From Gemmobacter caeruleus (GTDB lineage: Bacteria; Pseudomonadota; Alphaproteobacteria; Rhodobacterales; Rhodobacteraceae), in NCBI RefSeq assembly GCF_008271655.1, contig NZ_VKKX01000004.1, positions 1 to 53,676 on the forward strand: a stretch of 53,676 bases of DNA, read 5' to 3'. The notes beneath the pieces were generated by a model. The model searched no databases and had not been told where the DNA came from. It was given only the letters and a program-made list of their open reading frames with translations. Positions 1-53,676 of the stretch are shown piece by piece; the stretch's first letter is position 1, and every line of letters begins with the position of its first letter. A program made the position numbers and the translations under genes.

Positions 1-30
1 TGTGGCGTTGATGTAAACCGAAATGCCTAA

Positions 31-53
31 AACCCGACGATTTACGTCGGGTT
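31..53 (-). terminator. tRNA-Met terminator hairpin (attL copy)
   Basis: Nine-base arms AACCCGACG (31-39) and CGTCGGGTT (45-53) enclose ATTTA. Read on the minus strand the hairpin follows the tRNA 3' end by 28 bases and runs into a short T tract, as in an intrinsic terminator. The same hairpin lies in the right repeat. Confidence 0.75.
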
Positions 54-80
54 CTAAGTATCTGACATATTTGAGAGATT

Positions 81-127
81 TGGTTGCGGGGGCAGGATTT
101 GAACCTGCGGCCTTCAGGTTATGAGCC
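81..127 (-). pseudogene. 3' fragment of tRNA-Met(CAT) at attL
   Basis: On the minus strand this reads from the anticodon arm through the T arm (TTCAAAT loop in a GCAGG/CCTGC stem) to the acceptor 3' strand and CCA. The loop TTATGAG on the plus strand gives anticodon CAT. Beyond base 127 the sequence does not continue the anticodon stem (CCCA instead of the CCTG needed), so this copy lacks the 5' half and is a remnant made by integration. Confidence 0.88.
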
Positions 128-267
128 CATGGACGGCCAAAACCGAATAATCAGCGGAACCAGTCACTTACGGGGCAAGCCTTTGTTTTAGCGTGATTTT
201 GACCCTCGCAAACATCCGCGTCAACACGGATTAAGAGGCAAAACCGGCACGAAGCCCGCAGTCGCAG

Positions 268-288
268 GTTGATGTGGTGTTGATGTAG
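268..288 (+). repeat. Tandem GTTGATGT motif near attL (possible integrase arm sites)
   Basis: GTTGATGTGG followed at once by TGTTGATGTAG forms a tandem repeat of a 10-11 base unit. The same tandem (GTTGATGTGGCGTTGATGTAA) sits at 53545-53565 next to the right repeat. Short tandem sites flanking the core are what tyrosine integrases bind with their N-terminal arm domain. The assignment is inference. Confidence 0.4.
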
Positions 289-338
289 CCCACGCGCCCA
301 TCCCACTTGATCATAATCGCGCACCACTGCATTGGCGA

Positions 339-1679
339 TCATCGCCGATGTTCCTGCAGGCCAAGCTCGACCCACATCCAGCCGAAATCGTACTCGGCAA
401 TCGGACCCTCGCCGTGCCCGGCGCTCCGGTTCTCCAGCATCTTCAGCCAGTCGATCACCTTCTCGCGCCCAGCGGACGTGCGCACAGCCTGGCGCGGTGA
501 CTTGCCGCCCAGCGCCGGAATCGGCGCGTCTAGCGTTTCGCGGTAGTGCTTGTCCAGGTGATCCCGCATGAGCTGGCGCGCGATCTCGGGCGGGATTTCA
601 TCCGCCGCCTCGCGTGGCTCGTCACGCCGTTGGTCCGCCCGCATCTGCTCAACCGTCCGGATCGTGGTTAACGGCGCCCTCAGCAGATCCCCGGCAGCCG
701 CGCCAATCAACGTCTGGACCTTGGCCGCGCGCTCGGCAGAGTTGACGGTAACGACCAGCGTCTTGCCCGCCAATTCCAGCGAACCCAGAACGGTGGCGCC
801 CTCCATCTGCGTATCCAGCATGATGCCGCCGCCCGCCTTGCCACCGCGCCCCTTCCGCGTGGCCAGCCAGTTCCAGAACTTCGGTCCTTCCGGCAGGAAG
901 CCGTTCACCCGGTCCAGCCGCTCCGCCACTGCTTTCTGCGTTACGCCGCTGGCAAGCGGGTACCGCAAATCGTGGAACAACACATCGTCGCCGTCCGAAT
1001 TGGTGAACTGCGGCTGTGCCGGGCTGAGGGCGCGGTCAATCTCGATGAACAGCCAGGCGGAGGTGAAGATGGGCGCGCAGCCCATCAGCTGATCGTGCGA
1101 GAGCCGCAGCGCATCTCGCTTCTTCAGCTTCAGGGCATCGCGCAGCCCGGCAAACAGGAAATCCACCGCCTCGGCCCGGAAGGGCAACAGCGCCCCGGAG
1201 ATCACATGATGATCACGCTCGGACACCACCCGCACGGCAATCCGGTCCCATTGTTTCAGCGTGCGCGTGGCGGATTTCTCTCTCACCATGACCGGCGCGG
1301 CATCCGACAGCAGGTCGCGCAGCACCATCGACGTGCCGGGCTGGACATCGCTGACTTCGTATAGACTGACCGGCGCATCCCGCAGCGCGGCGAAATAGGC
1401 CCGGTTCAGCGCCGTTTCCTTCCAGCCGCGCCTTTTCAGATAGAGATCGACGATGTTGCCGTCTTCATAGCGCTGTCCAAGGAAATCCTCGAACCCACAC
1501 CCCCACAGGACGCCTGACCATTGTTCGCCCAGCAGGTCGGCCAAGCCGCCCTGATCGATCTCGAATTCTTCGAGCGCGGGCATCAGGTGTTCGGCGACCA
1601 CATCTTGCAGCCGTTCCCGCCAGTCCCCTTCCCGGCCGATGAAGGCCAGAAGGCCGGAAATGTCGTTGCGTTCAGCCAT
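339..1679 (-). CDS. Uncharacterised 446-aa cargo protein, attL-proximal
   Basis: I do not recognise a confident family. The ATG at 1679 follows GAGG by about 5 bases. No signal peptide or membrane segment is visible, so a cytoplasmic protein is likely. The C-terminal 100 residues contain a compact module with PIPALGGKSPRQAVRT followed by a GREKV helix, a pattern I have seen at the C-terminus of uncharacterised bacterial proteins and which loosely recalls the Xre/MbcA/ParS toxin-binding domain; this is weak. The gene runs leftward toward attL, divergent from the cassette at 1949-4761, with a 269-bp shared upstream region. Its place between attL and integrase marks it as cargo. Function unknown. 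Confidence 0.8.
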   Translation of the reverse strand: MAERNDISGLLAFIGREGDWRERLQDVVAEHLMPALEEFEIDQGGLADLLGEQWSGVLWGCGFEDFLGQRYEDGNIVDLYLKRRGWKETALNRAYFAALRDAPVSLYEVSDVQPGTSMVLRDLLSDAAPVMVREKSATRTLKQWDRIAVRVVSERDHHVISGALLPFRAEAVDFLFAGLRDALKLKKRDALRLSHDQLMGCAPIFTSAWLFIEIDRALSPAQPQFTNSDGDDVLFHDLRYPLASGVTQKAVAERLDRVNGFLPEGPKFWNWLATRKGRGGKAGGGIMLDTQMEGATVLGSLELAGKTLVVTVNSAERAAKVQTLIGAAAGDLLRAPLTTIRTVEQMRADQRRDEPREAADEIPPEIARQLMRDHLDKHYRETLDAPIPALGGKSPRQAVRTSAGREKVIDWLKMLENRSAGHGEGPIAEYDFGWMWVELGLQEHRR

Positions 1680-1948
1680 AAATCCTCACAGCCGCGGATC
1701 ACCTTTGCTTAGCAGGATCTGCGACCGTTAGGCCAGACAGTGGGCGGGACAGAGCAAAGATCAGTTTGCCTGCGAGCAGCGTAGCACATCAACCCGAGCA
1801 CCAATGGAAGATCATCAGAGCGCAGGATGCTGGCAGTGAGTCTGACAAAATCTCCATTTTACTCTTGGAAAGTTTGCCTTTGATGCTGCCAAGACTCCTC
1901 CGAACGGCCATCTGGCGTTATGGCTGAGGAAACGTCGGGAGAACCAAC
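1680..1948. promoter_or_regulatory. Divergent intergenic region between two cargo units
   Basis: These 269 bp separate the leftward gene ending at 339 from the rightward cassette starting at 1949, so both promoters should be here. The stretch is more AT-rich around 1840-1890 than the flanking genes. A ribosome binding site (GGGAG) precedes the ATG at 1949. I see no clear -35/-10 pair and no strong operator palindrome. Confidence 0.45.
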
Positions 1949-2215
1949 ATGCTCAGCCACCATGCCTCAGTGCGATGCCAGCAACGCGGCATCAGGCACG
2001 ACTTGCTTCGTGACCTTCTGTTCCATGCCGACATTGAATTTCACGTTGGCAACAATTGCCGCCTGATCAGAGTGAGCCGGTCCCACGCCGTCCGCGAACG
2101 ACTTGACCAGCGGCTTTCACGCTACGCGGTCATCGTCAGCGATGACAGCCAATGTGTCGTCACGGCCTATCCCGTAAGGTCCAGGGCGGCCATCTCTCGA
2201 TCGAGAAGGGCATGA
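1949..2215 (+). CDS. Small DUF4258-like protein, first gene of three-gene cassette
   Basis: This 88-aa protein has the pattern of DUF4258-type small proteins: an N-terminal His/Arg-rich helix (SHHASVRCQQRGI), a middle G-N-x-R strand and a final strand VVTAYPV. That fold is related to RelE/BrnT-like toxin folds, but a toxin role is not shown. Start is an ATG behind GGGAG. The stop is one base before the start of the 533-aa gene, so the two are translationally linked. It could be a regulator, toxin or accessory subunit of the cassette. Confidence 0.7.
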   Translation: MLSHHASVRCQQRGIRHDLLRDLLFHADIEFHVGNNCRLIRVSRSHAVRERLDQRLSRYAVIVSDDSQCVVTAYPVRSRAAISRSRRA

Positions 2216-2216
2216 A

Positions 2217-3818
2217 ATGAGTGAAGCCAAGCGAGACATTTTCGAGCAGGTGCATCATCACGACCGGCAACGCTTGCGCGCGGTGCTCGGAGATGCACGG
2301 CAAGGCTACACGCTCCGGGATCGCCAGCGGTTCGACGCAGCGCTCGAACTCGGCAAGCGATACAATGCAATCATTCGGGAAGTGAAAGGTGGGCGAAGTG
2401 CGTTTGAAGGCCGCGTGATCGAAATCCTCGATGAGTACGGTTACAGGACCGACACGTTTGATGTCGCAAAGTGGAAGTTGTCAAAGGGAGTTGAACAGGT
2501 CGACACCACCGTAAGGTCAAATCCGAAATACCGATCAATCCCTCAGAAGTCGCTGATCCACTATCTGTCCGCCATTCAGGCGCTCGCCGAGTTCGCAGGC
2601 GAAGATATTGAGAACGCACTCATCTCATTTCTGAAGGCCGCCCGGATGTGGAAAGACGAACCGCTTCCCGATAGCGCTGAAGACAACTGGGATGCGATCA
2701 GCCGACTGCACCATATGCTCACCGCAGTCTGTCAGGGGGTCGCAGCACAAACCGGCATGATGGATGTATTCCGCCGTCTCTATTCTATGCCGCTAACGTG
2801 GCGATACCTCGAGCAGCGCCTGCAGCTTGGCACGATCAGCAATTTCGCTGGCGACTTTAGTCCAGTCGATCGATCCCCACTGTTCGACATCAATATCGAC
2901 GAGACCTTTCCTTTTCCATCGGTTCCGCTGTTGCGCATTCCTCTCGCCTGGGGCGACCTCGCCGTCGAAATCGAAGAAGGCAAAACCTGCATAGCGGCGG
3001 AACCTGGCGACGCTCGTGGGGACGGCATCTTCATGCGTCGTGAGGCGCGGGTAATCCAATATCGGGACATCCACCTGGCCATCGCTCCGCTGAACGACCG
3101 CGACGTTGGTCCAGTCCTGATGTCGCGGGGCCTTGTGGGGCTTCGCATCCCGTCATCGTCGCCAAAAGTGTCAATGGTGTTCGGCACACTCCACTGGTTG
3201 GATACATTGGCAATCCAGCAGGAAGTTCTGCATGACGGCGGTTGGCGACGGATCAAGCTGGAGTTCGATCCTGATCAGGATCGACTGGATCATCAAATAG
3301 CCGGTCCCGGCGACGATTACTCTTGGGAATGCGATCCCGTCGAATACCCGGGAGTTCTCAATTCCGGGGGTGACTATGTGGTCTATCACCGCATGTCGGT
3401 CGATCACTTGCACCATTGGCTCATTGGCGATCACGCACTTGACGGCGAAGGGGCGAACTGCCCGTGGTCCCCGTTTGACGGGGAACCGTGGACTGAGCGT
3501 CCCGGGCTCGTGCTCCCGCCGACCGGCAACCTCTGGGAAGATGCATTCCACGATGCGGACGGGAAAGCTTTACCACTCCTGAGTCCAGTTCGCACAAACG
3601 CATTCTATGTGGAAGCCGCCCTTCACAAGGGTCGAATCCACAAGGCCTTGCTCAACCAGGCCGAAGCACTTCGGCGGCAAGCCGTCCATCTCGTGGAACA
3701 ACGCCGTATTGAAGCAATCGCGGCGCAGGAACGGCTGATGGCTTCCTGGAAATCCGCTCAGCATCCTCAGTCGCTCGGGGAAACACAGGACAAAGGGACG
3801 AGAAATGACACCGAATAA
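2217..3818 (+). CDS. Uncharacterised 533-aa protein of the attL cassette
   Basis: I do not recognise the family. ATG at 2217 has GAAGG 7 bases upstream and starts one base after the preceding stop; the end overlaps the next gene by 14 bases. So it is the centre of a three-gene operon (DUF4258-like, this protein, PD-(D/E)XK protein). The first 170 residues look mainly helical and charged, the middle (about 200-420) is richer in strands with many aromatic and Asp residues, and the C-terminus is a Gln/Glu/Arg-rich helix that may be coiled coil. No ATP-binding motif, metal site or membrane segment stands out. It may be a sensor or structural partner of the downstream nuclease-like protein; that is inference from linkage only. 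Confidence 0.82.
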   Translation: MSEAKRDIFEQVHHHDRQRLRAVLGDARQGYTLRDRQRFDAALELGKRYNAIIREVKGGRSAFEGRVIEILDEYGYRTDTFDVAKWKLSKGVEQVDTTVRSNPKYRSIPQKSLIHYLSAIQALAEFAGEDIENALISFLKAARMWKDEPLPDSAEDNWDAISRLHHMLTAVCQGVAAQTGMMDVFRRLYSMPLTWRYLEQRLQLGTISNFAGDFSPVDRSPLFDINIDETFPFPSVPLLRIPLAWGDLAVEIEEGKTCIAAEPGDARGDGIFMRREARVIQYRDIHLAIAPLNDRDVGPVLMSRGLVGLRIPSSSPKVSMVFGTLHWLDTLAIQQEVLHDGGWRRIKLEFDPDQDRLDHQIAGPGDDYSWECDPVEYPGVLNSGGDYVVYHRMSVDHLHHWLIGDHALDGEGANCPWSPFDGEPWTERPGLVLPPTGNLWEDAFHDADGKALPLLSPVRTNAFYVEAALHKGRIHKALLNQAEALRRQAVHLVEQRRIEAIAAQERLMASWKSAQHPQSLGETQDKGTRNDTE

Positions 3819-4761
3819 TGCCAAGTTGATCCCCGAAGCGACCTACTGGTGGCAATTACTTCCCGCTCTGCCCGAGCGCGCCAGCCAAGAATACTACGCG
3901 CTGCGCCGCATCTGGGCCGACCACACGATGAACACGACCAAACGCGGCCGCGGGTTCTACTGGTGGGGAACGGAAGACAACATGACGCCAGTCCTGTTCC
4001 AGAACTGGGCAGTTCTCGAATCTCCCGAGAGCTTCGCCCCGTTCATTGAAGCGTGCGGCCACAAGGTAAGGAACCTCCGCCGGGTCAGGTGGGCATACGC
4101 CTGTGAGGAAGCTATCGCAGTCGGCTCTTTCCCGGGCGTTGAGGGTCGATTTCTCATCCCGGACATCGTTCTGCACTTTGAAGATGATCTGGGGCCCGGG
4201 CTTTTAGCATTCGAAGTGAAGCGCCCCAAGGTTCGTCCGACCGAAAAGGATGCGAACAAGCTTCGCGCCTACACACGTCTCGGCTCCATGCGCGCCATCG
4301 AGCGCAAGGTTGGTTGTTTCCTTGTCGGATCGACCATGGTGAACGAGGCTACCGCGCTTTCAAGAGACGCCCCTGTAGTTTCTTGGGAGCAGCTGCTGGA
4401 ACTGCAGCGGTCTGCGATGATGCGTGAAAATCCGACCCTCGTACCATGGCTGGAGCGGACCTATGCCTTGCAGGGGATCGGCATGGCCAAGGCGCCGCCA
4501 CCTGCTGCACGCAACGGGCATGCGTCAGAGGAGGCCAGAACTACCATAGTGAGCCTGAACATGCCGGAACGGCAAAAGCGCTTCCTCCTCGGCGCAGAAA
4601 CCGTCGAAGCCCATCTCGGTGGGACCAAGGTTCTTGCGCCCATGGAATGGCTGACGCAGGAGCCGAGTCGTGAGCACCTGTCAGCAAGCCGACTGCAAAC
4701 GACAGCAGCAAGGCGGATTTGTCGATGGGGCGACGGCTGGAATCCGCGGCAGGAGCACTGA
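3805..4761 (+). CDS. Predicted PD-(D/E)XK nuclease of the attL cassette
   Basis: A 318-aa protein carrying a PD-(D/E)XK core: Glu101/Glu102 in a helix, then PD at 119-120 (LIPDIVLHF), then the strand AFEVKRP with Glu137 and Lys139. The helix after it (KDANKLRAYTRLG) resembles the one following the motif in restriction-type nucleases. The family predicts metal-dependent DNA cleavage; target unknown. Start ATG at 3805 lies inside the end of the upstream gene with AGGGACGAG before it, so expression is coupled. Linkage to an unknown large protein and a small DUF4258-like protein in a phage cargo slot suggests a defence or competition role, by inference. Confidence 0.75.
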   Translation: MTPNNAKLIPEATYWWQLLPALPERASQEYYALRRIWADHTMNTTKRGRGFYWWGTEDNMTPVLFQNWAVLESPESFAPFIEACGHKVRNLRRVRWAYACEEAIAVGSFPGVEGRFLIPDIVLHFEDDLGPGLLAFEVKRPKVRPTEKDANKLRAYTRLGSMRAIERKVGCFLVGSTMVNEATALSRDAPVVSWEQLLELQRSAMMRENPTLVPWLERTYALQGIGMAKAPPPAARNGHASEEARTTIVSLNMPERQKRFLLGAETVEAHLGGTKVLAPMEWLTQEPSREHLSASRLQTTAARRICRWGDGWNPRQEH

Positions 4762-5059
4762 GATCGGCCATGCCAAGGTGGGCCGCGCGGCCGCCCACCT
4801 GCTTCACCTCGTTTGTCCACAGCTTCATTCGGACCACCCCCTTGCTCCGAATCGAAGCCAGCGTCAGGGTGCATCCTTGAGGAGAGCAGCCCTCAACCAA
4901 AAGCATAACAGGTCTATCGGAACACCAGTCGCTCTGACCGAAGGCGCCTCGGCGCCTCTCGAGTCGTTGCGCCCGATCACTTAACCCGTGCCGCCCCCGG
5001 CACGGGCTGCAGGCGGTATGAGTTCGGCCCGTCCTCGGTTCATGTGAGGATGATCTGTC
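4762..5059. other. Intergenic region before the integrase-adjacent regulator
   Basis: The 298 bp hold a strong hairpin at 4985-5006 and a ribosome binding site for the gene at 5060. A leftward reading frame crosses most of it but continues deep into the genes on both sides, so I do not call it. No other gene is supported. Confidence 0.5.
4985..5006. terminator. Strong hairpin, possible terminator after the attL cassette
   Basis: CCCGTGCCG (4985-4993) and CGGCACGGG (4998-5006) form a perfect 9-bp GC-rich stem with loop CCCC. There is no T tract on the plus side; on the minus side it is followed by TTAAG. It may end the cassette transcript or fold in the leader of the gene at 5060. Confidence 0.45.
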
Positions 5060-5659
5060 ATGGCTTTGCCGCCCCGCGTTTACTACACCCTTCAGGAAGT
5101 CACCGCCCGTTGGGGCTGCAACATCGCCGACGTCGCAGGCTGGGCCGCGGCGGGCAAATTCCACATCATGACCGGCATCGGCCTGGTGCGTTGCGGCGAG
5201 GAGATCGTCGCCGGTCGGGTGGTTCTCTCGCCGATGGACTTGATGCCGTTGTTCCGGCGCTGCGGGACCGGCCCGACCGAGGGCGTAGTGCGCCGAATCA
5301 TGACGGGCGACAAAAGCCAATGGCAGATCATCACCGATCCTGTCGGCGGGGTCACGGTGGCGGTCGCGGACATGATGATCATGGCCGATGAGGTGCATGG
5401 CTTCGAGGAAGAGAACGATATGGTGCGGCGTGTGCCGAGCGGGCCAGGTGCTGCCACTCCCTACGATTGGGAGGGCATGAACATTGCCCTGATCGTGCGG
5501 ATCCATGACCACGGGCTGCCCGCCACTCAAGCCGAGCTGGTTGCCGAGATGCAGGACTGGTTCGCGGATCGGTCGGACGGCAAGAAGATGCCAGACAGCC
5601 GTTCGATCCGGCGCCGGATCACGCCGATATGGAGGGCGCTGCGACGGGAGGAAGCGTGA
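5060..5659 (+). CDS. Integrase-adjacent protein with N-terminal helix-turn-helix-like segment
   Basis: This 199-aa protein starts at an ATG behind GAGGA (spacing 9). Its N-terminus (YYTLQEVTARWGC, then VAGWAAAGKF) resembles a MerR/excisionase-type helix-turn-helix, and the C-terminal 60 residues are again helical and basic, ending in RSIRRRITPIWRALRR, so two DNA-binding elements are possible. It converges with the integrase, whose stop is 26 bases away. Position next to int is typical for an excisionase or a lysogeny regulator, but sequence alone does not choose between them. Similar proteins occur beside integrases in rhodobacterial prophages as far as I recall. Confidence 0.7.
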   Translation: MALPPRVYYTLQEVTARWGCNIADVAGWAAAGKFHIMTGIGLVRCGEEIVAGRVVLSPMDLMPLFRRCGTGPTEGVVRRIMTGDKSQWQIITDPVGGVTVAVADMMIMADEVHGFEEENDMVRRVPSGPGAATPYDWEGMNIALIVRIHDHGLPATQAELVAEMQDWFADRSDGKKMPDSRSIRRRITPIWRALRREEA

Positions 5660-5660
5660 T

Positions 5661-5711
5661 GATCAGGGTCCGTGCGGGCCCGGGTCAGGCGGTCTTTCGG
5701 CCGCCCTGATC
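5661..5711. terminator. Convergent hairpin between regulator and integrase genes
   Basis: GATCAGGG (5661-5668) pairs with CCCTGATC (5704-5711), and inside it TCAGGCGG (5685-5692) can alternatively pair with CCGCCCTGA with one bulge. The structure lies at the meeting point of two converging genes and overlaps the integrase stop codon, fitting a shared terminator. Confidence 0.45.
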
Positions 5712-6950
5712 GTCAGCGTCATGGACCAGCCGTGGCTTCGGCCGGAAGGCGCTGGCGACCGCGTCCACCCCGGCGCGCAGGGGTGAGTCCATCAGGTGGG
5801 CATAGCGCAGGGTCGTTTGCATCTGGCTGTGCCCCAGAAGCTTGCCGATCATTTCCAATGATGCGCCGCCGCTGACCAGAAGCGAGGCGAAGGTGTGGCG
5901 CAGGTCATGGATCCGGACGTCCTGCAGCCCGCACTGCTTCTGGACCTGCGCCCAGAAGCGGCGCACCTCCTGAACCGGCTGGCCGGGCGTGTCGCCGGGA
6001 AAGAGCCACGGCGATCCCTTCGGCACCAGCAGCTGGCGCTGGCGCACAATGGCAGCGGTCTCGTCCGAGATCGGGACTCGATGGGCGCGGCGCTGTTTCG
6101 TCATCGTGGGCGGCTTCGACCAGCTCATGTGTTCGAGGTTGAACTGTTCGAACCGCGCCTGTCGCACCTCGCCCAGCCGGGCGCCGGTCAGCATGCACAT
6201 CCGGATGATGTCGGCCGCGCGCCGGTCCTCGGCGGCGTCCAGCGCCGCAGCCAGCTTGGCGATTTCCTCCTTGGACAGAAACCGTTCGCGCGGGGTCTCG
6301 GTGCGGCGGTGAAAGCGCTGGGCAGGATTGTCTTCGCAACAGCCCCACTGGACCGCCAGCGTGAACATCTTGCGCAGCACCTCGCCGATCCGGTTGGCAC
6401 GCACCGGCGTGGGCTTCGCGCCCTGCAGCTTGCGCGCCCGGTTGTTGGGCTTTTCCTTGTGGGGCCGCGCCCTGCCCTCGGCGATCTTCGTCAGGAGCTT
6501 GTCGACGTCGGTCGGCGTGATCTCCGTCACCAGCTTTCGGCCCCAGACGGGCTCCACCATCTTGCCCAGCGCCGACCGCTGGTCTGCCGCGCTGCGTGCT
6601 GACAGTTTAGGAAGATGGTCGGCGCAGTAACGTTCGATCAGGTCGGTCACGCGGGGGGCTTCGCGCTTTGCCTCGCGCTGGCCCAGGGGATCGACCCCGG
6701 CGTCGATCTCGCGTCGCAGTTCCTTGGCCCGCTCCCTTGCCGCCGACACGGACCATTCCGGCCAGCGTCCAAAGGTCATCCGGCGCTGGCGCCCCGCATG
6801 GCGGTAGTCCAGCGTGAAGGCCCGTCCGCCGCCGCGGTAGATGCAGGCGGCAAAGCCTCGAACGTCGGTGTCGAAGATCTGGTAGTCCCGCCCCGGCACC
6901 GGCTCGGCGTCGCGCAGCACTTTCTCGGTCAGCTTGATGCGTTCGGGCAT
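5685..6950 (-). CDS. int: Tyrosine site-specific integrase (DUF4102/P4-type)
   Basis: This enzyme integrates the phage into, and with a helper excises it from, the tRNA-Met site. The 421-aa protein has the N-terminal DUF4102 arm-binding domain (about 1-95), a SAM-like core-binding domain (about 100-200) and a C-terminal catalytic domain with Arg258 (GARLGEVR), His348-x-x-Arg351 (HDLRHT), His374 (LLGHS) and nucleophile Tyr383 (LRYAHL). All catalytic residues are present. I chose the ATG at 6950 because AAGAAGGA lies 8 bases upstream; an ATG at 6977 has no such site. P4-type integrases usually target tRNA 3' ends, matching the repeats. Oddly, 5 kb of cargo separates it from attL. Confidence 0.95.
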   Translation of the reverse strand: MPERIKLTEKVLRDAEPVPGRDYQIFDTDVRGFAACIYRGGGRAFTLDYRHAGRQRRMTFGRWPEWSVSAARERAKELRREIDAGVDPLGQREAKREAPRVTDLIERYCADHLPKLSARSAADQRSALGKMVEPVWGRKLVTEITPTDVDKLLTKIAEGRARPHKEKPNNRARKLQGAKPTPVRANRIGEVLRKMFTLAVQWGCCEDNPAQRFHRRTETPRERFLSKEEIAKLAAALDAAEDRRAADIIRMCMLTGARLGEVRQARFEQFNLEHMSWSKPPTMTKQRRAHRVPISDETAAIVRQRQLLVPKGSPWLFPGDTPGQPVQEVRRFWAQVQKQCGLQDVRIHDLRHTFASLLVSGGASLEMIGKLLGHSQMQTTLRYAHLMDSPLRAGVDAVASAFRPKPRLVHDADDQGGRKTA

Positions 6951-7038
6951 GGCTTCGGTCCTTCTTGCATCCGACATGAGGCGTGGTTTCGCCTGGTTAT
7001 CAAGGCAAGCATGACGAGGATGGTGGCGGGGAGGCGGA

Positions 7039-7072
7039 GGGTGGCAGGAAGGTCGCCAGAACCGTGCCACCC
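7039..7072. repeat. Inverted repeat copy 1 (GGGTGGCA / TGCCACCC)
   Basis: GGGTGGCA (7039-7046) and TGCCACCC (7065-7072) are perfect 8-base arms 18 bases apart, about 90 bp upstream of the integrase start. Its reverse complement, with about 20 bases on either side, resembles copy 3 at 7404-7437, including CTGCCACCCTCCGCCTC, so these copies share a common origin. Confidence 0.65.
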
Positions 7073-7223
7073 CTTGTTTTCATGGGATTTCGGCGCTGGG
7101 CGTATCGATGCGCGACTGGCGACGATAGGCGCAATTTGACGTGTGAAAGAGCAAGCACGGTCGTCGCGCTGCAAATCCGGCATTCAATGACCAGCAGAGC
7201 GACAAATCCTCAAGGAATTCAAT

Positions 7224-7255
7224 GGGTGGCAGGGGTACTGTGTCGGGTGCCACCC
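7224..7255. repeat. Inverted repeat copy 2 (GGGTGGCA / TGCCACCC)
   Basis: GGGTGGCA (7224-7231) and TGCCACCC (7248-7255) are perfect arms 16 bases apart, in the middle of the control region. Flanking similarity to the other two copies is limited to a few bases. Confidence 0.65.
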
Positions 7256-7403
7256 CCTCTTTGCACGTCAATGCCGGTCAAACACGGTCAATGCGACTGT
7301 TCGCCGGTGTTTGCGGCCTTGGCGTCCGTTTCGCCCATTTGGCAAGACCGGCCGTTATCGTCCCCCGCCACCCGACCACCATCGGAAACCCCAACAAAAC
7401 CAG

Positions 7404-7437
7404 GGGTGGCACAAAGGCGTCATCCTTTCTGCCACCC
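7404..7437. repeat. Inverted repeat copy 3 (GGGTGGCA / TGCCACCC)
   Basis: GGGTGGCA (7404-7411) and TGCCACCC (7430-7437) lie 18 bases apart; the dyad extends to 13 of 14 bases per arm (CAAAGG against CCTTTC). It is about 90 bp upstream of the first early gene, as copy 1 is of the integrase. Confidence 0.65.
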
Positions 7438-7524
7438 TCCGCCTCGCCGCCACCCCTCGGGCTCTGCGCTCACTGGTCCCTGCAAGACGTCCCCGATCTT
7501 CGGGGCCAGGACCAGGAGACCCCG

Positions 7525-7785
7525 ATGCCGCATCTCGGATCGATGCCAGACCCAAAGGACAAACCCCGCTCGCTGCTGGTCGGCTGGATCAGCCGCCTCG
7601 ACCTTGCGCTGGAACTCGGCCTTTCGGTCGACACCCTGCGCCGCTGGGAGGCCATGCGGACGGGTCCGCCCTGCGTGCGCGCCGGGCGGAAGGTGTATTA
7701 CCGCCGTGCCGCCGTCGAGGACTGGCTGGAAGAGCAGGAACAGGCCGCCCCGCGCCGCCGTCGTGCCGGAGGACGCCGGTCATGA
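7525..7785 (+). CDS. AlpA/excisionase-like helix-turn-helix protein
   Basis: An 86-aa protein with a winged helix-turn-helix of the MerR/HTH_17 kind: LALELGLSVDTLRRWEAM as the recognition part (about 28-45) and the wing RAGRKVYYRRAAVEDWLEE (52-70). Such small proteins serve as excisionases or activators of integrase genes in prophages (AlpA is the model). Start is the ATG at 7525 with AGGAG 7 bases upstream; longer in-frame starts run through the repeat region and are unlikely. The tail is Arg-rich. It opens the early operon and overlaps the next start by the ATGA arrangement. It could instead be the early transcription regulator. Confidence 0.8.
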   Translation: MPHLGSMPDPKDKPRSLLVGWISRLDLALELGLSVDTLRRWEAMRTGPPCVRAGRKVYYRRAAVEDWLEEQEQAAPRRRRAGGRRS

Positions 7786-8021
7786 CCATCCAGCCCCGCA
7801 GTTCCGCCTGGCCCGCCGACCGCGTGGCCGAGGCCCGCGCCGTCATCGCCGATGTCGCGCATCACAGCGATCTCCTGATCCGGCTCGCCTGCAACGTGCT
7901 CGTCCAGCATGGCGAGACCCCGGGCGAGCGTGCTGATGCCCAGCGCCTGCTGGTGGTCGTCGATGCACGACGGCCGGTACGGCGCGCCCAGCGCGAAGAC
8001 CAGGGGAGGGCCGCGCGATGA
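7782..8021 (+). CDS. Small early phage protein of unknown function
   Basis: A 79-aa protein whose start overlaps the upstream stop and whose stop overlaps the downstream start (ATGA at both ends), so it is firmly inside the early operon. It looks helical (VAEARAVIADVAHHSDLL, then NVLVQHGE) with a basic end. No motif identifies it. Confidence 0.7.
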   Translation: MTIQPRSSAWPADRVAEARAVIADVAHHSDLLIRLACNVLVQHGETPGERADAQRLLVVVDARRPVRRAQREDQGRAAR

Positions 8022-8413
8022 TGCGCCGTGGCACACCCGAGGCCGATCTGCAGCGCGCCGTCGTGCAGGCGTTGCGCATCGCCCTGCCTCGCAACGCCAT
8101 CATCCACCACTGCGCCAACGAGGTGACCGAAGCCGGGCCCCGCGGGGCGAAGCGCCAGGCGATTCTTGTCGGCATGGGCGTGCATGCCGGTTTCGCGGAT
8201 CTGATGGTGATCTGCGAAGGCCGCGTGCTGTTCCTCGAGCTGAAGGCGCCTAAGGGGCGGCTGCGGCCGGAACAGGAGGCATTCCGCGACGCCGTTCTGG
8301 CTCAGGGGTTCGGCTGGGCGCTGGTCCGCAGTCTCGATGACGCGCTGGGCGCGCTGGCCGATCACGGCTTCACCACGCGGATCGCCCCTGCCCCGCGGAG
8401 GCCCGCGCAATGA
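8018..8413 (+). CDS. VRR-NUC domain nuclease
   Basis: A 131-aa single-domain protein of the VRR-NUC family, a PD-(D/E)XK nuclease branch common in phages and implicated in Holliday junction or flap processing. Visible signature: Glu9 in the first helix, GMGVHAGFADLMV with Asp61, then LFLELKAPKG with Glu75 and Lys77, and Gln86 in the following helix. The length is typical for a stand-alone phage VRR-NUC. It sits directly before the replication initiator in an overlapping operon, fitting a role in phage recombination or replication-fork resolution. Confidence 0.9.
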   Translation: MMRRGTPEADLQRAVVQALRIALPRNAIIHHCANEVTEAGPRGAKRQAILVGMGVHAGFADLMVICEGRVLFLELKAPKGRLRPEQEAFRDAVLAQGFGWALVRSLDDALGALADHGFTTRIAPAPRRPAQ

Positions 8414-9417
8414 GCCACGAAGCCACCAACTGGGCCATCAAGCAGCGCGGGTTGAAGCCCACGACGAAGATCGTGCTCTGGCATCTTTGCGACCGCTTCA
8501 ACCCGGACTACGGCTGTTTCCCCTCGCAGGACCGCCTGGCGCATGACTGCGAGATCAGCCGGTCGACGCTGAACGACCACCTCGGCCAGCTCGAGGCCGT
8601 AGGCCTGCTGCGGCGGGTGCCGCGGCTCGATCCCGTGACCAAGCGCCAGCTGCCCACCCGCTACATCCTGGGGTTTGAGCCGGGGTTCACACCCGTGGCT
8701 GTGGTGCCGTGTCCGGAAATCGGACACGGGGACGACGACGGTGCGGAAAGCCTCGACGGTGCCTATGGTTGCGACGTCGGCGGCATGGCCGATGCCCTGC
8801 CGTGTCCGGCTTTCGGACACGGGTTTGGCGGTGAAGCCGTGTCCGATTTTCCGGCCGAGCCGTGTCCGGAAAATCCCGAAAGCCGTGTCCGAAATCCGGA
8901 CACTAACCCTGTAAGGGAACCTCTAAGTAAACCAGTAAAGGAGGAGGAGGGCGCGCAGGCGCGCGAGGCGATTTCCGACCAGGTTTTCGGAGATCTGCTG
9001 GCAGCGCTGGGCCTCGATCCCGCCGCCCTGCCCGGCTGGTGGCAAGGCTGGCCACCCCGGCTGCACGTTCAACGCTGGCGCGACGAGTTGGGGCTGAGCG
9101 AGGCGGAGATCATCGCCGCGGCCGAAGCGAGCCGCCAGGAGCACCCCGAACCGCCCGATGGGCCGAAGGCACTGGACCGGGCGATGCAGCGCGCCGCCCA
9201 GCGCAAGGTGGAGGATGCCGGGCTGAAACGGCGCAAGCCCAAGACGCCCTCCGCCCCGGCTGCGAAGCCGATCACCGACCTCCCCGCCTTCTACGCCGAT
9301 CTGGTCAACTCTGACCGCTACCTGCCGGTCAGCGCGATCAGCAACACTATGCGCGACGCCATGCTGGCTCGGGGGCTGGTCACGGCCGAACGTCTGCGCG
9401 AGCGCGGGGTGCGATGA
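8410..9417 (+). CDS. Replication initiator with HTH_36 domain; carries the origin inside
   Basis: A 335-aa protein analogous in place and design to lambda O. Residues 15-70 form a winged helix-turn-helix (KIVLWHLCDRF, then RLAHDCEISRSTLNDHL) typical of HTH_36 replication proteins. The region 95-180 is low complexity and is encoded by DNA that contains five copies of CCGTGTCCG, the likely origin. The C-terminal half (about 185-335) is helical and may contact the replicative helicase or loader; no helicase or loader gene is present, so the host's would be used. Overlaps upstream and downstream genes by four bases each. Confidence 0.82.
   Translation: MSHEATNWAIKQRGLKPTTKIVLWHLCDRFNPDYGCFPSQDRLAHDCEISRSTLNDHLGQLEAVGLLRRVPRLDPVTKRQLPTRYILGFEPGFTPVAVVPCPEIGHGDDDGAESLDGAYGCDVGGMADALPCPAFGHGFGGEAVSDFPAEPCPENPESRVRNPDTNPVREPLSKPVKEEEGAQAREAISDQVFGDLLAALGLDPAALPGWWQGWPPRLHVQRWRDELGLSEAEIIAAAEASRQEHPEPPDGPKALDRAMQRAAQRKVEDAGLKRRKPKTPSAPAAKPITDLPAFYADLVNSDRYLPVSAISNTMRDAMLARGLVTAERLRERGVR
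8707..8945 (+). other. Probable phage replication origin: CCGTGTCCG iterons plus AT-rich tract
   Basis: CCGTGTCCG occurs at 8707, 8800, 8837, 8860 and 8883; the last three are spaced exactly 23 bp. The copies at 8707 and 8800 form perfect palindromes with CGGACACGG across a 5-base spacer, and the copy at 8883 forms a shorter one (GTGTCCG/CGGACAC). A relatively AT-rich stretch (8902-8945) follows. Iterons inside the initiator gene followed by AT-rich DNA is the lambda ori arrangement. Confidence 0.75.
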
Positions 9418-10091
9418 CCCTGCATCGACCGATCAGCCGGGCGGGCGCACGATCCGCGAAGCGTGCGCTGGGCGTGCAGGCAGCTCTGGAATGGGCGTTC
9501 CGGAGCGAAAAGGCGCAACTGGAACTGCCGATGCCCCCAGACGTCACTGAGGAAGGCTTCGGCTTCGGCCTCGAGTACGTCCTGCTGCAACGGGCCGTAC
9601 TTGGCTGCAAGATCGACGGCGGCCAGCACAAGATCGGCGGTTACACTCACGAGGACGCTGAGGTCATCGCCGCCACCGTCGCCGGGATCCCCGACAGCCT
9701 CGGCGGCAAGCGCATGGCGATCCGGGTCGCCGAACTGGCCCGCGCCGGGCTGACCCCGGACTGGATGCCCGGCGCAGTTCCACGCTGCGTGCCGATCATC
9801 GTCAAGCAGAACCAGCATGGGGCGCATGTGGGCACCATCGTCGTTGGCACCGAGCGCATTCGGGTGCGTGGTGCTGGCGCGCGCGCCACTTGGAAGACCA
9901 TCGACATCCTCGCCTGCCCGGTCACGTTCACGCCCCACCCACAGCAGATCGAAGCCGCCCGGCGCGGCTATGACGACTGGTGCCAGGCGCTGAGCTGGGT
10001 TCGGGACGGGCTGATTGCGGGCGGGATGTTGCGAGAGGTTGAGGTGACAGGGGCGATGCCGAAGGCGCGGCCGTGGGAGGGGAGCCGGTGA
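9414..10091 (+). CDS. Conserved-looking phage protein of unknown function
   Basis: A 225-aa protein, last gene of the early operon, overlapping the initiator by four bases. The N-terminus is basic, followed by a helical part (ALEWAFRSEKAQLEL) and a Gly-rich middle. The segment YDDWCQALSWVRDGLI near the C-terminus looks like a helix that could bind DNA or protein. I associate this kind of protein with the replication region of rhodobacterial prophages, but no biochemical function is known to me. Confidence 0.72.
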   Translation: MTLHRPISRAGARSAKRALGVQAALEWAFRSEKAQLELPMPPDVTEEGFGFGLEYVLLQRAVLGCKIDGGQHKIGGYTHEDAEVIAATVAGIPDSLGGKRMAIRVAELARAGLTPDWMPGAVPRCVPIIVKQNQHGAHVGTIVVGTERIRVRGAGARATWKTIDILACPVTFTPHPQQIEAARRGYDDWCQALSWVRDGLIAGGMLREVEVTGAMPKARPWEGSR

Positions 10092-10149
10092 CATGTCAGA
10101 CGGACCGTCATATTGCAGCTCCGGACTGTCCGACCCACGCTCGGCCCTT

Positions 10150-10653
10150 TCATGTCCGTTCAGACCCTACCGGGCCGCTTCTCCGGTGTTTGGGCGCCCC
10201 AATATCCGCCTCTCCGACTTCAAGCTCTCGACCATCACCTTGAAGCCATCCCGAAACGACGTCCCGGACGGCTGCAACACCAGCCTCGGCTCGCAAGGCG
10301 CATTCCCAGATTGTCGCAACCCTCCAACCGGCCAGCAACAAAGCCGATCGAACTGCCCCGTCCCGCATCACATTCGCGCTGAACTTCGACGCCCAGAACT
10401 CCGGGCGTGTTGCTGGAGTGCTTGCGTAACGGCAGCCCGGGTGCCGGTGCCAGAAGCACCCGTGCACGAAAATAACGGCCTTGTATTTCGGCAGCACAAG
10501 ATCCGGCTTGCCGGGTATGCCTTTCGCATGGAGGCGGTAGCGGAAGCCCAGCGCGTGCAGGGACCGCCGGAGCACCAGTTCCGGCTTCGTATCCTTTCCG
10601 CGGATGCCAGCCATCATCCGGGAACGGGTCTGGCTGTCGACGATGTCGGTCAT
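10150..10653 (-). CDS. vsr: Very short patch repair endonuclease (Vsr)
   Basis: Vsr nicks DNA 5' of T in T:G mismatches that arise when 5-methylcytosine deaminates, so it protects the genome of a cell with an m5C methyltransferase. The 167-aa protein shows RSRMMAGIRGKDTKPE at the N-terminus, the catalytic Asp51 (GKPDLVLP), His64 and His69 (FVHGCFWHRH) and the zinc ligands Cys66 and Cys74; positions 51, 64 and 69 coincide with E. coli Vsr as I remember it. Start is an ATG at 10653 with AGGAGG just upstream. It is divergent from the methyltransferase. The C-terminal 30 residues past VSGWLQG are extra and polar. Confidence 0.93.
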   Translation of the reverse strand: MTDIVDSQTRSRMMAGIRGKDTKPELVLRRSLHALGFRYRLHAKGIPGKPDLVLPKYKAVIFVHGCFWHRHPGCRYASTPATRPEFWASKFSANVMRDGAVRSALLLAGWRVATIWECALRAEAGVAAVRDVVSGWLQGDGRELEVGEADIGAPKHRRSGPVGSERT

Positions 10654-10693
10654 TTGCCTCCTGGCCTCGGCCGATGGACCTAGTATACAGCCA

Positions 10694-12274
10694 GTGATCC
10701 GAATTCGAGAGGTCTCTGATTTGCCAGCCACTTTCGGCATTGTCGATCTGTTCGCAGGTCCGGGAGGCCTTGGAGAGGGGTTCGCCTCGCTGGAGGCTGG
10801 CGGCCAGCACCCGTTCCATATCGGCATTTCCGTGGAGAAGGAGGCATCGGCACATCGGACACTTCGGCTCCGCGCCTTTCTGCGTGACCATGTCTCGCGA
10901 CACGGCGCCCTGCCGGAAGCCTTCGTGAAGTTCCATGCCGGTCTGACGGACGAACCGGACTGGTCCGGGGTGGATGCCGCCGCATGGGCAGAGGCGACAG
11001 CCGAAGCTCGCTGTCTCGAGCTGGGCAGTGAAGCAACCGCAGCAGCCATCGACGAGGCTATAGGTCGGCTGCGACAGCGCTTCGACGACACGATCCTGAT
11101 CGGGGGCCCGCCCTGCCAGGCCTATTCGCTAGTCGGACGGGCCCGTTCGCGTGGCATGGCGGACTATGTTCCCGAGGAAGACCACCGGCATTACCTGTTC
11201 CGCGAATACATCCGTGTGCTGGATCGGCTGCGACCGGCCGCCTTCGTCATGGAAAACGTCAAGGGCATGCTGTCCTCGACCGTCGAAAGCCGCCTTGTGT
11301 TCGAGATGCTGATGGAAGACCTGGCCTCGCTTGGCACGGGTCACGGTCATCATTACGAGCTGCGGGCGATCCGTCTCGCGGACGGAAGGGCCATTCTGCA
11401 GGAAGCCGCAAAGCCATCCGATTTCATCGTGCGTGCCGAGGAGTTCGGTGTCCCGCAGCGCCGCCACCGCGTCATCATAGTCGGCATCAGGTCAGACCTG
11501 GCGGCCCGGGCGGACGGCGCAAGCGTTGCGGTATCGGGCGCCACCCGAACGGTGGCAGAAACCATCGGCAACATGCCCTCCCTGCGCAGCGGCATCAGCC
11601 GCGCGACCGATACCGCAGCAGCATGGCAGAGGGAGGTCGCAGGATTCGCAAAGCTTCTCGCGAAAATTTCGAAGGGCGACGAAGACGGTACCCTCGCATC
11701 GGAATTCCGGGAGATCAGGGAAGTCCTGAAGCACGGCGCCGAAACCCGCCGCTCCTCCTCCATGCTTCCTGCGGGCTATGGAACATCGAATGACGACCTG
11801 ATGCGCTGGCTGGAGCGTCCAGGCTTCCACGCACTGGCCCAGCACGAAACCAGGGGTCACATGTCCTCGGACCTCGGCCGCTACCTGTTTGCCGCCGTCT
11901 TTGGCAAGGTGCGTGGCTACAGCCCCAAGGCGGTCGATTTCCCGCTTGCCCTCAGCCCGGATCACCGGAACTGGCACAGCGGTGTCTTCAACGACCGCTT
12001 TCGCGTCCAGCTTGCGCACGAGCCCTCGACAACGGTGACCAGTCACATCTCGAAGGACGGTCACTATTTCATCCACCCGGATCCGCTCCAGTGCCGCAGC
12101 CTGACGGTGCGCGAGGCTGCCCGGTTACAGACCTTCCCCGACGACTATCTCTTCCTCGGCAACCGGACACAGCAGTATGTCCAGGTTGGAAATGCGGTCC
12201 CGCCTTTCCTGGCAAGGCAGATCGCAGCGCTAGTCCATGCATCCCTGACAAAACCGGACACCCTCAACCTCTGA
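10694..12274 (+). CDS. dcm: DNA (cytosine-5)-methyltransferase
   Basis: Transfers a methyl group from SAM to C5 of cytosine in a specific sequence. All core motifs are visible in order: motif I DLFAGPGGLG near the start, motif IV GGPPCQAYS with the catalytic Cys, motif VI MENVKG, motif VIII QRRHRVIIVG, a long variable target-recognition region, and motif X QVGNAVPPF at the end. About 526 aa with the GTG at 10694; alternatives are TTG 10721 (GAGAGG 8 bases upstream) and ATG 10604, which would overlap vsr antisense and is unlikely. Pairing with vsr and position ahead of a MORC/Z1/AIPR operon suggest that it marks self DNA for that system. Confidence 0.93.
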   Translation: MIRIREVSDLPATFGIVDLFAGPGGLGEGFASLEAGGQHPFHIGISVEKEASAHRTLRLRAFLRDHVSRHGALPEAFVKFHAGLTDEPDWSGVDAAAWAEATAEARCLELGSEATAAAIDEAIGRLRQRFDDTILIGGPPCQAYSLVGRARSRGMADYVPEEDHRHYLFREYIRVLDRLRPAAFVMENVKGMLSSTVESRLVFEMLMEDLASLGTGHGHHYELRAIRLADGRAILQEAAKPSDFIVRAEEFGVPQRRHRVIIVGIRSDLAARADGASVAVSGATRTVAETIGNMPSLRSGISRATDTAAAWQREVAGFAKLLAKISKGDEDGTLASEFREIREVLKHGAETRRSSSMLPAGYGTSNDDLMRWLERPGFHALAQHETRGHMSSDLGRYLFAAVFGKVRGYSPKAVDFPLALSPDHRNWHSGVFNDRFRVQLAHEPSTTVTSHISKDGHYFIHPDPLQCRSLTVREAARLQTFPDDYLFLGNRTQQYVQVGNAVPPFLARQIAALVHASLTKPDTLNL

Positions 12275-12289
12275 GGCACCTCCTGCACC

Positions 12290-12369
12290 TTGTAACAACA
12301 ATCCGTTCGCGCCAGAGTAGATCGTGATCGTACTGCCAAGGGTTCGCATGCAGGAAATTGTTGTTTCAA
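12290..12369. repeat. Long-range inverted repeat between methyltransferase and MORC-like gene
   Basis: TTGTAACAACAAT (12290-12302) and ATTGTTGTTTCAA (12357-12369) match as inverted arms in 12 of 13 positions with 54 bases between. It lies in the 258-bp gap after dcm. It could be a terminator-like fold, a regulator site or the remnant ends of a small mobile element; nothing decides. Confidence 0.5.
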
Positions 12370-12532
12370 GACGGGCAGATGAGGCGCGTCATACGGCCGC
12401 GGCGAGCACTACGGGTTCGTTGATCATCTCCAACAACATTTTGGCGCATTTCGCGTCTGGCAACCGAAGTGCAGACCCGCATCAGCAATGATCAGAAACA
12501 GCTGGCTTAGTCTTTAGCCGAGGCAGAACGCA

Positions 12533-13999
12533 TTGAAGTACATCTCAAATCCTCCGGACGCAGCATCGTTGATGACCACTGCACGAAGCTTCGGCAACTA
12601 TGACCTGCCGGGCGCGCTCGCCGACCTAATCGACAACTCGATCAAAGCACGCGCAAAAAATGTCCGAGTGCACTGCGTCTTCTCCAACGTCGACCCGGTT
12701 GTCCGCATCATTGATGACGGCTGCGGAATGAGCCCAGATGAGCTTCAAGTGGCGATGCGCCCCGCTTCGACCAATCCAACAGTTGAGAGATCCCCAGACG
12801 ACCTAGGTCGTTTCGGCTGGGGCATGAAATCAGCATCCTTCTCTCAATGCATGAAGCTGACAGTAGTATCGCGCAAGAATGGTGAACTGTCTGCTGCTGT
12901 ATGGGACCTTGATGACGTCGACAATTGGAAGATGGGCGTCCTTTCCGAGAAAGAGATCGAAACACTCATTGATCCCTTACTCAAGGTTTCTGACGGGACA
13001 GAGATAATCTGGAATAAGTGCGACAGGCTTTTTGAAGGCGGCACCCTCACTCAGGAGCAATTCAACCATCTGATCGTGCACACCCGAAACCAACTCTCAC
13101 TCACCTTTCACCGTTTTCTAGCCGGTGAAGTTCGTGGGTGTCGGCTATCGATCTATATCAACGGCACACCGATCGCCCCCTACGATCCGTTTTATAGTAC
13201 ACATCTAGCCACTCAGGCGTTGGGCCGCGAGGAAATTCGCCATGGACGATCGAATAGAGTTCGCATCCAACCTTACATATTGCCACACTATTCAAAATTG
13301 GTCCTCGCAGATTTTGATCGTCTCTCCGGCGCTGAGGGGTTGCTCCGCAACCAAGGTTTCTACGTCTACAGGCAAAATCGGCTAATTATCAGTGGGACTT
13401 GGTTTCGGCTCGTAAAGCACGGCGAGCTCTCGCACCTCGTTCGAATTGCAATAGATATCCCCAACACTCTCGACTCAATCTGGAAGATCTCGGTCGACAA
13501 GTCCGACGCCCAGCTGCCTGCCTTTCTTCGGAACCGCCTTCTGCAGATTATCGGATCGCTTCGCAACAAATCGGCAAAAGTCATTCGCTCCAAGGGAGCG
13601 AAGATAGCGACTGGTGGTAATATTTCTGTATGGAACCGCCATGTTCATGATGGTCAAATTCGCTACCTCATCAACCGCACTCATCCCGTCATCGAGGCTC
13701 TCTTCGATCCGAAGAGAAATTCAAAAGCGACCACAAATTCAGCGCTGCAGATCATCGAACAGTCAATGCCTGTTAACAATCTTAGTCAGGATCTTGGAGG
13801 CGATTCTGTCAAGGTTAACCAGGTCACCTTAAACCCACGGACAATCATCGAGCAGCTTGAAATCGCGCTACCGTCGATGCTTCTCGACGCAGGCGGCGCA
13901 ATGGAAAGGCTTACAGCTGAATTGCGCAGAACTGAACCCTTTGCGCAAAACTGGAAACTCGTGGAAGGCCACATTCGAGAAAAGGGTTGGATAAAGTGA
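12533..13999 (+). CDS. MORC/MutL-like GHKL ATPase of the defence operon
   Basis: A 488-aa cytoplasmic ATPase with the GHKL (gyrase, Hsp90, histidine kinase, MutL) fold: N box DLIDNSIKA (31-39), G1 box IIDDGCGMS (59-67) and G2 box LGRFGWGMKSAS (91-102). This branch has been predicted as an ancestor of eukaryotic MORC proteins and linked to restriction-like operons. It would dimerise on ATP and clamp or loop DNA. The start is a TTG at 12533 with GAGG 9 bases upstream. The position of the usual catalytic Glu of the N box is Asp31 here. Base composition is clearly less GC-rich than the phage genes, a sign of separate origin. Its stop overlaps the Z1 gene start. Confidence 0.88.
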   Translation: MKYISNPPDAASLMTTARSFGNYDLPGALADLIDNSIKARAKNVRVHCVFSNVDPVVRIIDDGCGMSPDELQVAMRPASTNPTVERSPDDLGRFGWGMKSASFSQCMKLTVVSRKNGELSAAVWDLDDVDNWKMGVLSEKEIETLIDPLLKVSDGTEIIWNKCDRLFEGGTLTQEQFNHLIVHTRNQLSLTFHRFLAGEVRGCRLSIYINGTPIAPYDPFYSTHLATQALGREEIRHGRSNRVRIQPYILPHYSKLVLADFDRLSGAEGLLRNQGFYVYRQNRLIISGTWFRLVKHGELSHLVRIAIDIPNTLDSIWKISVDKSDAQLPAFLRNRLLQIIGSLRNKSAKVIRSKGAKIATGGNISVWNRHVHDGQIRYLINRTHPVIEALFDPKRNSKATTNSALQIIEQSMPVNNLSQDLGGDSVKVNQVTLNPRTIIEQLEIALPSMLLDAGGAMERLTAELRRTEPFAQNWKLVEGHIREKGWIK

Positions 14000-16719
14000 G
14001 AAACCTCGACGCTGAGCGTGCCTACCTGCGGCTGAAGATTGCCGCGAGATTTCAGCAGGAACTCTCTGGTGGAGCTGCCATTCCAAAGGAGGCAATCGCA
14101 GAAGAAGTCAACGCGTCGCCCTTTTCATTAACTCCCGACGAACGCGACCTTCTCGTTCGCGAGCTCGAGGAAAGTTTCACTACAACCCAAAAGAGAGGTG
14201 CCACAGTCCTTGCCGATTATAAGCCTTGGCTGAACAAACGCCGCGGAGGGATAGATTGGTATTACTGGGACCGACTGCGCCGCTACTACATGGAGGGCAA
14301 TCGATTGCCACCTCAAGTAGTCGCCACACTCGACATTGTGACTGACGAAGTGCTCGATTACTGCGGCGACCCTAGCACTAAAGAGGAGTGGAAGCGCCGA
14401 GGTATGGTTATGGGGCATGTGCAGTCCGGAAAGACAACAAACTACTCAGCACTGATCTGCAAGGCAGCCGATGCTGGCTACAAAGTCATCATTCTGCTGG
14501 CGGGGATTACCAATTCGCTTCGTTCACAGACGCAGGAACGAATCGACGATACCTTCATTGGGCGAAAGTCGGTCTTTAATGCAGCCGTTGTCGAGGGCCT
14601 CCCTCTCCAAAGCTACGCAGCAAGAAAGCGCACTCCGGCCTACGGAACATCTCGTGACCGCGATTTCACAAAGGATGCAGCGGGGGTGTTCTTCAGTCTT
14701 GAGGCACACAATGAGCCAATTATCTTTGTCACCAAGAAAAACAGTCGAACGCTAGAGCTCTTGAGAGATTGGCTCAATGATCAGTCAGATGGGAAAAGAC
14801 TGGCTTATCCCATGCTGCTCATCGACGATGAGGCTGACAACGCCTCCATTAACACAAGCAAAGATTCCAACCAGACAACTAAAATCAATGGATTTATCCG
14901 TGAAATCCTGGAGAATTTCGAGCGATCAACATATATCGGATATACAGCGACACCCTTTGCAAACATCTTCATCGATCCCGACAGCGAATTTGCGATGCTA
15001 GGCGATGATCTGTTTCCGCGTAACTTTATCAAGGCGCTTGACCCACCGTCGAACTATATAGGCGCAAGTAAGGTCTTCGCCCCCGATGGCGTGCTTCGCG
15101 CGAGCACCGTGCGCGTGATCAGCGACTTTCATGCTATTCTGCCTCTCACTCACAAGCGAGCGCAACCCGTCAACGCATTACCTCCTTCATTGAAGGAGGC
15201 CATTCGTGTTTGGTGCCTTGCGCGTGGCTTGCGCTATCTAAGAGGGCACGAGCACAAGCACTGTTCAATGATGATTAACGTGAGTCGCTTCAACGATGTT
15301 CAAGAAAGCGTTCTCGGCCTTGTCTATTCCTATCTCGAGGCCATTCGGAACGCACTTCTGTCTAACGGAGCCTTGCCATTTCACGAGATTAGTGATGCTT
15401 GCATCAGCGATCTCGCCGCAACATTTGGGAAGGAGTTTTCTAGCGGAAATCACACCTTCGAAGAGGTGCTGCCCATCTTGGGCGATGCCTTGAATGGGAC
15501 ATCTGTTCTAACGGTCAATATGCGCGGCGGTACGCTGGACTATGCACGACACCGCAACACAGGTCTTCGAGTTATTGCCATCGGCGGCCTTGCCCTTTCA
15601 CGAGGCCTGACGTTGGAAGATCTCACGGTGTCCTACATTCTACGGAACACTGCAGCTTCGGACACGCTCATGCAGATGGCGCGCTGGTTCGGCTATCGCC
15701 CCGGATACGAAGACCTCTGTCGTGTATATCTTCCTCAGATCTCCCTTGAACACTATGAGGAAGTGAACGAAGCGATCGAAGAGCTGCGCTCCGAGGTGAA
15801 GAGGATGCAGCTCAACGGTCTCACCCCACAAGATTTTGGACTACGTGTCCGTGAAAGCCCCACCGCCATACGCATTACCGCAGCAAATAAAATGCGGACT
15901 GCGCAGAAGATGATAATTGCGCAGAGCTATGCGGGTCGCCATGTTGAAGGCTATGCGTTGTTCGATGACTGCAGCGTGAATGAAGATAACCAGACCGCGG
16001 TGACCGACTTCCTATCAGAGCTGGGGAGCGCTAACTTGAGGGAAGGGCATCTTTTCTGGGCAGACGTCAAAGGCTCATCGGTCCTCAGTCTGCTCGATCG
16101 GTTCCAATTTCCAGATGCTCATGGTGATCTCAAACCCGTGAATGGTCGTAGGTCGCTGCTTGGCGACTATATCTCTGACCGTCTCAATGCTGATCTTTCA
16201 TATTGGGACGTCGCCATACCCCATCTGCGGACTCCAGGCGCAGAGACCGTCCGTGTGTTTGGGTTGGACATTCCCGTGCGCCGCAGAGAAGGGGGAATGA
16301 TCGTCGACGTTGCGTCGGAAGGGGCGAGGATCTTCCGGGTTTATGGGATGAAGAACCGTGTGGCCGACCCAGGCGATGTGGCTCTCGGAATGGGACCCGA
16401 AGAGATCAGCAGTGCCTTAGCAGAAAGGGACGATCCGGATGGAGAGCGCGGCGATCGAGCATTCTGTCGCCATCGCAAGCGGCCGCTGCTCGTGATCCAC
16501 GTCTTCCGAACGAACGGAGTTGCGACCTCCGCTGACGGCAGCGGCGCAGTAGTTCCAATCCTCAAGGATCCGGTGGTCTCCCTGAGCTTTGCGCTGCCGG
16601 CCACCGCTGTACGTGCCAAACCAAGATCATACCAAGTCAATAAGGTCTATGTCCGACAACTCGACATGATGGCCGAGCCCGATGACGACGAAGTAGCAGT
16701 CGAGGCAGGCGATGTCTGA
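13996..16719 (+). CDS. Z1-domain P-loop ATPase of the defence operon
   Basis: A 907-aa superfamily-2-like ATPase with the Z1 domain known from restriction-linked operons. Walker A is GHVQSGKTT (about 140-148), Walker B is LLIDDEADNAS (about 274), motif III is GYTATPFANIF, and the Z1 signature RGLTLEDLTVSY followed by DTLMQMARWFGYRPGYEDL lies near 530-575. It probably moves or remodels DNA for cleavage by a partner nuclease. I chose the GTG at 13996, which overlaps the upstream stop and has AAGGG 9 bases before it; TTG 13987 is in frame but lacks such a site. Second gene of a four-gene overlapping operon. Confidence 0.9.
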   Translation: MRNLDAERAYLRLKIAARFQQELSGGAAIPKEAIAEEVNASPFSLTPDERDLLVRELEESFTTTQKRGATVLADYKPWLNKRRGGIDWYYWDRLRRYYMEGNRLPPQVVATLDIVTDEVLDYCGDPSTKEEWKRRGMVMGHVQSGKTTNYSALICKAADAGYKVIILLAGITNSLRSQTQERIDDTFIGRKSVFNAAVVEGLPLQSYAARKRTPAYGTSRDRDFTKDAAGVFFSLEAHNEPIIFVTKKNSRTLELLRDWLNDQSDGKRLAYPMLLIDDEADNASINTSKDSNQTTKINGFIREILENFERSTYIGYTATPFANIFIDPDSEFAMLGDDLFPRNFIKALDPPSNYIGASKVFAPDGVLRASTVRVISDFHAILPLTHKRAQPVNALPPSLKEAIRVWCLARGLRYLRGHEHKHCSMMINVSRFNDVQESVLGLVYSYLEAIRNALLSNGALPFHEISDACISDLAATFGKEFSSGNHTFEEVLPILGDALNGTSVLTVNMRGGTLDYARHRNTGLRVIAIGGLALSRGLTLEDLTVSYILRNTAASDTLMQMARWFGYRPGYEDLCRVYLPQISLEHYEEVNEAIEELRSEVKRMQLNGLTPQDFGLRVRESPTAIRITAANKMRTAQKMIIAQSYAGRHVEGYALFDDCSVNEDNQTAVTDFLSELGSANLREGHLFWADVKGSSVLSLLDRFQFPDAHGDLKPVNGRRSLLGDYISDRLNADLSYWDVAIPHLRTPGAETVRVFGLDIPVRRREGGMIVDVASEGARIFRVYGMKNRVADPGDVALGMGPEEISSALAERDDPDGERGDRAFCRHRKRPLLVIHVFRTNGVATSADGSGAVVPILKDPVVSLSFALPATAVRAKPRSYQVNKVYVRQLDMMAEPDDDEVAVEAGDV

Positions 16720-17692
16720 TCCTTGGTCGAACATCGCAGCTAGCGGGCAAGTGGGCATCGATAACTTGCGTCGTGCAAGCGCTGAGCATCCTCTGGAATT
16801 TTGGTGGGGGCGGGATCACTCTGGGCGCTGCCTGCTAGCTCTCGATTATGCGGTTGCGAAATCGCGGCCCCAGTTTCCTGAGCTAGCAGGGCTTGAGATC
16901 GTGACATTTTCCCGTGATGCCAAGGTCGGACGATTGGTGCTGACACTTGTTGATGACACTGACCGAGACATCTTCCTCGCCCTCTGCAATGACATGATCC
17001 ATGCTACAAGCAGTCTCGGGCGAGGCGACAGCCAAAATGGGGTCTTGATCGTCATCGCGCGGCTAGCCAGATGGCGCGAGCTCTTCCGAAACCGACGCGA
17101 CCGGCTTTCATTCGAACGGGTCATTGGTCTTGCGGGTGAACTCTTCTTCTTGCGCGATTGCCTTCTTTCACGTCTCGATGCCGCGACTGCGGTCAGCATG
17201 TGGCGTGGCCCCTACGGCGACGAACAAGACTTCGTCGTGGGTCGCAGCATCATTGAGGTAAAGACCCAGCTTTCAACAGCTGACGCCAAACTGCAAATTT
17301 CCTCCGAGAACCAGTTGGACACCACTTCAGGCGCTGTCATTCTCGTTCACCAACTGCTCGGTCAAGCCCTACCTAGTACAGAACATGCGCTGTCGCTCAA
17401 CAAGCTGGCGGCTGACATTCGCGGCATGATCTCAGCGGTTTCGCCTGCCTCAGCTGACACATTCGATTCCGGACTCCTTGCAGCAGGGTATGTCCCTCTC
17501 GCACCCTACGACGAGCCCTTCTGGATTCTCGCACGACGCGACGTGTACCGTGTCGAGCAAGCATTTCCGCGGATCATTCCCACGATGTTGCCAACAGGCG
17601 TTGAAAAAGTGCGGTACCATCTCCGGCTAGATGCCTGCCTACCGTTTCAAGTGGATGCGACGCAAACTCTCGAGGCACTCCTCAATGAGTGA
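16712..17692 (+). CDS. DUF4420 PD-(D/E)XK nuclease-like protein of the defence operon
   Basis: A 326-aa protein with the DUF4420 layout: an N-terminal strand-rich domain, a central helix GLAGELFFLRDCL with the conserved Glu, then W-x-GP-x-x-x-x-QDFVV with Asp and SIIEVKTQL with Glu and Lys (about 170-187), followed by ISSENQLD. This is a PD-(D/E)XK nuclease core, so it is the likely DNA-cutting subunit. Starts 8 bases inside the Z1 gene and ends 8 bases inside the AIPR gene, so all are made together. Target choice probably depends on the ATPases and on methylation. Confidence 0.88.
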   Translation: MSDPWSNIAASGQVGIDNLRRASAEHPLEFWWGRDHSGRCLLALDYAVAKSRPQFPELAGLEIVTFSRDAKVGRLVLTLVDDTDRDIFLALCNDMIHATSSLGRGDSQNGVLIVIARLARWRELFRNRRDRLSFERVIGLAGELFFLRDCLLSRLDAATAVSMWRGPYGDEQDFVVGRSIIEVKTQLSTADAKLQISSENQLDTTSGAVILVHQLLGQALPSTEHALSLNKLAADIRGMISAVSPASADTFDSGLLAAGYVPLAPYDEPFWILARRDVYRVEQAFPRIIPTMLPTGVEKVRYHLRLDACLPFQVDATQTLEALLNE

Positions 17693-19763
17693 CGAACTCG
17701 CAACTGATTTCGACACCTTCTGGGACGAGCTTGACCTTGAAGTCGAGGCTTCTGGTGAACTTTCCCCCGCCGCCTTTTTTTCTATCTTCGCGCGGCTGGC
17801 CGCTGACAATGGTGATTGCGCCGATCTCTCCTACACACCGGTCACTCGAGAGGGTCGCGGTGGCTTCCAAATCGACGGCATGGCGCTGGACTTGGAACGA
17901 AACGAGTTGCATGTCGCCGTATGCGACTTCCGACAGTCGCGAGAACTCGAGACGGTCAACGCGCGCGAAATTGAAAGCCATTTCATGCGTGCCAGCCGGT
18001 TCATCGAAATCGCCTCCCAACACGACTTCATCTCGGCACTTGAAGAGGAGAGCCCGGCATTTCAAGCAGCGTATCCGATCTTCGAGAGCTTGCAGAAGGT
18101 CAGACGCATCCGCATATTATTGTTAACCAACGCTCGCCTTGCAATTCGCTCTCAGCCGGAAGCAATCGGTGAGATCCTTGGCATTCCCGTAGTTAGGAAC
18201 ATTCTCGACTTGCGCCGGTATGGCGAAATCATGCGTTCTCGTGGCGCTCCCGAACCAATCGAAATCAATTTTGAGACACTTAACAATGGTCCTTTGGCGT
18301 GCCTTCCAGCGCATGGCAGCAGTGGCACCTATGAGGCGTACCTTGTCGTATTGCCGGGCGAACTCCTAGCAAAGATTTACGGGCTATGGGGAGCAAGGCT
18401 GCTAGAACAAAATGTCCGCTCATTTTTGCAGGCCAAGACAAAGGTGAATAGGGGTATCATCGAAACGATTCAGAACTATCCAGGTATGTTCTTTGCCTAC
18501 AACAATGGAATCACTGCAACCGCATCGGGTATCTGCACTGTTCCGCTCAAGGGTGGCGGGCTTGGCATCTCCTCAATTCGAAATCTTCAGATCGTCAATG
18601 GTGGGCAAACGACTGCGTCGATTCTTTATGCAAAAGATAATAGCAAAACGGCCGACCTTTCAGAAGTCTTCGTTCAAATGAAGCTTTCGGTGGTAACTCC
18701 CGAGCTGATCGAAGAGGTTGTTCCCGACATCTCGCGGTTTGCGAACACACAAAATAAAGTCAGTGAAGCTGACTTTTTCTCTAACCATCCATTTCATGTT
18801 GAGATGGAAAAGCTCTCGCGACGGCTGCCCGCACCTCCAAAGCCTGGATCATTCGTTGGCACCAAGTGGTTCTATGAACGGGCAAGAGGTCAATATCGAT
18901 ACGGCCAAGCATCAGGGCAATTGAGTGATCGGCGCAAGTTCGAGGTGGAGTTCCCTCGTGATCAAGTAATTAGCAAGACCGAAGTGGCTAAATATGTGCT
19001 CACCTTTGATCAACTGCCGCACATCGTCAGCCGTGGAGAAACAAAGTTTTTCCTCGATTTCGCGGAACGGATTGGCACGGAATGGGCTGCCAACCAAGAG
19101 AATTTCAATGATGCCTACTTTAAATCTCTCATCGCGAAAGCAATCATCTTTCGTCATTTGGACAAACAGATAGGTCGATCTGACTGGTATAAGGATGATC
19201 GAGGCTACAAGGCGCAAACAGTCACATATTCGATTGCATGGCTCATTCATCATCTTGAGAAGGAGCTCAGCCGTGGGCTGGATTTGATGAGAATTTGGAA
19301 CGAGCAGGGGCTGCCGACAGAGCTTGATGAATTGCTAATGCATATTGCACCTCGTATCGCCATCGAACTTCGAAATGCCCCACCGACCGTCAAGAACGTT
19401 GCAGAGTACTGCAAGCAGAAGATATGCTGGGATGCAATTTGCACACTCAATCTTTCGATACCATTTTACGAGAGCGTCTCCATACCGCAGGAGGACGTAC
19501 GCAAGGGTCTGCGGGACGCCCGTGAAATCAAGCGCACGGATAAGGACATCGAGTTCGACATCCTTCTCACGAAGATTCCCGCGGCAGTTGGCCAGATTGT
19601 CGATTTCGCTCGCTCGCGCCGACTGCTCAGCCCAAAATCCAATGCCGCCCTTACGAAACTGGCCCGCGGAAAGCTCAATCTCGCTATCCCCGAGCGGAAT
19701 GCGATGAAGAACCTGGTGCAGCGAATGCAAGAAGCAGGTTTCGACTTCAGGAAGCTTGTCTGA
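17685..19763 (+). CDS. AIPR family (abortive infection phage resistance) protein
   Basis: A 692-aa member of the AIPR family, named after lactococcal abortive infection factors. The family core is visible: LLEQNVRSFLQAKTKVNRG, then PGMFFAYNNGITATA and IVNGGQTTASILYA (about 240-335), which include the family's N-N-G-I and G-G-Q signatures. The N-terminal region before it carries a strand/helix pattern and Asp-Gly-x-x-x-D (QIDGMALD) that could be a degenerate nuclease-like fold; this is weak. Start is ATG 17685, overlapping the DUF4420 stop; a longer frame from 17631 lacks support. Last gene of the MORC/Z1/DUF4420/AIPR operon; presumably the sensor or effector. Confidence 0.9.
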   Translation: MSDELATDFDTFWDELDLEVEASGELSPAAFFSIFARLAADNGDCADLSYTPVTREGRGGFQIDGMALDLERNELHVAVCDFRQSRELETVNAREIESHFMRASRFIEIASQHDFISALEEESPAFQAAYPIFESLQKVRRIRILLLTNARLAIRSQPEAIGEILGIPVVRNILDLRRYGEIMRSRGAPEPIEINFETLNNGPLACLPAHGSSGTYEAYLVVLPGELLAKIYGLWGARLLEQNVRSFLQAKTKVNRGIIETIQNYPGMFFAYNNGITATASGICTVPLKGGGLGISSIRNLQIVNGGQTTASILYAKDNSKTADLSEVFVQMKLSVVTPELIEEVVPDISRFANTQNKVSEADFFSNHPFHVEMEKLSRRLPAPPKPGSFVGTKWFYERARGQYRYGQASGQLSDRRKFEVEFPRDQVISKTEVAKYVLTFDQLPHIVSRGETKFFLDFAERIGTEWAANQENFNDAYFKSLIAKAIIFRHLDKQIGRSDWYKDDRGYKAQTVTYSIAWLIHHLEKELSRGLDLMRIWNEQGLPTELDELLMHIAPRIAIELRNAPPTVKNVAEYCKQKICWDAICTLNLSIPFYESVSIPQEDVRKGLRDAREIKRTDKDIEFDILLTKIPAAVGQIVDFARSRRLLSPKSNAALTKLARGKLNLAIPERNAMKNLVQRMQEAGFDFRKLV

Positions 19764-20219
19764 TTCAACAGGAAGCTATGGTTTTTGATGTGAGGCGCGC
19801 CAACCAAGAAAGCTGTCCAGAATTCAATTCTGAGTTTCCTTAAGACCCGCTTCAACAGTTATTGCATCGCGACTTTCCTACCTACGGCAGCCCCCTCCTC
19901 TGGTTCCTCCCCGGCCCCGAACGTATGCGGGGGGGCGCAGCGCGGCGGTTCGTTAGCGTGAGGCGTTTTCACCGGGGAAGCCAGGCGGAAGCCACCTTGT
20001 GCGCTGATGCCGGAATTCTTGAGTCAGATCAGCAGCTTGCGGAATCACGATCTGGCAGGGGTGGATTCCCGGCGGGAAGCCAGGGAAGCCACCTTCGGGG
20101 AAGCCAGGTGGCCAGAAGCCACCAGAGAAAGCCAATTCGTTAGAAGCTGTTGAATCCGCTTCACTTTTCGGATTGACAGACCTGCCCCCATTGACCTACC
20201 CCTTGATCATCGAAGAATT
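19764..20219. other. Non-coding stretch with GGAAGCCA repeat cluster
   Basis: No gene is convincing between the AIPR stop and the terminator at 20220. Bases 19974-20123 contain at least six copies of the octamer core GAAGCCA alternating as GGAAGCCAGG and GGAAGCCACC. The stretch marks the junction between the defence island and the phage late region. A TTG-initiated 60-codon leftward frame (19953-20135) is repeat-encoded and Gly/Pro/Phe-rich, not a supported gene. Confidence 0.5.
19974..20123. repeat. GGAAGCCAGG / GGAAGCCACC short repeat cluster
   Basis: Copies of the GAAGCCA core lie at about 19976, 19988, 20076, 20085, 20099 and 20115. Two blocks have the same order, GGAAGCCAGG then GGAAGCCACCTT (19974-19998 and 20074-20095), which suggests duplication of a unit of about 20 bp. 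Confidence 0.7.
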
Positions 20220-20251
20220 GCGCCCGGAGGAACCCCCTCGCGGGCGCTTTT
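20220..20251 (+). terminator. Intrinsic terminator upstream of the ParB-methyltransferase genes
   Basis: GCGCCCG (20220-20226) pairs with CGGGCGC (20241-20247), extended by GAGG against CCTC with one bulge, and TTTT follows. It faces rightward and would stop transcripts from the defence island before the phage late genes. It also argues against the in-frame TTG at 20173 as a start for the next gene. Confidence 0.7.
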
Positions 20252-20286
20252 CATTCCCCCTCCCCCCACATCCCGAGCCCCATCCC

Positions 20287-21549
20287 ATGCACCTGGTCTT
20301 CGCGCCGAGCCAGATCGAGAGCTGGCCGATTGCCCGGCTGCGCCCTTATGCCCGCAATGCCAAGATGCATGGTGACGACCAGGTGGCGAAGATCGCCGCC
20401 AGCATGGCCAAGTTCGGCTGGACCGTGCCCTGCATGGTGGCCGACGACGGCGAGCTGATCGCGGGTCATGGCCGGGTGCTGGCGGCCACCATGCTAGGGC
20501 TGACCGAGGTGCCGGTGATCCGGCTCAGCCACCTCGACGAGGCCGAGCGCCGGGCCTACCGCGTCGCCGACAACAAGCTGACGGAACTGGGCGAATGGGA
20601 CGAGGCCCTGCTGCGCGACGAGATCGCGGGGCTCTTGGCCGAGGATTTCGACCTGACGCTCCTGGGCATCAGCGACGATGACCTCGACGCGCTGCTGCGG
20701 GATCCCAAGGCGCCGGGCGGGGATGGCCCGGTCGAGGGCGAAGACGATGTTCCGGAGTTGCCGGTCGCGCCGGTGTCCGTGCCGGGCGATCTCTGGCAGC
20801 TGGGCGCGCACCGGCTGATCTGCGGTGACAGCACCTTGGCCGATGTCGTTGGGCGCTTGCTAGGGGATGTGCGGCCCCTGCTGATGGTCACCGATCCGCC
20901 CTATGGCGTGGAGTACGATCCGTCCTGGCGCAACCAGGCCGGGGCCGCAAAGACGAAACGCACCGGCAAGGTGCTGAACGACGACCGCGCCGACTGGCGC
21001 GAAGCGTGGGCGCTGTTCCCCGGTGACGTCGCCTATGTCTGGCACGGTGCGCTGCATGCCGGGACCGTGGCCGACAGCCTGGCGGCCGCGGGCTTCGCCA
21101 TCCGGTCTCAGATCATCTGGGCCAAGGACCGACTGGTCCTCAGCCGGGGCGATTACCACTGGCAGCACGAACCCTGCTGGTACGCGGTGCGCACCAAGGG
21201 CAAGGGTCACTGGGCAGGAGACCGCAAGCAGACGACGCTCTGGCAGATCGCCAACAAGGATCAGGACGCGGCCACCGTTCACGGCACGCAGAAGCCGGTC
21301 GAGTGCATGCGGCGGCCGATCCTGAACAACTCCAGCCCCGGCCAGTCGGTCTATGAGCCCTTCATGGGTTCCGGCACCACGCTGATCGCGGCCGAGACCA
21401 CGGGGCGGGTCTGTTTCGGGGTCGAGTTGAACCCGGCCTATGTCGATGTGGCCATCGACCGCTGGCAGTCGTTCACAGGGCAGGAGGCGGTGCTGGTGGT
21501 AACCGGTGAGACTTTCGCGGCCCTAAAGGCCCGGAGGCTGGCAGCATGA
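20287..21549 (+). CDS. ParB-like domain fused to N6-adenine DNA methyltransferase (copy A)
   Basis: A 420-aa two-domain protein. Residues 8-110 are a ParB/Srx-like nuclease domain with LRPYARNAK and DGELIAGHGR, the family's substrate-binding motif. Residues about 175-410 are a beta-class (CcrM-like order) methyltransferase with DPPYG near 200 and FMGSGTT near 360. It should methylate adenine in a specific site in phage or host DNA, often to evade restriction. Start ATG 20287 was preferred because a terminator lies between it and the TTG at 20173. First of three overlapping genes; copy B at 22046 is a paralogue. Confidence 0.9.
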   Translation: MHLVFAPSQIESWPIARLRPYARNAKMHGDDQVAKIAASMAKFGWTVPCMVADDGELIAGHGRVLAATMLGLTEVPVIRLSHLDEAERRAYRVADNKLTELGEWDEALLRDEIAGLLAEDFDLTLLGISDDDLDALLRDPKAPGGDGPVEGEDDVPELPVAPVSVPGDLWQLGAHRLICGDSTLADVVGRLLGDVRPLLMVTDPPYGVEYDPSWRNQAGAAKTKRTGKVLNDDRADWREAWALFPGDVAYVWHGALHAGTVADSLAAAGFAIRSQIIWAKDRLVLSRGDYHWQHEPCWYAVRTKGKGHWAGDRKQTTLWQIANKDQDAATVHGTQKPVECMRRPILNNSSPGQSVYEPFMGSGTTLIAAETTGRVCFGVELNPAYVDVAIDRWQSFTGQEAVLVVTGETFAALKARRLAA

Positions 21550-22049
21550 ACCAACCCATCGCCATCCGGGAGGCTGCAGCCAGCCCTGACGAAGTCGCCG
21601 CTCTTGCCACCGCGGTGACCGAGTTTCAGGAGAAGCTGCGCGACGCGAAACGCTATCCCCGGATCCATGCGCTGCAACAGGATCTGCAGGCGACGCGCCA
21701 GCGCCTCTCCGTGCTGTTCGGCGAACGCCGTGGCTGGCACCAGTCCAAGTCCGCCTTCTCGCCCTCGGTGCTGGCGCGGCGCGGATTGTTCAATGGCCGC
21801 GGCAATCACGCTGATCCTTGGCCGCGCGAGCTTGTCGACGACGGGTATTTCTACCGCAAGGACAGGAAGGCCGCCGCGGTGGCCGCGCATCTCTACGGTA
21901 CTTTCGATGCCGCGAAGCGTCAGGACACCGAGGCCACGGCTGCGCTTTACGGGCTTCGCGTGACCTGGCCCGAGGATTTCCCGAGCTGGTATCTCCCAGG
22001 CCGAACCACGCTGATCGTCTGCACGCCGCTTTCTGGACCTGCGTCATGA
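21546..22049 (+). CDS. Uncharacterised phage protein between two methyltransferases
   Basis: A 167-aa soluble protein, linked by ATGA overlaps to the methyltransferase genes on both sides. It has a helical first part (EFQEKLRDAKRYPRIHALQQDL) and a Trp/Pro-rich C-terminal part (WPEDFPSWYLPGR). No motif identifies it. The tight coupling suggests a function with the methyltransferases. Confidence 0.7.
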   Translation: MNQPIAIREAAASPDEVAALATAVTEFQEKLRDAKRYPRIHALQQDLQATRQRLSVLFGERRGWHQSKSAFSPSVLARRGLFNGRGNHADPWPRELVDDGYFYRKDRKAAAVAAHLYGTFDAAKRQDTEATAALYGLRVTWPEDFPSWYLPGRTTLIVCTPLSGPAS

Positions 22050-23413
22050 TCATGCCACCCGGACGGGTCGAACTCTGGCCGCTCGCCCGTCTCCGGCCCT
22101 ACGCCCGGAATGCCAAGACCCATGACGCCGACCAGGTCACGAAGATCGCCGCCAGCATGGCCGAATTCGGCTGGACCGTTCCCTGCCTCGTCGCCGCGGA
22201 TGGCGAGCTGATTGCGGGCCATGGCCGCATCCTGGCCGCAACCCAGCTCGGGCTGACAGAGGCGCCGGTGATCGTGCTGGGCCATCTGACCGAGGCGCAG
22301 CGTCGGGCCTACCGGATCGCCGACAACAAGCTGACCGAACTGGGCGGGTGGGACGAGGCGCTGCTGCTCGAGGAACTGCGCGGCCTGATGGCCGAAGATT
22401 TCGACCTCGGGCTGATCGGGATCCCCGAGCACGAGCTGGACGCGCTGCTGCACGATGCCGACGACCGCGCGCCCATCGACGATGACACCGCCGACACCAT
22501 CCCCGAGGCCCCGGCCGAGCCGATCACCCGCCCCGGCGACATCTGGGCGCTGGGCGATCACCGGCTAATCTGCGGCGATGCGACCGACCCGGCGGTAGTT
22601 GCGCGGCTGATGGACGGCGCGCTGGCCTCGCTGATGTTCACGTCCCCGCCCTATGCCCAGCAGCGCGACTATGGCGCGGCGAAGGAGAAGGTCGGCGACT
22701 GGGACACGCTGATGCAGGGCGTGTTCGCCGCAGCACCCGTCGCCGCCGAGGCCCAGTTGCTGGTCAATCTCGGCCTCGTCCACCGCGATGGCGAGTGGAT
22801 CCCGTATTGGGAGAGCTGGCTCGACTGGATGCGCGCGCAGGGCTGGCGGCGCTTCGGCTGGTATGTCTGGGACCAAGGGCCGGGCCTGCCCGGCGACTGG
22901 AACGGCCGCCTGGCACCTTCCCATGAGTTCATCTTCCACTTCAATCGCCAGCCCCGCAAACCGAACAAGACGGTCGAGAGCAAGCACGCAGGCGAAACCC
23001 TCGGCGGCGGTGGCCTCCGCGGGGCCGACGGCACGGTCCACCGCAAGACCGGTTCCGGCAACGCGATCCAGAGCCACCGCATCCCGGACTCTGTGTTCCG
23101 CATCATGCGCCACAAGGGCGGGTTGGGCGCGGCCGGATCGCACCCGGCCGTGTTCCCCGTCGCGCTGGTCGAGGCCATGCTGGAGGCCTTCACCGATCCC
23201 GGCGAATTGGTGTTCGAGCCCTTCTGCGGCTCAGGCACCCAGCTGATCGCGGCTGAACGCACCGGGCGGCGCTGCTGCGCGGTGGAACTGGACCCGGTCT
23301 ATTGTGACGTTGCCGTGCGGCGGTGGGAGATGGCGACGGGGCGGACAGCCAGCCGGGTCACGGAAGCCGAGGCGGCGACAAAGCCTGCGCGCCAGTCGAG
23401 AAAGCGCGCATGA
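22046..23413 (+). CDS. ParB-like domain fused to DNA methyltransferase (copy B)
   Basis: A 455-aa paralogue of the gene at 20287: its ParB-like domain (LRPYARNAK, GELIAGHGR) is nearly the same for about 110 residues. The methyltransferase part differs: it has TSPPYA near 198 instead of DPPYG, and FCGSGTQ near 392. SPPY occurs in both N4-cytosine and some N6-adenine enzymes, so the base modified may differ from copy A. Start ATG 22046 overlaps the upstream stop. The C-terminus is a basic tail. Confidence 0.9.
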   Translation: MIMPPGRVELWPLARLRPYARNAKTHDADQVTKIAASMAEFGWTVPCLVAADGELIAGHGRILAATQLGLTEAPVIVLGHLTEAQRRAYRIADNKLTELGGWDEALLLEELRGLMAEDFDLGLIGIPEHELDALLHDADDRAPIDDDTADTIPEAPAEPITRPGDIWALGDHRLICGDATDPAVVARLMDGALASLMFTSPPYAQQRDYGAAKEKVGDWDTLMQGVFAAAPVAAEAQLLVNLGLVHRDGEWIPYWESWLDWMRAQGWRRFGWYVWDQGPGLPGDWNGRLAPSHEFIFHFNRQPRKPNKTVESKHAGETLGGGGLRGADGTVHRKTGSGNAIQSHRIPDSVFRIMRHKGGLGAAGSHPAVFPVALVEAMLEAFTDPGELVFEPFCGSGTQLIAAERTGRRCCAVELDPVYCDVAVRRWEMATGRTASRVTEAEAATKPARQSRKRA

Positions 23414-23619
23414 CACAGTCCCGCCGCATGTCCCTGGTCGAAGCCGCAACCAACGTGATCGTCGGCTATGCCCTCGCCGTCGGAATGCAGATCGTGGTGT
23501 TTCCAGTCTTCGGCATCCACATCGCGCTGGGCGATCAGCTGGCAATCGGGCTTGCCTTCACAGCCATTTCGCTGGTGCGAGGCTATGTGTTGCGCAGGTT
23601 GTTCGAGAGATTCCGTTGA
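23410..23619 (+). CDS. DUF7220 small membrane protein
   Basis: A 69-aa protein with the start MTQSRRMSLVEAATN and two hydrophobic segments (about 14-33 and 39-57, the second containing GLAFTAISLVRGY). It matches the small phage membrane protein family DUF7220 as I recall it. The start overlaps the methyltransferase stop (ATGA). Role unknown; a holin is not excluded by topology but it lies far from the lysis genes. Confidence 0.8.
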   Translation: MTQSRRMSLVEAATNVIVGYALAVGMQIVVFPVFGIHIALGDQLAIGLAFTAISLVRGYVLRRLFERFR

Positions 23620-23847
23620 CGGGAAATCCGCAGTTCTCTACCGTTCGCCCAAACGAAGGCTCAGAAATGAGCTTTGACGGCGGCATAAGCCCCCTCAGGT
23701 CGGCAGTGAAAACCCTGACGGCATCGTTGTACGGACTGCGGAACCACGAACGATCGGGTCTCGCGCGAGCATAAGCTTCCCGCCGGGGAGCGCCCCTCCA
23801 AGGCGCCGCGCATTCGCTTCTCACGAAGTTGAATGGAGACCCCTTGG

Positions 23848-24228
23848 ATGGGAAAGCTGTCGAATATTCGTCGAACCAAGATGCTGGCGCAGGGCGGCCG
23901 GTGCTATTACTGCGACCTGCCGATGTGGGATCCGGAGCTGGATAATGCCGTGCCGGAAATCTGCCGGGCACCAGCCATGCGGAAGTACCTCCGCTGCACG
24001 GCAGAGCATCTGCACCCCCGCTCCGACGGCGGTGCCAACGTGGCCGCGAACATCGTCGCTGCCTGCTGGTACTGCAACACAAGGCGGCATCAAAGGAAGG
24101 AGCCACCCTCCCCGGACATCCATCGCGCACGAGTCCGAGAGAGGATGGCAAATGGGAAATGGCTGGCCGCGCAACTGAAAGACATCAGCAACGCTGTCGG
24201 CACGGGTTCGGGTGCCAGAAGGGTCTGA
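23848..24228 (+). CDS. HNH endonuclease
   Basis: A 126-aa HNH nuclease: zinc knuckles Cys19-x-x-Cys22 and Cys73-x-x-Cys76 surround the core EHLHPRSDGG and NIVAACWYCNTRR. HNH proteins encoded just before the terminase cooperate with terminase in cos cutting in several phage groups, which fits its place here. ATG 23848 has GGAG 9 bases upstream; an in-frame ATG at 23833 has a poorer site. The 229 bp before it (23620-23847) show no gene and may hold the cos region, which I cannot pinpoint. Confidence 0.88.
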   Translation: MGKLSNIRRTKMLAQGGRCYYCDLPMWDPELDNAVPEICRAPAMRKYLRCTAEHLHPRSDGGANVAANIVAACWYCNTRRHQRKEPPSPDIHRARVRERMANGKWLAAQLKDISNAVGTGSGARRV

Positions 24229-24242
24229 TGCTGCAATCCTGA

Positions 24243-24809
24243 TCAGGGCAGCTTGTACACCGTCCCCCTGCCCTCGACCTTCTCCGCGGCGATGGGCAGA
24301 CCCAGCTTCTTCTTGAGCGCCCCGGAAATGGCTCCCCTCGCGGTGTGGGCTTGCCAAGAGGTCGCCGCCACGATCTCGGCGATGGACGCCCCCTCGGGGC
24401 GCTGGAGCATGGCGATGATCTGGGCCTGCTTGGTGCCAGCGCGGATGGCGACGGGTTTCGCGGTGTTGGTGTCGCAGGGCGTCTGCACCGGCTCCGGTTT
24501 AGCCTTGGGCTTCACCCTCCGCGCGCTGGCGATGGCGCTGGCCACCACCGGCTCGATCCCGATGGCCTCCAGCCCGGCCTCGGTGGCGATCAGCGTGGTG
24601 CCGTGGCCGTCGCCGGTTTCGCGCCACATCGGCTCGCCGCGACGCAGGTTGGCCTCGACTTCCTCGAGCCAGCCGCGGGCGATCATCTTGCCGACCACCA
24701 TCTTGGCGGCGGCGCCGACCAGCCCCTCGGGCAGCGGCAGGGCGAGGTTGCCCGGCCGAGTCGCAGCGCGGGACAGGATCAGGGACTGGGTGTCGGACGG
24801 GGTGGTCAT
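24243..24809 (-). CDS. DUF3489 domain protein
   Basis: A 188-aa protein on the strand opposite to the late genes. Its C-terminal 70 residues are the DUF3489 domain: GTKQAQIIAMLQRPEGASI, then ATSWQAHTARGAISGALKKK and the end VEGRGTVYKL, a winged-helix-like fold. The N-terminal part contains a second helical segment (AKMVVGKMIARGWLEEVEA) and may also be winged helix. Probably a DNA-binding regulator. ATG 24809 follows a GC-rich hairpin by 20 bases. It converges with the HNH gene. Confidence 0.85.
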   Translation of the reverse strand: MTTPSDTQSLILSRAATRPGNLALPLPEGLVGAAAKMVVGKMIARGWLEEVEANLRRGEPMWRETGDGHGTTLIATEAGLEAIGIEPVVASAIASARRVKPKAKPEPVQTPCDTNTAKPVAIRAGTKQAQIIAMLQRPEGASIAEIVAATSWQAHTARGAISGALKKKLGLPIAAEKVEGRGTVYKLP

Positions 24810-24828
24810 CGGGGCCTCCGGGCGCTGT

Positions 24829-24847
24829 GGCGCGCGGTGTGCGCGCC
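24829..24847. terminator. GC-rich hairpin before the DUF3489 gene
   Basis: GGCGCGC (24829-24835) and GCGCGCC (24841-24847) form a perfect 7-bp stem with loop GGTGT. It lies between the two leftward genes, so it may attenuate read-through into the DUF3489 gene. No T tract on the minus side. Confidence 0.35.
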
Positions 24848-24946
24848 TTCTACGGACGTTCGCCCGACTTACGCGGCCCCACTGGGGCCACGGTCCGGGC
24901 TCACCCCCGTCGTCGCACGGGACGGCCGTTGCGCCGTGTGGGCGCG

Positions 24947-25174
24947 TCAGGCGGCGTGTTCGCCTTCCTTGAAGGCGCTGTCGGTGATCTGGCGCAGCAG
25001 GCCCGCGTAGTGCTTCAGCGTCCCGACATGGCCCCAATGGATCTCGTCGGGGTGGGTCTCGAAATGGTCGTCGCTCAGGGCCTTCAGGCGCTCCAGGATC
25101 ACGTCGATCTCTGCCTTGGCGGCGATGAAGGCGTCGAGGGCCTTGTCGTTCTGGGCTGTGCGGCGGGTGGTCAT
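24947..25174 (-). CDS. Small phage protein of unknown function
   Basis: A 75-aa charged, mainly helical protein (KALDAFIAAKAEIDVILERLK) with a His-rich middle (HFETHPDEIHWGHVG). It is upstream of the DUF3489 gene on the same strand and likely shares its promoter in the 25175-25290 gap, which is divergent from terminase. ATG at 25174 fits the family length better than the in-frame start at 25201. No function known. Confidence 0.72.
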   Translation of the reverse strand: MTTRRTAQNDKALDAFIAAKAEIDVILERLKALSDDHFETHPDEIHWGHVGTLKHYAGLLRQITDSAFKEGEHAA

Positions 25175-25290
25175 GGCAGGGTGTCCTACACTGAGTTGCA
25201 TCGTTTCCTTGCGATCAGACTCGCTCTGTCGCGCCGCCTAATCAACTGAATACCAATCGATATCATCAGCTTGATCGGATTATCCACGCC

Positions 25291-25827
25291 ATGAAGGGCA
25301 TGAGCGAACGCGAGTATGCGGCGCATTCCGGCCTCTCCCGCGGCGGGGTGCAGAAGGCGCGCAAGAACGGGCGGCTGGTGGTCCATGACGATGGCTCGAT
25401 CAACGCCGCAGCCTCGGACGTTCGGCGGGCGGAGATGACGGATCCCGACCAGCAGCGCCGCAGCCTGGGTGGGGACGGGCTGGCCAGCGGCCCCGGCGAC
25501 ACGACATCCTACATAAAGGCGCGCACGGCGCTGACGGTCTATGCGGCGCAGGAACGCCAGCTGGCCGTCCAGAAGAAAAAGGGGGCGCTGGTCGACCGCG
25601 CGCGGGCGGAAACGCTGGTGTTTCGCCTGGCGCGGCAGGAACGGGATGTCTGGGTGACCTGGCCCGGACGGGTGGCCGCACTGATGGCGGCGCAGATCAT
25701 GGCGGAGGTGGAACGGCAATCCGGGGCATCGGTGACGATCGAGACCGCGATCATGCAGAGGGTGCTGGAAGCCCATGTCCGCGAACAGCTCGACGCCCTC
25801 GCCGACCTCCGGGTTTCCCTCGGATGA
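25291..25827 (+). CDS. Terminase small subunit
   Basis: A 178-aa protein with a short N-terminal helix-turn-helix (EREYAAHSGLSRGGVQKARKNGRL) for recognising packaging DNA, and a helical C-terminal part. It begins the packaging/head operon and overlaps the large-subunit gene by 53 bases. The likely partner of a GpA-type large subunit, as Nu1 is in lambda. The start is an ATG without a strong ribosome binding site. Confidence 0.85.
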   Translation: MKGMSEREYAAHSGLSRGGVQKARKNGRLVVHDDGSINAAASDVRRAEMTDPDQQRRSLGGDGLASGPGDTTSYIKARTALTVYAAQERQLAVQKKKGALVDRARAETLVFRLARQERDVWVTWPGRVAALMAAQIMAEVERQSGASVTIETAIMQRVLEAHVREQLDALADLRVSLG

Positions 25828-27817
25828 CGACAACGATCTGACGGCCGACCTCGACCTCGGCTTCGATGGCGCCGAGGACCTGCTCCGGGTCTGGCGGCAG
25901 GGCCTGCGGCCCGATCCGAACCTGACGGTGTCGGAATGGGCGGATCAGCATCGCTGGCTGTCGTCGCGGGGCGCGGCCGAGCCAGGGCGGTACCGCACCG
26001 CCCGCGCGCCCTACCTGCGCGAGATCATGGATGCGCTGTCCCCAGGCCATCCCGCCCAGCGCATCACCTTCATGAAGGCCGCGCAAGTCGGTGCGACCGA
26101 GGCGGGCAACAACTGGATCGGTTTCGTGATCCATCACGCCCCGGGGCCGATGCTGGCGGTGCTGCCGAGCCTCGAACTGGCGAAGCGTACCTCGCGCGGC
26201 CGTCTTGATCCGCTGATCGCGGATAGCCCCGCGCTGCGCGAACGGGTCAACCCGGCCCGGTCGCGGGATGCCGGGAATTCGATGCTATCGAAGGAGTTTC
26301 CCGGCGGCATCCTGGTGCTGACCGGGGCCAATTCGGCAACCGGCCTGCGGTCGATGCCCGCGCGCTACGTCTTCCTCGACGAGGTCGACGCCTATCCAGC
26401 CTCGGCCGACGAGGAAGGCGATCCGGTCACGCTGGCTGAGGCGCGGACGACGACCTTCTCGCACCGGCGCAAGGTGTTCATGGTCTCGACGCCGACGATC
26501 CGGGGGCTGAGCCGGATCGAGCGAGAGTTCGAGGCTTCCGACCAGCGTCGGTACTTCGTGCCCTGCCCGCATTGCGGAGCGATGCAGTGGCTGCAGTTCG
26601 ACCGCCTGCGCTGGGCAAAGGGGAAGCCGGAAACCGCCGCCTATCATTGCGAGGGTTGCGAACGCCCCATCGCCGAGCACCACAAGACCGAGATGCTGGC
26701 CCGCGGCGAATGGCGGGCAACAGCCGTGTCCAGGGATCCGAAGGCCATCGGCTTCCACCTCTCGGCGCTCTATTCGCCCTTGGGCTGGAAAAGCTGGTCC
26801 GACGTCGCGCGGGAATGGTTGGCGGCCCAAGGGTCGGACGAGACGCTGCGCGCCGCACGCAACACGCTTCTGGGCGAGACATGGGTCGAAAGCGGCGATG
26901 CGCCGGAATGGCAGCGGCTGGCAGATCGGCGCGAGGTCTGGAAGCCGGGCATGGTGCCGATGGCGGGGCTGTTCCTGACCGCCGGGGTGGACGTCCAGAG
27001 GGACCGCATCGAGGTCGATATCTGGGCCTGGGGCCGGGGCCTCGAGTCCTGGCTCGTCGATCACATCGTCATTCCGGGCGGGCCCGATGATCCGGCAGCT
27101 TGGGACAAGCTGGCGGCCCTCCTCGGTCGGTCGTGGCAGCACTCCAACGGCGCCTTCATGACGGTGGCGCGCCTCGGCATCGACACCGGTTACGAGGCTG
27201 CGGCCGTCTATGCCTGGTCGCGCAAGGTCGGCTTTGAACAGGTGGCGCCGCTGAAGGGCCTCGAGGGCTTCAATCGTGCCGCCCCTGTGTCTGGCCCGAC
27301 CTATGTCGATGCCACCATCGGTGGCAAACGCCTCCGCCGCGGCGCCCGTCTCTGGTCGGTGGCCACGGCAACGTTCAAGGCGGAGACCTACCGCTTCCTG
27401 CGGATCGAACGGCCCTCGGACGAGGACCGCGCCACCGGAATGCTCGACGCTCCCGGCACGATCCACCTGCCCGGATGGGCCGATACCGAATGGCTGAAGC
27501 AGCTGGTGGCGGAACAACTGGTCACGATCCGCAACAAGCGCGGCTATGCCCATCAGGAATGGCAGAAGATGCGCGAACGGAACGAGGCGCTGGACTGCCG
27601 GGTCTATGCCCGCGCCGCCGCGTGGATCCTTGGCGCCGACCGCTGGGACGAGGCCACCTGGCGACGACTGGAAGCGCAGGCGGGCGTGGAAACACGTCTG
27701 CCGGTGGCTGTCGCCGCGGCCGCCACACAACCCGACCCGGCCCAACCCAAGGCCGGAACCCTGACCACGCCACGCCGGAAACGGCGGGCTTACACCCCGA
27801 ACTTCATGAGGGACTGA
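25775..27817 (+). CDS. Terminase large subunit, GpA family
   Basis: A 680-aa packaging motor and cos-cutting nuclease of the lambda gpA family. The ATPase domain has the deviant Walker A KAAQVGATE (101-109) and Walker B YVFLDEVDAYP (Asp202, Glu203). A zinc-finger-like CPHC...CEGC pair follows (about 265-298). The nuclease domain starts near VDVQRDRIEVDIWAWG (about 409). The length is normal for the family. It implies cos-type packaging. The N-terminal 50 residues overlap the small subunit gene. Confidence 0.95.
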   Translation: MSANSSTPSPTSGFPSDDDNDLTADLDLGFDGAEDLLRVWRQGLRPDPNLTVSEWADQHRWLSSRGAAEPGRYRTARAPYLREIMDALSPGHPAQRITFMKAAQVGATEAGNNWIGFVIHHAPGPMLAVLPSLELAKRTSRGRLDPLIADSPALRERVNPARSRDAGNSMLSKEFPGGILVLTGANSATGLRSMPARYVFLDEVDAYPASADEEGDPVTLAEARTTTFSHRRKVFMVSTPTIRGLSRIEREFEASDQRRYFVPCPHCGAMQWLQFDRLRWAKGKPETAAYHCEGCERPIAEHHKTEMLARGEWRATAVSRDPKAIGFHLSALYSPLGWKSWSDVAREWLAAQGSDETLRAARNTLLGETWVESGDAPEWQRLADRREVWKPGMVPMAGLFLTAGVDVQRDRIEVDIWAWGRGLESWLVDHIVIPGGPDDPAAWDKLAALLGRSWQHSNGAFMTVARLGIDTGYEAAAVYAWSRKVGFEQVAPLKGLEGFNRAAPVSGPTYVDATIGGKRLRRGARLWSVATATFKAETYRFLRIERPSDEDRATGMLDAPGTIHLPGWADTEWLKQLVAEQLVTIRNKRGYAHQEWQKMRERNEALDCRVYARAAAWILGADRWDEATWRRLEAQAGVETRLPVAVAAAATQPDPAQPKAGTLTTPRRKRRAYTPNFMRD

Positions 27818-28032
27818 TGGACCTGGAACGCATGCAGGCCCTGCTGACCGCGCTGCAGGAAGCCCGCTTCGCCGGGCTGCGCAGCGTCAGCTACGACGGC
27901 AAGACCGTGAATTATGGTTCGGATGCGGAACTGGCCGCGGCCATTCGCGATCTCGAAGGTCGCATTGCCTCGGCCAGTGGCACATCTGCCCGCCGCCGTC
28001 GCTGGGGCACCGTCGCGACCAAGGGGCTTTGA
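27817..28032 (+). CDS. gpW-like head-tail joining protein
   Basis: A 71-aa protein with the gpW pattern: helix MQALLTALQEARF, a beta hairpin (SVSYDGKTVNYG) and helix ELAAAIRDLEGRIA, then a basic tail. gpW plugs the portal after packaging. The start overlaps the terminase stop (TGATG). Its order between terminase and portal is as in lambda. Confidence 0.88.
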   Translation: MDLERMQALLTALQEARFAGLRSVSYDGKTVNYGSDAELAAAIRDLEGRIASASGTSARRRRWGTVATKGL

Positions 28033-28034
28033 CG

Positions 28035-29546
28035 ATGGTCTTCGACGCCTTCCGCGCGCGGCTCGGGTCCATCATCGGTGGCTTCGACGCCGCGCAATCC
28101 CACCGCCGCATGCGCGGGTTCCGCGCCACCCGGGCGCATGTGAACACGCTGATCGCCGCCTCAGGCGAGACGATCACCGCCCGGGCGCGCTGGCTGGTCC
28201 GGAACAACGGATATGCGGCGAACGCCGTCGATGCCTTCGCGAACCACGTCGTCGGGGACGGCATCAAGCCCTCGTCCAAGATCGCCGATCCCGCAAAGAA
28301 AGAGGAGCTGCAGAAGCTCTGGCTCGCCTGGACCGACGAAGCCGATGCAGAGGGGCTGACCGACTTCTTCGGCCTGCAGCGCCGGGCTGCGCGGGAGGTG
28401 TTTCTGGCAGGCGAGGTGTTCCTGCGCATCCGCACCCGGCGGCCGGAAGACGGGCTGACGGTGCCGATGCAGCTGCAGATGCTGCCCTCGGAAATGCTGC
28501 CCCAGGACATGACCCGCGTCCTGCCCGGGGCGGGGTCGATCCGGCAAGGCATCGAGTTCGATGGCATCGGACGGCGCGTGGCCTATCACTTCCTGCGCCG
28601 CCATCCGGGCGACCTGACCGATCCGGGGCTGGCGGGCGAGACGGTGCGGGTTCCAGCCTTCGAGGTGATCCACATCCTCGACCCGGTCGAGGCGGGTCAG
28701 CTTCGCGGCGTGTCGCGCTTCGCGGCGGCCGTGGTGAAGCTCTTCACGCTGGACCTCTACGACGACGCGGAGCTGGAGCGGAAGAAGACCGCCGCGATGT
28801 TCGCGATGTTCATCACGTCGCCAGCCCCGGAAACCGCCCTCGATCCGGCCGAGGACGATCTGGAGGTGGAACCGGGTCAGGTGGTGCGACTGGACCCGGG
28901 CGAAGATGTCACCACGCCGTCCACCCCGGACTCGGGGTCCACCTATGAACCCTTCCAGTACCGGACACTGTTGCAGATCGGCGCCGCGCTGGGCGTGCCC
29001 TATGGCTATCTGACCGGCGATACGGCGAAGGGCAACTACTCCAACACCCGGATCGCCTTGGTGGACTTCCGCCGCCGCATCTCGGCCATCCAGCATTCCG
29101 TGATGGTCTATAAGCTCTGCCGCGCGGTCTGGACGCGCTGGATGGACATGGCCGTACTGGCGAGCGCCATCGACCTGCCGAGCTATGCAAGTGAGCGGCG
29201 GGCATACCTTGCCTGCGACTGGCTTCCGACCAAGTGGGATTGGATCGACCCGGCCAAGGATGCCGCGGCAGAAATCCTGCAGATCGAGGCTGGCCTGAAA
29301 TCCCGCACGCAGGCCATCGCGGAGCGCGGATACGACGCCGAGCAGGTGGACCGCGAGATAGCTGCCGAACGCAAGCGCGAGGCGGAGCTGGGTCTGGACT
29401 TCCGGCGGCCGGGATCGCCCGCACAGGCGGCGGGTGGCGGCGCGCAGCCGGGTGATGCCGAGGGCCAGCGGCAGGATCAGCAGGACGGCAGCAATCAGGA
29501 AGACGACGGCGAGGACCGGGAACCCCGGCCCGCGGAGGAAGGATGA
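28035..29546 (+). CDS. Phage portal protein, lambda gpB family
   Basis: A 503-aa portal that forms the dodecameric DNA gate of the head. Family features: the N-terminal FDAFRARLGS, the segment ARWLVRNNGYAANAVDA, then MLPSEMLPQDM and YLTGDTAKGNYSNTRIALVDFRR in two parts of the core; the C-terminal 60 residues are Glu/Gln/Gly-rich and disordered. ATG 28035 is 2 bases after the gpW stop; a TTG at 28029 is in frame but unlikely. Overlaps the protease start. Confidence 0.95.
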   Translation: MVFDAFRARLGSIIGGFDAAQSHRRMRGFRATRAHVNTLIAASGETITARARWLVRNNGYAANAVDAFANHVVGDGIKPSSKIADPAKKEELQKLWLAWTDEADAEGLTDFFGLQRRAAREVFLAGEVFLRIRTRRPEDGLTVPMQLQMLPSEMLPQDMTRVLPGAGSIRQGIEFDGIGRRVAYHFLRRHPGDLTDPGLAGETVRVPAFEVIHILDPVEAGQLRGVSRFAAAVVKLFTLDLYDDAELERKKTAAMFAMFITSPAPETALDPAEDDLEVEPGQVVRLDPGEDVTTPSTPDSGSTYEPFQYRTLLQIGAALGVPYGYLTGDTAKGNYSNTRIALVDFRRRISAIQHSVMVYKLCRAVWTRWMDMAVLASAIDLPSYASERRAYLACDWLPTKWDWIDPAKDAAAEILQIEAGLKSRTQAIAERGYDAEQVDREIAAERKREAELGLDFRRPGSPAQAAGGGAQPGDAEGQRQDQQDGSNQEDDGEDREPRPAEEG

Positions 29547-30862
29547 TGCATCACACTCAGATCGCCCAGCGCGTCTTCAACACGCCCTTGATGGTCGATC
29601 CCGCCAAGGCGCTGGCCTTCCTGACCGGGCTTGGTCCGCGGATCGTTGGGCGGGACATCAGCATCGAGGGGCTAGATATCGCTGCCGAAGATCGGGATGC
29701 CGCCAAGCTCCCTGCGCGCGCCTCTCTCTTCGGCGATGATCTCACCAACCGCCAGGCGCGGAATGGTGGCCAGCCCTTCGCTGTGGTGGACGGGATTGCA
29801 GTGATCGAGATCGCGGGCACGCTGGTGCATCGCGGCGCCTGGATCGGGCAATCCTCCGGTCTGACCTCCTACGAGGGCATCGCCGCCCAGCTTCAGGCGG
29901 CGCTCGCCGATCCTGCGATCCGCGGCATTGCGCTGGATATCGACAGCTTCGGTGGTGAGGTCGCGGGAGCCTTCGATCTGGCTGATCGCCTTCGCGTGGC
30001 AAGGGCGCAGAAGCCGGTCCATGCCTTCGTCGCCGATCACGCGCTGTCGGCCGCCTACGCCCTCGCTTCCCAAGCCGACCGGATCATCCTGCCCCGCACC
30101 GGCGCCGTCGGCAGCATCGGCGTTGTGGCCATGCACAGCGACATGAGCGGGGCGCTCGATCAGAAGGGCATCGCCGTCACGCTGATCCATGCCGGGGCCC
30201 GCAAGATCGATGCAAACCCGTATCAGCCGCTACCCGAGGCCGTCCGCGCCCGGATCGCGAGTGAACTCGAAGAATTGCGCCAGCTCTTCGCCGAAACCGT
30301 CGCCGAGGGTCGTGGCCGCCGCCTCGACACCCTTAGGGCGCTGGGCACCGAGGCCGCCGTGTTCCGCGGCGAGGCGGCGGTCTTCGCCGGTCTTGCCGAT
30401 GAAGTGGCCGATCCGGTCACCGCCTTCCGCGCTTTCGCCGCCGCACCTCGCGGCACATCCACCCCCAGAGGAAAGGGCCCGATGATGACCACAGCCCCCG
30501 AAGACCATGCACAACTTGCGACTGCGACTGCGACTGCCGCCAGCACTCCGCCGGAACCGGCCCCGCCCGCGGCAAGCGCGCCGCTGCAAGCCACGGCGAC
30601 CGCTATGTCGCCCGAAGCGATCCGGGCCGAGGCGGCCGAGGTCGCGCAGGTCTGCGCGCAGGCTGCCCGGCTCGGCGTGCAGATCGATGCCGCCGATGCC
30701 GTGGCCAAGGGTGTGAAGCCCGAGGCGCTGCGCGCCAAGGTCCTGGCCGATCTCGCCGCCCGCAGCGATGCTGCGGGCATCATCGCCACCGCCCCGGCCA
30801 TGGGCGCGAAGGAAAGCCCCATCGTCATGGCTGCGAAGAAATCGGCCGCCGCGTCGCGCTGA
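29543..30862 (+). CDS. S49 family head maturation protease with scaffold tail
   Basis: A 439-aa ClpP/SppA-type serine protease like lambda gpC. The nucleophile is Ser169 (DHALSAAYALA) and the general base Lys221 (HAGARKIDAN); the 52-residue spacing equals that of the Ser-Lys dyad of lambda gpC as I recall it. GAVGSIGVV forms the substrate strand. Residues after about 310 are Ala/Pro-rich then helical, the scaffold part, which could also be made alone from ATG 30482. It processes the prohead before DNA entry. Confidence 0.93.
   Translation: MMHHTQIAQRVFNTPLMVDPAKALAFLTGLGPRIVGRDISIEGLDIAAEDRDAAKLPARASLFGDDLTNRQARNGGQPFAVVDGIAVIEIAGTLVHRGAWIGQSSGLTSYEGIAAQLQAALADPAIRGIALDIDSFGGEVAGAFDLADRLRVARAQKPVHAFVADHALSAAYALASQADRIILPRTGAVGSIGVVAMHSDMSGALDQKGIAVTLIHAGARKIDANPYQPLPEAVRARIASELEELRQLFAETVAEGRGRRLDTLRALGTEAAVFRGEAAVFAGLADEVADPVTAFRAFAAAPRGTSTPRGKGPMMTTAPEDHAQLATATATAASTPPEPAPPAASAPLQATATAMSPEAIRAEAAEVAQVCAQAARLGVQIDAADAVAKGVKPEALRAKVLADLAARSDAAGIIATAPAMGAKESPIVMAAKKSAAASR
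30482..30862 (+). CDS. Possible nested scaffolding protein (Nu3-like) from an internal start
   Basis: Inside the protease gene, in frame, two consecutive ATG codons (30482 and 30485) are preceded by AGAGGAAAGG at 30467-30476, a good ribosome binding site. The 126-aa product would be Ala/Thr/Pro-rich then helical, as a scaffold should be. Lambda makes Nu3 from the end of C in the same way. Expression is inferred. Confidence 0.55.
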   Translation: MMTTAPEDHAQLATATATAASTPPEPAPPAASAPLQATATAMSPEAIRAEAAEVAQVCAQAARLGVQIDAADAVAKGVKPEALRAKVLADLAARSDAAGIIATAPAMGAKESPIVMAAKKSAAASR

Positions 30863-30915
30863 CAATTCCGCCCGCGCTGGGCGCCCCCATCCCCCAACAT
30901 CCTGGAGACTGAACC

Positions 30916-31296
30916 ATGCCCGTCCTGACGGAACCGCCCAGCATGGGCGACGTCCTCAAATACGAGGTCAACCCGAACTACACCCGCGAAGTGGTGACGC
31001 TCCTCGCGGGCATGCCCTATCCCGTCGGCTCGGTGCTGGGGAAGATCACCGCCAGCGGCAAGTACACCCTGTCGCCCGCGACCGGGGCCGACGGATCGCA
31101 GGTCGCCACTGCCGTCCTGCTCTATGCCGTCGACGCCACGCTGGCCGATGCCACCGGCATCGTGCTGGTCCGCGGCCCCTCCATCGTGTCGCGCGCGGCC
31201 CTCGCCTACGGCGCCACCGTCGATGACGGCACCAAGATCGCCGCCAAGATCACCCAGCTGGCCGCCGTCGGCATCGTCGCCCGCGACGGCGTCTGA
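30916..31296 (+). CDS. Head decoration protein, gpD-like
   Basis: A 126-aa protein matching the lambda D family: TREVVTLLAGMPYPVGSVLG, then YTLSPATGADGSQVATAVLL, and a C-terminal KITQLAAVGIVARDG. It binds the expanded capsid surface as trimers and stabilises it. ATG follows GGAG. The order protease, decoration, major capsid is as in lambda. Confidence 0.9.
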   Translation: MPVLTEPPSMGDVLKYEVNPNYTREVVTLLAGMPYPVGSVLGKITASGKYTLSPATGADGSQVATAVLLYAVDATLADATGIVLVRGPSIVSRAALAYGATVDDGTKIAAKITQLAAVGIVARDGV

Positions 31297-31323
31297 TCCC
31301 CCTCATTCCCCCGGAGCATTCCA

Positions 31324-32346
31324 ATGACCATCGTCCGCAATCCCTTCGACGCTGGCGGCTATTCGCTGGCCGAGATGACGCAGGCCATCAACATCCTGCC
31401 CAACCTCTACACCCGCCTCGCCCAGATCGGCCTCTTCCGCTTCGAAGGGGTCAGCCAGCGGTCCGTCATCATCGAGCAATACGAGGGCGTCCTGAGCCTC
31501 CTCCCCTCCGTCCCCCTCGGCGGCCCCGCCACCGTCGGCACGCGCGAGGGTCGCTCGATGCGGTCCTTCGCCCTGCCGTGGATCCCGCATGACGACGTGG
31601 TCCTACCTGCCGACATCCAAGGCCAGCCTGCGCTGGGCGCGTTCGATGCGGCTGATCCCCTCGTCGAGGTGATGAACCGCAAGCTGCTGCTTATGCGGCG
31701 CAAGCATGCCCAGACCCGCGAATACATGGAGATGAACGCGCTGCGCGGCATCGTGAAGGACGGGGCAGGCACCACCCTTTACAACTACTTCACCGAATTC
31801 GGCCTCGCGCAAATCTCCGTCGACTTCGTGCTGGGCACAGCCGGAACGAACGTGCAGGGCAAGGTCCGCGAGGTGCTGCGGGCCATCGAAGACAACCTTC
31901 TGGGCGAGGCCATGACCAGCGTGCACGCCCTCGTCAGCCGCGAGTTCTTCGACAAGCTGATCGCGCATCCAAAGACCGAGGAGGCTTACAAGTTCTACGC
32001 CTCGACCGGCGCCCAGCCCCTGCGCGAGGATGTGCGGCGGAACTTCCCCTTCGGCGGGATCCTGTTCGAGGAATATTCGGGCACCGTCACTCTTTCGACC
32101 AAGACAACCGAACGGCTGGTCCCCGCGAACGAAGGCATCGCCTTCCCCTTGGGCACGATGGACACCTTCACCACATATGGCGGCCCCGCGAACCTCTTGG
32201 AAACCGCCAATACCATCGGCCTGCCGCTCTACGCCCGCCAGCATCTCGACGAGAAGGGGCGCTGGATCGACCTGATGACCGAGGCCTCGATCCTGCCGGT
32301 GAACAAGCGGCCGAGGCTGGCGATCCGCTTGCACACGTCGAACTGA
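31324..32346 (+). CDS. Major capsid protein, gpE family
   Basis: A 340-aa HK97-fold capsid protein of the lambda gpE type, the main shell subunit. Typical parts: IVRNPFDAGGYSLAEMTQAIN start, RSVIIEQYEG, GTREGRSMRSFALPWIPHDD, the helix RRKHAQTREYMEMNALRG, and the C-terminal FPLGTMDTFTTYGGP and LPVNKRPRLAIRLH. The length matches the family. Start ATG has GGAG 8 bases upstream. Confidence 0.95.
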   Translation: MTIVRNPFDAGGYSLAEMTQAINILPNLYTRLAQIGLFRFEGVSQRSVIIEQYEGVLSLLPSVPLGGPATVGTREGRSMRSFALPWIPHDDVVLPADIQGQPALGAFDAADPLVEVMNRKLLLMRRKHAQTREYMEMNALRGIVKDGAGTTLYNYFTEFGLAQISVDFVLGTAGTNVQGKVREVLRAIEDNLLGEAMTSVHALVSREFFDKLIAHPKTEEAYKFYASTGAQPLREDVRRNFPFGGILFEEYSGTVTLSTKTTERLVPANEGIAFPLGTMDTFTTYGGPANLLETANTIGLPLYARQHLDEKGRWIDLMTEASILPVNKRPRLAIRLHTSN

Positions 32347-32358
32347 CGGACGCACCCC

Positions 32359-32673
32359 GTGTCCGTCTTTGCCGCCGCCATGGACCGCATCTTCACCCAT
32401 GCCTCCATGGCGGCCCCGGCCCTCTGGATCTCGGCCACCACATCCGAGGAACGCCCGATCCGCATCATCCGCCGCGCTCCCGACCGCGTGACCGACTTCG
32501 GCGCGGGGCGCTTCGTCAGCGACACGACGGTGGTGGACGTCCGCGTGGCCGACCTGCCCGCCCCGCGCCCGGGCGATGTGATCGTCATCGGTGCCGACAG
32601 CCATGTCATCCAGGGCGAACCGCTGCGCGACCGGGAACGGCTGATCTGGATCCTCGATCTCCGCCCGGCGTGA
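32359..32673 (+). CDS. Head-tail joining protein, gpFII-like
   Basis: A 104-aa protein with a GTG start 12 bases after the capsid stop. The strand-rich sequence with PAPRPGDVIVIGADSHVIQGEP and RLIWILDLRP fits the lambda FII attachment family, which completes the head neck for tail binding. Position agrees. Confidence 0.78.
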   Translation: MSVFAAAMDRIFTHASMAAPALWISATTSEERPIRIIRRAPDRVTDFGAGRFVSDTTVVDVRVADLPAPRPGDVIVIGADSHVIQGEPLRDRERLIWILDLRPA

Positions 32674-32677
32674 TTCG

Positions 32678-33301
32678 ATGAAACTGAAGCTCACCATCGA
32701 TCCTGACATCGTCGCGATGATGCAGGCAGAAGTCGCCGCGGGCGAGATGGCAGTTACCAACGCCATGCGCGAGGCGGGCGCGGGCCTGAAATCCGCCTGG
32801 CGCGGGCAGATCACCGGCGCGGGCCTTGGCACCCGGCTCGGCAACTCGATCCGGCTGGCCACCTATCCCAAGGGCGGCGAAAGCCTGAACGCCGCGGCGC
32901 TGGTCTGGTCGAACGCCCCGGTGATCGTCGGCGCGCATGACGCGGGGCCGCTGATCCGGTCACGCAACGGGTTCTGGCTGGCCATCCCTACCCCGGCCGC
33001 AGGTAAATCAACCCGCGGCGGCCGCATCACCCCCGGCGAATGGGAACGCCGCACGGGGCTGGGGCTGCGGTTTGTCTACCGCCGCCGCGGGCCCAGCCTG
33101 CTGGTGGCTGAGGGGAGGCTCAACAGCAAAGGCCGTGCTGTGGCGTCCCGCGCAAAGACCGGCCGCGGGCTGACCACGGTGCCGATCTTCCTCCTGGTGC
33201 CGCAGGTCAAGCTGCGCAAGCGGCTGGATCTGGCGCGGGATGCCGAGCGGGCTATCGACGGCGTTCCGGGGCGGATTGTGGCGGGGTGGCGAGCCAACTA
33301 A
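32678..33301 (+). CDS. DUF6441 neck/tail completion protein
   Basis: A 207-aa protein close to DUF6441, found at this place in rhodobacterial siphophages. Recognisable are AVTNAMREAGAGLKSAWRGQI near the start and GPLIRSRNGFWLAIPTPAAG in the middle, with a basic C-terminal half (RFVYRRRGPSLLV, VPQVKLRKRLDL). It replaces lambda Z in gene order, so it probably helps the tail or neck to mature. Immediately downstream is an inserted moron. Confidence 0.83.
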   Translation: MKLKLTIDPDIVAMMQAEVAAGEMAVTNAMREAGAGLKSAWRGQITGAGLGTRLGNSIRLATYPKGGESLNAAALVWSNAPVIVGAHDAGPLIRSRNGFWLAIPTPAAGKSTRGGRITPGEWERRTGLGLRFVYRRRGPSLLVAEGRLNSKGRAVASRAKTGRGLTTVPIFLLVPQVKLRKRLDLARDAERAIDGVPGRIVAGWRAN

Positions 33302-33340
33302 GAACGAGTATGATGTCGCAATTTCACAAGATCTGAGAGA

Positions 33341-33369
33341 TTGAACTCCGTGAAGGAGTAAGCACTAAA
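33341..33369 (+). promoter_or_regulatory. Weak candidate promoter of the tail-region moron
   Basis: TTGAAC (33341-33346) and ACTAAA (33364-33369) are 17 bases apart in a 93-bp AT-rich gap between densely packed late genes. The -35 is good and the -10 poor. Morons usually carry their own promoter, which is the main reason to note it. Confidence 0.3.
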
Positions 33370-33394
33370 GTCGCCATCGCAATACAGGTGCACT

Positions 33395-34108
33395 GTGTGG
33401 AAAGAAAAACTCGAGGAATTTCTTGGCGGCCCGCGCCTGGCGCGTATGGAGCAAAGCCTGGGCAGAGACGCCGCGCAGTACGTTTTTGACAGCACGAATA
33501 TCTCGCGGATCCCCGACTTCGATATTGCGTGGTTCTTTCGGGCAATTGAGGCTGGATATCTTAGGGAATTGCCGAACGGCGACTTTATTGCGCGACAAGA
33601 TGGCGGCGTAGAGAGGGTTTATTGGCATCTCAACAAGAGTGATCCGCAAGGCCCAGGTCGGGTTACGGCCGCCGTTGAGGCAATCATTGCCATCGGCGCT
33701 GTCGCACGCATGGTCGAGCAGTTTGGTTGGGAAGCTGACAGGATCGGTCTTCAGTTTAAATGGGGTCGCCACTGGCCCTTCGACCTCACGATCCGCGAAG
33801 CGGATGGCGGTATCGGCATCCAGTGCGAAGTGAAGACAAGAGCGGCCGAGGTAGACAGTCTTTGCCAATACCTGCAGAATATACTGAATGGAGCGCCTCC
33901 GGTCGCCAAGCTTCCGGCCAAGACCAAGTCTAACTTCGAGCCGAAGGCCATGTGCCTGATCGAAACACCACCAAAGGTGTTCTGGGCACTGGGGCCTGAT
34001 GGATACGAAAAGGTGTTCCGCGTCGCGAGAACTGAGGAAACCAACCGACCGTTACTGATTGCGGCGGAAAACAATGCGCTGCACCGGCTTCATGTCGAAG
34101 GCAGCTGA
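33395..34108 (+). CDS. Moron: predicted PD-(D/E)XK nuclease-like protein
   Basis: A 237-aa protein of unrecognised family inserted between two tail genes. The nuclease core is visible: helix TAAVEAIIAIGAVARM with Glu95, strand HWPFDLTI with Asp130, then QCEVKTRA with Glu145 and Lys147. It starts at GTG 33395 and its base composition is visibly lower in GC than its neighbours, both typical of a moron acquired separately. It may act in the lysogen against other phages or plasmids. It could be non-catalytic; no experiment is implied. Confidence 0.75.
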   Translation: MWKEKLEEFLGGPRLARMEQSLGRDAAQYVFDSTNISRIPDFDIAWFFRAIEAGYLRELPNGDFIARQDGGVERVYWHLNKSDPQGPGRVTAAVEAIIAIGAVARMVEQFGWEADRIGLQFKWGRHWPFDLTIREADGGIGIQCEVKTRAAEVDSLCQYLQNILNGAPPVAKLPAKTKSNFEPKAMCLIETPPKVFWALGPDGYEKVFRVARTEETNRPLLIAAENNALHRLHVEGS

Positions 34109-34117
34109 AGGCCAGTC

Positions 34118-34540
34118 ATGCCCACCACCCGTGAACTCGTCCTCGCCGCGCTCCACGCGCGGCTTCAACCGCTTGCTGCCCTGACCCTCCGTGACGAGGT
34201 GCTGCCGGAGCGGATCCCCGCGGCGGGGCTGATCATACTGCGCGACGGCCAGCCGAGTGAACCCGAGGTAACGCTTTCGCCGCTGCGCTATCACTACCAG
34301 CACCGCGCCGAGCTGGAGGTCGTCGTCCAGGCGGGTAACGGCCGGGCAAGCATCTTTGACGATCTGATCGCCGCCATCGGCACGGCGCTGGAAGCAGACC
34401 GGACGCTCGGCGGCCTTTGCGATTGGGTCGAAGCCGAGGCCCCGGCCTCGGTCGACCTGCCCATCGAGGGTGCGGCGGCGCTGAAGGCGGCGGTGATCAG
34501 CGTCGTCCTGCACTACACCACCACCGGCCCCTTGGCCTGA
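34118..34540 (+). CDS. Tail terminator / minor tail protein (gpU-like)
   Basis: A 140-aa protein: N-terminal helix TRELVLAALHARLQPL, strands with ERIPAAGLIILRDG and RYHYQHRAELEVVVQ, and a C-terminal VVLHYTTTG. This is the small alpha/beta fold of tail terminators, which cap the tail tube and join it to the head. It precedes the tail tube gene, as expected. Confidence 0.82.
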   Translation: MPTTRELVLAALHARLQPLAALTLRDEVLPERIPAAGLIILRDGQPSEPEVTLSPLRYHYQHRAELEVVVQAGNGRASIFDDLIAAIGTALEADRTLGGLCDWVEAEAPASVDLPIEGAAALKAAVISVVLHYTTTGPLA

Positions 34541-34564
34541 CATCCCACTCACAAGGAGACCCCA

Positions 34565-35503
34565 ATGGCACGCGCACACGGCGCGCGGGCGCAGATGGCG
34601 CTTGCGTTCGAAACCGTTTACGGCACCCCGCCCGTCAGCGGCTATCGGCTGATGCCTTTCGCCCGCACCACGCTGGGCGCGGAACAGCCCCTGCTGAACT
34701 CCGAACTGCTGGGCTATGGCCGCGATCCCTTGGCCCCGATCAAGGACGCCGTCACCGCCGATGGCGAGGTGGTGGTGCCGATCGATGTGGAGGCCTTTGG
34801 CTTCTGGCTGAAGGCCGCGTTCGGCGCCCCGACCACCACGGGGACCACACCCAAGACCCACACCTTCCAGTCGGGGAACTGGACGCTGCCCTCGATGGCC
34901 ATCGAAGTCGCCATGCCCGAGGTACCGCGGTTCGCGATGTATGCTGGTTGCGTGATGGACCAGTTGTCCTGGCAGATGAACCGCTCGGGCCTGCTGACCA
35001 CCACCGCCCGTCTGATCGCGCAGGGCGAAACCATCGCAGCCGCCACCGCGGCAGGGACGCCCACCGCGCTGGGCCTGCAACGCTTCGGCCATTTCAACGG
35101 CGTGGTGAAGCGCAACGGTACGGCGCTGGGCAACGTCGTCTCGGCCGAGATCACCTATGCCAATGGCCTCGACCGGATCGAAACCATCCGCAACGACGGC
35201 AAGATCGAGGGCGCCGACCCCGGCATGGCGGCACTGACCGGCCGGATCGAGGTGCGGTTTGCCGATAGCGCCCTCGTAACCCAAGCCATCGACGGCACGC
35301 CTTGCGAGCTCGAGTTCGCCTACAGCCTCGGCGCGAACGCCAGTTTCACCTTCACCGCCCATGCCGTCTACCTGCCGGTCCCGCGGATCGAGATCCCCGG
35401 GCCCCAGGGCATCCAGGCGACCTTCGACTGGCAGGCCGCCCGCGCCGCCAGCCCCGCCCGCATGTGCACCGCCGTCCTCGTCAACACCGTCACGGGATAC
35501 TGA
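34565..35503 (+). CDS. Tail tube protein
   Basis: A 312-aa main tail tube subunit. Start ATG behind AAGGAG. Family-like sequence: AQMALAFETVYGTPPVSGYR, LNSELLGYGRDPLAP, a central DVEAFGFWLKAAFGAP, and a C-terminal NASFTFTAHAVYLPVPRIEIP. Its place between tail terminator and frameshifted chaperone gene agrees with siphophage tail order. Confidence 0.88.
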   Translation: MARAHGARAQMALAFETVYGTPPVSGYRLMPFARTTLGAEQPLLNSELLGYGRDPLAPIKDAVTADGEVVVPIDVEAFGFWLKAAFGAPTTTGTTPKTHTFQSGNWTLPSMAIEVAMPEVPRFAMYAGCVMDQLSWQMNRSGLLTTTARLIAQGETIAAATAAGTPTALGLQRFGHFNGVVKRNGTALGNVVSAEITYANGLDRIETIRNDGKIEGADPGMAALTGRIEVRFADSALVTQAIDGTPCELEFAYSLGANASFTFTAHAVYLPVPRIEIPGPQGIQATFDWQAARAASPARMCTAVLVNTVTGY

Positions 35504-35505
35504 CC

Positions 35506-35943
35506 ATGATCCGCCTGAACCTCACGAACCGGCCCGAATGGCTGGACTTGCTGCCCGGCCTGCGAGTCCTTGTGGCGCCGCTCACCACCGCGCTGATGGT
35601 CTCCGCCCGCGCCGATCCGGCCATCGATGGCCTGTCGGAGGCGTCAAGCCAAGAGGACATGGCACTGGCGATGGCCAAGGCCGTCGCCCGCCGCGCGCTG
35701 CTGGATTGGGAAGGCGTCGGCGACGATGACGGCAACCTCGTGCCCGTCAGCCCGGCCGGGATCGACGCCCTTCTCGAAATCTGGCCCGTCTTCGAGGCCT
35801 TCCAGGCGCAATACGTCGCCCGTGGCCTGATGCTGGATCAGGAAAAAAACGCCTCCGCGCCCTTGCCGACTGGTCCTTCGGCGGGGGCGACGGCTACTGC
35901 GCGGCCTGCACGGGCCCCTGCCCGGACTGCCCCGCAAGACTGA
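35506..35943 (+). CDS. Tail assembly chaperone (gpG-like, unshifted product)
   Basis: A 145-aa protein from ATG 35506, two bases after the tail tube stop. The N-terminal 115 residues are a helical chaperone domain (ALAMAKAVARRALLDW, GIDALLEIWPVFEAF). After QEKN the reading frame turns Ala/Pro-rich and featureless, which is expected if the true continuation is in the -1 frame. It coats the tape measure protein during tail assembly. A slippery heptamer lies at 35844-35850. Confidence 0.82.
   Translation: MIRLNLTNRPEWLDLLPGLRVLVAPLTTALMVSARADPAIDGLSEASSQEDMALAMAKAVARRALLDWEGVGDDDGNLVPVSPAGIDALLEIWPVFEAFQAQYVARGLMLDQEKNASAPLPTGPSAGATATARPARAPARTAPQD
35844..35850 (+). promoter_or_regulatory. Programmed -1 ribosomal frameshift site A_AAA_AAC
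   Basis: In the chaperone frame the codons are GAA-AAA-AAC, so A_AAA_AAC is a canonical X_XXY_YYZ slippery heptamer. Slippage moves translation into an open -1 frame that runs 107 codons to 36173. A small stem (GCCGA / TCGGC, about 35864-35881) follows and may stimulate. Confidence 0.8.
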
Positions 35944-36173
35944 ACCGACCGCAGACAGTCGAAGGCTGGCAAGTCTGGGACCTCACCCAGCGTCTTGGCG
36001 GCCAGCTGCGCATCGCGCCAGGGGCGGTCATCGGATGGGACATGGGGGCGGCCCTCGCGCTGGCACAGGCGCTGGGCGTCAACGCACTGATCACCGCCGA
36101 ACTGCTGCCCGAGATCGAGGCGGTGATGGTGCGCAAACTCAACGAGCAGATGGAAGGACGCCGGAATGGCTGA
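35850..36173 (+). CDS. T-like extension of tail chaperone, reached by -1 frameshift
   Basis: The -1 frame from CGC at 35850 encodes 107 residues with good protein character: LADWSFGGGDGYCAACTGPC with four Cys, then VEGWQVWDLTQRLGGQL and a helical end NALITAELLPEIEAVMVRKL. It lacks a useful start codon of its own (first ATG at 36041 would give 44 residues), so it must be made as a fusion with 35506-35849, like lambda G-T. It stops 8 bases inside the tape measure gene. Four Cys suggest a zinc site that may bind the tape measure or tube protein. Confidence 0.8.
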   Translation, partial: RLRALADWSFGGGDGYCAACTGPCPDCPARLNRPQTVEGWQVWDLTQRLGGQLRIAPGAVIGWDMGAALALAQALGVNALITAELLPEIEAVMVRKLNEQMEGRRNG

Positions 36174-38628
36174 GAAGAGGGTCTCCGTCCGCCTTGTGGC
36201 GGAGGGCGGACGACGGGTGCGCGCCGAGCTGGAAGGCGTCGGCGAGGCCGGAGCACGCGGGTTTGGCCGCCTGTCGCGCGAGATGGAACTGGCGAACACG
36301 CGGCTGGCCGCCTTTGCACGCCGGGCGGGGCTTGCCCTGGGTGCAGCGGCGGCGGCCGCTACAGCCTCGCTCGGGCTGATCGTCCGCTCCGCCGCCGAGA
36401 GCGCGGCGCAGATCCGGCAGTTCGCGCAGGTCGCCAATGCCACCCCCGAGGCGCTGCAACGCTGGTCGGCCGGGGCGCGGACGGTCGGGATCGAGCAGGA
36501 GAAGCTCGCCGACATCCTGAAAGACGTGAACGACCGGGTGGGGGATTTCCTGCAGACCGGCGGCGGGCCGATGGCGGACTTCTTCGAAAATGTCGCCCCG
36601 CGCGTGGGCGTCACGGCCGACCAGTTCGCCCGCCTCTCCGGCCCCGAAGCCCTCCAACTTTACGTCGATACCCTCGAGCGCGCCGGTCTCAGCCAGCAGG
36701 AAATGACCTTCTATCTGGAGGCCATGGCATCGGACGCCACGCGCCTGCTGCCGCTACTGCGCAACGGCGGGGCCGAGATGGCCCGGCTTGGGGATCAGGC
36801 ATCGGACCTTGGCGCGGTGCTGGACAGCGACGCGCTCGAAGCCCTACGCCGCACCCAACTCGCTCTGGGCACCGTATCCCTCGTGTTCGACGGCCTGCGC
36901 AACCGCATCGCCGTCGCCGTGGCCCCGACCATCGAGGCGCTGGCCAATGCCTTCGTGGCGCTCGCCTCCGATGGCGGGATCCTGCGCTCGGCCATCGACA
37001 CGCTGATCGGCAACCTCGGCCGTCTCGCCTCCTACGCCGCCACTTTCGCAGCTGTCATGGCCGGGCGCTGGGTGGCCGGGCTTGCCGCCGCCGCGCTGTC
37101 CGTGCGCGGCTTGGCCACCACCTTGGTGTTCCTCCGCGGCGCCCTGATCCGCACCGGGATCGGGGCGTTGATCGTCGGGGCGGGCGAGCTGGTCTATCAG
37201 TTCTCGCAGCTTGTCGCCCGGGTCGGCGGCGTAGGGGAGGCGTTTCGCCTCCTCGGCGATCTGGCCCGCGAAGTCTGGTCGCGCATCGGCCTGTCCTTGG
37301 ACGCGGCCCTCGCGCGGATGGCGGCCGGATGGGAGGGACTGAAGGCGGCGGGACTATCGGCGCTGGAAGGCACCATTGCAGGCGTCGTCAGCTTCGGCGA
37401 CCGGACGGCGGCGATCTTCCAGGGGGCCTACGACGCTGCCGTCGCCATCTGGGGCAGTCTGCCCGGTGCTATCGGCGACTTCGCCTTCCAGGCAGCGAAT
37501 GGGCTGATCTCAGGCGTCGAGGCGATGCTGAACGGCGTCGTCACGCGCATCAACAGCTTCATCGAGACCCTGAACGCGGCCCTCGCGCTGTTGCCCGAAT
37601 GGGCCACGGGCGAAGGCGGCGTGAGGATCGGCATCCTCGACCCTGTGGAACTGGGGCGTATCGGCAATCCGTTCGAGGGAGCCGCGACCGCAGCCGGTGC
37701 CGCCGCCGCGGATGCCTTCTCCGCCGCGCTGGCACGCAGCTATCTCGAACCGCCCGATCTCGGCCTCGGGACCATGGCCGACGACGCCCGCGCCCGGGCA
37801 GATGGCTATCGCGAAGCGGCCGGAATGCTGGCTGACGCTGCCGGTCGGCCGCTCGCCAGCTGGCAGGCGCTGAAGGATGCCGTGACCGGCACGGGGGCCG
37901 AAGCCGAAACCGCTCTGTCGGATGCCGCCGCTTCTGCCGATGCCCTGACTTCCGGGCTGAACGACACCGCCACCGCGGCCGATGGCGCGGGCGGCGCCGC
38001 GCGTGACGCCGGGGCGGCTGCGGCGCAAGGCACGGACACCGCCCTCACTGGCTGGCAAGCAGTCACCGCCGCGCTCGCCGACTATGCCGCCAAGGCGCGC
38101 GACATCGGTGGGGATATCGGCAGCGCGCTGGTGGGCGCCTTCCAGAGCGCCGAGAACGCCATCGGTGACTTCGTGAAGACCGGCAAGCTCGACTTCCGCG
38201 ACCTGGTCACCTCGATGATTGCCGATCTCGCAAAGCTGGCGGCGCGGCGGTTCATCCTCGGCCCCATCGCCAATGCCCTTTCCGGCGCGCTGGGCGGCGC
38301 GGGCGGGATCTTCGCAAACATCCTGCATGCGGGCGGCATGGTCGGCGCCCCTGGTCCCGGCCGCATGGTCCCTGCCTTGGCCTTCGCGGGCGCGCCGCGC
38401 ATGCACAGCGGGGGGTGGGCCGGTCTGCGGCCCGACGAGGTGCCCGCGATCCTGCAGCGGGGCGAGCGGGTCCTTTCCCGGCGCGAGGCGGCAGGGTACG
38501 GCCAAGCCAGCGCCTCGACGGTCAATGTCACGATCAACGCCCGCGACGCCGAGAGTTTCCGCCAGTCGCGAACGCAGGTCGCCAGCGACATCGCCCGCGC
38601 CGTGTCGCTCGGCCGCCGCGGCATGTGA
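36166..38628 (+). CDS. Tail tape measure protein
   Basis: An 820-aa protein that sets tail length and exits first into the host. It has an N-terminal helical domain (LVAEGGRRVRAELEGVGEAG), hydrophobic segments (about 45-70 and 290-340), many Ala/Gly-rich helices, and the lambda-type C-terminal part GKLDFRDLVTSMIADLAKLA with RFILGPI. At about 2.7 residues per nm rule-of-thumb scaling this implies a moderately long siphophage tail; the scaling is approximate. Start overlaps the frameshift product. Confidence 0.92.
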   Translation: MAEKRVSVRLVAEGGRRVRAELEGVGEAGARGFGRLSREMELANTRLAAFARRAGLALGAAAAAATASLGLIVRSAAESAAQIRQFAQVANATPEALQRWSAGARTVGIEQEKLADILKDVNDRVGDFLQTGGGPMADFFENVAPRVGVTADQFARLSGPEALQLYVDTLERAGLSQQEMTFYLEAMASDATRLLPLLRNGGAEMARLGDQASDLGAVLDSDALEALRRTQLALGTVSLVFDGLRNRIAVAVAPTIEALANAFVALASDGGILRSAIDTLIGNLGRLASYAATFAAVMAGRWVAGLAAAALSVRGLATTLVFLRGALIRTGIGALIVGAGELVYQFSQLVARVGGVGEAFRLLGDLAREVWSRIGLSLDAALARMAAGWEGLKAAGLSALEGTIAGVVSFGDRTAAIFQGAYDAAVAIWGSLPGAIGDFAFQAANGLISGVEAMLNGVVTRINSFIETLNAALALLPEWATGEGGVRIGILDPVELGRIGNPFEGAATAAGAAAADAFSAALARSYLEPPDLGLGTMADDARARADGYREAAGMLADAAGRPLASWQALKDAVTGTGAEAETALSDAAASADALTSGLNDTATAADGAGGAARDAGAAAAQGTDTALTGWQAVTAALADYAAKARDIGGDIGSALVGAFQSAENAIGDFVKTGKLDFRDLVTSMIADLAKLAARRFILGPIANALSGALGGAGGIFANILHAGGMVGAPGPGRMVPALAFAGAPRMHSGGWAGLRPDEVPAILQRGERVLSRREAAGYGQASASTVNVTINARDAESFRQSRTQVASDIARAVSLGRRGM

Positions 38629-38637
38629 GGAACCGCC

Positions 38638-39264
38638 ATGGCATTTCACGAGGTCCGGTTTCCGGACAACATCAGCCGGGGCGCGCGTGGCGGTCCCGAA
38701 CGGCGCACACAGATCGTCGAATTGACGAGCGGCGCCGAGGAGCGCAACGCCAGCTGGGCCAACAGCCGCCGCCGCTATGACGTCGCCTACGGCATCCGCC
38801 GCGCCGACGATCTGGCGGCGGTCGTCGCCTTTTTCGAGGCAAGGAATGGCCGCCTCCACGGCTTCCGCTTCAAGGACTGGGCCGACTTCAAGTCCTGCCT
38901 GCCGTCACAGACGCCCGCCTCAACCGATCAAACCATCGGCACTGGCAACGGGTCGGCCACGCAGTTCCAGCTGGCCAAACGCTACACCTCGGGCGCGCAG
39001 TCCTGGACGCGGGCCATCACCAAGCCCGTCGCCGGAACGGTGACCATCGCCTTGAACGGCACGTCCCAGGCTTCCGGCTGGTCGGTTTCCACGACCACCG
39101 GTCTCATCACCTTCACCACGGCGCCCGCCGCTGGCATGTCCATCACCGCAGGCTTCGAATTCGACGTCCCCGTCCGCTTCGACACCGACGCCCTCGACGT
39201 CACGCTCGACCTCGAACGCCTCGGCTCGATCACTTCCATCCCGCTTCTGGAAATCCGCACATGA
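38638..39264 (+). CDS. DUF2460 tail protein (GTA-type distal tail)
   Basis: A 208-aa protein of the DUF2460/TIGR02217 family: FHEVRFPDNISRGARGGPER at the start, RRRYDVAYGIRRADDL, FFEARNGRLHGFRFKDWADF and the C-terminal VPVRFDTDALDV. In the rhodobacterial GTA the homologue forms the distal tail ring. Start behind GAGG. Confidence 0.93.
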   Translation: MAFHEVRFPDNISRGARGGPERRTQIVELTSGAEERNASWANSRRRYDVAYGIRRADDLAAVVAFFEARNGRLHGFRFKDWADFKSCLPSQTPASTDQTIGTGNGSATQFQLAKRYTSGAQSWTRAITKPVAGTVTIALNGTSQASGWSVSTTTGLITFTTAPAAGMSITAGFEFDVPVRFDTDALDVTLDLERLGSITSIPLLEIRT

Positions 39265-40145
39265 AATCCCTGAACCCGGCGCTGCAGGCCCATCTCGAGG
39301 ACGGCACGACAACGCTCGCGTGGTGCTGGCGCATCACCCGCGCCGATGGTGTGACCTTCGGCTTCACCGACCACGACCGAACGCTGTCGTTCGACGGCAC
39401 CGAGTTCGAACCGGAAAGCGGGCTGACCGCGTCAGAGGTCCGGTCGGGATCCGACCTGTCGGTCGACGCGCAGGACGCGCAAGGCGTGCTGTCGTCGGAC
39501 CGGATCACCGAGACGGACATCCTCGACGGACGCTGGGACGCCGCAGTTGTCGAGGTCTGGCGGGTGAACTGGGCCAGCCCGGCGCAGCGCGTGCTGCTGC
39601 GCCGAGGGGCCATCGGCCAGATCCGACGCGGGCGGCTGGCCTTCGTGGCCGAGGTGCGGTCGCTGGCGCACATCCTTGGCCAGACGGTCGGGCGGACGTT
39701 TCAGGCGAGTTGCGACGCCGCGCTGGGCGATGCGCGCTGCGGCGTAAACCTCGAGGCCCCGGTCTACAAGAGAAGCGGCGCGGTGATCGACGTACTGCGG
39801 GATCGGGCCTTCACCGCTTCCGGCCTTGGCACCTTCTCGGCAGGCTGGTTTGCCTTCGGGCTGGTGGAATGGTCGACCGGCGCGAATGCCGGGCGGCGGG
39901 TCGAGGTGCTGTCGCATGACCTCGTCGATGGCGTGGCGATCCTGACCCTGCTGGAAGCGCCGGTGCGTCCGATCACGGCGACGGATGCCTTCGTGATCCG
40001 GGCGGGCTGCGACAAGCGTATCGCGACCTGCGGGACGAAGTTCGCCAATGTCGCCAACTTCCGGGGCTTCCCCCACATCCCGGGCCAGGACGCGGTCCTG
40101 CGCTACGCGACGAAAGACGGCGGCCATGAGGGGGCGGTGCTGTGA
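39261..40145 (+). CDS. DUF2163 tail protein (GTA-type hub)
   Basis: A 294-aa member of DUF2163/TIGR02218. Recognisable: LAWCWRITRADGVTFGFTDHD near the N-terminus in two parts, FQASCDAALGDARCGV, and the C-terminal RAGCDKRIATCGTKFANVANF with FPHIPGQD; the Cys residues are the conserved iron-sulphur-like ligands reported for the GTA hub. Overlaps both neighbours by four bases. Confidence 0.93.
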   Translation: MKSLNPALQAHLEDGTTTLAWCWRITRADGVTFGFTDHDRTLSFDGTEFEPESGLTASEVRSGSDLSVDAQDAQGVLSSDRITETDILDGRWDAAVVEVWRVNWASPAQRVLLRRGAIGQIRRGRLAFVAEVRSLAHILGQTVGRTFQASCDAALGDARCGVNLEAPVYKRSGAVIDVLRDRAFTASGLGTFSAGWFAFGLVEWSTGANAGRRVEVLSHDLVDGVAILTLLEAPVRPITATDAFVIRAGCDKRIATCGTKFANVANFRGFPHIPGQDAVLRYATKDGGHEGAVL

Positions 40146-40588
40146 TCGTGCCCGTCCCGGCCGCCGATCCGGCCCGCGTCATCGCCGTCGCGCGGTCGTG
40201 GCTTGGCACGCCCTACCACGACCAGGCCAGCCTGCGCGGGGTCGGCTGCGATTGCCTCGGCCTCGCGCGCGGCGTCTGGCGCGAGGTGGTCGGGCCAGAG
40301 CCGTTCCCGATACCGCCCTACAGCCGGGATTGGGGCGAAACCGGGCCGCGCGAGGTGCTGGCCGATGGGGCGAGGGAGATGATGCCGGAGGTTCCGGTGC
40401 AATCGGCAGGCCCCGGTGCGCTGGTCCTGTTCCGGATGGTGCCGCGCGCCATCGCCAAGCATGTCGGCATCCTGACCGGTCCTGACACCTTCCTTCACGC
40501 CTATGAACGCCTCGGCGTGATCGAGGAACCGCTAACACCCACCTGGCGACGCCGCATCGCCTTCGCTTTCAAATTCCCTGCACGCTGA
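40142..40588 (+). CDS. NlpC/P60 tail peptidase
   Basis: A 148-aa NlpC/P60 cysteine peptidase (TIGR02219) that opens peptidoglycan during DNA injection. Catalytic Cys38 lies in GCDCLGLARG and the His in KHVGILTG (107); Trp/His-rich strand FLHAYERLGV follows. Start is GTG 40142, overlapping the DUF2163 stop. The gene order DUF2460, DUF2163, NlpC/P60, TIM-barrel is the GTA tail-tip order. Confidence 0.93.
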   Translation: MIVPVPAADPARVIAVARSWLGTPYHDQASLRGVGCDCLGLARGVWREVVGPEPFPIPPYSRDWGETGPREVLADGAREMMPEVPVQSAGPGALVLFRMVPRAIAKHVGILTGPDTFLHAYERLGVIEEPLTPTWRRRIAFAFKFPAR

Positions 40589-40597
40589 GATTTTCCC

Positions 40598-43500
40598 ATG
40601 GCCACCTTAGTCCTCGGCGCTGTCGGTTCCGCCATCGGCGGGGCCTTCGGGGGCGCGATCCTCGGCTTCTCTGGCGCAGCCATCGGCGGCTTCATCGGAT
40701 CGACCATCGGGTCGGTGGTCGACAGCTGGATCGTGTCCTCGCTGGCGCCTGCTCAGAAGATCGAGGGCCAGCGCCTCGACAGCCTGCGGATCACCTCGGC
40801 CACGGAAGGCGCGATCATCCCGCGCCTCTACGGGCGCATGCGCATTGGCGGCAACATCATCTGGGCCACGGATTTCCGCGAGGAGACGAAAACCACCACG
40901 CAGGGCGGCGGCAAGGGCAGTGGCGGCGGCCGGGTCCAGACGACGGAATACCTCTACTACGCCAGCTTCGCAGTCGCCTTTTGTGAAGGCCCGATCACCG
41001 GCATGGGGCGCATCTGGGCCGACGGCAAGCCGCTCGACATGACCGGGATCACCTGGCGCTGGTATCCGGGGAACGAGGCGCAAGCGGCCGATCCGTTCAT
41101 CGCGGCGAAGATGGAAGCGGCGAACACCCCGGCCTATCGCGGCACGGCCTATGTGATCTTCGAGGAATTGCCGCTCGCCACATACGGCAACCGTCTGCCG
41201 CAGCTCAGCTTCGAGGTCTTCCGGCCGCTCGCGGATCCCGACACCGCCGAGGGGCTGGTGAAGGCGGTGACAATGATCCCCGCCTCGGGCGAGTTCACCT
41301 ATGCGACCGAAGCCGTGCGCAAGACCGTGGGTGCCACGGCCACGGTGTTCGGCCAGACGACCGGCGGCACCACCTCGGCCGAGAACCTGAACGCGTTGCC
41401 GGATGAAGCCGACATCGTCGTGGCGCTGGACCGCCTGCAGGCCATGGCCCCGGCCGTCGAGAGCGTCAGCCTTGTCGTCGCCTGGTTCGGCAACGACCTG
41501 CGCGCGGGCAACTGCACGATCAAGCCAGGCGTGGAGGTGGCGGCGAAAGTCACCAGCCCCAAGGTCTGGACGGTCAACGGGGTTTCCCGCGCTGCAGCCC
41601 ATCTCGTCAGCCGCGATGCCGAGGACCGACCGGTGTATGGCGGCACGCCTGCAGATTTCGCGGTGGTGCAGGCGATCCGCGAGATTAAGGCGCGCGGGCT
41701 GCGGGTGACCTTCTATCCCTTCCTGCTGATGGACGTGCCGCCCGGCAACACGCTGCCGAACCCCTACAGCGCGAATGCCGCGGCGCCCGGCCAGCCCAGC
41801 TTCCCCTGGCGCGGCCGGATCACCTGCTCCCCGGCGGCAGGATTCGCAGGGACCGTCGACAAGAATGCCGCAGCGGCGACGCAGATCTCGGCCTTCTTCG
41901 GCGCGGCCACCCCGGCACAGTTCGCGATCTCTGGCGACACGGTCAGCTGGACCGGCCCGTCCAGCGACTGGGGCCTGCGCCGCATGATCCTGCACTATGC
42001 CCATCTCTGCGCGGTCGCGGGCGGGGTCGATGCCTTCCTGATCGGGACCGAGATGCGTGGACTGACGACGATCCGGTCGAACGCCAGCGCCTATCCGGCC
42101 GTCACCGCCTTCAAGGCGCTGGCGGCGGATGTGAAGGCCATCCTCGGGCCGGGCACCAAGGTCGGCTATGCGTCCGACTGGTCCGAGTATTTCGGCCACC
42201 AACCGGGGGACGGCAGCGGCGATGTCTATTTCCACCTCGACCCGCTCTGGTCCGATGCCAACATCGATTTCATCGGCATCGACAACTACATGCCGCTCTC
42301 CGACTGGCGGGATGGCTTCGACCATGCCGATGCCCTACAAGGTTGGCCTGCGATCCATGATCGCGGCTACCTGCAGGCCAACATCGCAGGCGGCGAGGGC
42401 TTCGACTGGTTCTATGCCAGCGCGGCCGACCGGTCGGCGCAGATCCGGACGCCCATCACCGATGGAGCCGCGGGCAAGCCCTGGGTGTTCCGCTACAAGG
42501 ATCTGCGGGCCTGGTGGTCAAACCCGCATTTCAACCGGCCGGGCGGGGTGGAGAGCGGCACGCCGACGGCATGGGTGCCGCAATCCAAGCCTGTCTGGTT
42601 CACCGAACTGGGGTGCCCCGCCATAGACCGGGGCACCAACCAGCCGAACGTCTTCTTCGACCCGAAGTCGTCCGAGAGCTTCACGCCTCACTTCTCCCGC
42701 GGCTGGCGCGACGATGCGATCCAGCGCGCCTATCTCGAGGCGAGCTACCTCTGGTGGGACGCCCCAGCCAATAATCCGGTTTCGGCCATTTACGGCGGCC
42801 GGATGGTGCATGTCCCCGAATGCGCCGCTTGGACCTGGGATGCCCGACCCTATCCGTTCTTTCCCGAACTGACCGGGATCTGGACGGATGGTCCGAACTG
42901 GCGGCTAGGTCACTGGCTGACGGGCAGGCTCGGCGCGGTGTCATTGGCCGCGCTCGTGCGCCATCTTTGCCTGCGCGCCGGGCTCAATGAGGCGTTAATC
43001 GACGTCAGCGGCCTCTGGGGTGCAGTCGAGGGTTATGTGATCGGCGCGCTGGAAAGCCCCCGCGCATCGATTTCCACGCTGGCCCGCCACTTCGGCTTCG
43101 ACGCCATCGAGACGGAGGGCATGATCCGCTTCGTCATGCGCGGGCGGGCGTCCAGCCTGACCCTCACGGTGGATGATCTCGTCGCCAGCCGCGAGGGCGA
43201 GGCTTTCGAGCTGACCCGCGGCCAGGAGACCGAACTGCCGCAGGCCCTGAAGTGGCAGGTGGCGCGGGCGGATGAGGACTATGACGCCGCCCTCGTCGAG
43301 GCCCGCCGCATCACGGTCGATACGACGCGCATCGCTTCCGAGTCCTTCCCCATGGCAATCCCGCCCGAGGAAGCCGAACGCCGCTGCCGCCGTGCGCTGA
43401 TGGAAGCCTGGATCGGCCGGGAAAGCGCCACCTTCCGCCTGCCACCCTCGCGACTGGCCCTCGATCCAGCCGACGTGATCCGGCTGGCGCATGATGGCCG

Positions 43501-44596
43501 TGAGGTGGAATTCCGCCTCGTCTCCGTCGCCGATGCCGAGGCGCGCGGGATCGAAGCCGTCCGCCAGGATCGGGCCGCCTACGACCTGCCGCCCGGCGAT
43601 CCCCGACCGGCCTCGCTCGCCAGCCCCGTCGTCTTCGGCACGCCGGATGTGGTGATGCTGGACCTCCCGCAGATCTCTGAGGACCAGCCTGCGCATCGCC
43701 CCCTGATTGCCGCGCATGCCAGCCCCTGGCCCGGCGAGATCGCGGTCTTCCGCAGCGCCTCAACGGATGGTTTCAACCTGCTGACCACCTTCGGCAGTCG
43801 GGCCCGGATCGGCACGCTGGCCTTCGACTTCTTTCCCGGCCCAACCTCGCGCTTCGATCTGGGCAACGCGCTGGTCGTCGATCTCCTGTCGGGAACGCTG
43901 GAGAGCGTGACGGATGTTGCGCTGTTCGGCGGGGTCAATGCGCTGGCGGTCGAGAGTACGGCTGGCCAATGGGAGATCGTGCAAGTGGGTCAGGCAGAAC
44001 TGGTCGCACCCGGCCGCTATCGCCTGTCCCGCCTCCTACGCGGCCAGCGCGGAACGGAACATGCCATGGGCAATCCGACACCGGCCGGGGCGCGGGTCGT
44101 GGTGCTGGACACGACACTAGCCTCCCTGCCCATCGCCGAGGCTGACCTTGGCTTGCCTTGGAACTGGCGTGTGGGTCCAGCCGCGCGTTCTGTCACGGAT
44201 GACAGCTATGCTGCGCTGGGCTTCACCCCGACCGGGCGGGGTCTTGTGCCCTTCTACCCGGTCCATCTCGAACAGCCGTGGCGGGTCGCGCGCGCCCCAA
44301 GCGATCTGACCATCCGCTGGACGCGGCGCTCCCGCGCGCTGGTCGCCGATGCCTGGGAACAGGTCGAGGTGCCGCTGGACGAAGACGTTGAGTCCTACGA
44401 TGTGCAAATCCTCGACGGCGCTGCGATCAAGCGCACGCTGACCAGCAGCACGCCCTCCGTCCTCTACACCGCCGCGCAGCAGACTTCCGATTGGGGCGCG
44501 CCGCTCGGGCCCGGCCAGACGCTGGCGATCCGCATCTACCAGCTCTCGAGCCGCCTCGGCCGCGGCACGCCCGCGTCCGTGACCCTCCAGTTCTGA
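40598..44596 (+). CDS. GTA-type TIM-barrel baseplate megatron protein
   Basis: A 1332-aa tail tip protein. The N-terminus is a Gly/Ala hydrophobic segment (LVLGAVGSAIGGAFGG); then a tail-hub-like domain; the GTA_TIM glycoside-hydrolase-like barrel spans about 430-760 with FIGIDNYMPLSDWRDG and the presumed catalytic Glu in WFTELGCP (about 670); the phage tail 'lambda J-like' domain follows. The C-terminus carries fibronectin-like strands. It probably forms the host-contact baseplate and may cut a surface sugar. The length is typical for this family. Confidence 0.93.
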   Translation: MATLVLGAVGSAIGGAFGGAILGFSGAAIGGFIGSTIGSVVDSWIVSSLAPAQKIEGQRLDSLRITSATEGAIIPRLYGRMRIGGNIIWATDFREETKTTTQGGGKGSGGGRVQTTEYLYYASFAVAFCEGPITGMGRIWADGKPLDMTGITWRWYPGNEAQAADPFIAAKMEAANTPAYRGTAYVIFEELPLATYGNRLPQLSFEVFRPLADPDTAEGLVKAVTMIPASGEFTYATEAVRKTVGATATVFGQTTGGTTSAENLNALPDEADIVVALDRLQAMAPAVESVSLVVAWFGNDLRAGNCTIKPGVEVAAKVTSPKVWTVNGVSRAAAHLVSRDAEDRPVYGGTPADFAVVQAIREIKARGLRVTFYPFLLMDVPPGNTLPNPYSANAAAPGQPSFPWRGRITCSPAAGFAGTVDKNAAAATQISAFFGAATPAQFAISGDTVSWTGPSSDWGLRRMILHYAHLCAVAGGVDAFLIGTEMRGLTTIRSNASAYPAVTAFKALAADVKAILGPGTKVGYASDWSEYFGHQPGDGSGDVYFHLDPLWSDANIDFIGIDNYMPLSDWRDGFDHADALQGWPAIHDRGYLQANIAGGEGFDWFYASAADRSAQIRTPITDGAAGKPWVFRYKDLRAWWSNPHFNRPGGVESGTPTAWVPQSKPVWFTELGCPAIDRGTNQPNVFFDPKSSESFTPHFSRGWRDDAIQRAYLEASYLWWDAPANNPVSAIYGGRMVHVPECAAWTWDARPYPFFPELTGIWTDGPNWRLGHWLTGRLGAVSLAALVRHLCLRAGLNEALIDVSGLWGAVEGYVIGALESPRASISTLARHFGFDAIETEGMIRFVMRGRASSLTLTVDDLVASREGEAFELTRGQETELPQALKWQVARADEDYDAALVEARRITVDTTRIASESFPMAIPPEEAERRCRRALMEAWIGRESATFRLPPSRLALDPADVIRLAHDGREVEFRLVSVADAEARGIEAVRQDRAAYDLPPGDPRPASLASPVVFGTPDVVMLDLPQISEDQPAHRPLIAAHASPWPGEIAVFRSASTDGFNLLTTFGSRARIGTLAFDFFPGPTSRFDLGNALVVDLLSGTLESVTDVALFGGVNALAVESTAGQWEIVQVGQAELVAPGRYRLSRLLRGQRGTEHAMGNPTPAGARVVVLDTTLASLPIAEADLGLPWNWRVGPAARSVTDDSYAALGFTPTGRGLVPFYPVHLEQPWRVARAPSDLTIRWTRRSRALVADAWEQVEVPLDEDVESYDVQILDGAAIKRTLTSSTPSVLYTAAQQTSDWGAPLGPGQTLAIRIYQLSSRLGRGTPASVTLQF

Positions 44597-44607
44597 CGGG
44601 ATTTCCC

Positions 44608-46530
44608 ATGTCCGATACCACGACTCATCTGGGCCTGCCGTATCTTCTGGCCGCCCAAGCCCAGAAGCATGTCACCCACAACGAGGCTCTGCGCCTGCTC
44701 GATGCCATGGTGCAGCTCTCCGTCCTCGATCGCACACGGACGGCCCCGCCTGCCAGCCCGGCCGACGGAAACCGGCATCTGGTCGCTTCGGGCGCGACCG
44801 GCCTCTGGGCCGGATGGGATCTGAACATCGCCTTCTGGGTGGACGGCGCGTGGATCCGGCTGGTGCCGCGCATCGGCTGGCTCACTTGGGTCGCGGCCGA
44901 GGGCCTGTTCCTCGTCTGGACCGGCAGCGCCTGGGATGTGGTGGGCGAGCCCCGCGATGTGTCGGACGCGGTCTTCAGCCTGGTGAACGACGCAGATCCG
45001 ACGAAGAAGGCGACCTTCTCGCTGGCAGGGATCAGCGCCGGGACGACGCGCAGTTTCACCCTGCCGAACACGTCTTCCGAACTGGCGATCCTCGCAGGCA
45101 CCCAGACATTCACCGGCAACAAGACCTTCTCTGGCACGCTGACAGCATCCGGAACCGTGACGGTGTCGGCGGGGTCGGCCAGCATCGGGACGGCCACGAC
45201 GACCGCCACCTACGGGATGGGCACCGGCGCCACGACCACGGGCGTGACCAAGACCGTGAACCTCGGCACGGGCGGCGCGTCCGGATCAACGACGGTCGTG
45301 AACATCGGCTCGGCGACCGCCGGGGCGGGCGGCACGACCGTCATCAACACCCCCTCGGTCACCTTCGCCAATGCCGTGACGCAGGTCGGCATGCCGCAGG
45401 CGAACCTGACCGCGCAGCTTCTGGGCCTCGGCGGGGCGACGGCCGACAGCTACAACCGGCTGTCGGTCAACACGCCCGCAGTGCTGCTGAACAACGCTGG
45501 CGCGGGGATCGAGGCGACGGTGAACAAAGCCGCCGCAGGCAATGACGCTGCCTTTGCCTTCAAGACCGGGTTTTCGGCTCGGGCGCTGATCGGTCTCCTT
45601 GGCAATGACGATTTCAGCTTCAAGGTCAGCCCGGATGGCTCGGCCTTCTTCGACGCGATCCGGATCGATCGCACCAGCGGCCAGGTGGAACTGCCGCAGC
45701 CGACAGTTCTGCCGGGGCTGAGCGCTGCGCCGACCCCGCCGCCCGCAGGGAAGGCCGCCGTCTACGCCCGCAACCGCGCCGGGGCGCCGTGGATCGACGT
45801 GATGCGCCCCTCGGGGCGGGACTTCCCCCTGCAGCCGCATTTCGGGGTGAACCGGATCGCCAACTGGGCGCCCTCCACCGGCACGACGATCACCAGCGAA
45901 GGCCTGCCCGTCACCTCGGTCGGCACGGTCTCGCATCCCACGCTGGCCGTCACGAACCTCGCCGCCTCGATGCGCCGCTGGCGTCTGACATCGGCGGCGA
46001 TCGCGGACTCGGTCTCCGATCAGCGATCCGCTGGCTGGGCTTGCTGGCGCGGCAATGCGGCGGGCCTCGGCGGCTGGACCTTCGTGACGCGTATCTCGCT
46101 GACGACGCTGCAGGCGACAGGCATGGGGTTCTTCGGGCTCTATGGATCAACCGCAGCACTCGCCATCACGCTGACGCTGGCCGCCGTCGTCAACTGTATC
46201 GGCATCGGCTTTCAGCGCGGCACCCACACCCGCTGGCAGCTGGTCGCAAACGACGGCACCGGGGCTCCGACCCTGACCGACATGGGCGCGAGCTTCGCCA
46301 TCGCCACAGGCGGCGTGCTGACGCTCTTCATCGCCACCCCGCCGAATGGCAGTTCGGTCTGGGTGCGCGTCGTCGACGAGGTCTCAGGCGCGATCTTCGA
46401 GCAGGAGATCACCACCGACCTGCCCGCCGCGACGCAATTCCTGTCGCCGCGGCTGTTCCTGAGTACCGGCGCCACGGCCGCCGCAGTCGCTTACGACTGC
46501 GCTGGGGTCTATGTCGAGACGGATTTCTGA
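44608..46530 (+). CDS. DUF2793 tail fibre / receptor-binding protein
   Basis: A 640-aa protein beginning with the DUF2793 domain (THLGLPYLLAAQAQKHVTHNEAL, residues 6-28 in two parts; ends near 120), which anchors it to the baseplate. Then a Thr/Gly/Ser-rich repeat region (about 150-260: TVSAGSASIGTATTTATYG) like a fibre shaft, and a C-terminal beta-rich domain (from about 410) that likely binds the host surface. Start ATG 44608 is chosen because the DUF2793 domain begins there. Variable C-termini are expected in such proteins. Confidence 0.88.
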   Translation: MSDTTTHLGLPYLLAAQAQKHVTHNEALRLLDAMVQLSVLDRTRTAPPASPADGNRHLVASGATGLWAGWDLNIAFWVDGAWIRLVPRIGWLTWVAAEGLFLVWTGSAWDVVGEPRDVSDAVFSLVNDADPTKKATFSLAGISAGTTRSFTLPNTSSELAILAGTQTFTGNKTFSGTLTASGTVTVSAGSASIGTATTTATYGMGTGATTTGVTKTVNLGTGGASGSTTVVNIGSATAGAGGTTVINTPSVTFANAVTQVGMPQANLTAQLLGLGGATADSYNRLSVNTPAVLLNNAGAGIEATVNKAAAGNDAAFAFKTGFSARALIGLLGNDDFSFKVSPDGSAFFDAIRIDRTSGQVELPQPTVLPGLSAAPTPPPAGKAAVYARNRAGAPWIDVMRPSGRDFPLQPHFGVNRIANWAPSTGTTITSEGLPVTSVGTVSHPTLAVTNLAASMRRWRLTSAAIADSVSDQRSAGWACWRGNAAGLGGWTFVTRISLTTLQATGMGFFGLYGSTAALAITLTLAAVVNCIGIGFQRGTHTRWQLVANDGTGAPTLTDMGASFAIATGGVLTLFIATPPNGSSVWVRVVDEVSGAIFEQEITTDLPAATQFLSPRLFLSTGATAAAVAYDCAGVYVETDF

Positions 46531-46563
46531 CCGACCGCGCCTCGCGGCAATGAAAGGACCACC

Positions 46564-46872
46564 ATGAACGACCAGACCACTCTCGCCGGGGAGGTCGCGC
46601 GGGCCTTTCGGGACCACGGGATCACCGCCGCGCTGACCGCCCTGATCGGCGGCACCATGGCCCTGATCGCGGCGATCACGCGCAAGGCTTTCACCAACGA
46701 GGCCCTGCTGGATCGTCTTGATCGCGAACTCATCACCGAACGCGACCGGACTGACAAGCAGCGCAGCGAGGATCGCAAGGTCGATGGCGACCGCCTCGAC
46801 CGGATAGAGACCGACATCCGCTCGATGCGGGACATGCTCTTCGACGCCTTCCAGCGCGGCCGATCCGACTGA
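46564..46872 (+). CDS. Small membrane protein, holin candidate
   Basis: A 102-aa protein with one clear membrane segment (about 20-42: ITAALTALIGGTMALIAAIT) and a long charged helical tail (about 48-100) that looks like coiled coil. Position between tail fibre and endolysin genes suggests a holin or a peptidoglycan-linked accessory. It ends just before a strong terminator. Single-span holins with a coiled tail exist, but no motif proves it. Confidence 0.72.
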   Translation: MNDQTTLAGEVARAFRDHGITAALTALIGGTMALIAAITRKAFTNEALLDRLDRELITERDRTDKQRSEDRKVDGDRLDRIETDIRSMRDMLFDAFQRGRSD

Positions 46873-46905
46873 CCGCCTGGCGACCATACCACGACGACCA
46901 CATCC

Positions 46906-46928
46906 CCCGCCCCAGAGGCGGGTTTTTT
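46906..46928 (+). terminator. Strong intrinsic terminator after the tail operon
   Basis: CCCGCC (46906-46911), loop CCAGA and GGCGGG (46917-46922) form a perfect stem followed by six T. It would end the head-tail transcript or limit read-through into the lysis genes. Confidence 0.88.
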
Positions 46929-46945
46929 CATCTGGAGGATCCACC

Positions 46946-47620
46946 ATGCCGACCCTGACCTACCCCCATTGGCGCGATGTGCCCACACACGCCTGGCGCT
47001 GGCCGAATTTCTCTGCCGCCGAGATTGCCTGCCGCGGCACCGGCGCGATCAAGATCAACACCGAAGCCATGGACAAGCTGCAGGCCCTGCGCGACCGGTT
47101 GGGCAAGCCGCTGATCGTCCGCTCTGCCTATCGCAGCCCCGAACACAACCGCGCCGTCGGCGGGGCCCCTGCCTCGAAGCACATGCAGGGAACGGCCTTC
47201 GACATCGCCATGGCGAACCATGATCCCGCAGCCTTCGAGGTAGCAGCGCGGGCGGTTGGCTTCCTGGGGTTCGGGTATTATCCCCGCTCCGGCTTCATGC
47301 ACATCGACCTTGGGCCCGCTCGTTCGTGGGGCGATCCGTTCCCGGCGCGGCCGGTGCCTTTTGCACCTGAACTGCCACTGGCGCGCGAAGTGCTGTCGGC
47401 AAGCCGCACGCTACGTGGCGGCGGGGCGGCCGGTGCCGCCACGGTCGGCGCAGCTGGGGTCGAGGTACTGCAGGACGTTCTCGCCGAGACCCAGTCCACC
47501 ATCCAGCCGCTGGTGCCCTACCTCGACACGCTGCGCTGGGTGCTGATCGCCATCGCGCTGATCGGCATCGCGGTCACCATCCACGCCCGGCTCGACGACT
47601 GGAAGCGGGGCCAGAGATGA
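46946..47620 (+). CDS. M15-family peptidase endolysin with C-terminal membrane anchor
   Basis: A 224-aa peptidoglycan peptidase of the M15A/DUF882 type: His79 and Asp86 in SKHMQGTAFDI, and His119 in FMHIDLG are the zinc ligands; LIVRSAYRSPEHN precedes them. A C-terminal membrane helix (about 196-213, WVLIAIALIGIAVTI) and basic end follow a Gly/Ala linker. The peptidase is probably the endolysin; the C-terminal anchor is unusual and could hold it at the membrane until holin triggering. ATG follows GGAGG. Confidence 0.88.
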   Translation: MPTLTYPHWRDVPTHAWRWPNFSAAEIACRGTGAIKINTEAMDKLQALRDRLGKPLIVRSAYRSPEHNRAVGGAPASKHMQGTAFDIAMANHDPAAFEVAARAVGFLGFGYYPRSGFMHIDLGPARSWGDPFPARPVPFAPELPLAREVLSASRTLRGGGAAGAATVGAAGVEVLQDVLAETQSTIQPLVPYLDTLRWVLIAIALIGIAVTIHARLDDWKRGQR

Positions 47621-47862
47621 TCGGCTGGCTCTTCACCCGCGGCCCGGCGCGCAAGGCGCTGGGCCTGATCCTCGGAGCGGCGACGACCCTGCTGTTCCTG
47701 CTGAATCTGCGCCGCGCCGGGGAGCGTGCCGGGCGCGCCGCCGAACGCCTTGAAGCCAGAGAGAGAAACCATGCCATCCACCGCCAGATGCTCGATGCCG
47801 CCAGCCGCCGCCCCCCTGATCGCGATGCTCTGGCTGAGCGGCTGCGCGACGGCAGGTTCTGA
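47617..47862 (+). CDS. Rz-like inner membrane spanin
   Basis: An 81-aa protein with an N-terminal membrane segment (about 13-30, KALGLILGAATTLLFLL) followed by a charged helix (RRAGERAGRAAERLEARE) that can form coiled coil, the layout of a short i-spanin. It overlaps the endolysin by four bases, and the Rz1-like gene begins inside it in another frame. Confidence 0.72.
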   Translation: MIGWLFTRGPARKALGLILGAATTLLFLLNLRRAGERAGRAAERLEARERNHAIHRQMLDAASRRPPDRDALAERLRDGRF

Positions 47863-48013
47863 CAGTGCCCCTTGCCCGCCGGTGGTGGAATACAGCACCG
47901 CCGAGCAGACCCGCGCTGCGGTCGAGGTCGAGGCGATGCCGGAAGAAGCCGTGCTGGTGCGGATGATGAGCGATTACGCCGTCCTGCGCGATCAGGCGCG
48001 GGCCTGCAGGTGA
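47771..48013 (+). CDS. Rz1-like outer membrane spanin lipoprotein
   Basis: An 80-aa protein starting inside the Rz-like gene in a different frame. It has a signal sequence with the lipobox LSGC (Cys25), then a short Pro/Cys-containing mature part (SAPCPPVVEYS) and a helical end. Rz1-type lipoproteins nested in Rz are a hallmark of phages of Gram-negative hosts; together they fuse the inner and outer membranes at lysis. Confidence 0.82.
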   Translation: MPSTARCSMPPAAAPLIAMLWLSGCATAGSDSAPCPPVVEYSTAEQTRAAVEVEAMPEEAVLVRMMSDYAVLRDQARACR

Positions 48014-48016
48014 ATA

Positions 48017-48081
48017 CCGGGCCGGGCATTGCCATGCGGGAAGCACCAGACGCCTCGACCGCAGCACCATGCCCGGCCCGG
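48017..48081. terminator. 13-bp inverted repeat after Rz1, possible late-operon terminator
   Basis: CCGGGCCGGGCAT (48017-48029) and ATGCCCGGCCCGG (48069-48081) are perfect inverted arms with 39 bases between. The stem would be very stable. It begins 4 bases after the spanin stop. A long loop and lack of a T tract make termination uncertain. Confidence 0.5.
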
Positions 48082-48171
48082 TTCACGGATTCACAGTTTC
48101 AAAAAGCGGCAGGGATTCGCTGCGCAGGGATCATCGCACGGCAAGCTCCGGTCTGTCCCACGGCGAGATGA

Positions 48172-48183
48172 GCACAATTGTGC
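48172..48183. promoter_or_regulatory. Perfect palindrome GCACAATTGTGC, candidate operator
   Basis: This 12-base palindrome with an AT centre lies 160 bp upstream of the metallophosphoesterase start, where a promoter is expected. It could be bound by a dimeric regulator; which one is unknown. Confidence 0.4.
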
Positions 48184-48208
48184 ACATCAGGAGAACGGGG
48201 CCTATGCG

Positions 48209-48254
48209 GTTTCCTGCACGCTCAAAGCGCCATAACCTCCTTGGCGCAGGAAAC
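48209..48254 (+). promoter_or_regulatory. Nested hairpin in the leader of the metallophosphoesterase gene
   Basis: GTTTCCTGC (48209-48217) pairs with GCAGGAAAC (48246-48254), and inside it GCGCCA (48227-48232) pairs with TGGCGC (48242-48247); the helices share two bases, so they form a bulged stem or two exclusive states. It lies 90 bases before the ATG at 48344. Confidence 0.45.
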
Positions 48255-48343
48255 GGGTGCATTACGACCTCATCTTGGCATGGCAACGCCCCCGATGCAG
48301 GTTACCGTACCTACGCCACCCCGCCCTGCCCCAAGGAGAACGC

Positions 48344-48904
48344 ATGGCCCATTTCTTCACTGCCGACACCCATTTCGCGGATGACCCGGTGCGGCGCTTC
48401 TTCGACCGGCCCTTTGCCTCGGTTGAGGCGATGGACGCCGCGATGATTGCTCGTGCGGGCGTGGTTGGACCCGATGACGACCTGTGGATCATCGGAGACT
48501 TCGCCGCCTGCGAGTCCGACGCCGGACGCATGGCCGCGCAGGCGGGTTTTGCCGCGCTGCCGGGGCGGAAACATCTGGTGCGCGGCAATCACGATCCCGA
48601 CTGGCTGGTTCGCGCGCTGCCATGGGCATCGGTTCACGATCTGGTCGAGATAGGCATCGGAGAGCGCCGCTTTGTCCTGTGCCACTATCCGCTGGTCACC
48701 TGGAACGGCGCGCGGGCCGGAGCGATCCAGCTTTTCGGTCATGTCCACACCCGCTGGCGCGGTGCCGAGGGTCAGGTGAATGTCGGCGTTGATCAGTGGG
48801 ATTTTGCGCCGGTCACCCCGGATCAGGCAGAGTTGGAGGCATTGATGCTGCCTCCGTCTCGTTTGCATCAGATGGCTGAGGGTGTGGAGACGGTCGCAGA
48901 ATGA
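48344..48904 (+). CDS. Calcineurin-like metallophosphoesterase
   Basis: A 186-aa stand-alone metallophosphoesterase with a complete metal site: Asp8 and His10 (FTADTHF), GD51-52, GNHD (81-84), His114 (LCHYPL) and GHVH (132-135). ATG 48344 has AAGGAG 6 bases upstream; the longer in-frame start lacks one. The family hydrolyses phosphodiesters or phosphomonoesters; small members of this YfcE-like kind occur in phages with unknown substrates. It is cargo after the lysis genes, convergent with the leftward operon. It might degrade nucleotide signals, which is speculation. Confidence 0.9.
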   Translation: MAHFFTADTHFADDPVRRFFDRPFASVEAMDAAMIARAGVVGPDDDLWIIGDFAACESDAGRMAAQAGFAALPGRKHLVRGNHDPDWLVRALPWASVHDLVEIGIGERRFVLCHYPLVTWNGARAGAIQLFGHVHTRWRGAEGQVNVGVDQWDFAPVTPDQAELEALMLPPSRLHQMAEGVETVAE

Positions 48905-49038
48905 TCGACCTATGTTAGCAGCAAAAAGGGCTGCGAGGGGCGAAGAAATTGGAACCAGAAATCAAATCGCGAAACCGGACACAGATCAGGCTGTCGTCTG
49001 CCGGACCGGGCGCGATGTCCCGATCCGGCGACGATAGC

Positions 49039-49626
49039 TTAGGGGCGCGGCGGCAGACACAGCTTTTCGCGAATCGCTCCAAGCACCTCAACAGGGTTTT
49101 CGCCTTCCACAAGTCGCCGCATCGGCGTGGTAATATATTTTTCCACATCATCCGTGCTGATCAGGGCATCAAGGGGAACTGCGAAAAGCCAGCTTACCTC
49201 GTCTGAGTGAAGCCAGCGATACTCGTCGGTGACGCACTCCTCGATATAGCCTGACGAGTTGGGGCCTTCGCTATCAAACCCCCATGCGTCCTCAAAATCT
49301 CTGGACGGCGCATACGCCGCAAGAACCTTGGCGCGTTTTCCGTGTTGCCAGTCGCCCTCAACGCCAACGTCGCAGGTAAGCTGGATGGCCAGAGTTATCC
49401 AACCGACATCCTTCTTTTTCCCGTTTGGTGCCTGCCTGACTTTGTAATAAGCCTCCCAGACCGGATATATCCATCCACTATCCTGAGAACCTTCATCAGA
49501 ATGCTCTATAACAAGTTTCTTCTCGTCGCATTCGATCACACTGAATGCCTCGCAGAGCTTGTCGAGGTTTTCAGAAGATCTCAACAGATTCTGGGCAGAT
49601 TGCCAGATGGCTTCGTCAGTGGTCAT
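49039..49626 (-). CDS. Uncharacterised protein, last gene of the attR operon
   Basis: A 195-aa acidic soluble protein with no family that I recognise. It has many aromatic residues (SGWIYPVWEAYYKV, DVGWITLAIQLTCDVG, EYRWLHSDEVSWLFAVP) and looks alpha/beta, with no metal or ATP motif. ATG 49626 follows GAGAGG and overlaps the stop of the PD-(D/E)XK gene by four bases, so the two products are made together. It could be an immunity, inhibitor or sensor partner of that nuclease-like protein. Confidence 0.78.
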   Translation of the reverse strand: MTTDEAIWQSAQNLLRSSENLDKLCEAFSVIECDEKKLVIEHSDEGSQDSGWIYPVWEAYYKVRQAPNGKKKDVGWITLAIQLTCDVGVEGDWQHGKRAKVLAAYAPSRDFEDAWGFDSEGPNSSGYIEECVTDEYRWLHSDEVSWLFAVPLDALISTDDVEKYITTPMRRLVEGENPVEVLGAIREKLCLPPRP

Positions 49627-50369
49627 TTGTGCCTCTCGGTAAAATTGAATTGCGCTGCAGGTACTGATCCGACCGCATTTCCGGGATCAAACTGCCTGCC
49701 TGCTGCGAAAGTAAAACTTGCGGCCGGCGGCATCATGATATCAGGAGGCCATGATCCCAGCACACTTCCCTTCGGAGTGCCCCTGAGAAAATCTTCAGCC
49801 GTTCTGGTCCACGAAATCAATCCGGGATCGTCATTTTTTTCGGTGGACAGACGGCGCAGCCGCTCTGTTACCGCTGGCCATGTCAGGCTATGGAATGTCA
49901 GTTTGGAAAACTCTCCCTCGGCTACCTGCATGGCTTCCGTATGCTTCATCTCCGCTCCGAGCAGAGTATAGCCAATCACGTTCCGATTTTCAGCGGGCAG
50001 GCCGCCGCGGAGACATTCGCCATCACGAAGTGTCCGGACTTCACGACCGACTTGCTCATCACCGAGAGGTGCGCCCCACTTCACCTCCACGATCCAATAG
50101 GCAGGGCCATCATCAGTGCGAATTCTCAGGACCACATCCGGCTCTGCATTTTCTTCCGGGTGCCTCAGATACGGCCAGAGAAAGATTTCTGCGTCACCAC
50201 GCAATTCCTGACCGATCAGTGCCTTCAGTGCCAACTTCTGCGCAGGTGCGGAAAGAAACTGGATCGTGCCAAACAGCGCCGAGGTTATCAAATCCTCGCG
50301 CGGCTGCTTTCCAACGCCGTCTATCACCCGATCGAGCCTAGCTTTTCTTGCGTTTATCGCATGAAACAT
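49623..50369 (-). CDS. Predicted PD-(D/E)XK nuclease of the attR operon
   Basis: A 248-aa protein with a PD-(D/E)XK core: REDLITSALFGTIQFL with Glu25 near the N-terminus, EPDVVLRI with Asp78, and YWIVEVKWGA with Glu95 and Lys97, followed by a helix EQVGREVRTL. The early ED-x-x-T helix is seen in several defence-related nucleases of this superfamily. It lies 32 bases after the WYL gene and overlaps the unknown gene, so it belongs to the same leftward operon as the AAA+ ATPase. Probable effector nuclease; catalysis is inferred from residues. Confidence 0.78.
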   Translation of the reverse strand: MFHAINARKARLDRVIDGVGKQPREDLITSALFGTIQFLSAPAQKLALKALIGQELRGDAEIFLWPYLRHPEENAEPDVVLRIRTDDGPAYWIVEVKWGAPLGDEQVGREVRTLRDGECLRGGLPAENRNVIGYTLLGAEMKHTEAMQVAEGEFSKLTFHSLTWPAVTERLRRLSTEKNDDPGLISWTRTAEDFLRGTPKGSVLGSWPPDIMMPPAASFTFAAGRQFDPGNAVGSVPAAQFNFTERHK

Positions 50370-50401
50370 TACCCACCCCCGTCATGCCTTGAGATTTCCG
50401 G

Positions 50402-51352
50402 TCACATATCATTCAGGTTTCCTTTTGATACGACTTCCACATTCTCCCCCCATCTGGCCACATACCATTCCATTTCCTGCCGCCCGCCAGCCCGGAACCG
50501 CACCACCAGCGAGCCGTTGGGCAGCCGCTCCGTTTCCTGCTTCGGATGAAAGACATAGGTCGCCGCCTCGTCCGCGACTTCGGGCAGAAAGCGCCATTCC
50601 ACGTCCTGCGGCTCTTCGCGCCAGATGCCGAAGCTTTCGGCCAGCCAGTCCTGCAGGTCGAAGCCCTCGGGGCGCTCATAGATGTCATCCTCCAACGCGA
50701 TGCGCTCAAAGCCGGCCAAGGCAAACAGGCGCAGGTCGTCTTGGTATTCGCTCCAAGCCAGCAGGTATTGCCGACCCTCACCGAACAGCATGGCGATCGG
50801 GCCAAGCCGGGTGTCGCGCGACAGCTTGCCCGAAGCACGGGCGCGGTGGTCGGCCGAGATCATCGCCCCGGCAAGAATCGCCTCGCGCAGCTTGCGCAGG
50901 ATGTCGGGGTCAATGCGTTCGCGAGGACCGGGGCGGAAGGCGACGCCATCGGCCATCAGCTGCGCCTCGAGGTCGGCAGCGACGCGACGGCGGCGGTCCT
51001 CGCGGAACATCGCCTGCACCTTGGACAGCAGCCGTTCCAGCGTTTCGGCGGTGTCGAGGTCGCCCTCGCGCCGTGCGATGCTAGCGGCCCGGTGCCCGGC
51101 CGTCAGTTCGTCGATGGTGGGTTCCACCATCTTTCCCAGCGTGCCAGCTGGAAAGCGCCAGTATTTCTGGCCGTTCTCGCCCGGACGCTCCTCGAGCTGG
51201 GGGAAGGCGCGCAGCACGGCATCGCGCATCCGCTCGGCCGTGCGCCGGGACACGCCGAAGGTCTGTTCGATGTCGGCAATCGAGACACCTTCGGCCGAGC
51301 CCTGCATCATCACGGCCAGCCGCAGCAGATCTTCCTGACGGGAATAGCGCAT
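50402..51352 (-). CDS. WYL-domain transcriptional regulator
   Basis: A 316-aa protein: N-terminal winged helix (SIADIEQTFGVSRRTAERMRDAV, about 23-46 in two parts), a helical linker, a WYL-type domain (about 150-235 with RLGPIAMLFGEGRQYLLAWS) and a C-terminal WCX extension ending in EWYVARWGENVEVV. WYL proteins bind ligands, often nucleotides or single-stranded nucleic acid, and regulate defence operons. ATG 51352 has GAGG upstream, 51 bases after the AAA+ gene. It may repress its own operon or, lacking a visible CI repressor, the prophage. Confidence 0.92.
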   Translation of the reverse strand: MRYSRQEDLLRLAVMMQGSAEGVSIADIEQTFGVSRRTAERMRDAVLRAFPQLEERPGENGQKYWRFPAGTLGKMVEPTIDELTAGHRAASIARREGDLDTAETLERLLSKVQAMFREDRRRRVAADLEAQLMADGVAFRPGPRERIDPDILRKLREAILAGAMISADHRARASGKLSRDTRLGPIAMLFGEGRQYLLAWSEYQDDLRLFALAGFERIALEDDIYERPEGFDLQDWLAESFGIWREEPQDVEWRFLPEVADEAATYVFHPKQETERLPNGSLVVRFRAGGRQEMEWYVARWGENVEVVSKGNLNDM

Positions 51353-51403
51353 GATGCCTCATTTGCCTCTGGCTCCGACTTTGGCCGTTGCGGTCGCGCC
51401 CTG

Positions 51404-53416
51404 TCAACGGCCGAAGCCGATGGGCCGGGCAGCGCCTTCCTTCGCCGCGGACTCGCGCCGCAGTTCGGCGAGGATGGTCGTCGTGTCTTCCTTACCAAGG
51501 GCGCGGATCCGGCGGGCGACATTGGCGAAGTCGCCCGGGGCCAGCCGGTCCAGCGCCGCGACCTCTGCCGGGACCGGCGCCGCGAAGTGCGCGGCCCAGG
51601 CAAGCGGTAACTGATCCGGGCGCAGCCAGTCGAACCGGATGCGGAAGGTGAAGCGCCGCTGCGTTGCCGGGTCGAGGTGTTCCGCCAGGTTGGTGGTGCA
51701 GACTAAGGGGAGCGGATGGCTCTCCATCCAGGTCAGCATCTCGTTGACCTGGCTCACCTCCCACTGACGGACAGCATTGCGCCGGTCGGCAAGCAGGCTG
51801 TCGGCCTCGTCGAAGATCAGCAGCGCCCCCTCGGCCCGGGCATCCGCGAAGGCGCGGGCAATCGCCTGCTCGGTGCCGCCGACCCACATCGACAGCAGGT
51901 CCGAGGCCCGCTTCTCGATGACCGGCAGGCCCAGTTGCCGCGCGAGGTGGCGGGCCCAGGCGCTCTTGCCCGTTCCGGCCGGACCGTCGAGGCAGAAGGA
52001 CAGCCGCAGCGGTTTGGGGGTGGCGGCCAGTCGCGCTTCCAGCAGGGTCAGGCTGGTATCGGTGTTGGCCAGCGTCGGAACCCACGGCACCTCGGAGTGG
52101 TGGCGGGGCGGCGGCGCGACACCGCCATTGGTCACCTTGGCCGACGCCCCGAGAACCTGCTCGAAGGTGTCGATCCCGCCGCCGCAGGCCCGCGCGACCC
52201 GCATCGCGTCTGCCACCAGCGCCGGTGGCTGATTGTGGGATTCCGCGAGCGACGTGATCGCCGCGGCATCTTCGATTGCCACATGCCGATCCGCCAGGCG
52301 CTGCCAGATCCGTTTGCGGATTGGCCCTGCGGGCGGGCGCATCTCGGCCGAGAAGGCCATCCTGCGCAGAAAGGCCGGATCGCAGGTCTCGATCGAATTG
52401 GTCGTCCAGAGGGTCGGGACCGGATTGGTTTCCAGGAGCCGGTTGGCAAAGACTTTCGACGTCCGCTCCGGCCGGAAGAAGGGAAGAACGGGCCGACCTC
52501 CAAACAAATCTTCCATTTCATCCAGCAGCAGGACGGTGTCACGCCTCGACGCCAGCATCCGACCCGCGATGCCCAGTTCGGCCAGTCGCTCGCCCCGCGA
52601 CGGTTCTTCGCCGCTGTCGTCCGCCTCGCCGACCGCGCGCAGGCTGGCGCCAAGTTCACGGGCCAGAACCTTGCAGAATTCGGTCTTGCCCGTCCCCGGC
52701 GGCCCGTAGAGCAGGATGTTCACCCCGCGCGTACCCTCGGCGAGGGCCTTCTGCAGGAGCTTGCGCATGATGGCTGCACTGTCGCCCAGCCCCGTGAAGT
52801 CGCCCCATTCCGCTTCGGGCGGCGGTGCGGGCGGGAACAGGAGCGCGACGAGTTCTTCGATGTTGCCGAAGTCGGCCATCAGCGCACCGGCGAGGCGATC
52901 CGATACCGTGTAGGGGATCGACTGGCGCGACCAGTTGCGCCCGTCGTTCTGCAAGAGCCCCGAAGTCCGCAGCCGACCATCTGGCCGAAGCGCCGCACGG
53001 ACGGCAGTGTGATCGGCACCGGCGAACTGGGCGATCAGGAACGGCAGCGTCACGTCCTGCGTCTGGAGTGCCCGGTCGACCACATGCTCGAACATGTCGA
53101 AGCTGCGATAGCTGGCGAAGAACTCGAGGATCCGCGCCTCCACGTCGGTCAGGCCGAAGTGCTGCCCGAGGCGCGCCGCGTTGATCCGGACGAGGTTTTC
53201 CTCGCGTGGATCATCACCGCCACGCAGCTCCTCCAGAAGACCGCGTACTCTCCCCCACCAGGCCGCCCCTGGCCGGGTTCGCGGCCGTTCCGGGCATTCG
53301 ACGTCGGTCAGGTATTCGATCCAGCCCGGCACCTCCTTGGCCACCTTGCTGCCGGGGCCGAAGCGATCGGCGAGGACCGCGACGAGTTCGAGTGCGAGAT
53401 GTTTTTCCGTGGTCAT
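51404..53416 (-). CDS. Double AAA+ ATPase, first gene of the attR operon
   Basis: A 670-aa protein with two AAA+ modules. Module 1: Walker A GPPGTGKT (238-245), Walker B LLLDEMEDL (297-304), sensor WTTNSIE and arginine finger region FLRRMAF. Module 2: Walker A GPAGTGKS (478-485), Walker B LLIFDEADSLL (532-542), pore-loop-like WVGGTEQAI and Arg finger ATQRRF. The N-terminal 200 residues are a helical domain of unknown role. It would form a ring that remodels protein or nucleic acid. ATG 53416 follows GGAGAGAGA. Linkage to WYL and PD-(D/E)XK genes suggests a defence complex. Confidence 0.92.
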   Translation of the reverse strand: MTTEKHLALELVAVLADRFGPGSKVAKEVPGWIEYLTDVECPERPRTRPGAAWWGRVRGLLEELRGGDDPREENLVRINAARLGQHFGLTDVEARILEFFASYRSFDMFEHVVDRALQTQDVTLPFLIAQFAGADHTAVRAALRPDGRLRTSGLLQNDGRNWSRQSIPYTVSDRLAGALMADFGNIEELVALLFPPAPPPEAEWGDFTGLGDSAAIMRKLLQKALAEGTRGVNILLYGPPGTGKTEFCKVLARELGASLRAVGEADDSGEEPSRGERLAELGIAGRMLASRRDTVLLLDEMEDLFGGRPVLPFFRPERTSKVFANRLLETNPVPTLWTTNSIETCDPAFLRRMAFSAEMRPPAGPIRKRIWQRLADRHVAIEDAAAITSLAESHNQPPALVADAMRVARACGGGIDTFEQVLGASAKVTNGGVAPPPRHHSEVPWVPTLANTDTSLTLLEARLAATPKPLRLSFCLDGPAGTGKSAWARHLARQLGLPVIEKRASDLLSMWVGGTEQAIARAFADARAEGALLIFDEADSLLADRRNAVRQWEVSQVNEMLTWMESHPLPLVCTTNLAEHLDPATQRRFTFRIRFDWLRPDQLPLAWAAHFAAPVPAEVAALDRLAPGDFANVARRIRALGKEDTTTILAELRRESAAKEGAARPIGFGR

Positions 53417-53549
53417 CTTCTCTCTCCGTTGATGAAGAGAGGATGCAGTACGCGCACGTCAGAAACGGACGTATCGAACGGCGAAGCCCGGTGATGCCTG
53501 CCAATGCGGGCTTATGCGCGCCGTTGCGGTTTTTCTGGTGTCGTGTTGA
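53417..53549. promoter_or_regulatory. Promoter region of the leftward attR operon
   Basis: These 133 bp between attR and the AAA+ start must hold the operon promoter. A small dyad ACGTC (53456-53460) and GACGT (53468-53472), 7 bases apart, lies about 40-55 bp upstream of the start and could be an operator for the WYL regulator. No clear -35/-10 pair was found. Confidence 0.4.
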
Positions 53550-53565
53550 TGTGGCGTTGATGTAA
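53545..53565 (+). repeat. Tandem GTTGATGT motif at attR (possible integrase arm sites)
   Basis: GTTGATGTGG followed by CGTTGATGTAA matches the tandem at 268-288 in 18 of 21 positions. It spans the inner edge of the right repeat. The inner copy at base 7 onward of attL has only one unit inside the window. Confidence 0.4.
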
Positions 53566-53579
53566 ACCGAAATGCCTAA

Positions 53580-53602
53580 AACCCGACGATTTACGTCGGG
53601 TT
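53580..53602 (-). terminator. tRNA-Met terminator hairpin (attR copy)
   Basis: Same 9-bp stem and ATTTA loop as at 31-53. In this copy it should terminate the functional tRNA-Met transcript before it enters the prophage. Confidence 0.75.
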
Positions 53603-53629
53603 CTAAGTATCTGACATATTTGAGAGATT

Positions 53630-53676
53630 TGGTTGCGGGGGCAGGATTTGAACCTGCGGCCTTCAGGTTATGAGCC
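53630..53676 (-). tRNA. tRNA-Met(CAT), 3' part; 5' part beyond the window
   Basis: Minus-strand reading gives anticodon loop CTCATAA with anticodon CAT, the variable region, a T arm with TTCAAAT loop, the acceptor 3' strand and encoded CCA. The gene is cut by the window end within the anticodon stem. T-arm and acceptor ending CCCCGCAACCA fit an elongator rather than initiator tRNA, but the missing 5' half prevents a firm distinction. Confidence 0.85.

Follow-up and report, generated by a model that had tools for sequence, protein, structure and literature searches.

A mosaic AAA+-WYL and nuclease operon at a tRNA-Met-type att site in Gemmobacter caeruleus, proposed as an activator-run defence operon

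Four leftward genes near the right end of the window (the whole 53,676-nt stretch of Gemmobacter caeruleus DNA that was analysed) are best read as an activator-run, inducible defence operon on a mobile element, composed by sequence of two modules, an AAA+-WYL header and an exchangeable nuclease-partner cargo, and we place the probability of this reading, as proposed here, at about 0.6. In the proposed mechanism, a DriD-type WYL activator would bind an inverted repeat overlapping the likely -35 element of the ATPase promoter and turn on the whole operon, its own gene included, in a positive feedback; the trigger would be a nucleic acid or nucleotide that signals DNA damage or infection. The two-ring AAA+ motor probably threads and remodels a protein (or nucleoprotein) substrate, as suggested by an aromatic pore loop in its second ring. 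The co-translated 195-aa partner would probably load or restrain the PD-(D/E)XK nuclease, which may cut DNA, either that of the infected cell or that of a phage or plasmid entering it. The same header would be reused with varied cargos, mostly nucleases, across other prophages, plasmids and islands. Gene order, homologies, conservation of the operator-like site, cargo exchange and mosaic structure form the sequence basis of this model.

Gene organization at the att site

The preliminary description had reported four leftward genes separated by 51, 32 and -4 nt, and the positions and lengths of all four minus-strand ORFs (195, 248, 316 and 670 aa), like the gaps, were confirmed. Together they make up one apparent operon, probably read as a single transcript, which adjoins a tRNA-Met-type att site. 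The features are as follows.

49039-49626, minus strand: 195-aa partner (P1), whose start overlaps the nuclease stop by 4 nt; no family match
49623-50369, minus strand: PD-(D/E)XK nuclease (P2), 248 aa, PDC-M15A-like (PADLOC, Foldseek)
50402-51352, minus strand: WYL-WCX regulator, 316 aa, DriD-type (full-length match to DriD structures)
51404-53416, minus strand: two-ring AAA+ ATPase, 670 aa, Cdc48/AFG2-like, first gene (Pfam AAA, PHROG, PDB)
53441-53446, minus strand: putative weak -10-like element at a fixed distance from the operator
53454-53474, minus strand: predicted operator preceding the AAA+ gene, an inverted repeat (ATACGTC-N7-GACGTGC) with the 7-N7-7 geometry of DriD sites
53630-53676, no strand assigned: 3′ half of tRNA-Met (att core), 47 nt, at the right end of the window

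Positions 53550-53676 repeat the opening 127 nt of the window exactly, the longest exact overlap of the two ends; this makes the contig close on itself and leaves attR indistinguishable from attP. Consequently, the earlier placement of the operon beside attR holds as regards an att site but not as regards attR in particular. The 3′ half of tRNA-Met accounts for 47 of the 127 shared nucleotides; exact copies of this core occur at C13 and C4 of the same genome, and ARAGORN finds complete tRNA-Met on C4 and C8.

Locus surveys, from which rows below 45 bits (and overlapping rows, in the survey of header cargo) were dropped, found the four genes together in five loci, namely the window, two Paracoccus genomes and two IMG/VR contigs. 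Because the order is identical in the four loci beyond the window, the set is more than a chance assembly. The proposal that the set corresponds to no named system stands for the whole set, which matches none in PADLOC, but the nuclease by itself is the PADLOC candidate PDC-M15A (PDLC04456; residues 23-178, E 3.7e-14).

The AAA+-WYL header and its predicted operator

The first gene encodes a two-ring AAA+ protein, as had been suggested: it contains two AAA stretches (PF00004; Pfam AAA E 1.2e-36), and both rings of all 24 aligned sequences, that of the window included, carry Walker A, Walker B (DE) and an RR motif. The best phage family match is phrog_10401 (E 1.2e-76), the PDB matches are VCP-like ATPases, and the two complete AAA modules with the pore loop correspond, judged from sequence, to the Cdc48/AFG2 type. 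The protein also scores against IetA in PADLOC (E 4.1e-26), the best stretch being the second ring. IetA itself is a single-ring protein paired with a protease. Identity with IetAS was rejected because the score of the window ATPase, 87.5 bits, lies far below the curated cut-off of 510 (NCBIfam IteA); moreover, a Pfam search of the four window proteins returned no protease family.

The second gene was correctly described as a WYL regulator, its WYL and WCX domains both exceeding the Pfam cut-offs. The 316-aa protein matches the DriD structures 9PFQ/8TP8 over its full length (phmmer, E 2.4e-48), and residues 1-316 align end to end (HTH, linker, WYL, WCX) with residues 5-316 of 9PFQ chain Q. All six checked HTH residues are identical to those of DriD, the WYL activator of Caulobacter crescentus. 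Among the RNA polymerase-interface positions named for DriD in the consulted part of PMC12340889, 9 of the 14 checked are identical (G18, S19, A20, E21, R65, R120, R121, R122 and E128) and the other five differ (E27D, D71L, F74M, S118D and P125A), which counts against the preferred reading. By sequence the protein is of the DriD activator type, and it probably acts by activation rather than repression. The two differ, however, in the RxxR motif of the WYL domain, the second arginine of which is replaced in 19 of 23 aligned ATPase-linked WYL proteins, including that of the window, and kept by the four most distant. If the RxxR of PafBC, which is needed for ssDNA binding, corresponds to the RSWR of DriD, an equation of our own made by motif, this replacement means that ssDNA may not be the signal of the WYL protein, and the case for ssDNA as its effector is weakened.

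The predicted operator shares with DriD sites both the 7-N7-7 geometry and a fixed place over the likely -35 element. Unlike the DriD case, the presumed target operon begins with a two-ring AAA+ gene and contains the regulator gene itself. Of 21 upstream regions, that of the window included, 16 have the site 57-59 nt ahead of the ATPase gene and five have it further out (72-76 nt, and 126 in L006); in these five the gene start was set by BLAST match and may be off. An A occupies the tenth base past the operator in 20 of the 21 regions. Every one of these regions reaches a score of at least 13 of 19 (154/10,500 in the null), but the test is circular, as these regions also supplied the consensus, which was initially read by eye. 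Scored with nothing but the published DriD consensus, the sites sum to 206 versus 171 +/- 3.7, and a spacer of 7 scores highest among spacers of 3-12 (18 regions). A matrix built from 13 other loci, omitting the window and seven close loci but with site positions still taken from the eye-read consensus, returns the predicted operator as the best site in the whole window. The operator is the only exact match in its own genome, and the exact consensus, from which this site differs, has no match in 101 relatives. The fits are weakest in L006 and L059 (13 of 19); in L020, L028 and L059 the predicted site is not the best match to the DriD consensus within its own upstream region; and the promoters of L025, L053 and L054, being near-copies of that of the window, do not count as independent. 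The predicted operator offers a concrete promoter for asking which signal activates such operons.

The nuclease-partner cargo and its exchange

The third protein had been described as nuclease-like with all core residues, and this is supported by E25, D78, E95, K97 and Q106, which are invariant in seven aligned sequences. It matches no nuclease family in Pfam, and its restriction-endonuclease-like fold is assigned from a structural model together with the PD-(D/E)XK core motif: Foldseek gives probabilities of 0.99 for MspJI, 0.92 for FokI and 0.77 for Cap4, with TM-scores of ~0.3 and just two matches at E <= 0.001. The set is rare, the nuclease being confined to its own genome both among 390 sampled genomes of the order and in a class-wide profile search (1/385).

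The 195-aa partner likewise remains what it had been called, a coupled protein without a recognised family, as it matches none at E <= 1 in four libraries and no fold at E <= 0.001 (model pLDDT 68.5, middling). Searching the PDB by sequence with the profiles of nuclease and partner yielded nothing useful. The partner is kept next to the nuclease in L015, L020-L023, L026 and L028. As in PDC-M15 loci L090 and L091, the PDC-M15A-like gene overlaps a small downstream partner gene; unlike there, the window pair stands behind an AAA+-WYL header and its partner has no PDC-M15B match in PADLOC, on which ground its identification as PDC-M15B was rejected. The partners in L090 and L091 match PDC-M15B, whereas those in L022, L023, L026 and L092 do not. 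To our knowledge PDC-M15 is a PADLOC candidate without a test, and the window pair would represent a second partner family for it. The partner in L092, itself not PDC-M15B, is 26% like that of the window (E 1e-6). The nuclease pairs of Croceicoccus (L014) and Methylomonas (L012) were rejected as relatives, one nuclease being 22% identical (E 0.023) and the rest at chance level by BLAST; the nucleases of both cluster with that of L053.

Behind the header, other cargos occur in other loci: an HNH-type gene in L050 (its homologue in L025 is cut short), a PDDEXK_4-like gene with a partner in L053, and an ADP-ribosylglycohydrolase (ARG) gene in the six loci L004, L005, L055-L057 and L029. Relatives are also found on plasmids. 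Homology to the window in blastn ends at 50430-50433, near the end of the WYL gene, in L025, L026, L053, L054 and L029. Rounded identity reaches 100% with L025 at the start of the AAA gene and with L028 from the middle of the WYL gene through the cargo, L028 being 72-87% identical in the AAA gene and the first part of the WYL gene. On these alignments the window operon is a mosaic, itself a recombinant, with the cargo junction at the 3′ end of the WYL gene, which would provide a route for swapping defence cassettes while the regulation stays.

A wider reading, which we hold tentatively and at somewhat less than even odds, is that prophages, plasmids and islands of Alphaproteobacteria have an AAA+-WYL "socket" in common: a DriD-type activator whose ligand pocket has been re-tuned would drive its own operon from the conserved operator, the motor would license any effector plugged in, and homologous recombination through the AAA and WYL genes would swap the nuclease cassettes. 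If true, this would be an activator-controlled immune platform with interchangeable warheads and not one fixed system.

Defence role and alternative readings

Modularity also suits another arrangement, to which we give close to an even chance: two independent defence units, the AAA+-WYL pair and a PDC-M15-like pair that profits from the inducible promoter, merely share a transcript. It denies only functional coupling and is compatible with the promoter and the exchange of the preferred reading. The preliminary description had already regarded the two pairs as separable, and each is indeed found without the other in fetched loci. No header accompanies three of the eight close nuclease-partner pairs within the stretches fetched (pAMI7, L015; Acetobacter, L022; Ruegeria, L023), some headers are followed by other cargos or by none that was recognised, and the modules recombine separately. 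Coupling is favoured by the four-gene order kept in five loci, by the fact that, of the 15 close-header loci whose sequence extends past WYL, 13 have a PD-(D/E)XK-type gene among the genes that come next, and by a PDC-M15A-like gene (1.6e-15) directly behind the AAA gene in the distant relative L065. The loci with ARG could alternatively mean that the window operon is a partly decayed counter-ADP-ribosylation system that lost its glycohydrolase. In L004, L005 and L055-L057, a PD-(D/E)XK nuclease gene comes after ARG, and a UvrD-type helicase gene follows wherever the stretch is long enough (L057 has a phosphatase-ARG fusion; L029 lacks the nuclease). This resembles the ARG-centred systems predicted in section 3.8 of PMC9503650, in which WYL regulators, REases and helicases accompany ARG. 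That section names no two-ring AAA+ gene for them, however, and Pfam finds no ARG among the four window proteins. Decay is very improbable: none of the four window genes is disrupted, the cargo has its own relatives, and in L020-L023 and L026 nuclease and partner retain their motifs and 47-96% identity.

The preferred reading, an inducible operon under an activator, also departs from the consulted parts of PMC9122601 and PMC11804915, in which WYL regulators associated with bacterial immune systems appear as repressors. Like CapW (CBASS) and BrxR (BREX), the window regulator is encoded with a likely defence locus, and it could repress the operon until a ligand relieves repression. We consider this unlikely: the BrxR boxes described in PMC9122601 are 11-bp repeats with a 5-bp spacer, unlike the window operator, and the full-length homology, the geometry and position of the operator and the identical G18, A20, R120 and R121 all point to DriD. 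Phage defence, which had been proposed from composition and position, is now better grounded by cargo exchange and by defence neighbours, and the proposal keeps its inferential character. Relatives lie near SIR2-HerA genes in L028, RdrA/RdrB-like (RADAR-like) genes in L053, BREX PglZ/BrxD in L011 (by annotation) and PDC-M27B in L008, and in L090 an ORF read as HsdR stands beside PDC-M15A/B; these neighbours may belong to adjacent elements. The position at the att end of a prophage, and a PHROG described only as "ATPase", would also fit genes that serve the prophage itself in replication, recombination, DNA injection or superinfection control. Such a role is less probable still than repression, given that the ATPase is matched by only 18 of 50,697 phage records, none covering 80% of it, and that relatives are found on plasmids, some beside SIR2-HerA, RADAR-like or BREX genes.

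Operon, proteins and att site

The operon is real, intact and mobile, and its four leftward genes, spaced as claimed in the preliminary description, were confirmed in the window sequence.

49039-53416, minus strand: four-gene operon (ORFs; gaps 51, 32 and -4 nt)
51404-53416, minus strand: AAA+ ATPase (P4)
50402-51352, minus strand: WYL regulator (P3)
49623-50369, minus strand: PD-(D/E)XK nuclease (P2)
49039-49626, minus strand: partner protein (P1)

P4 (670 aa) contains two AAA stretches and resembles Cdc48/VCP-like ATPases; in all 24 aligned sequences, the window's included, both rings keep the Walker A, Walker B and RR motifs, and ring 2 keeps an aromatic pore loop (MWVGG in the window). P3 (316 aa), a WYL-WCX protein, aligns with the Caulobacter WYL activator DriD from one end to the other (9PFQ, 8TP8; E 2.4e-48). 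P2 (248 aa) hits PDC-M15A of the PADLOC candidate pair PDC-M15A/B; its structure model, with a mean pLDDT of 67.6 overall and blocks of 65-95 over about residues 22-190, matches the folds of MspJI (probability 0.99) and FokI (0.92) at TM-scores near 0.3. For P1 (195 aa), no family match was obtained, nothing better than E 0.08 was found among PDB sequences, and the fold search proposed for this product gave no match at E <= 0.001. A PDC-M15A-like nuclease in comparison locus L092 (5409-6753) is accompanied by a partner like P1 (26%, E 1e-6) and unlike PDC-M15B, and this locus is a possible bridge between partner types.

The last 127 nt of the window, located upstream of the operon, are exactly its first 127 nt and include the 3' half of tRNA-Met (47 nt). 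The contig therefore closes on itself at an att site, as would be expected of a collapsed array or of a circular form after excision; with its length of 127 nt, the shared stretch looks like an assembler k-mer overlap. The window is also IMG/VR contig 2891483275_000001, and close relatives of the operon reside in Paracoccus.

The 3' half of tRNA-Met recurs five more times in the same genome, on contigs C4, C8, C13 and C17, each time with differing flanks and twice within a complete tRNA-Met gene; several elements are probably integrated at tRNA-Met sites there. Further WYL proteins (C4, 47827-48765; C17, 5437-6384; 36% and 32% to P3) are encoded on contigs that also bear the tRNA-Met att sequence. 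A weak calcineurin-like phosphoesterase match, just below the Pfam cut-off, lies at 48257-48904 between the phage late genes and the operon, and also adjoins the operon in L020 and L028. A second cargo group adjoins the same att site at the other end of the window (339-4761), and a nuclease-like EVK was spotted by eye in its 318-aa protein.

Within 339-4761, minus strand: 446-aa protein, weak Xre/MbcA/ParS C-terminal match below the Pfam cut-off
Within 339-4761, plus strand: two overlapping genes, 533 and 318 aa, no Pfam/PADLOC match

Header and cargo

When the four proteins were compared with the fetched loci by tblastn (matches above 45 bits counted), all four genes were found in order in the window, L020 (P. 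yeei ATCC BAA-599), L021 (P. marinus), L028 (IMG/VR 2773857812) and L026 (metagenome), so that the gene-order check proposed earlier shows the set recurring in four loci beyond the window. Close P2-P1 pairs number eight, five inside the operon and three outside it (L015, plasmid pAMI7, with its P1 match split over two frames; L022, Acetobacter; L023, Ruegeria). The suggestion that the AAA+/WYL pair and the last two genes are separable units was borne out, as P2-P1 occurs in the fetched stretches of these three loci without the header (ATPase and WYL genes) and the header occurs with other cargo behind WYL. Of 390 genomes sampled from the order, 13 gave an ATPase match at E <= 1e-40, and 4 of 147 relatives gave one at E <= 1e-20, the own genome being counted in both cases; P2 was found in one of the 390, the own genome. 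Partial ATPase matches occurred in 18 records of the phage collection, none covering over 80% of the protein, and 12 of 228 matching plasmid records exceeded 80%.

Thirty-five ATPase loci were inspected (11 plasmid, taken from the 228 records, 16 whole-genome, 2 genome-contig, 5 viral and the window). A P3 homologue was detected by tblastn somewhere in the stretch in 28 of them (a mere piece in L063 and L065), and four more (L008, L010, L011, L012) carry an annotated WYL gene; tblastn and annotation gave neither in the inspected stretches of L014, L052 and L064. Among the 17 loci with close headers (ATPase identity at least 59%), P2-P1 follows WYL in five and an ADP-ribosylglycohydrolase (ARG) gene in six (L004, L005, L029, L055-L057), five of which have a large PD-(D/E)XK nuclease after ARG and four a UvrD-type helicase as well, the L004 stretch stopping before it. 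An HNH-type gene follows in L050, with nuclease and helicase, and in L025, where the homologue is cut short; L051 has nuclease and helicase preceded by a gene interpreted as a phosphoesterase, L053 a PDDEXK_4-like nuclease and partner, and the contigs of L027 and L054 stop behind WYL. Thus, 13 of the 15 close-header loci having sequence past WYL contain a PD-(D/E)XK-type gene. L027 and L026 probably share one allele. Neighbours of the distant ATPases in L058, L060-L062 and L052 are other or unrecognised. The L057 ARG protein has a phosphatase domain in front, an arrangement common to it and predicted ARG systems (PMC9503650).

A second family of nuclease and small partner accompanies the same ATPase in L012 (11216-12579), L014 (8707-10049) and L053 (8978-10415); the nucleases form one cluster, those of L053 and L014 weakly matching PDDEXK_4, and among the partners those of L012 and L014 are homologous to each other. 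In L063 (1704-9015), two diverged ATPase copies flank one ARG and one HEPN gene.

Homology to the window by blastn stops at 50433 in L025 and L029, 50430 in L026, and 50432 in L053 and L054, about 30 nt short of the WYL gene end; the L026 cargo is homologous (P2 51%, P1 47%) and too diverged for blastn, and the L054 contig ends before any cargo. In L020 and L021, homology continues through the cargo. Measured in 250-nt blastn blocks, the window shows 100% (rounded) identity to L025 between about 53426 and 52180, and 84-87% over the second half of WYL. Its identity to L028 is 72-87% as far down as about 50930, 95% for the block that follows, and 100% (rounded) between about 50676 and 48200. The start is L025-like and the end L028-like, so the nearest relative differs between the two ends of the operon; the simplest cause of this mosaic would be recombination within the WYL gene or close to it.

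Predicted operator and regulator

An ATACGTC-C-NN-ATCT-GACGTAT-like site is present in all 21 upstream regions, the window's included, scoring 13-18 of 19, and lies 57-59 nt before the ATPase start in 16 of them. Shuffled regions reached at least 13 in 154 of 10,500 cases and at least 15 in 2 of 10,500, the consensus being derived from the same upstream regions. Two checks depend less on that derivation. In 18 of the 21 regions, the published DriD consensus, given as ATACGAC(N7)GTCGTAT (PMC12340889), scores highest or joint highest at the predicted operator, and its best scores add up to 206 vs 171 +/- 3.7 (maximum 182) for 300 shuffled sets. In the second check, a matrix built on 13 loci, with the window and its seven close loci left out, scored 22.1 bits at 53454-53474 vs 12.5 at the next separate window site. 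The exact sequence is unique in the own genome, where 2-3 mismatches give two matches vs three for a reversed control pattern; in the fetched stretches of the three P2-P1-alone loci, the score is at most 13 anywhere. The tenth base after the operator is A in 20 of 21 regions, which would fit a weak -10 element at constant spacing.

By sequence, P3 belongs with the activator-type regulators, and the operator described above is its predicted site. DriD is described as an ssDNA-activated protein that keeps RNA polymerase on poor promoters (PMC12340889). Because P3 is identical to DriD at all 6 of the HTH positions compared and at 9 of the 14 interface positions compared, our best guess is that it would activate its own operon with positive feedback. 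PafBC is reported to require an RxxR motif to bind ssDNA (PMC11804915), and the second Arg (motif equated by eye) is lost in 19 of 23 aligned ATPase-linked WYL proteins, including P3; because of this replacement, the P3 signal may be a nucleic-acid or nucleotide ligand other than ssDNA.

Proposed action and defence setting

The operon likely serves defence, as the preliminary description had supposed. The WYL regulator would switch the operon on and feed back positively on itself, the ATPase would presumably remodel a protein, and the nuclease-partner pair would presumably cut DNA. No description of this gene set was found among the matches listed for open-licence literature, by title and start of abstract. 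In L022, a uracil-DNA-glycosylase and an MFS gene precede P2-P1, and the stretch around the pair gave no defence match. Upstream of the L028 operon are SIR2 (E 2.3e-125) and HerA (2.2e-238) genes and one type ISP R-M gene, possibly parts of an adjacent element. L053 has RdrA-like (2e-18) and RdrB-like (9.2e-31) genes, both partial matches, L008 has PDC-M27B (1.3e-242), and L011 has BREX PglZ and BrxD by annotation. An OLD-like ATPase adjoins P2-P1 in L015, and in L090 a large ORF read as HsdR adjoins PDC-M15A/B.
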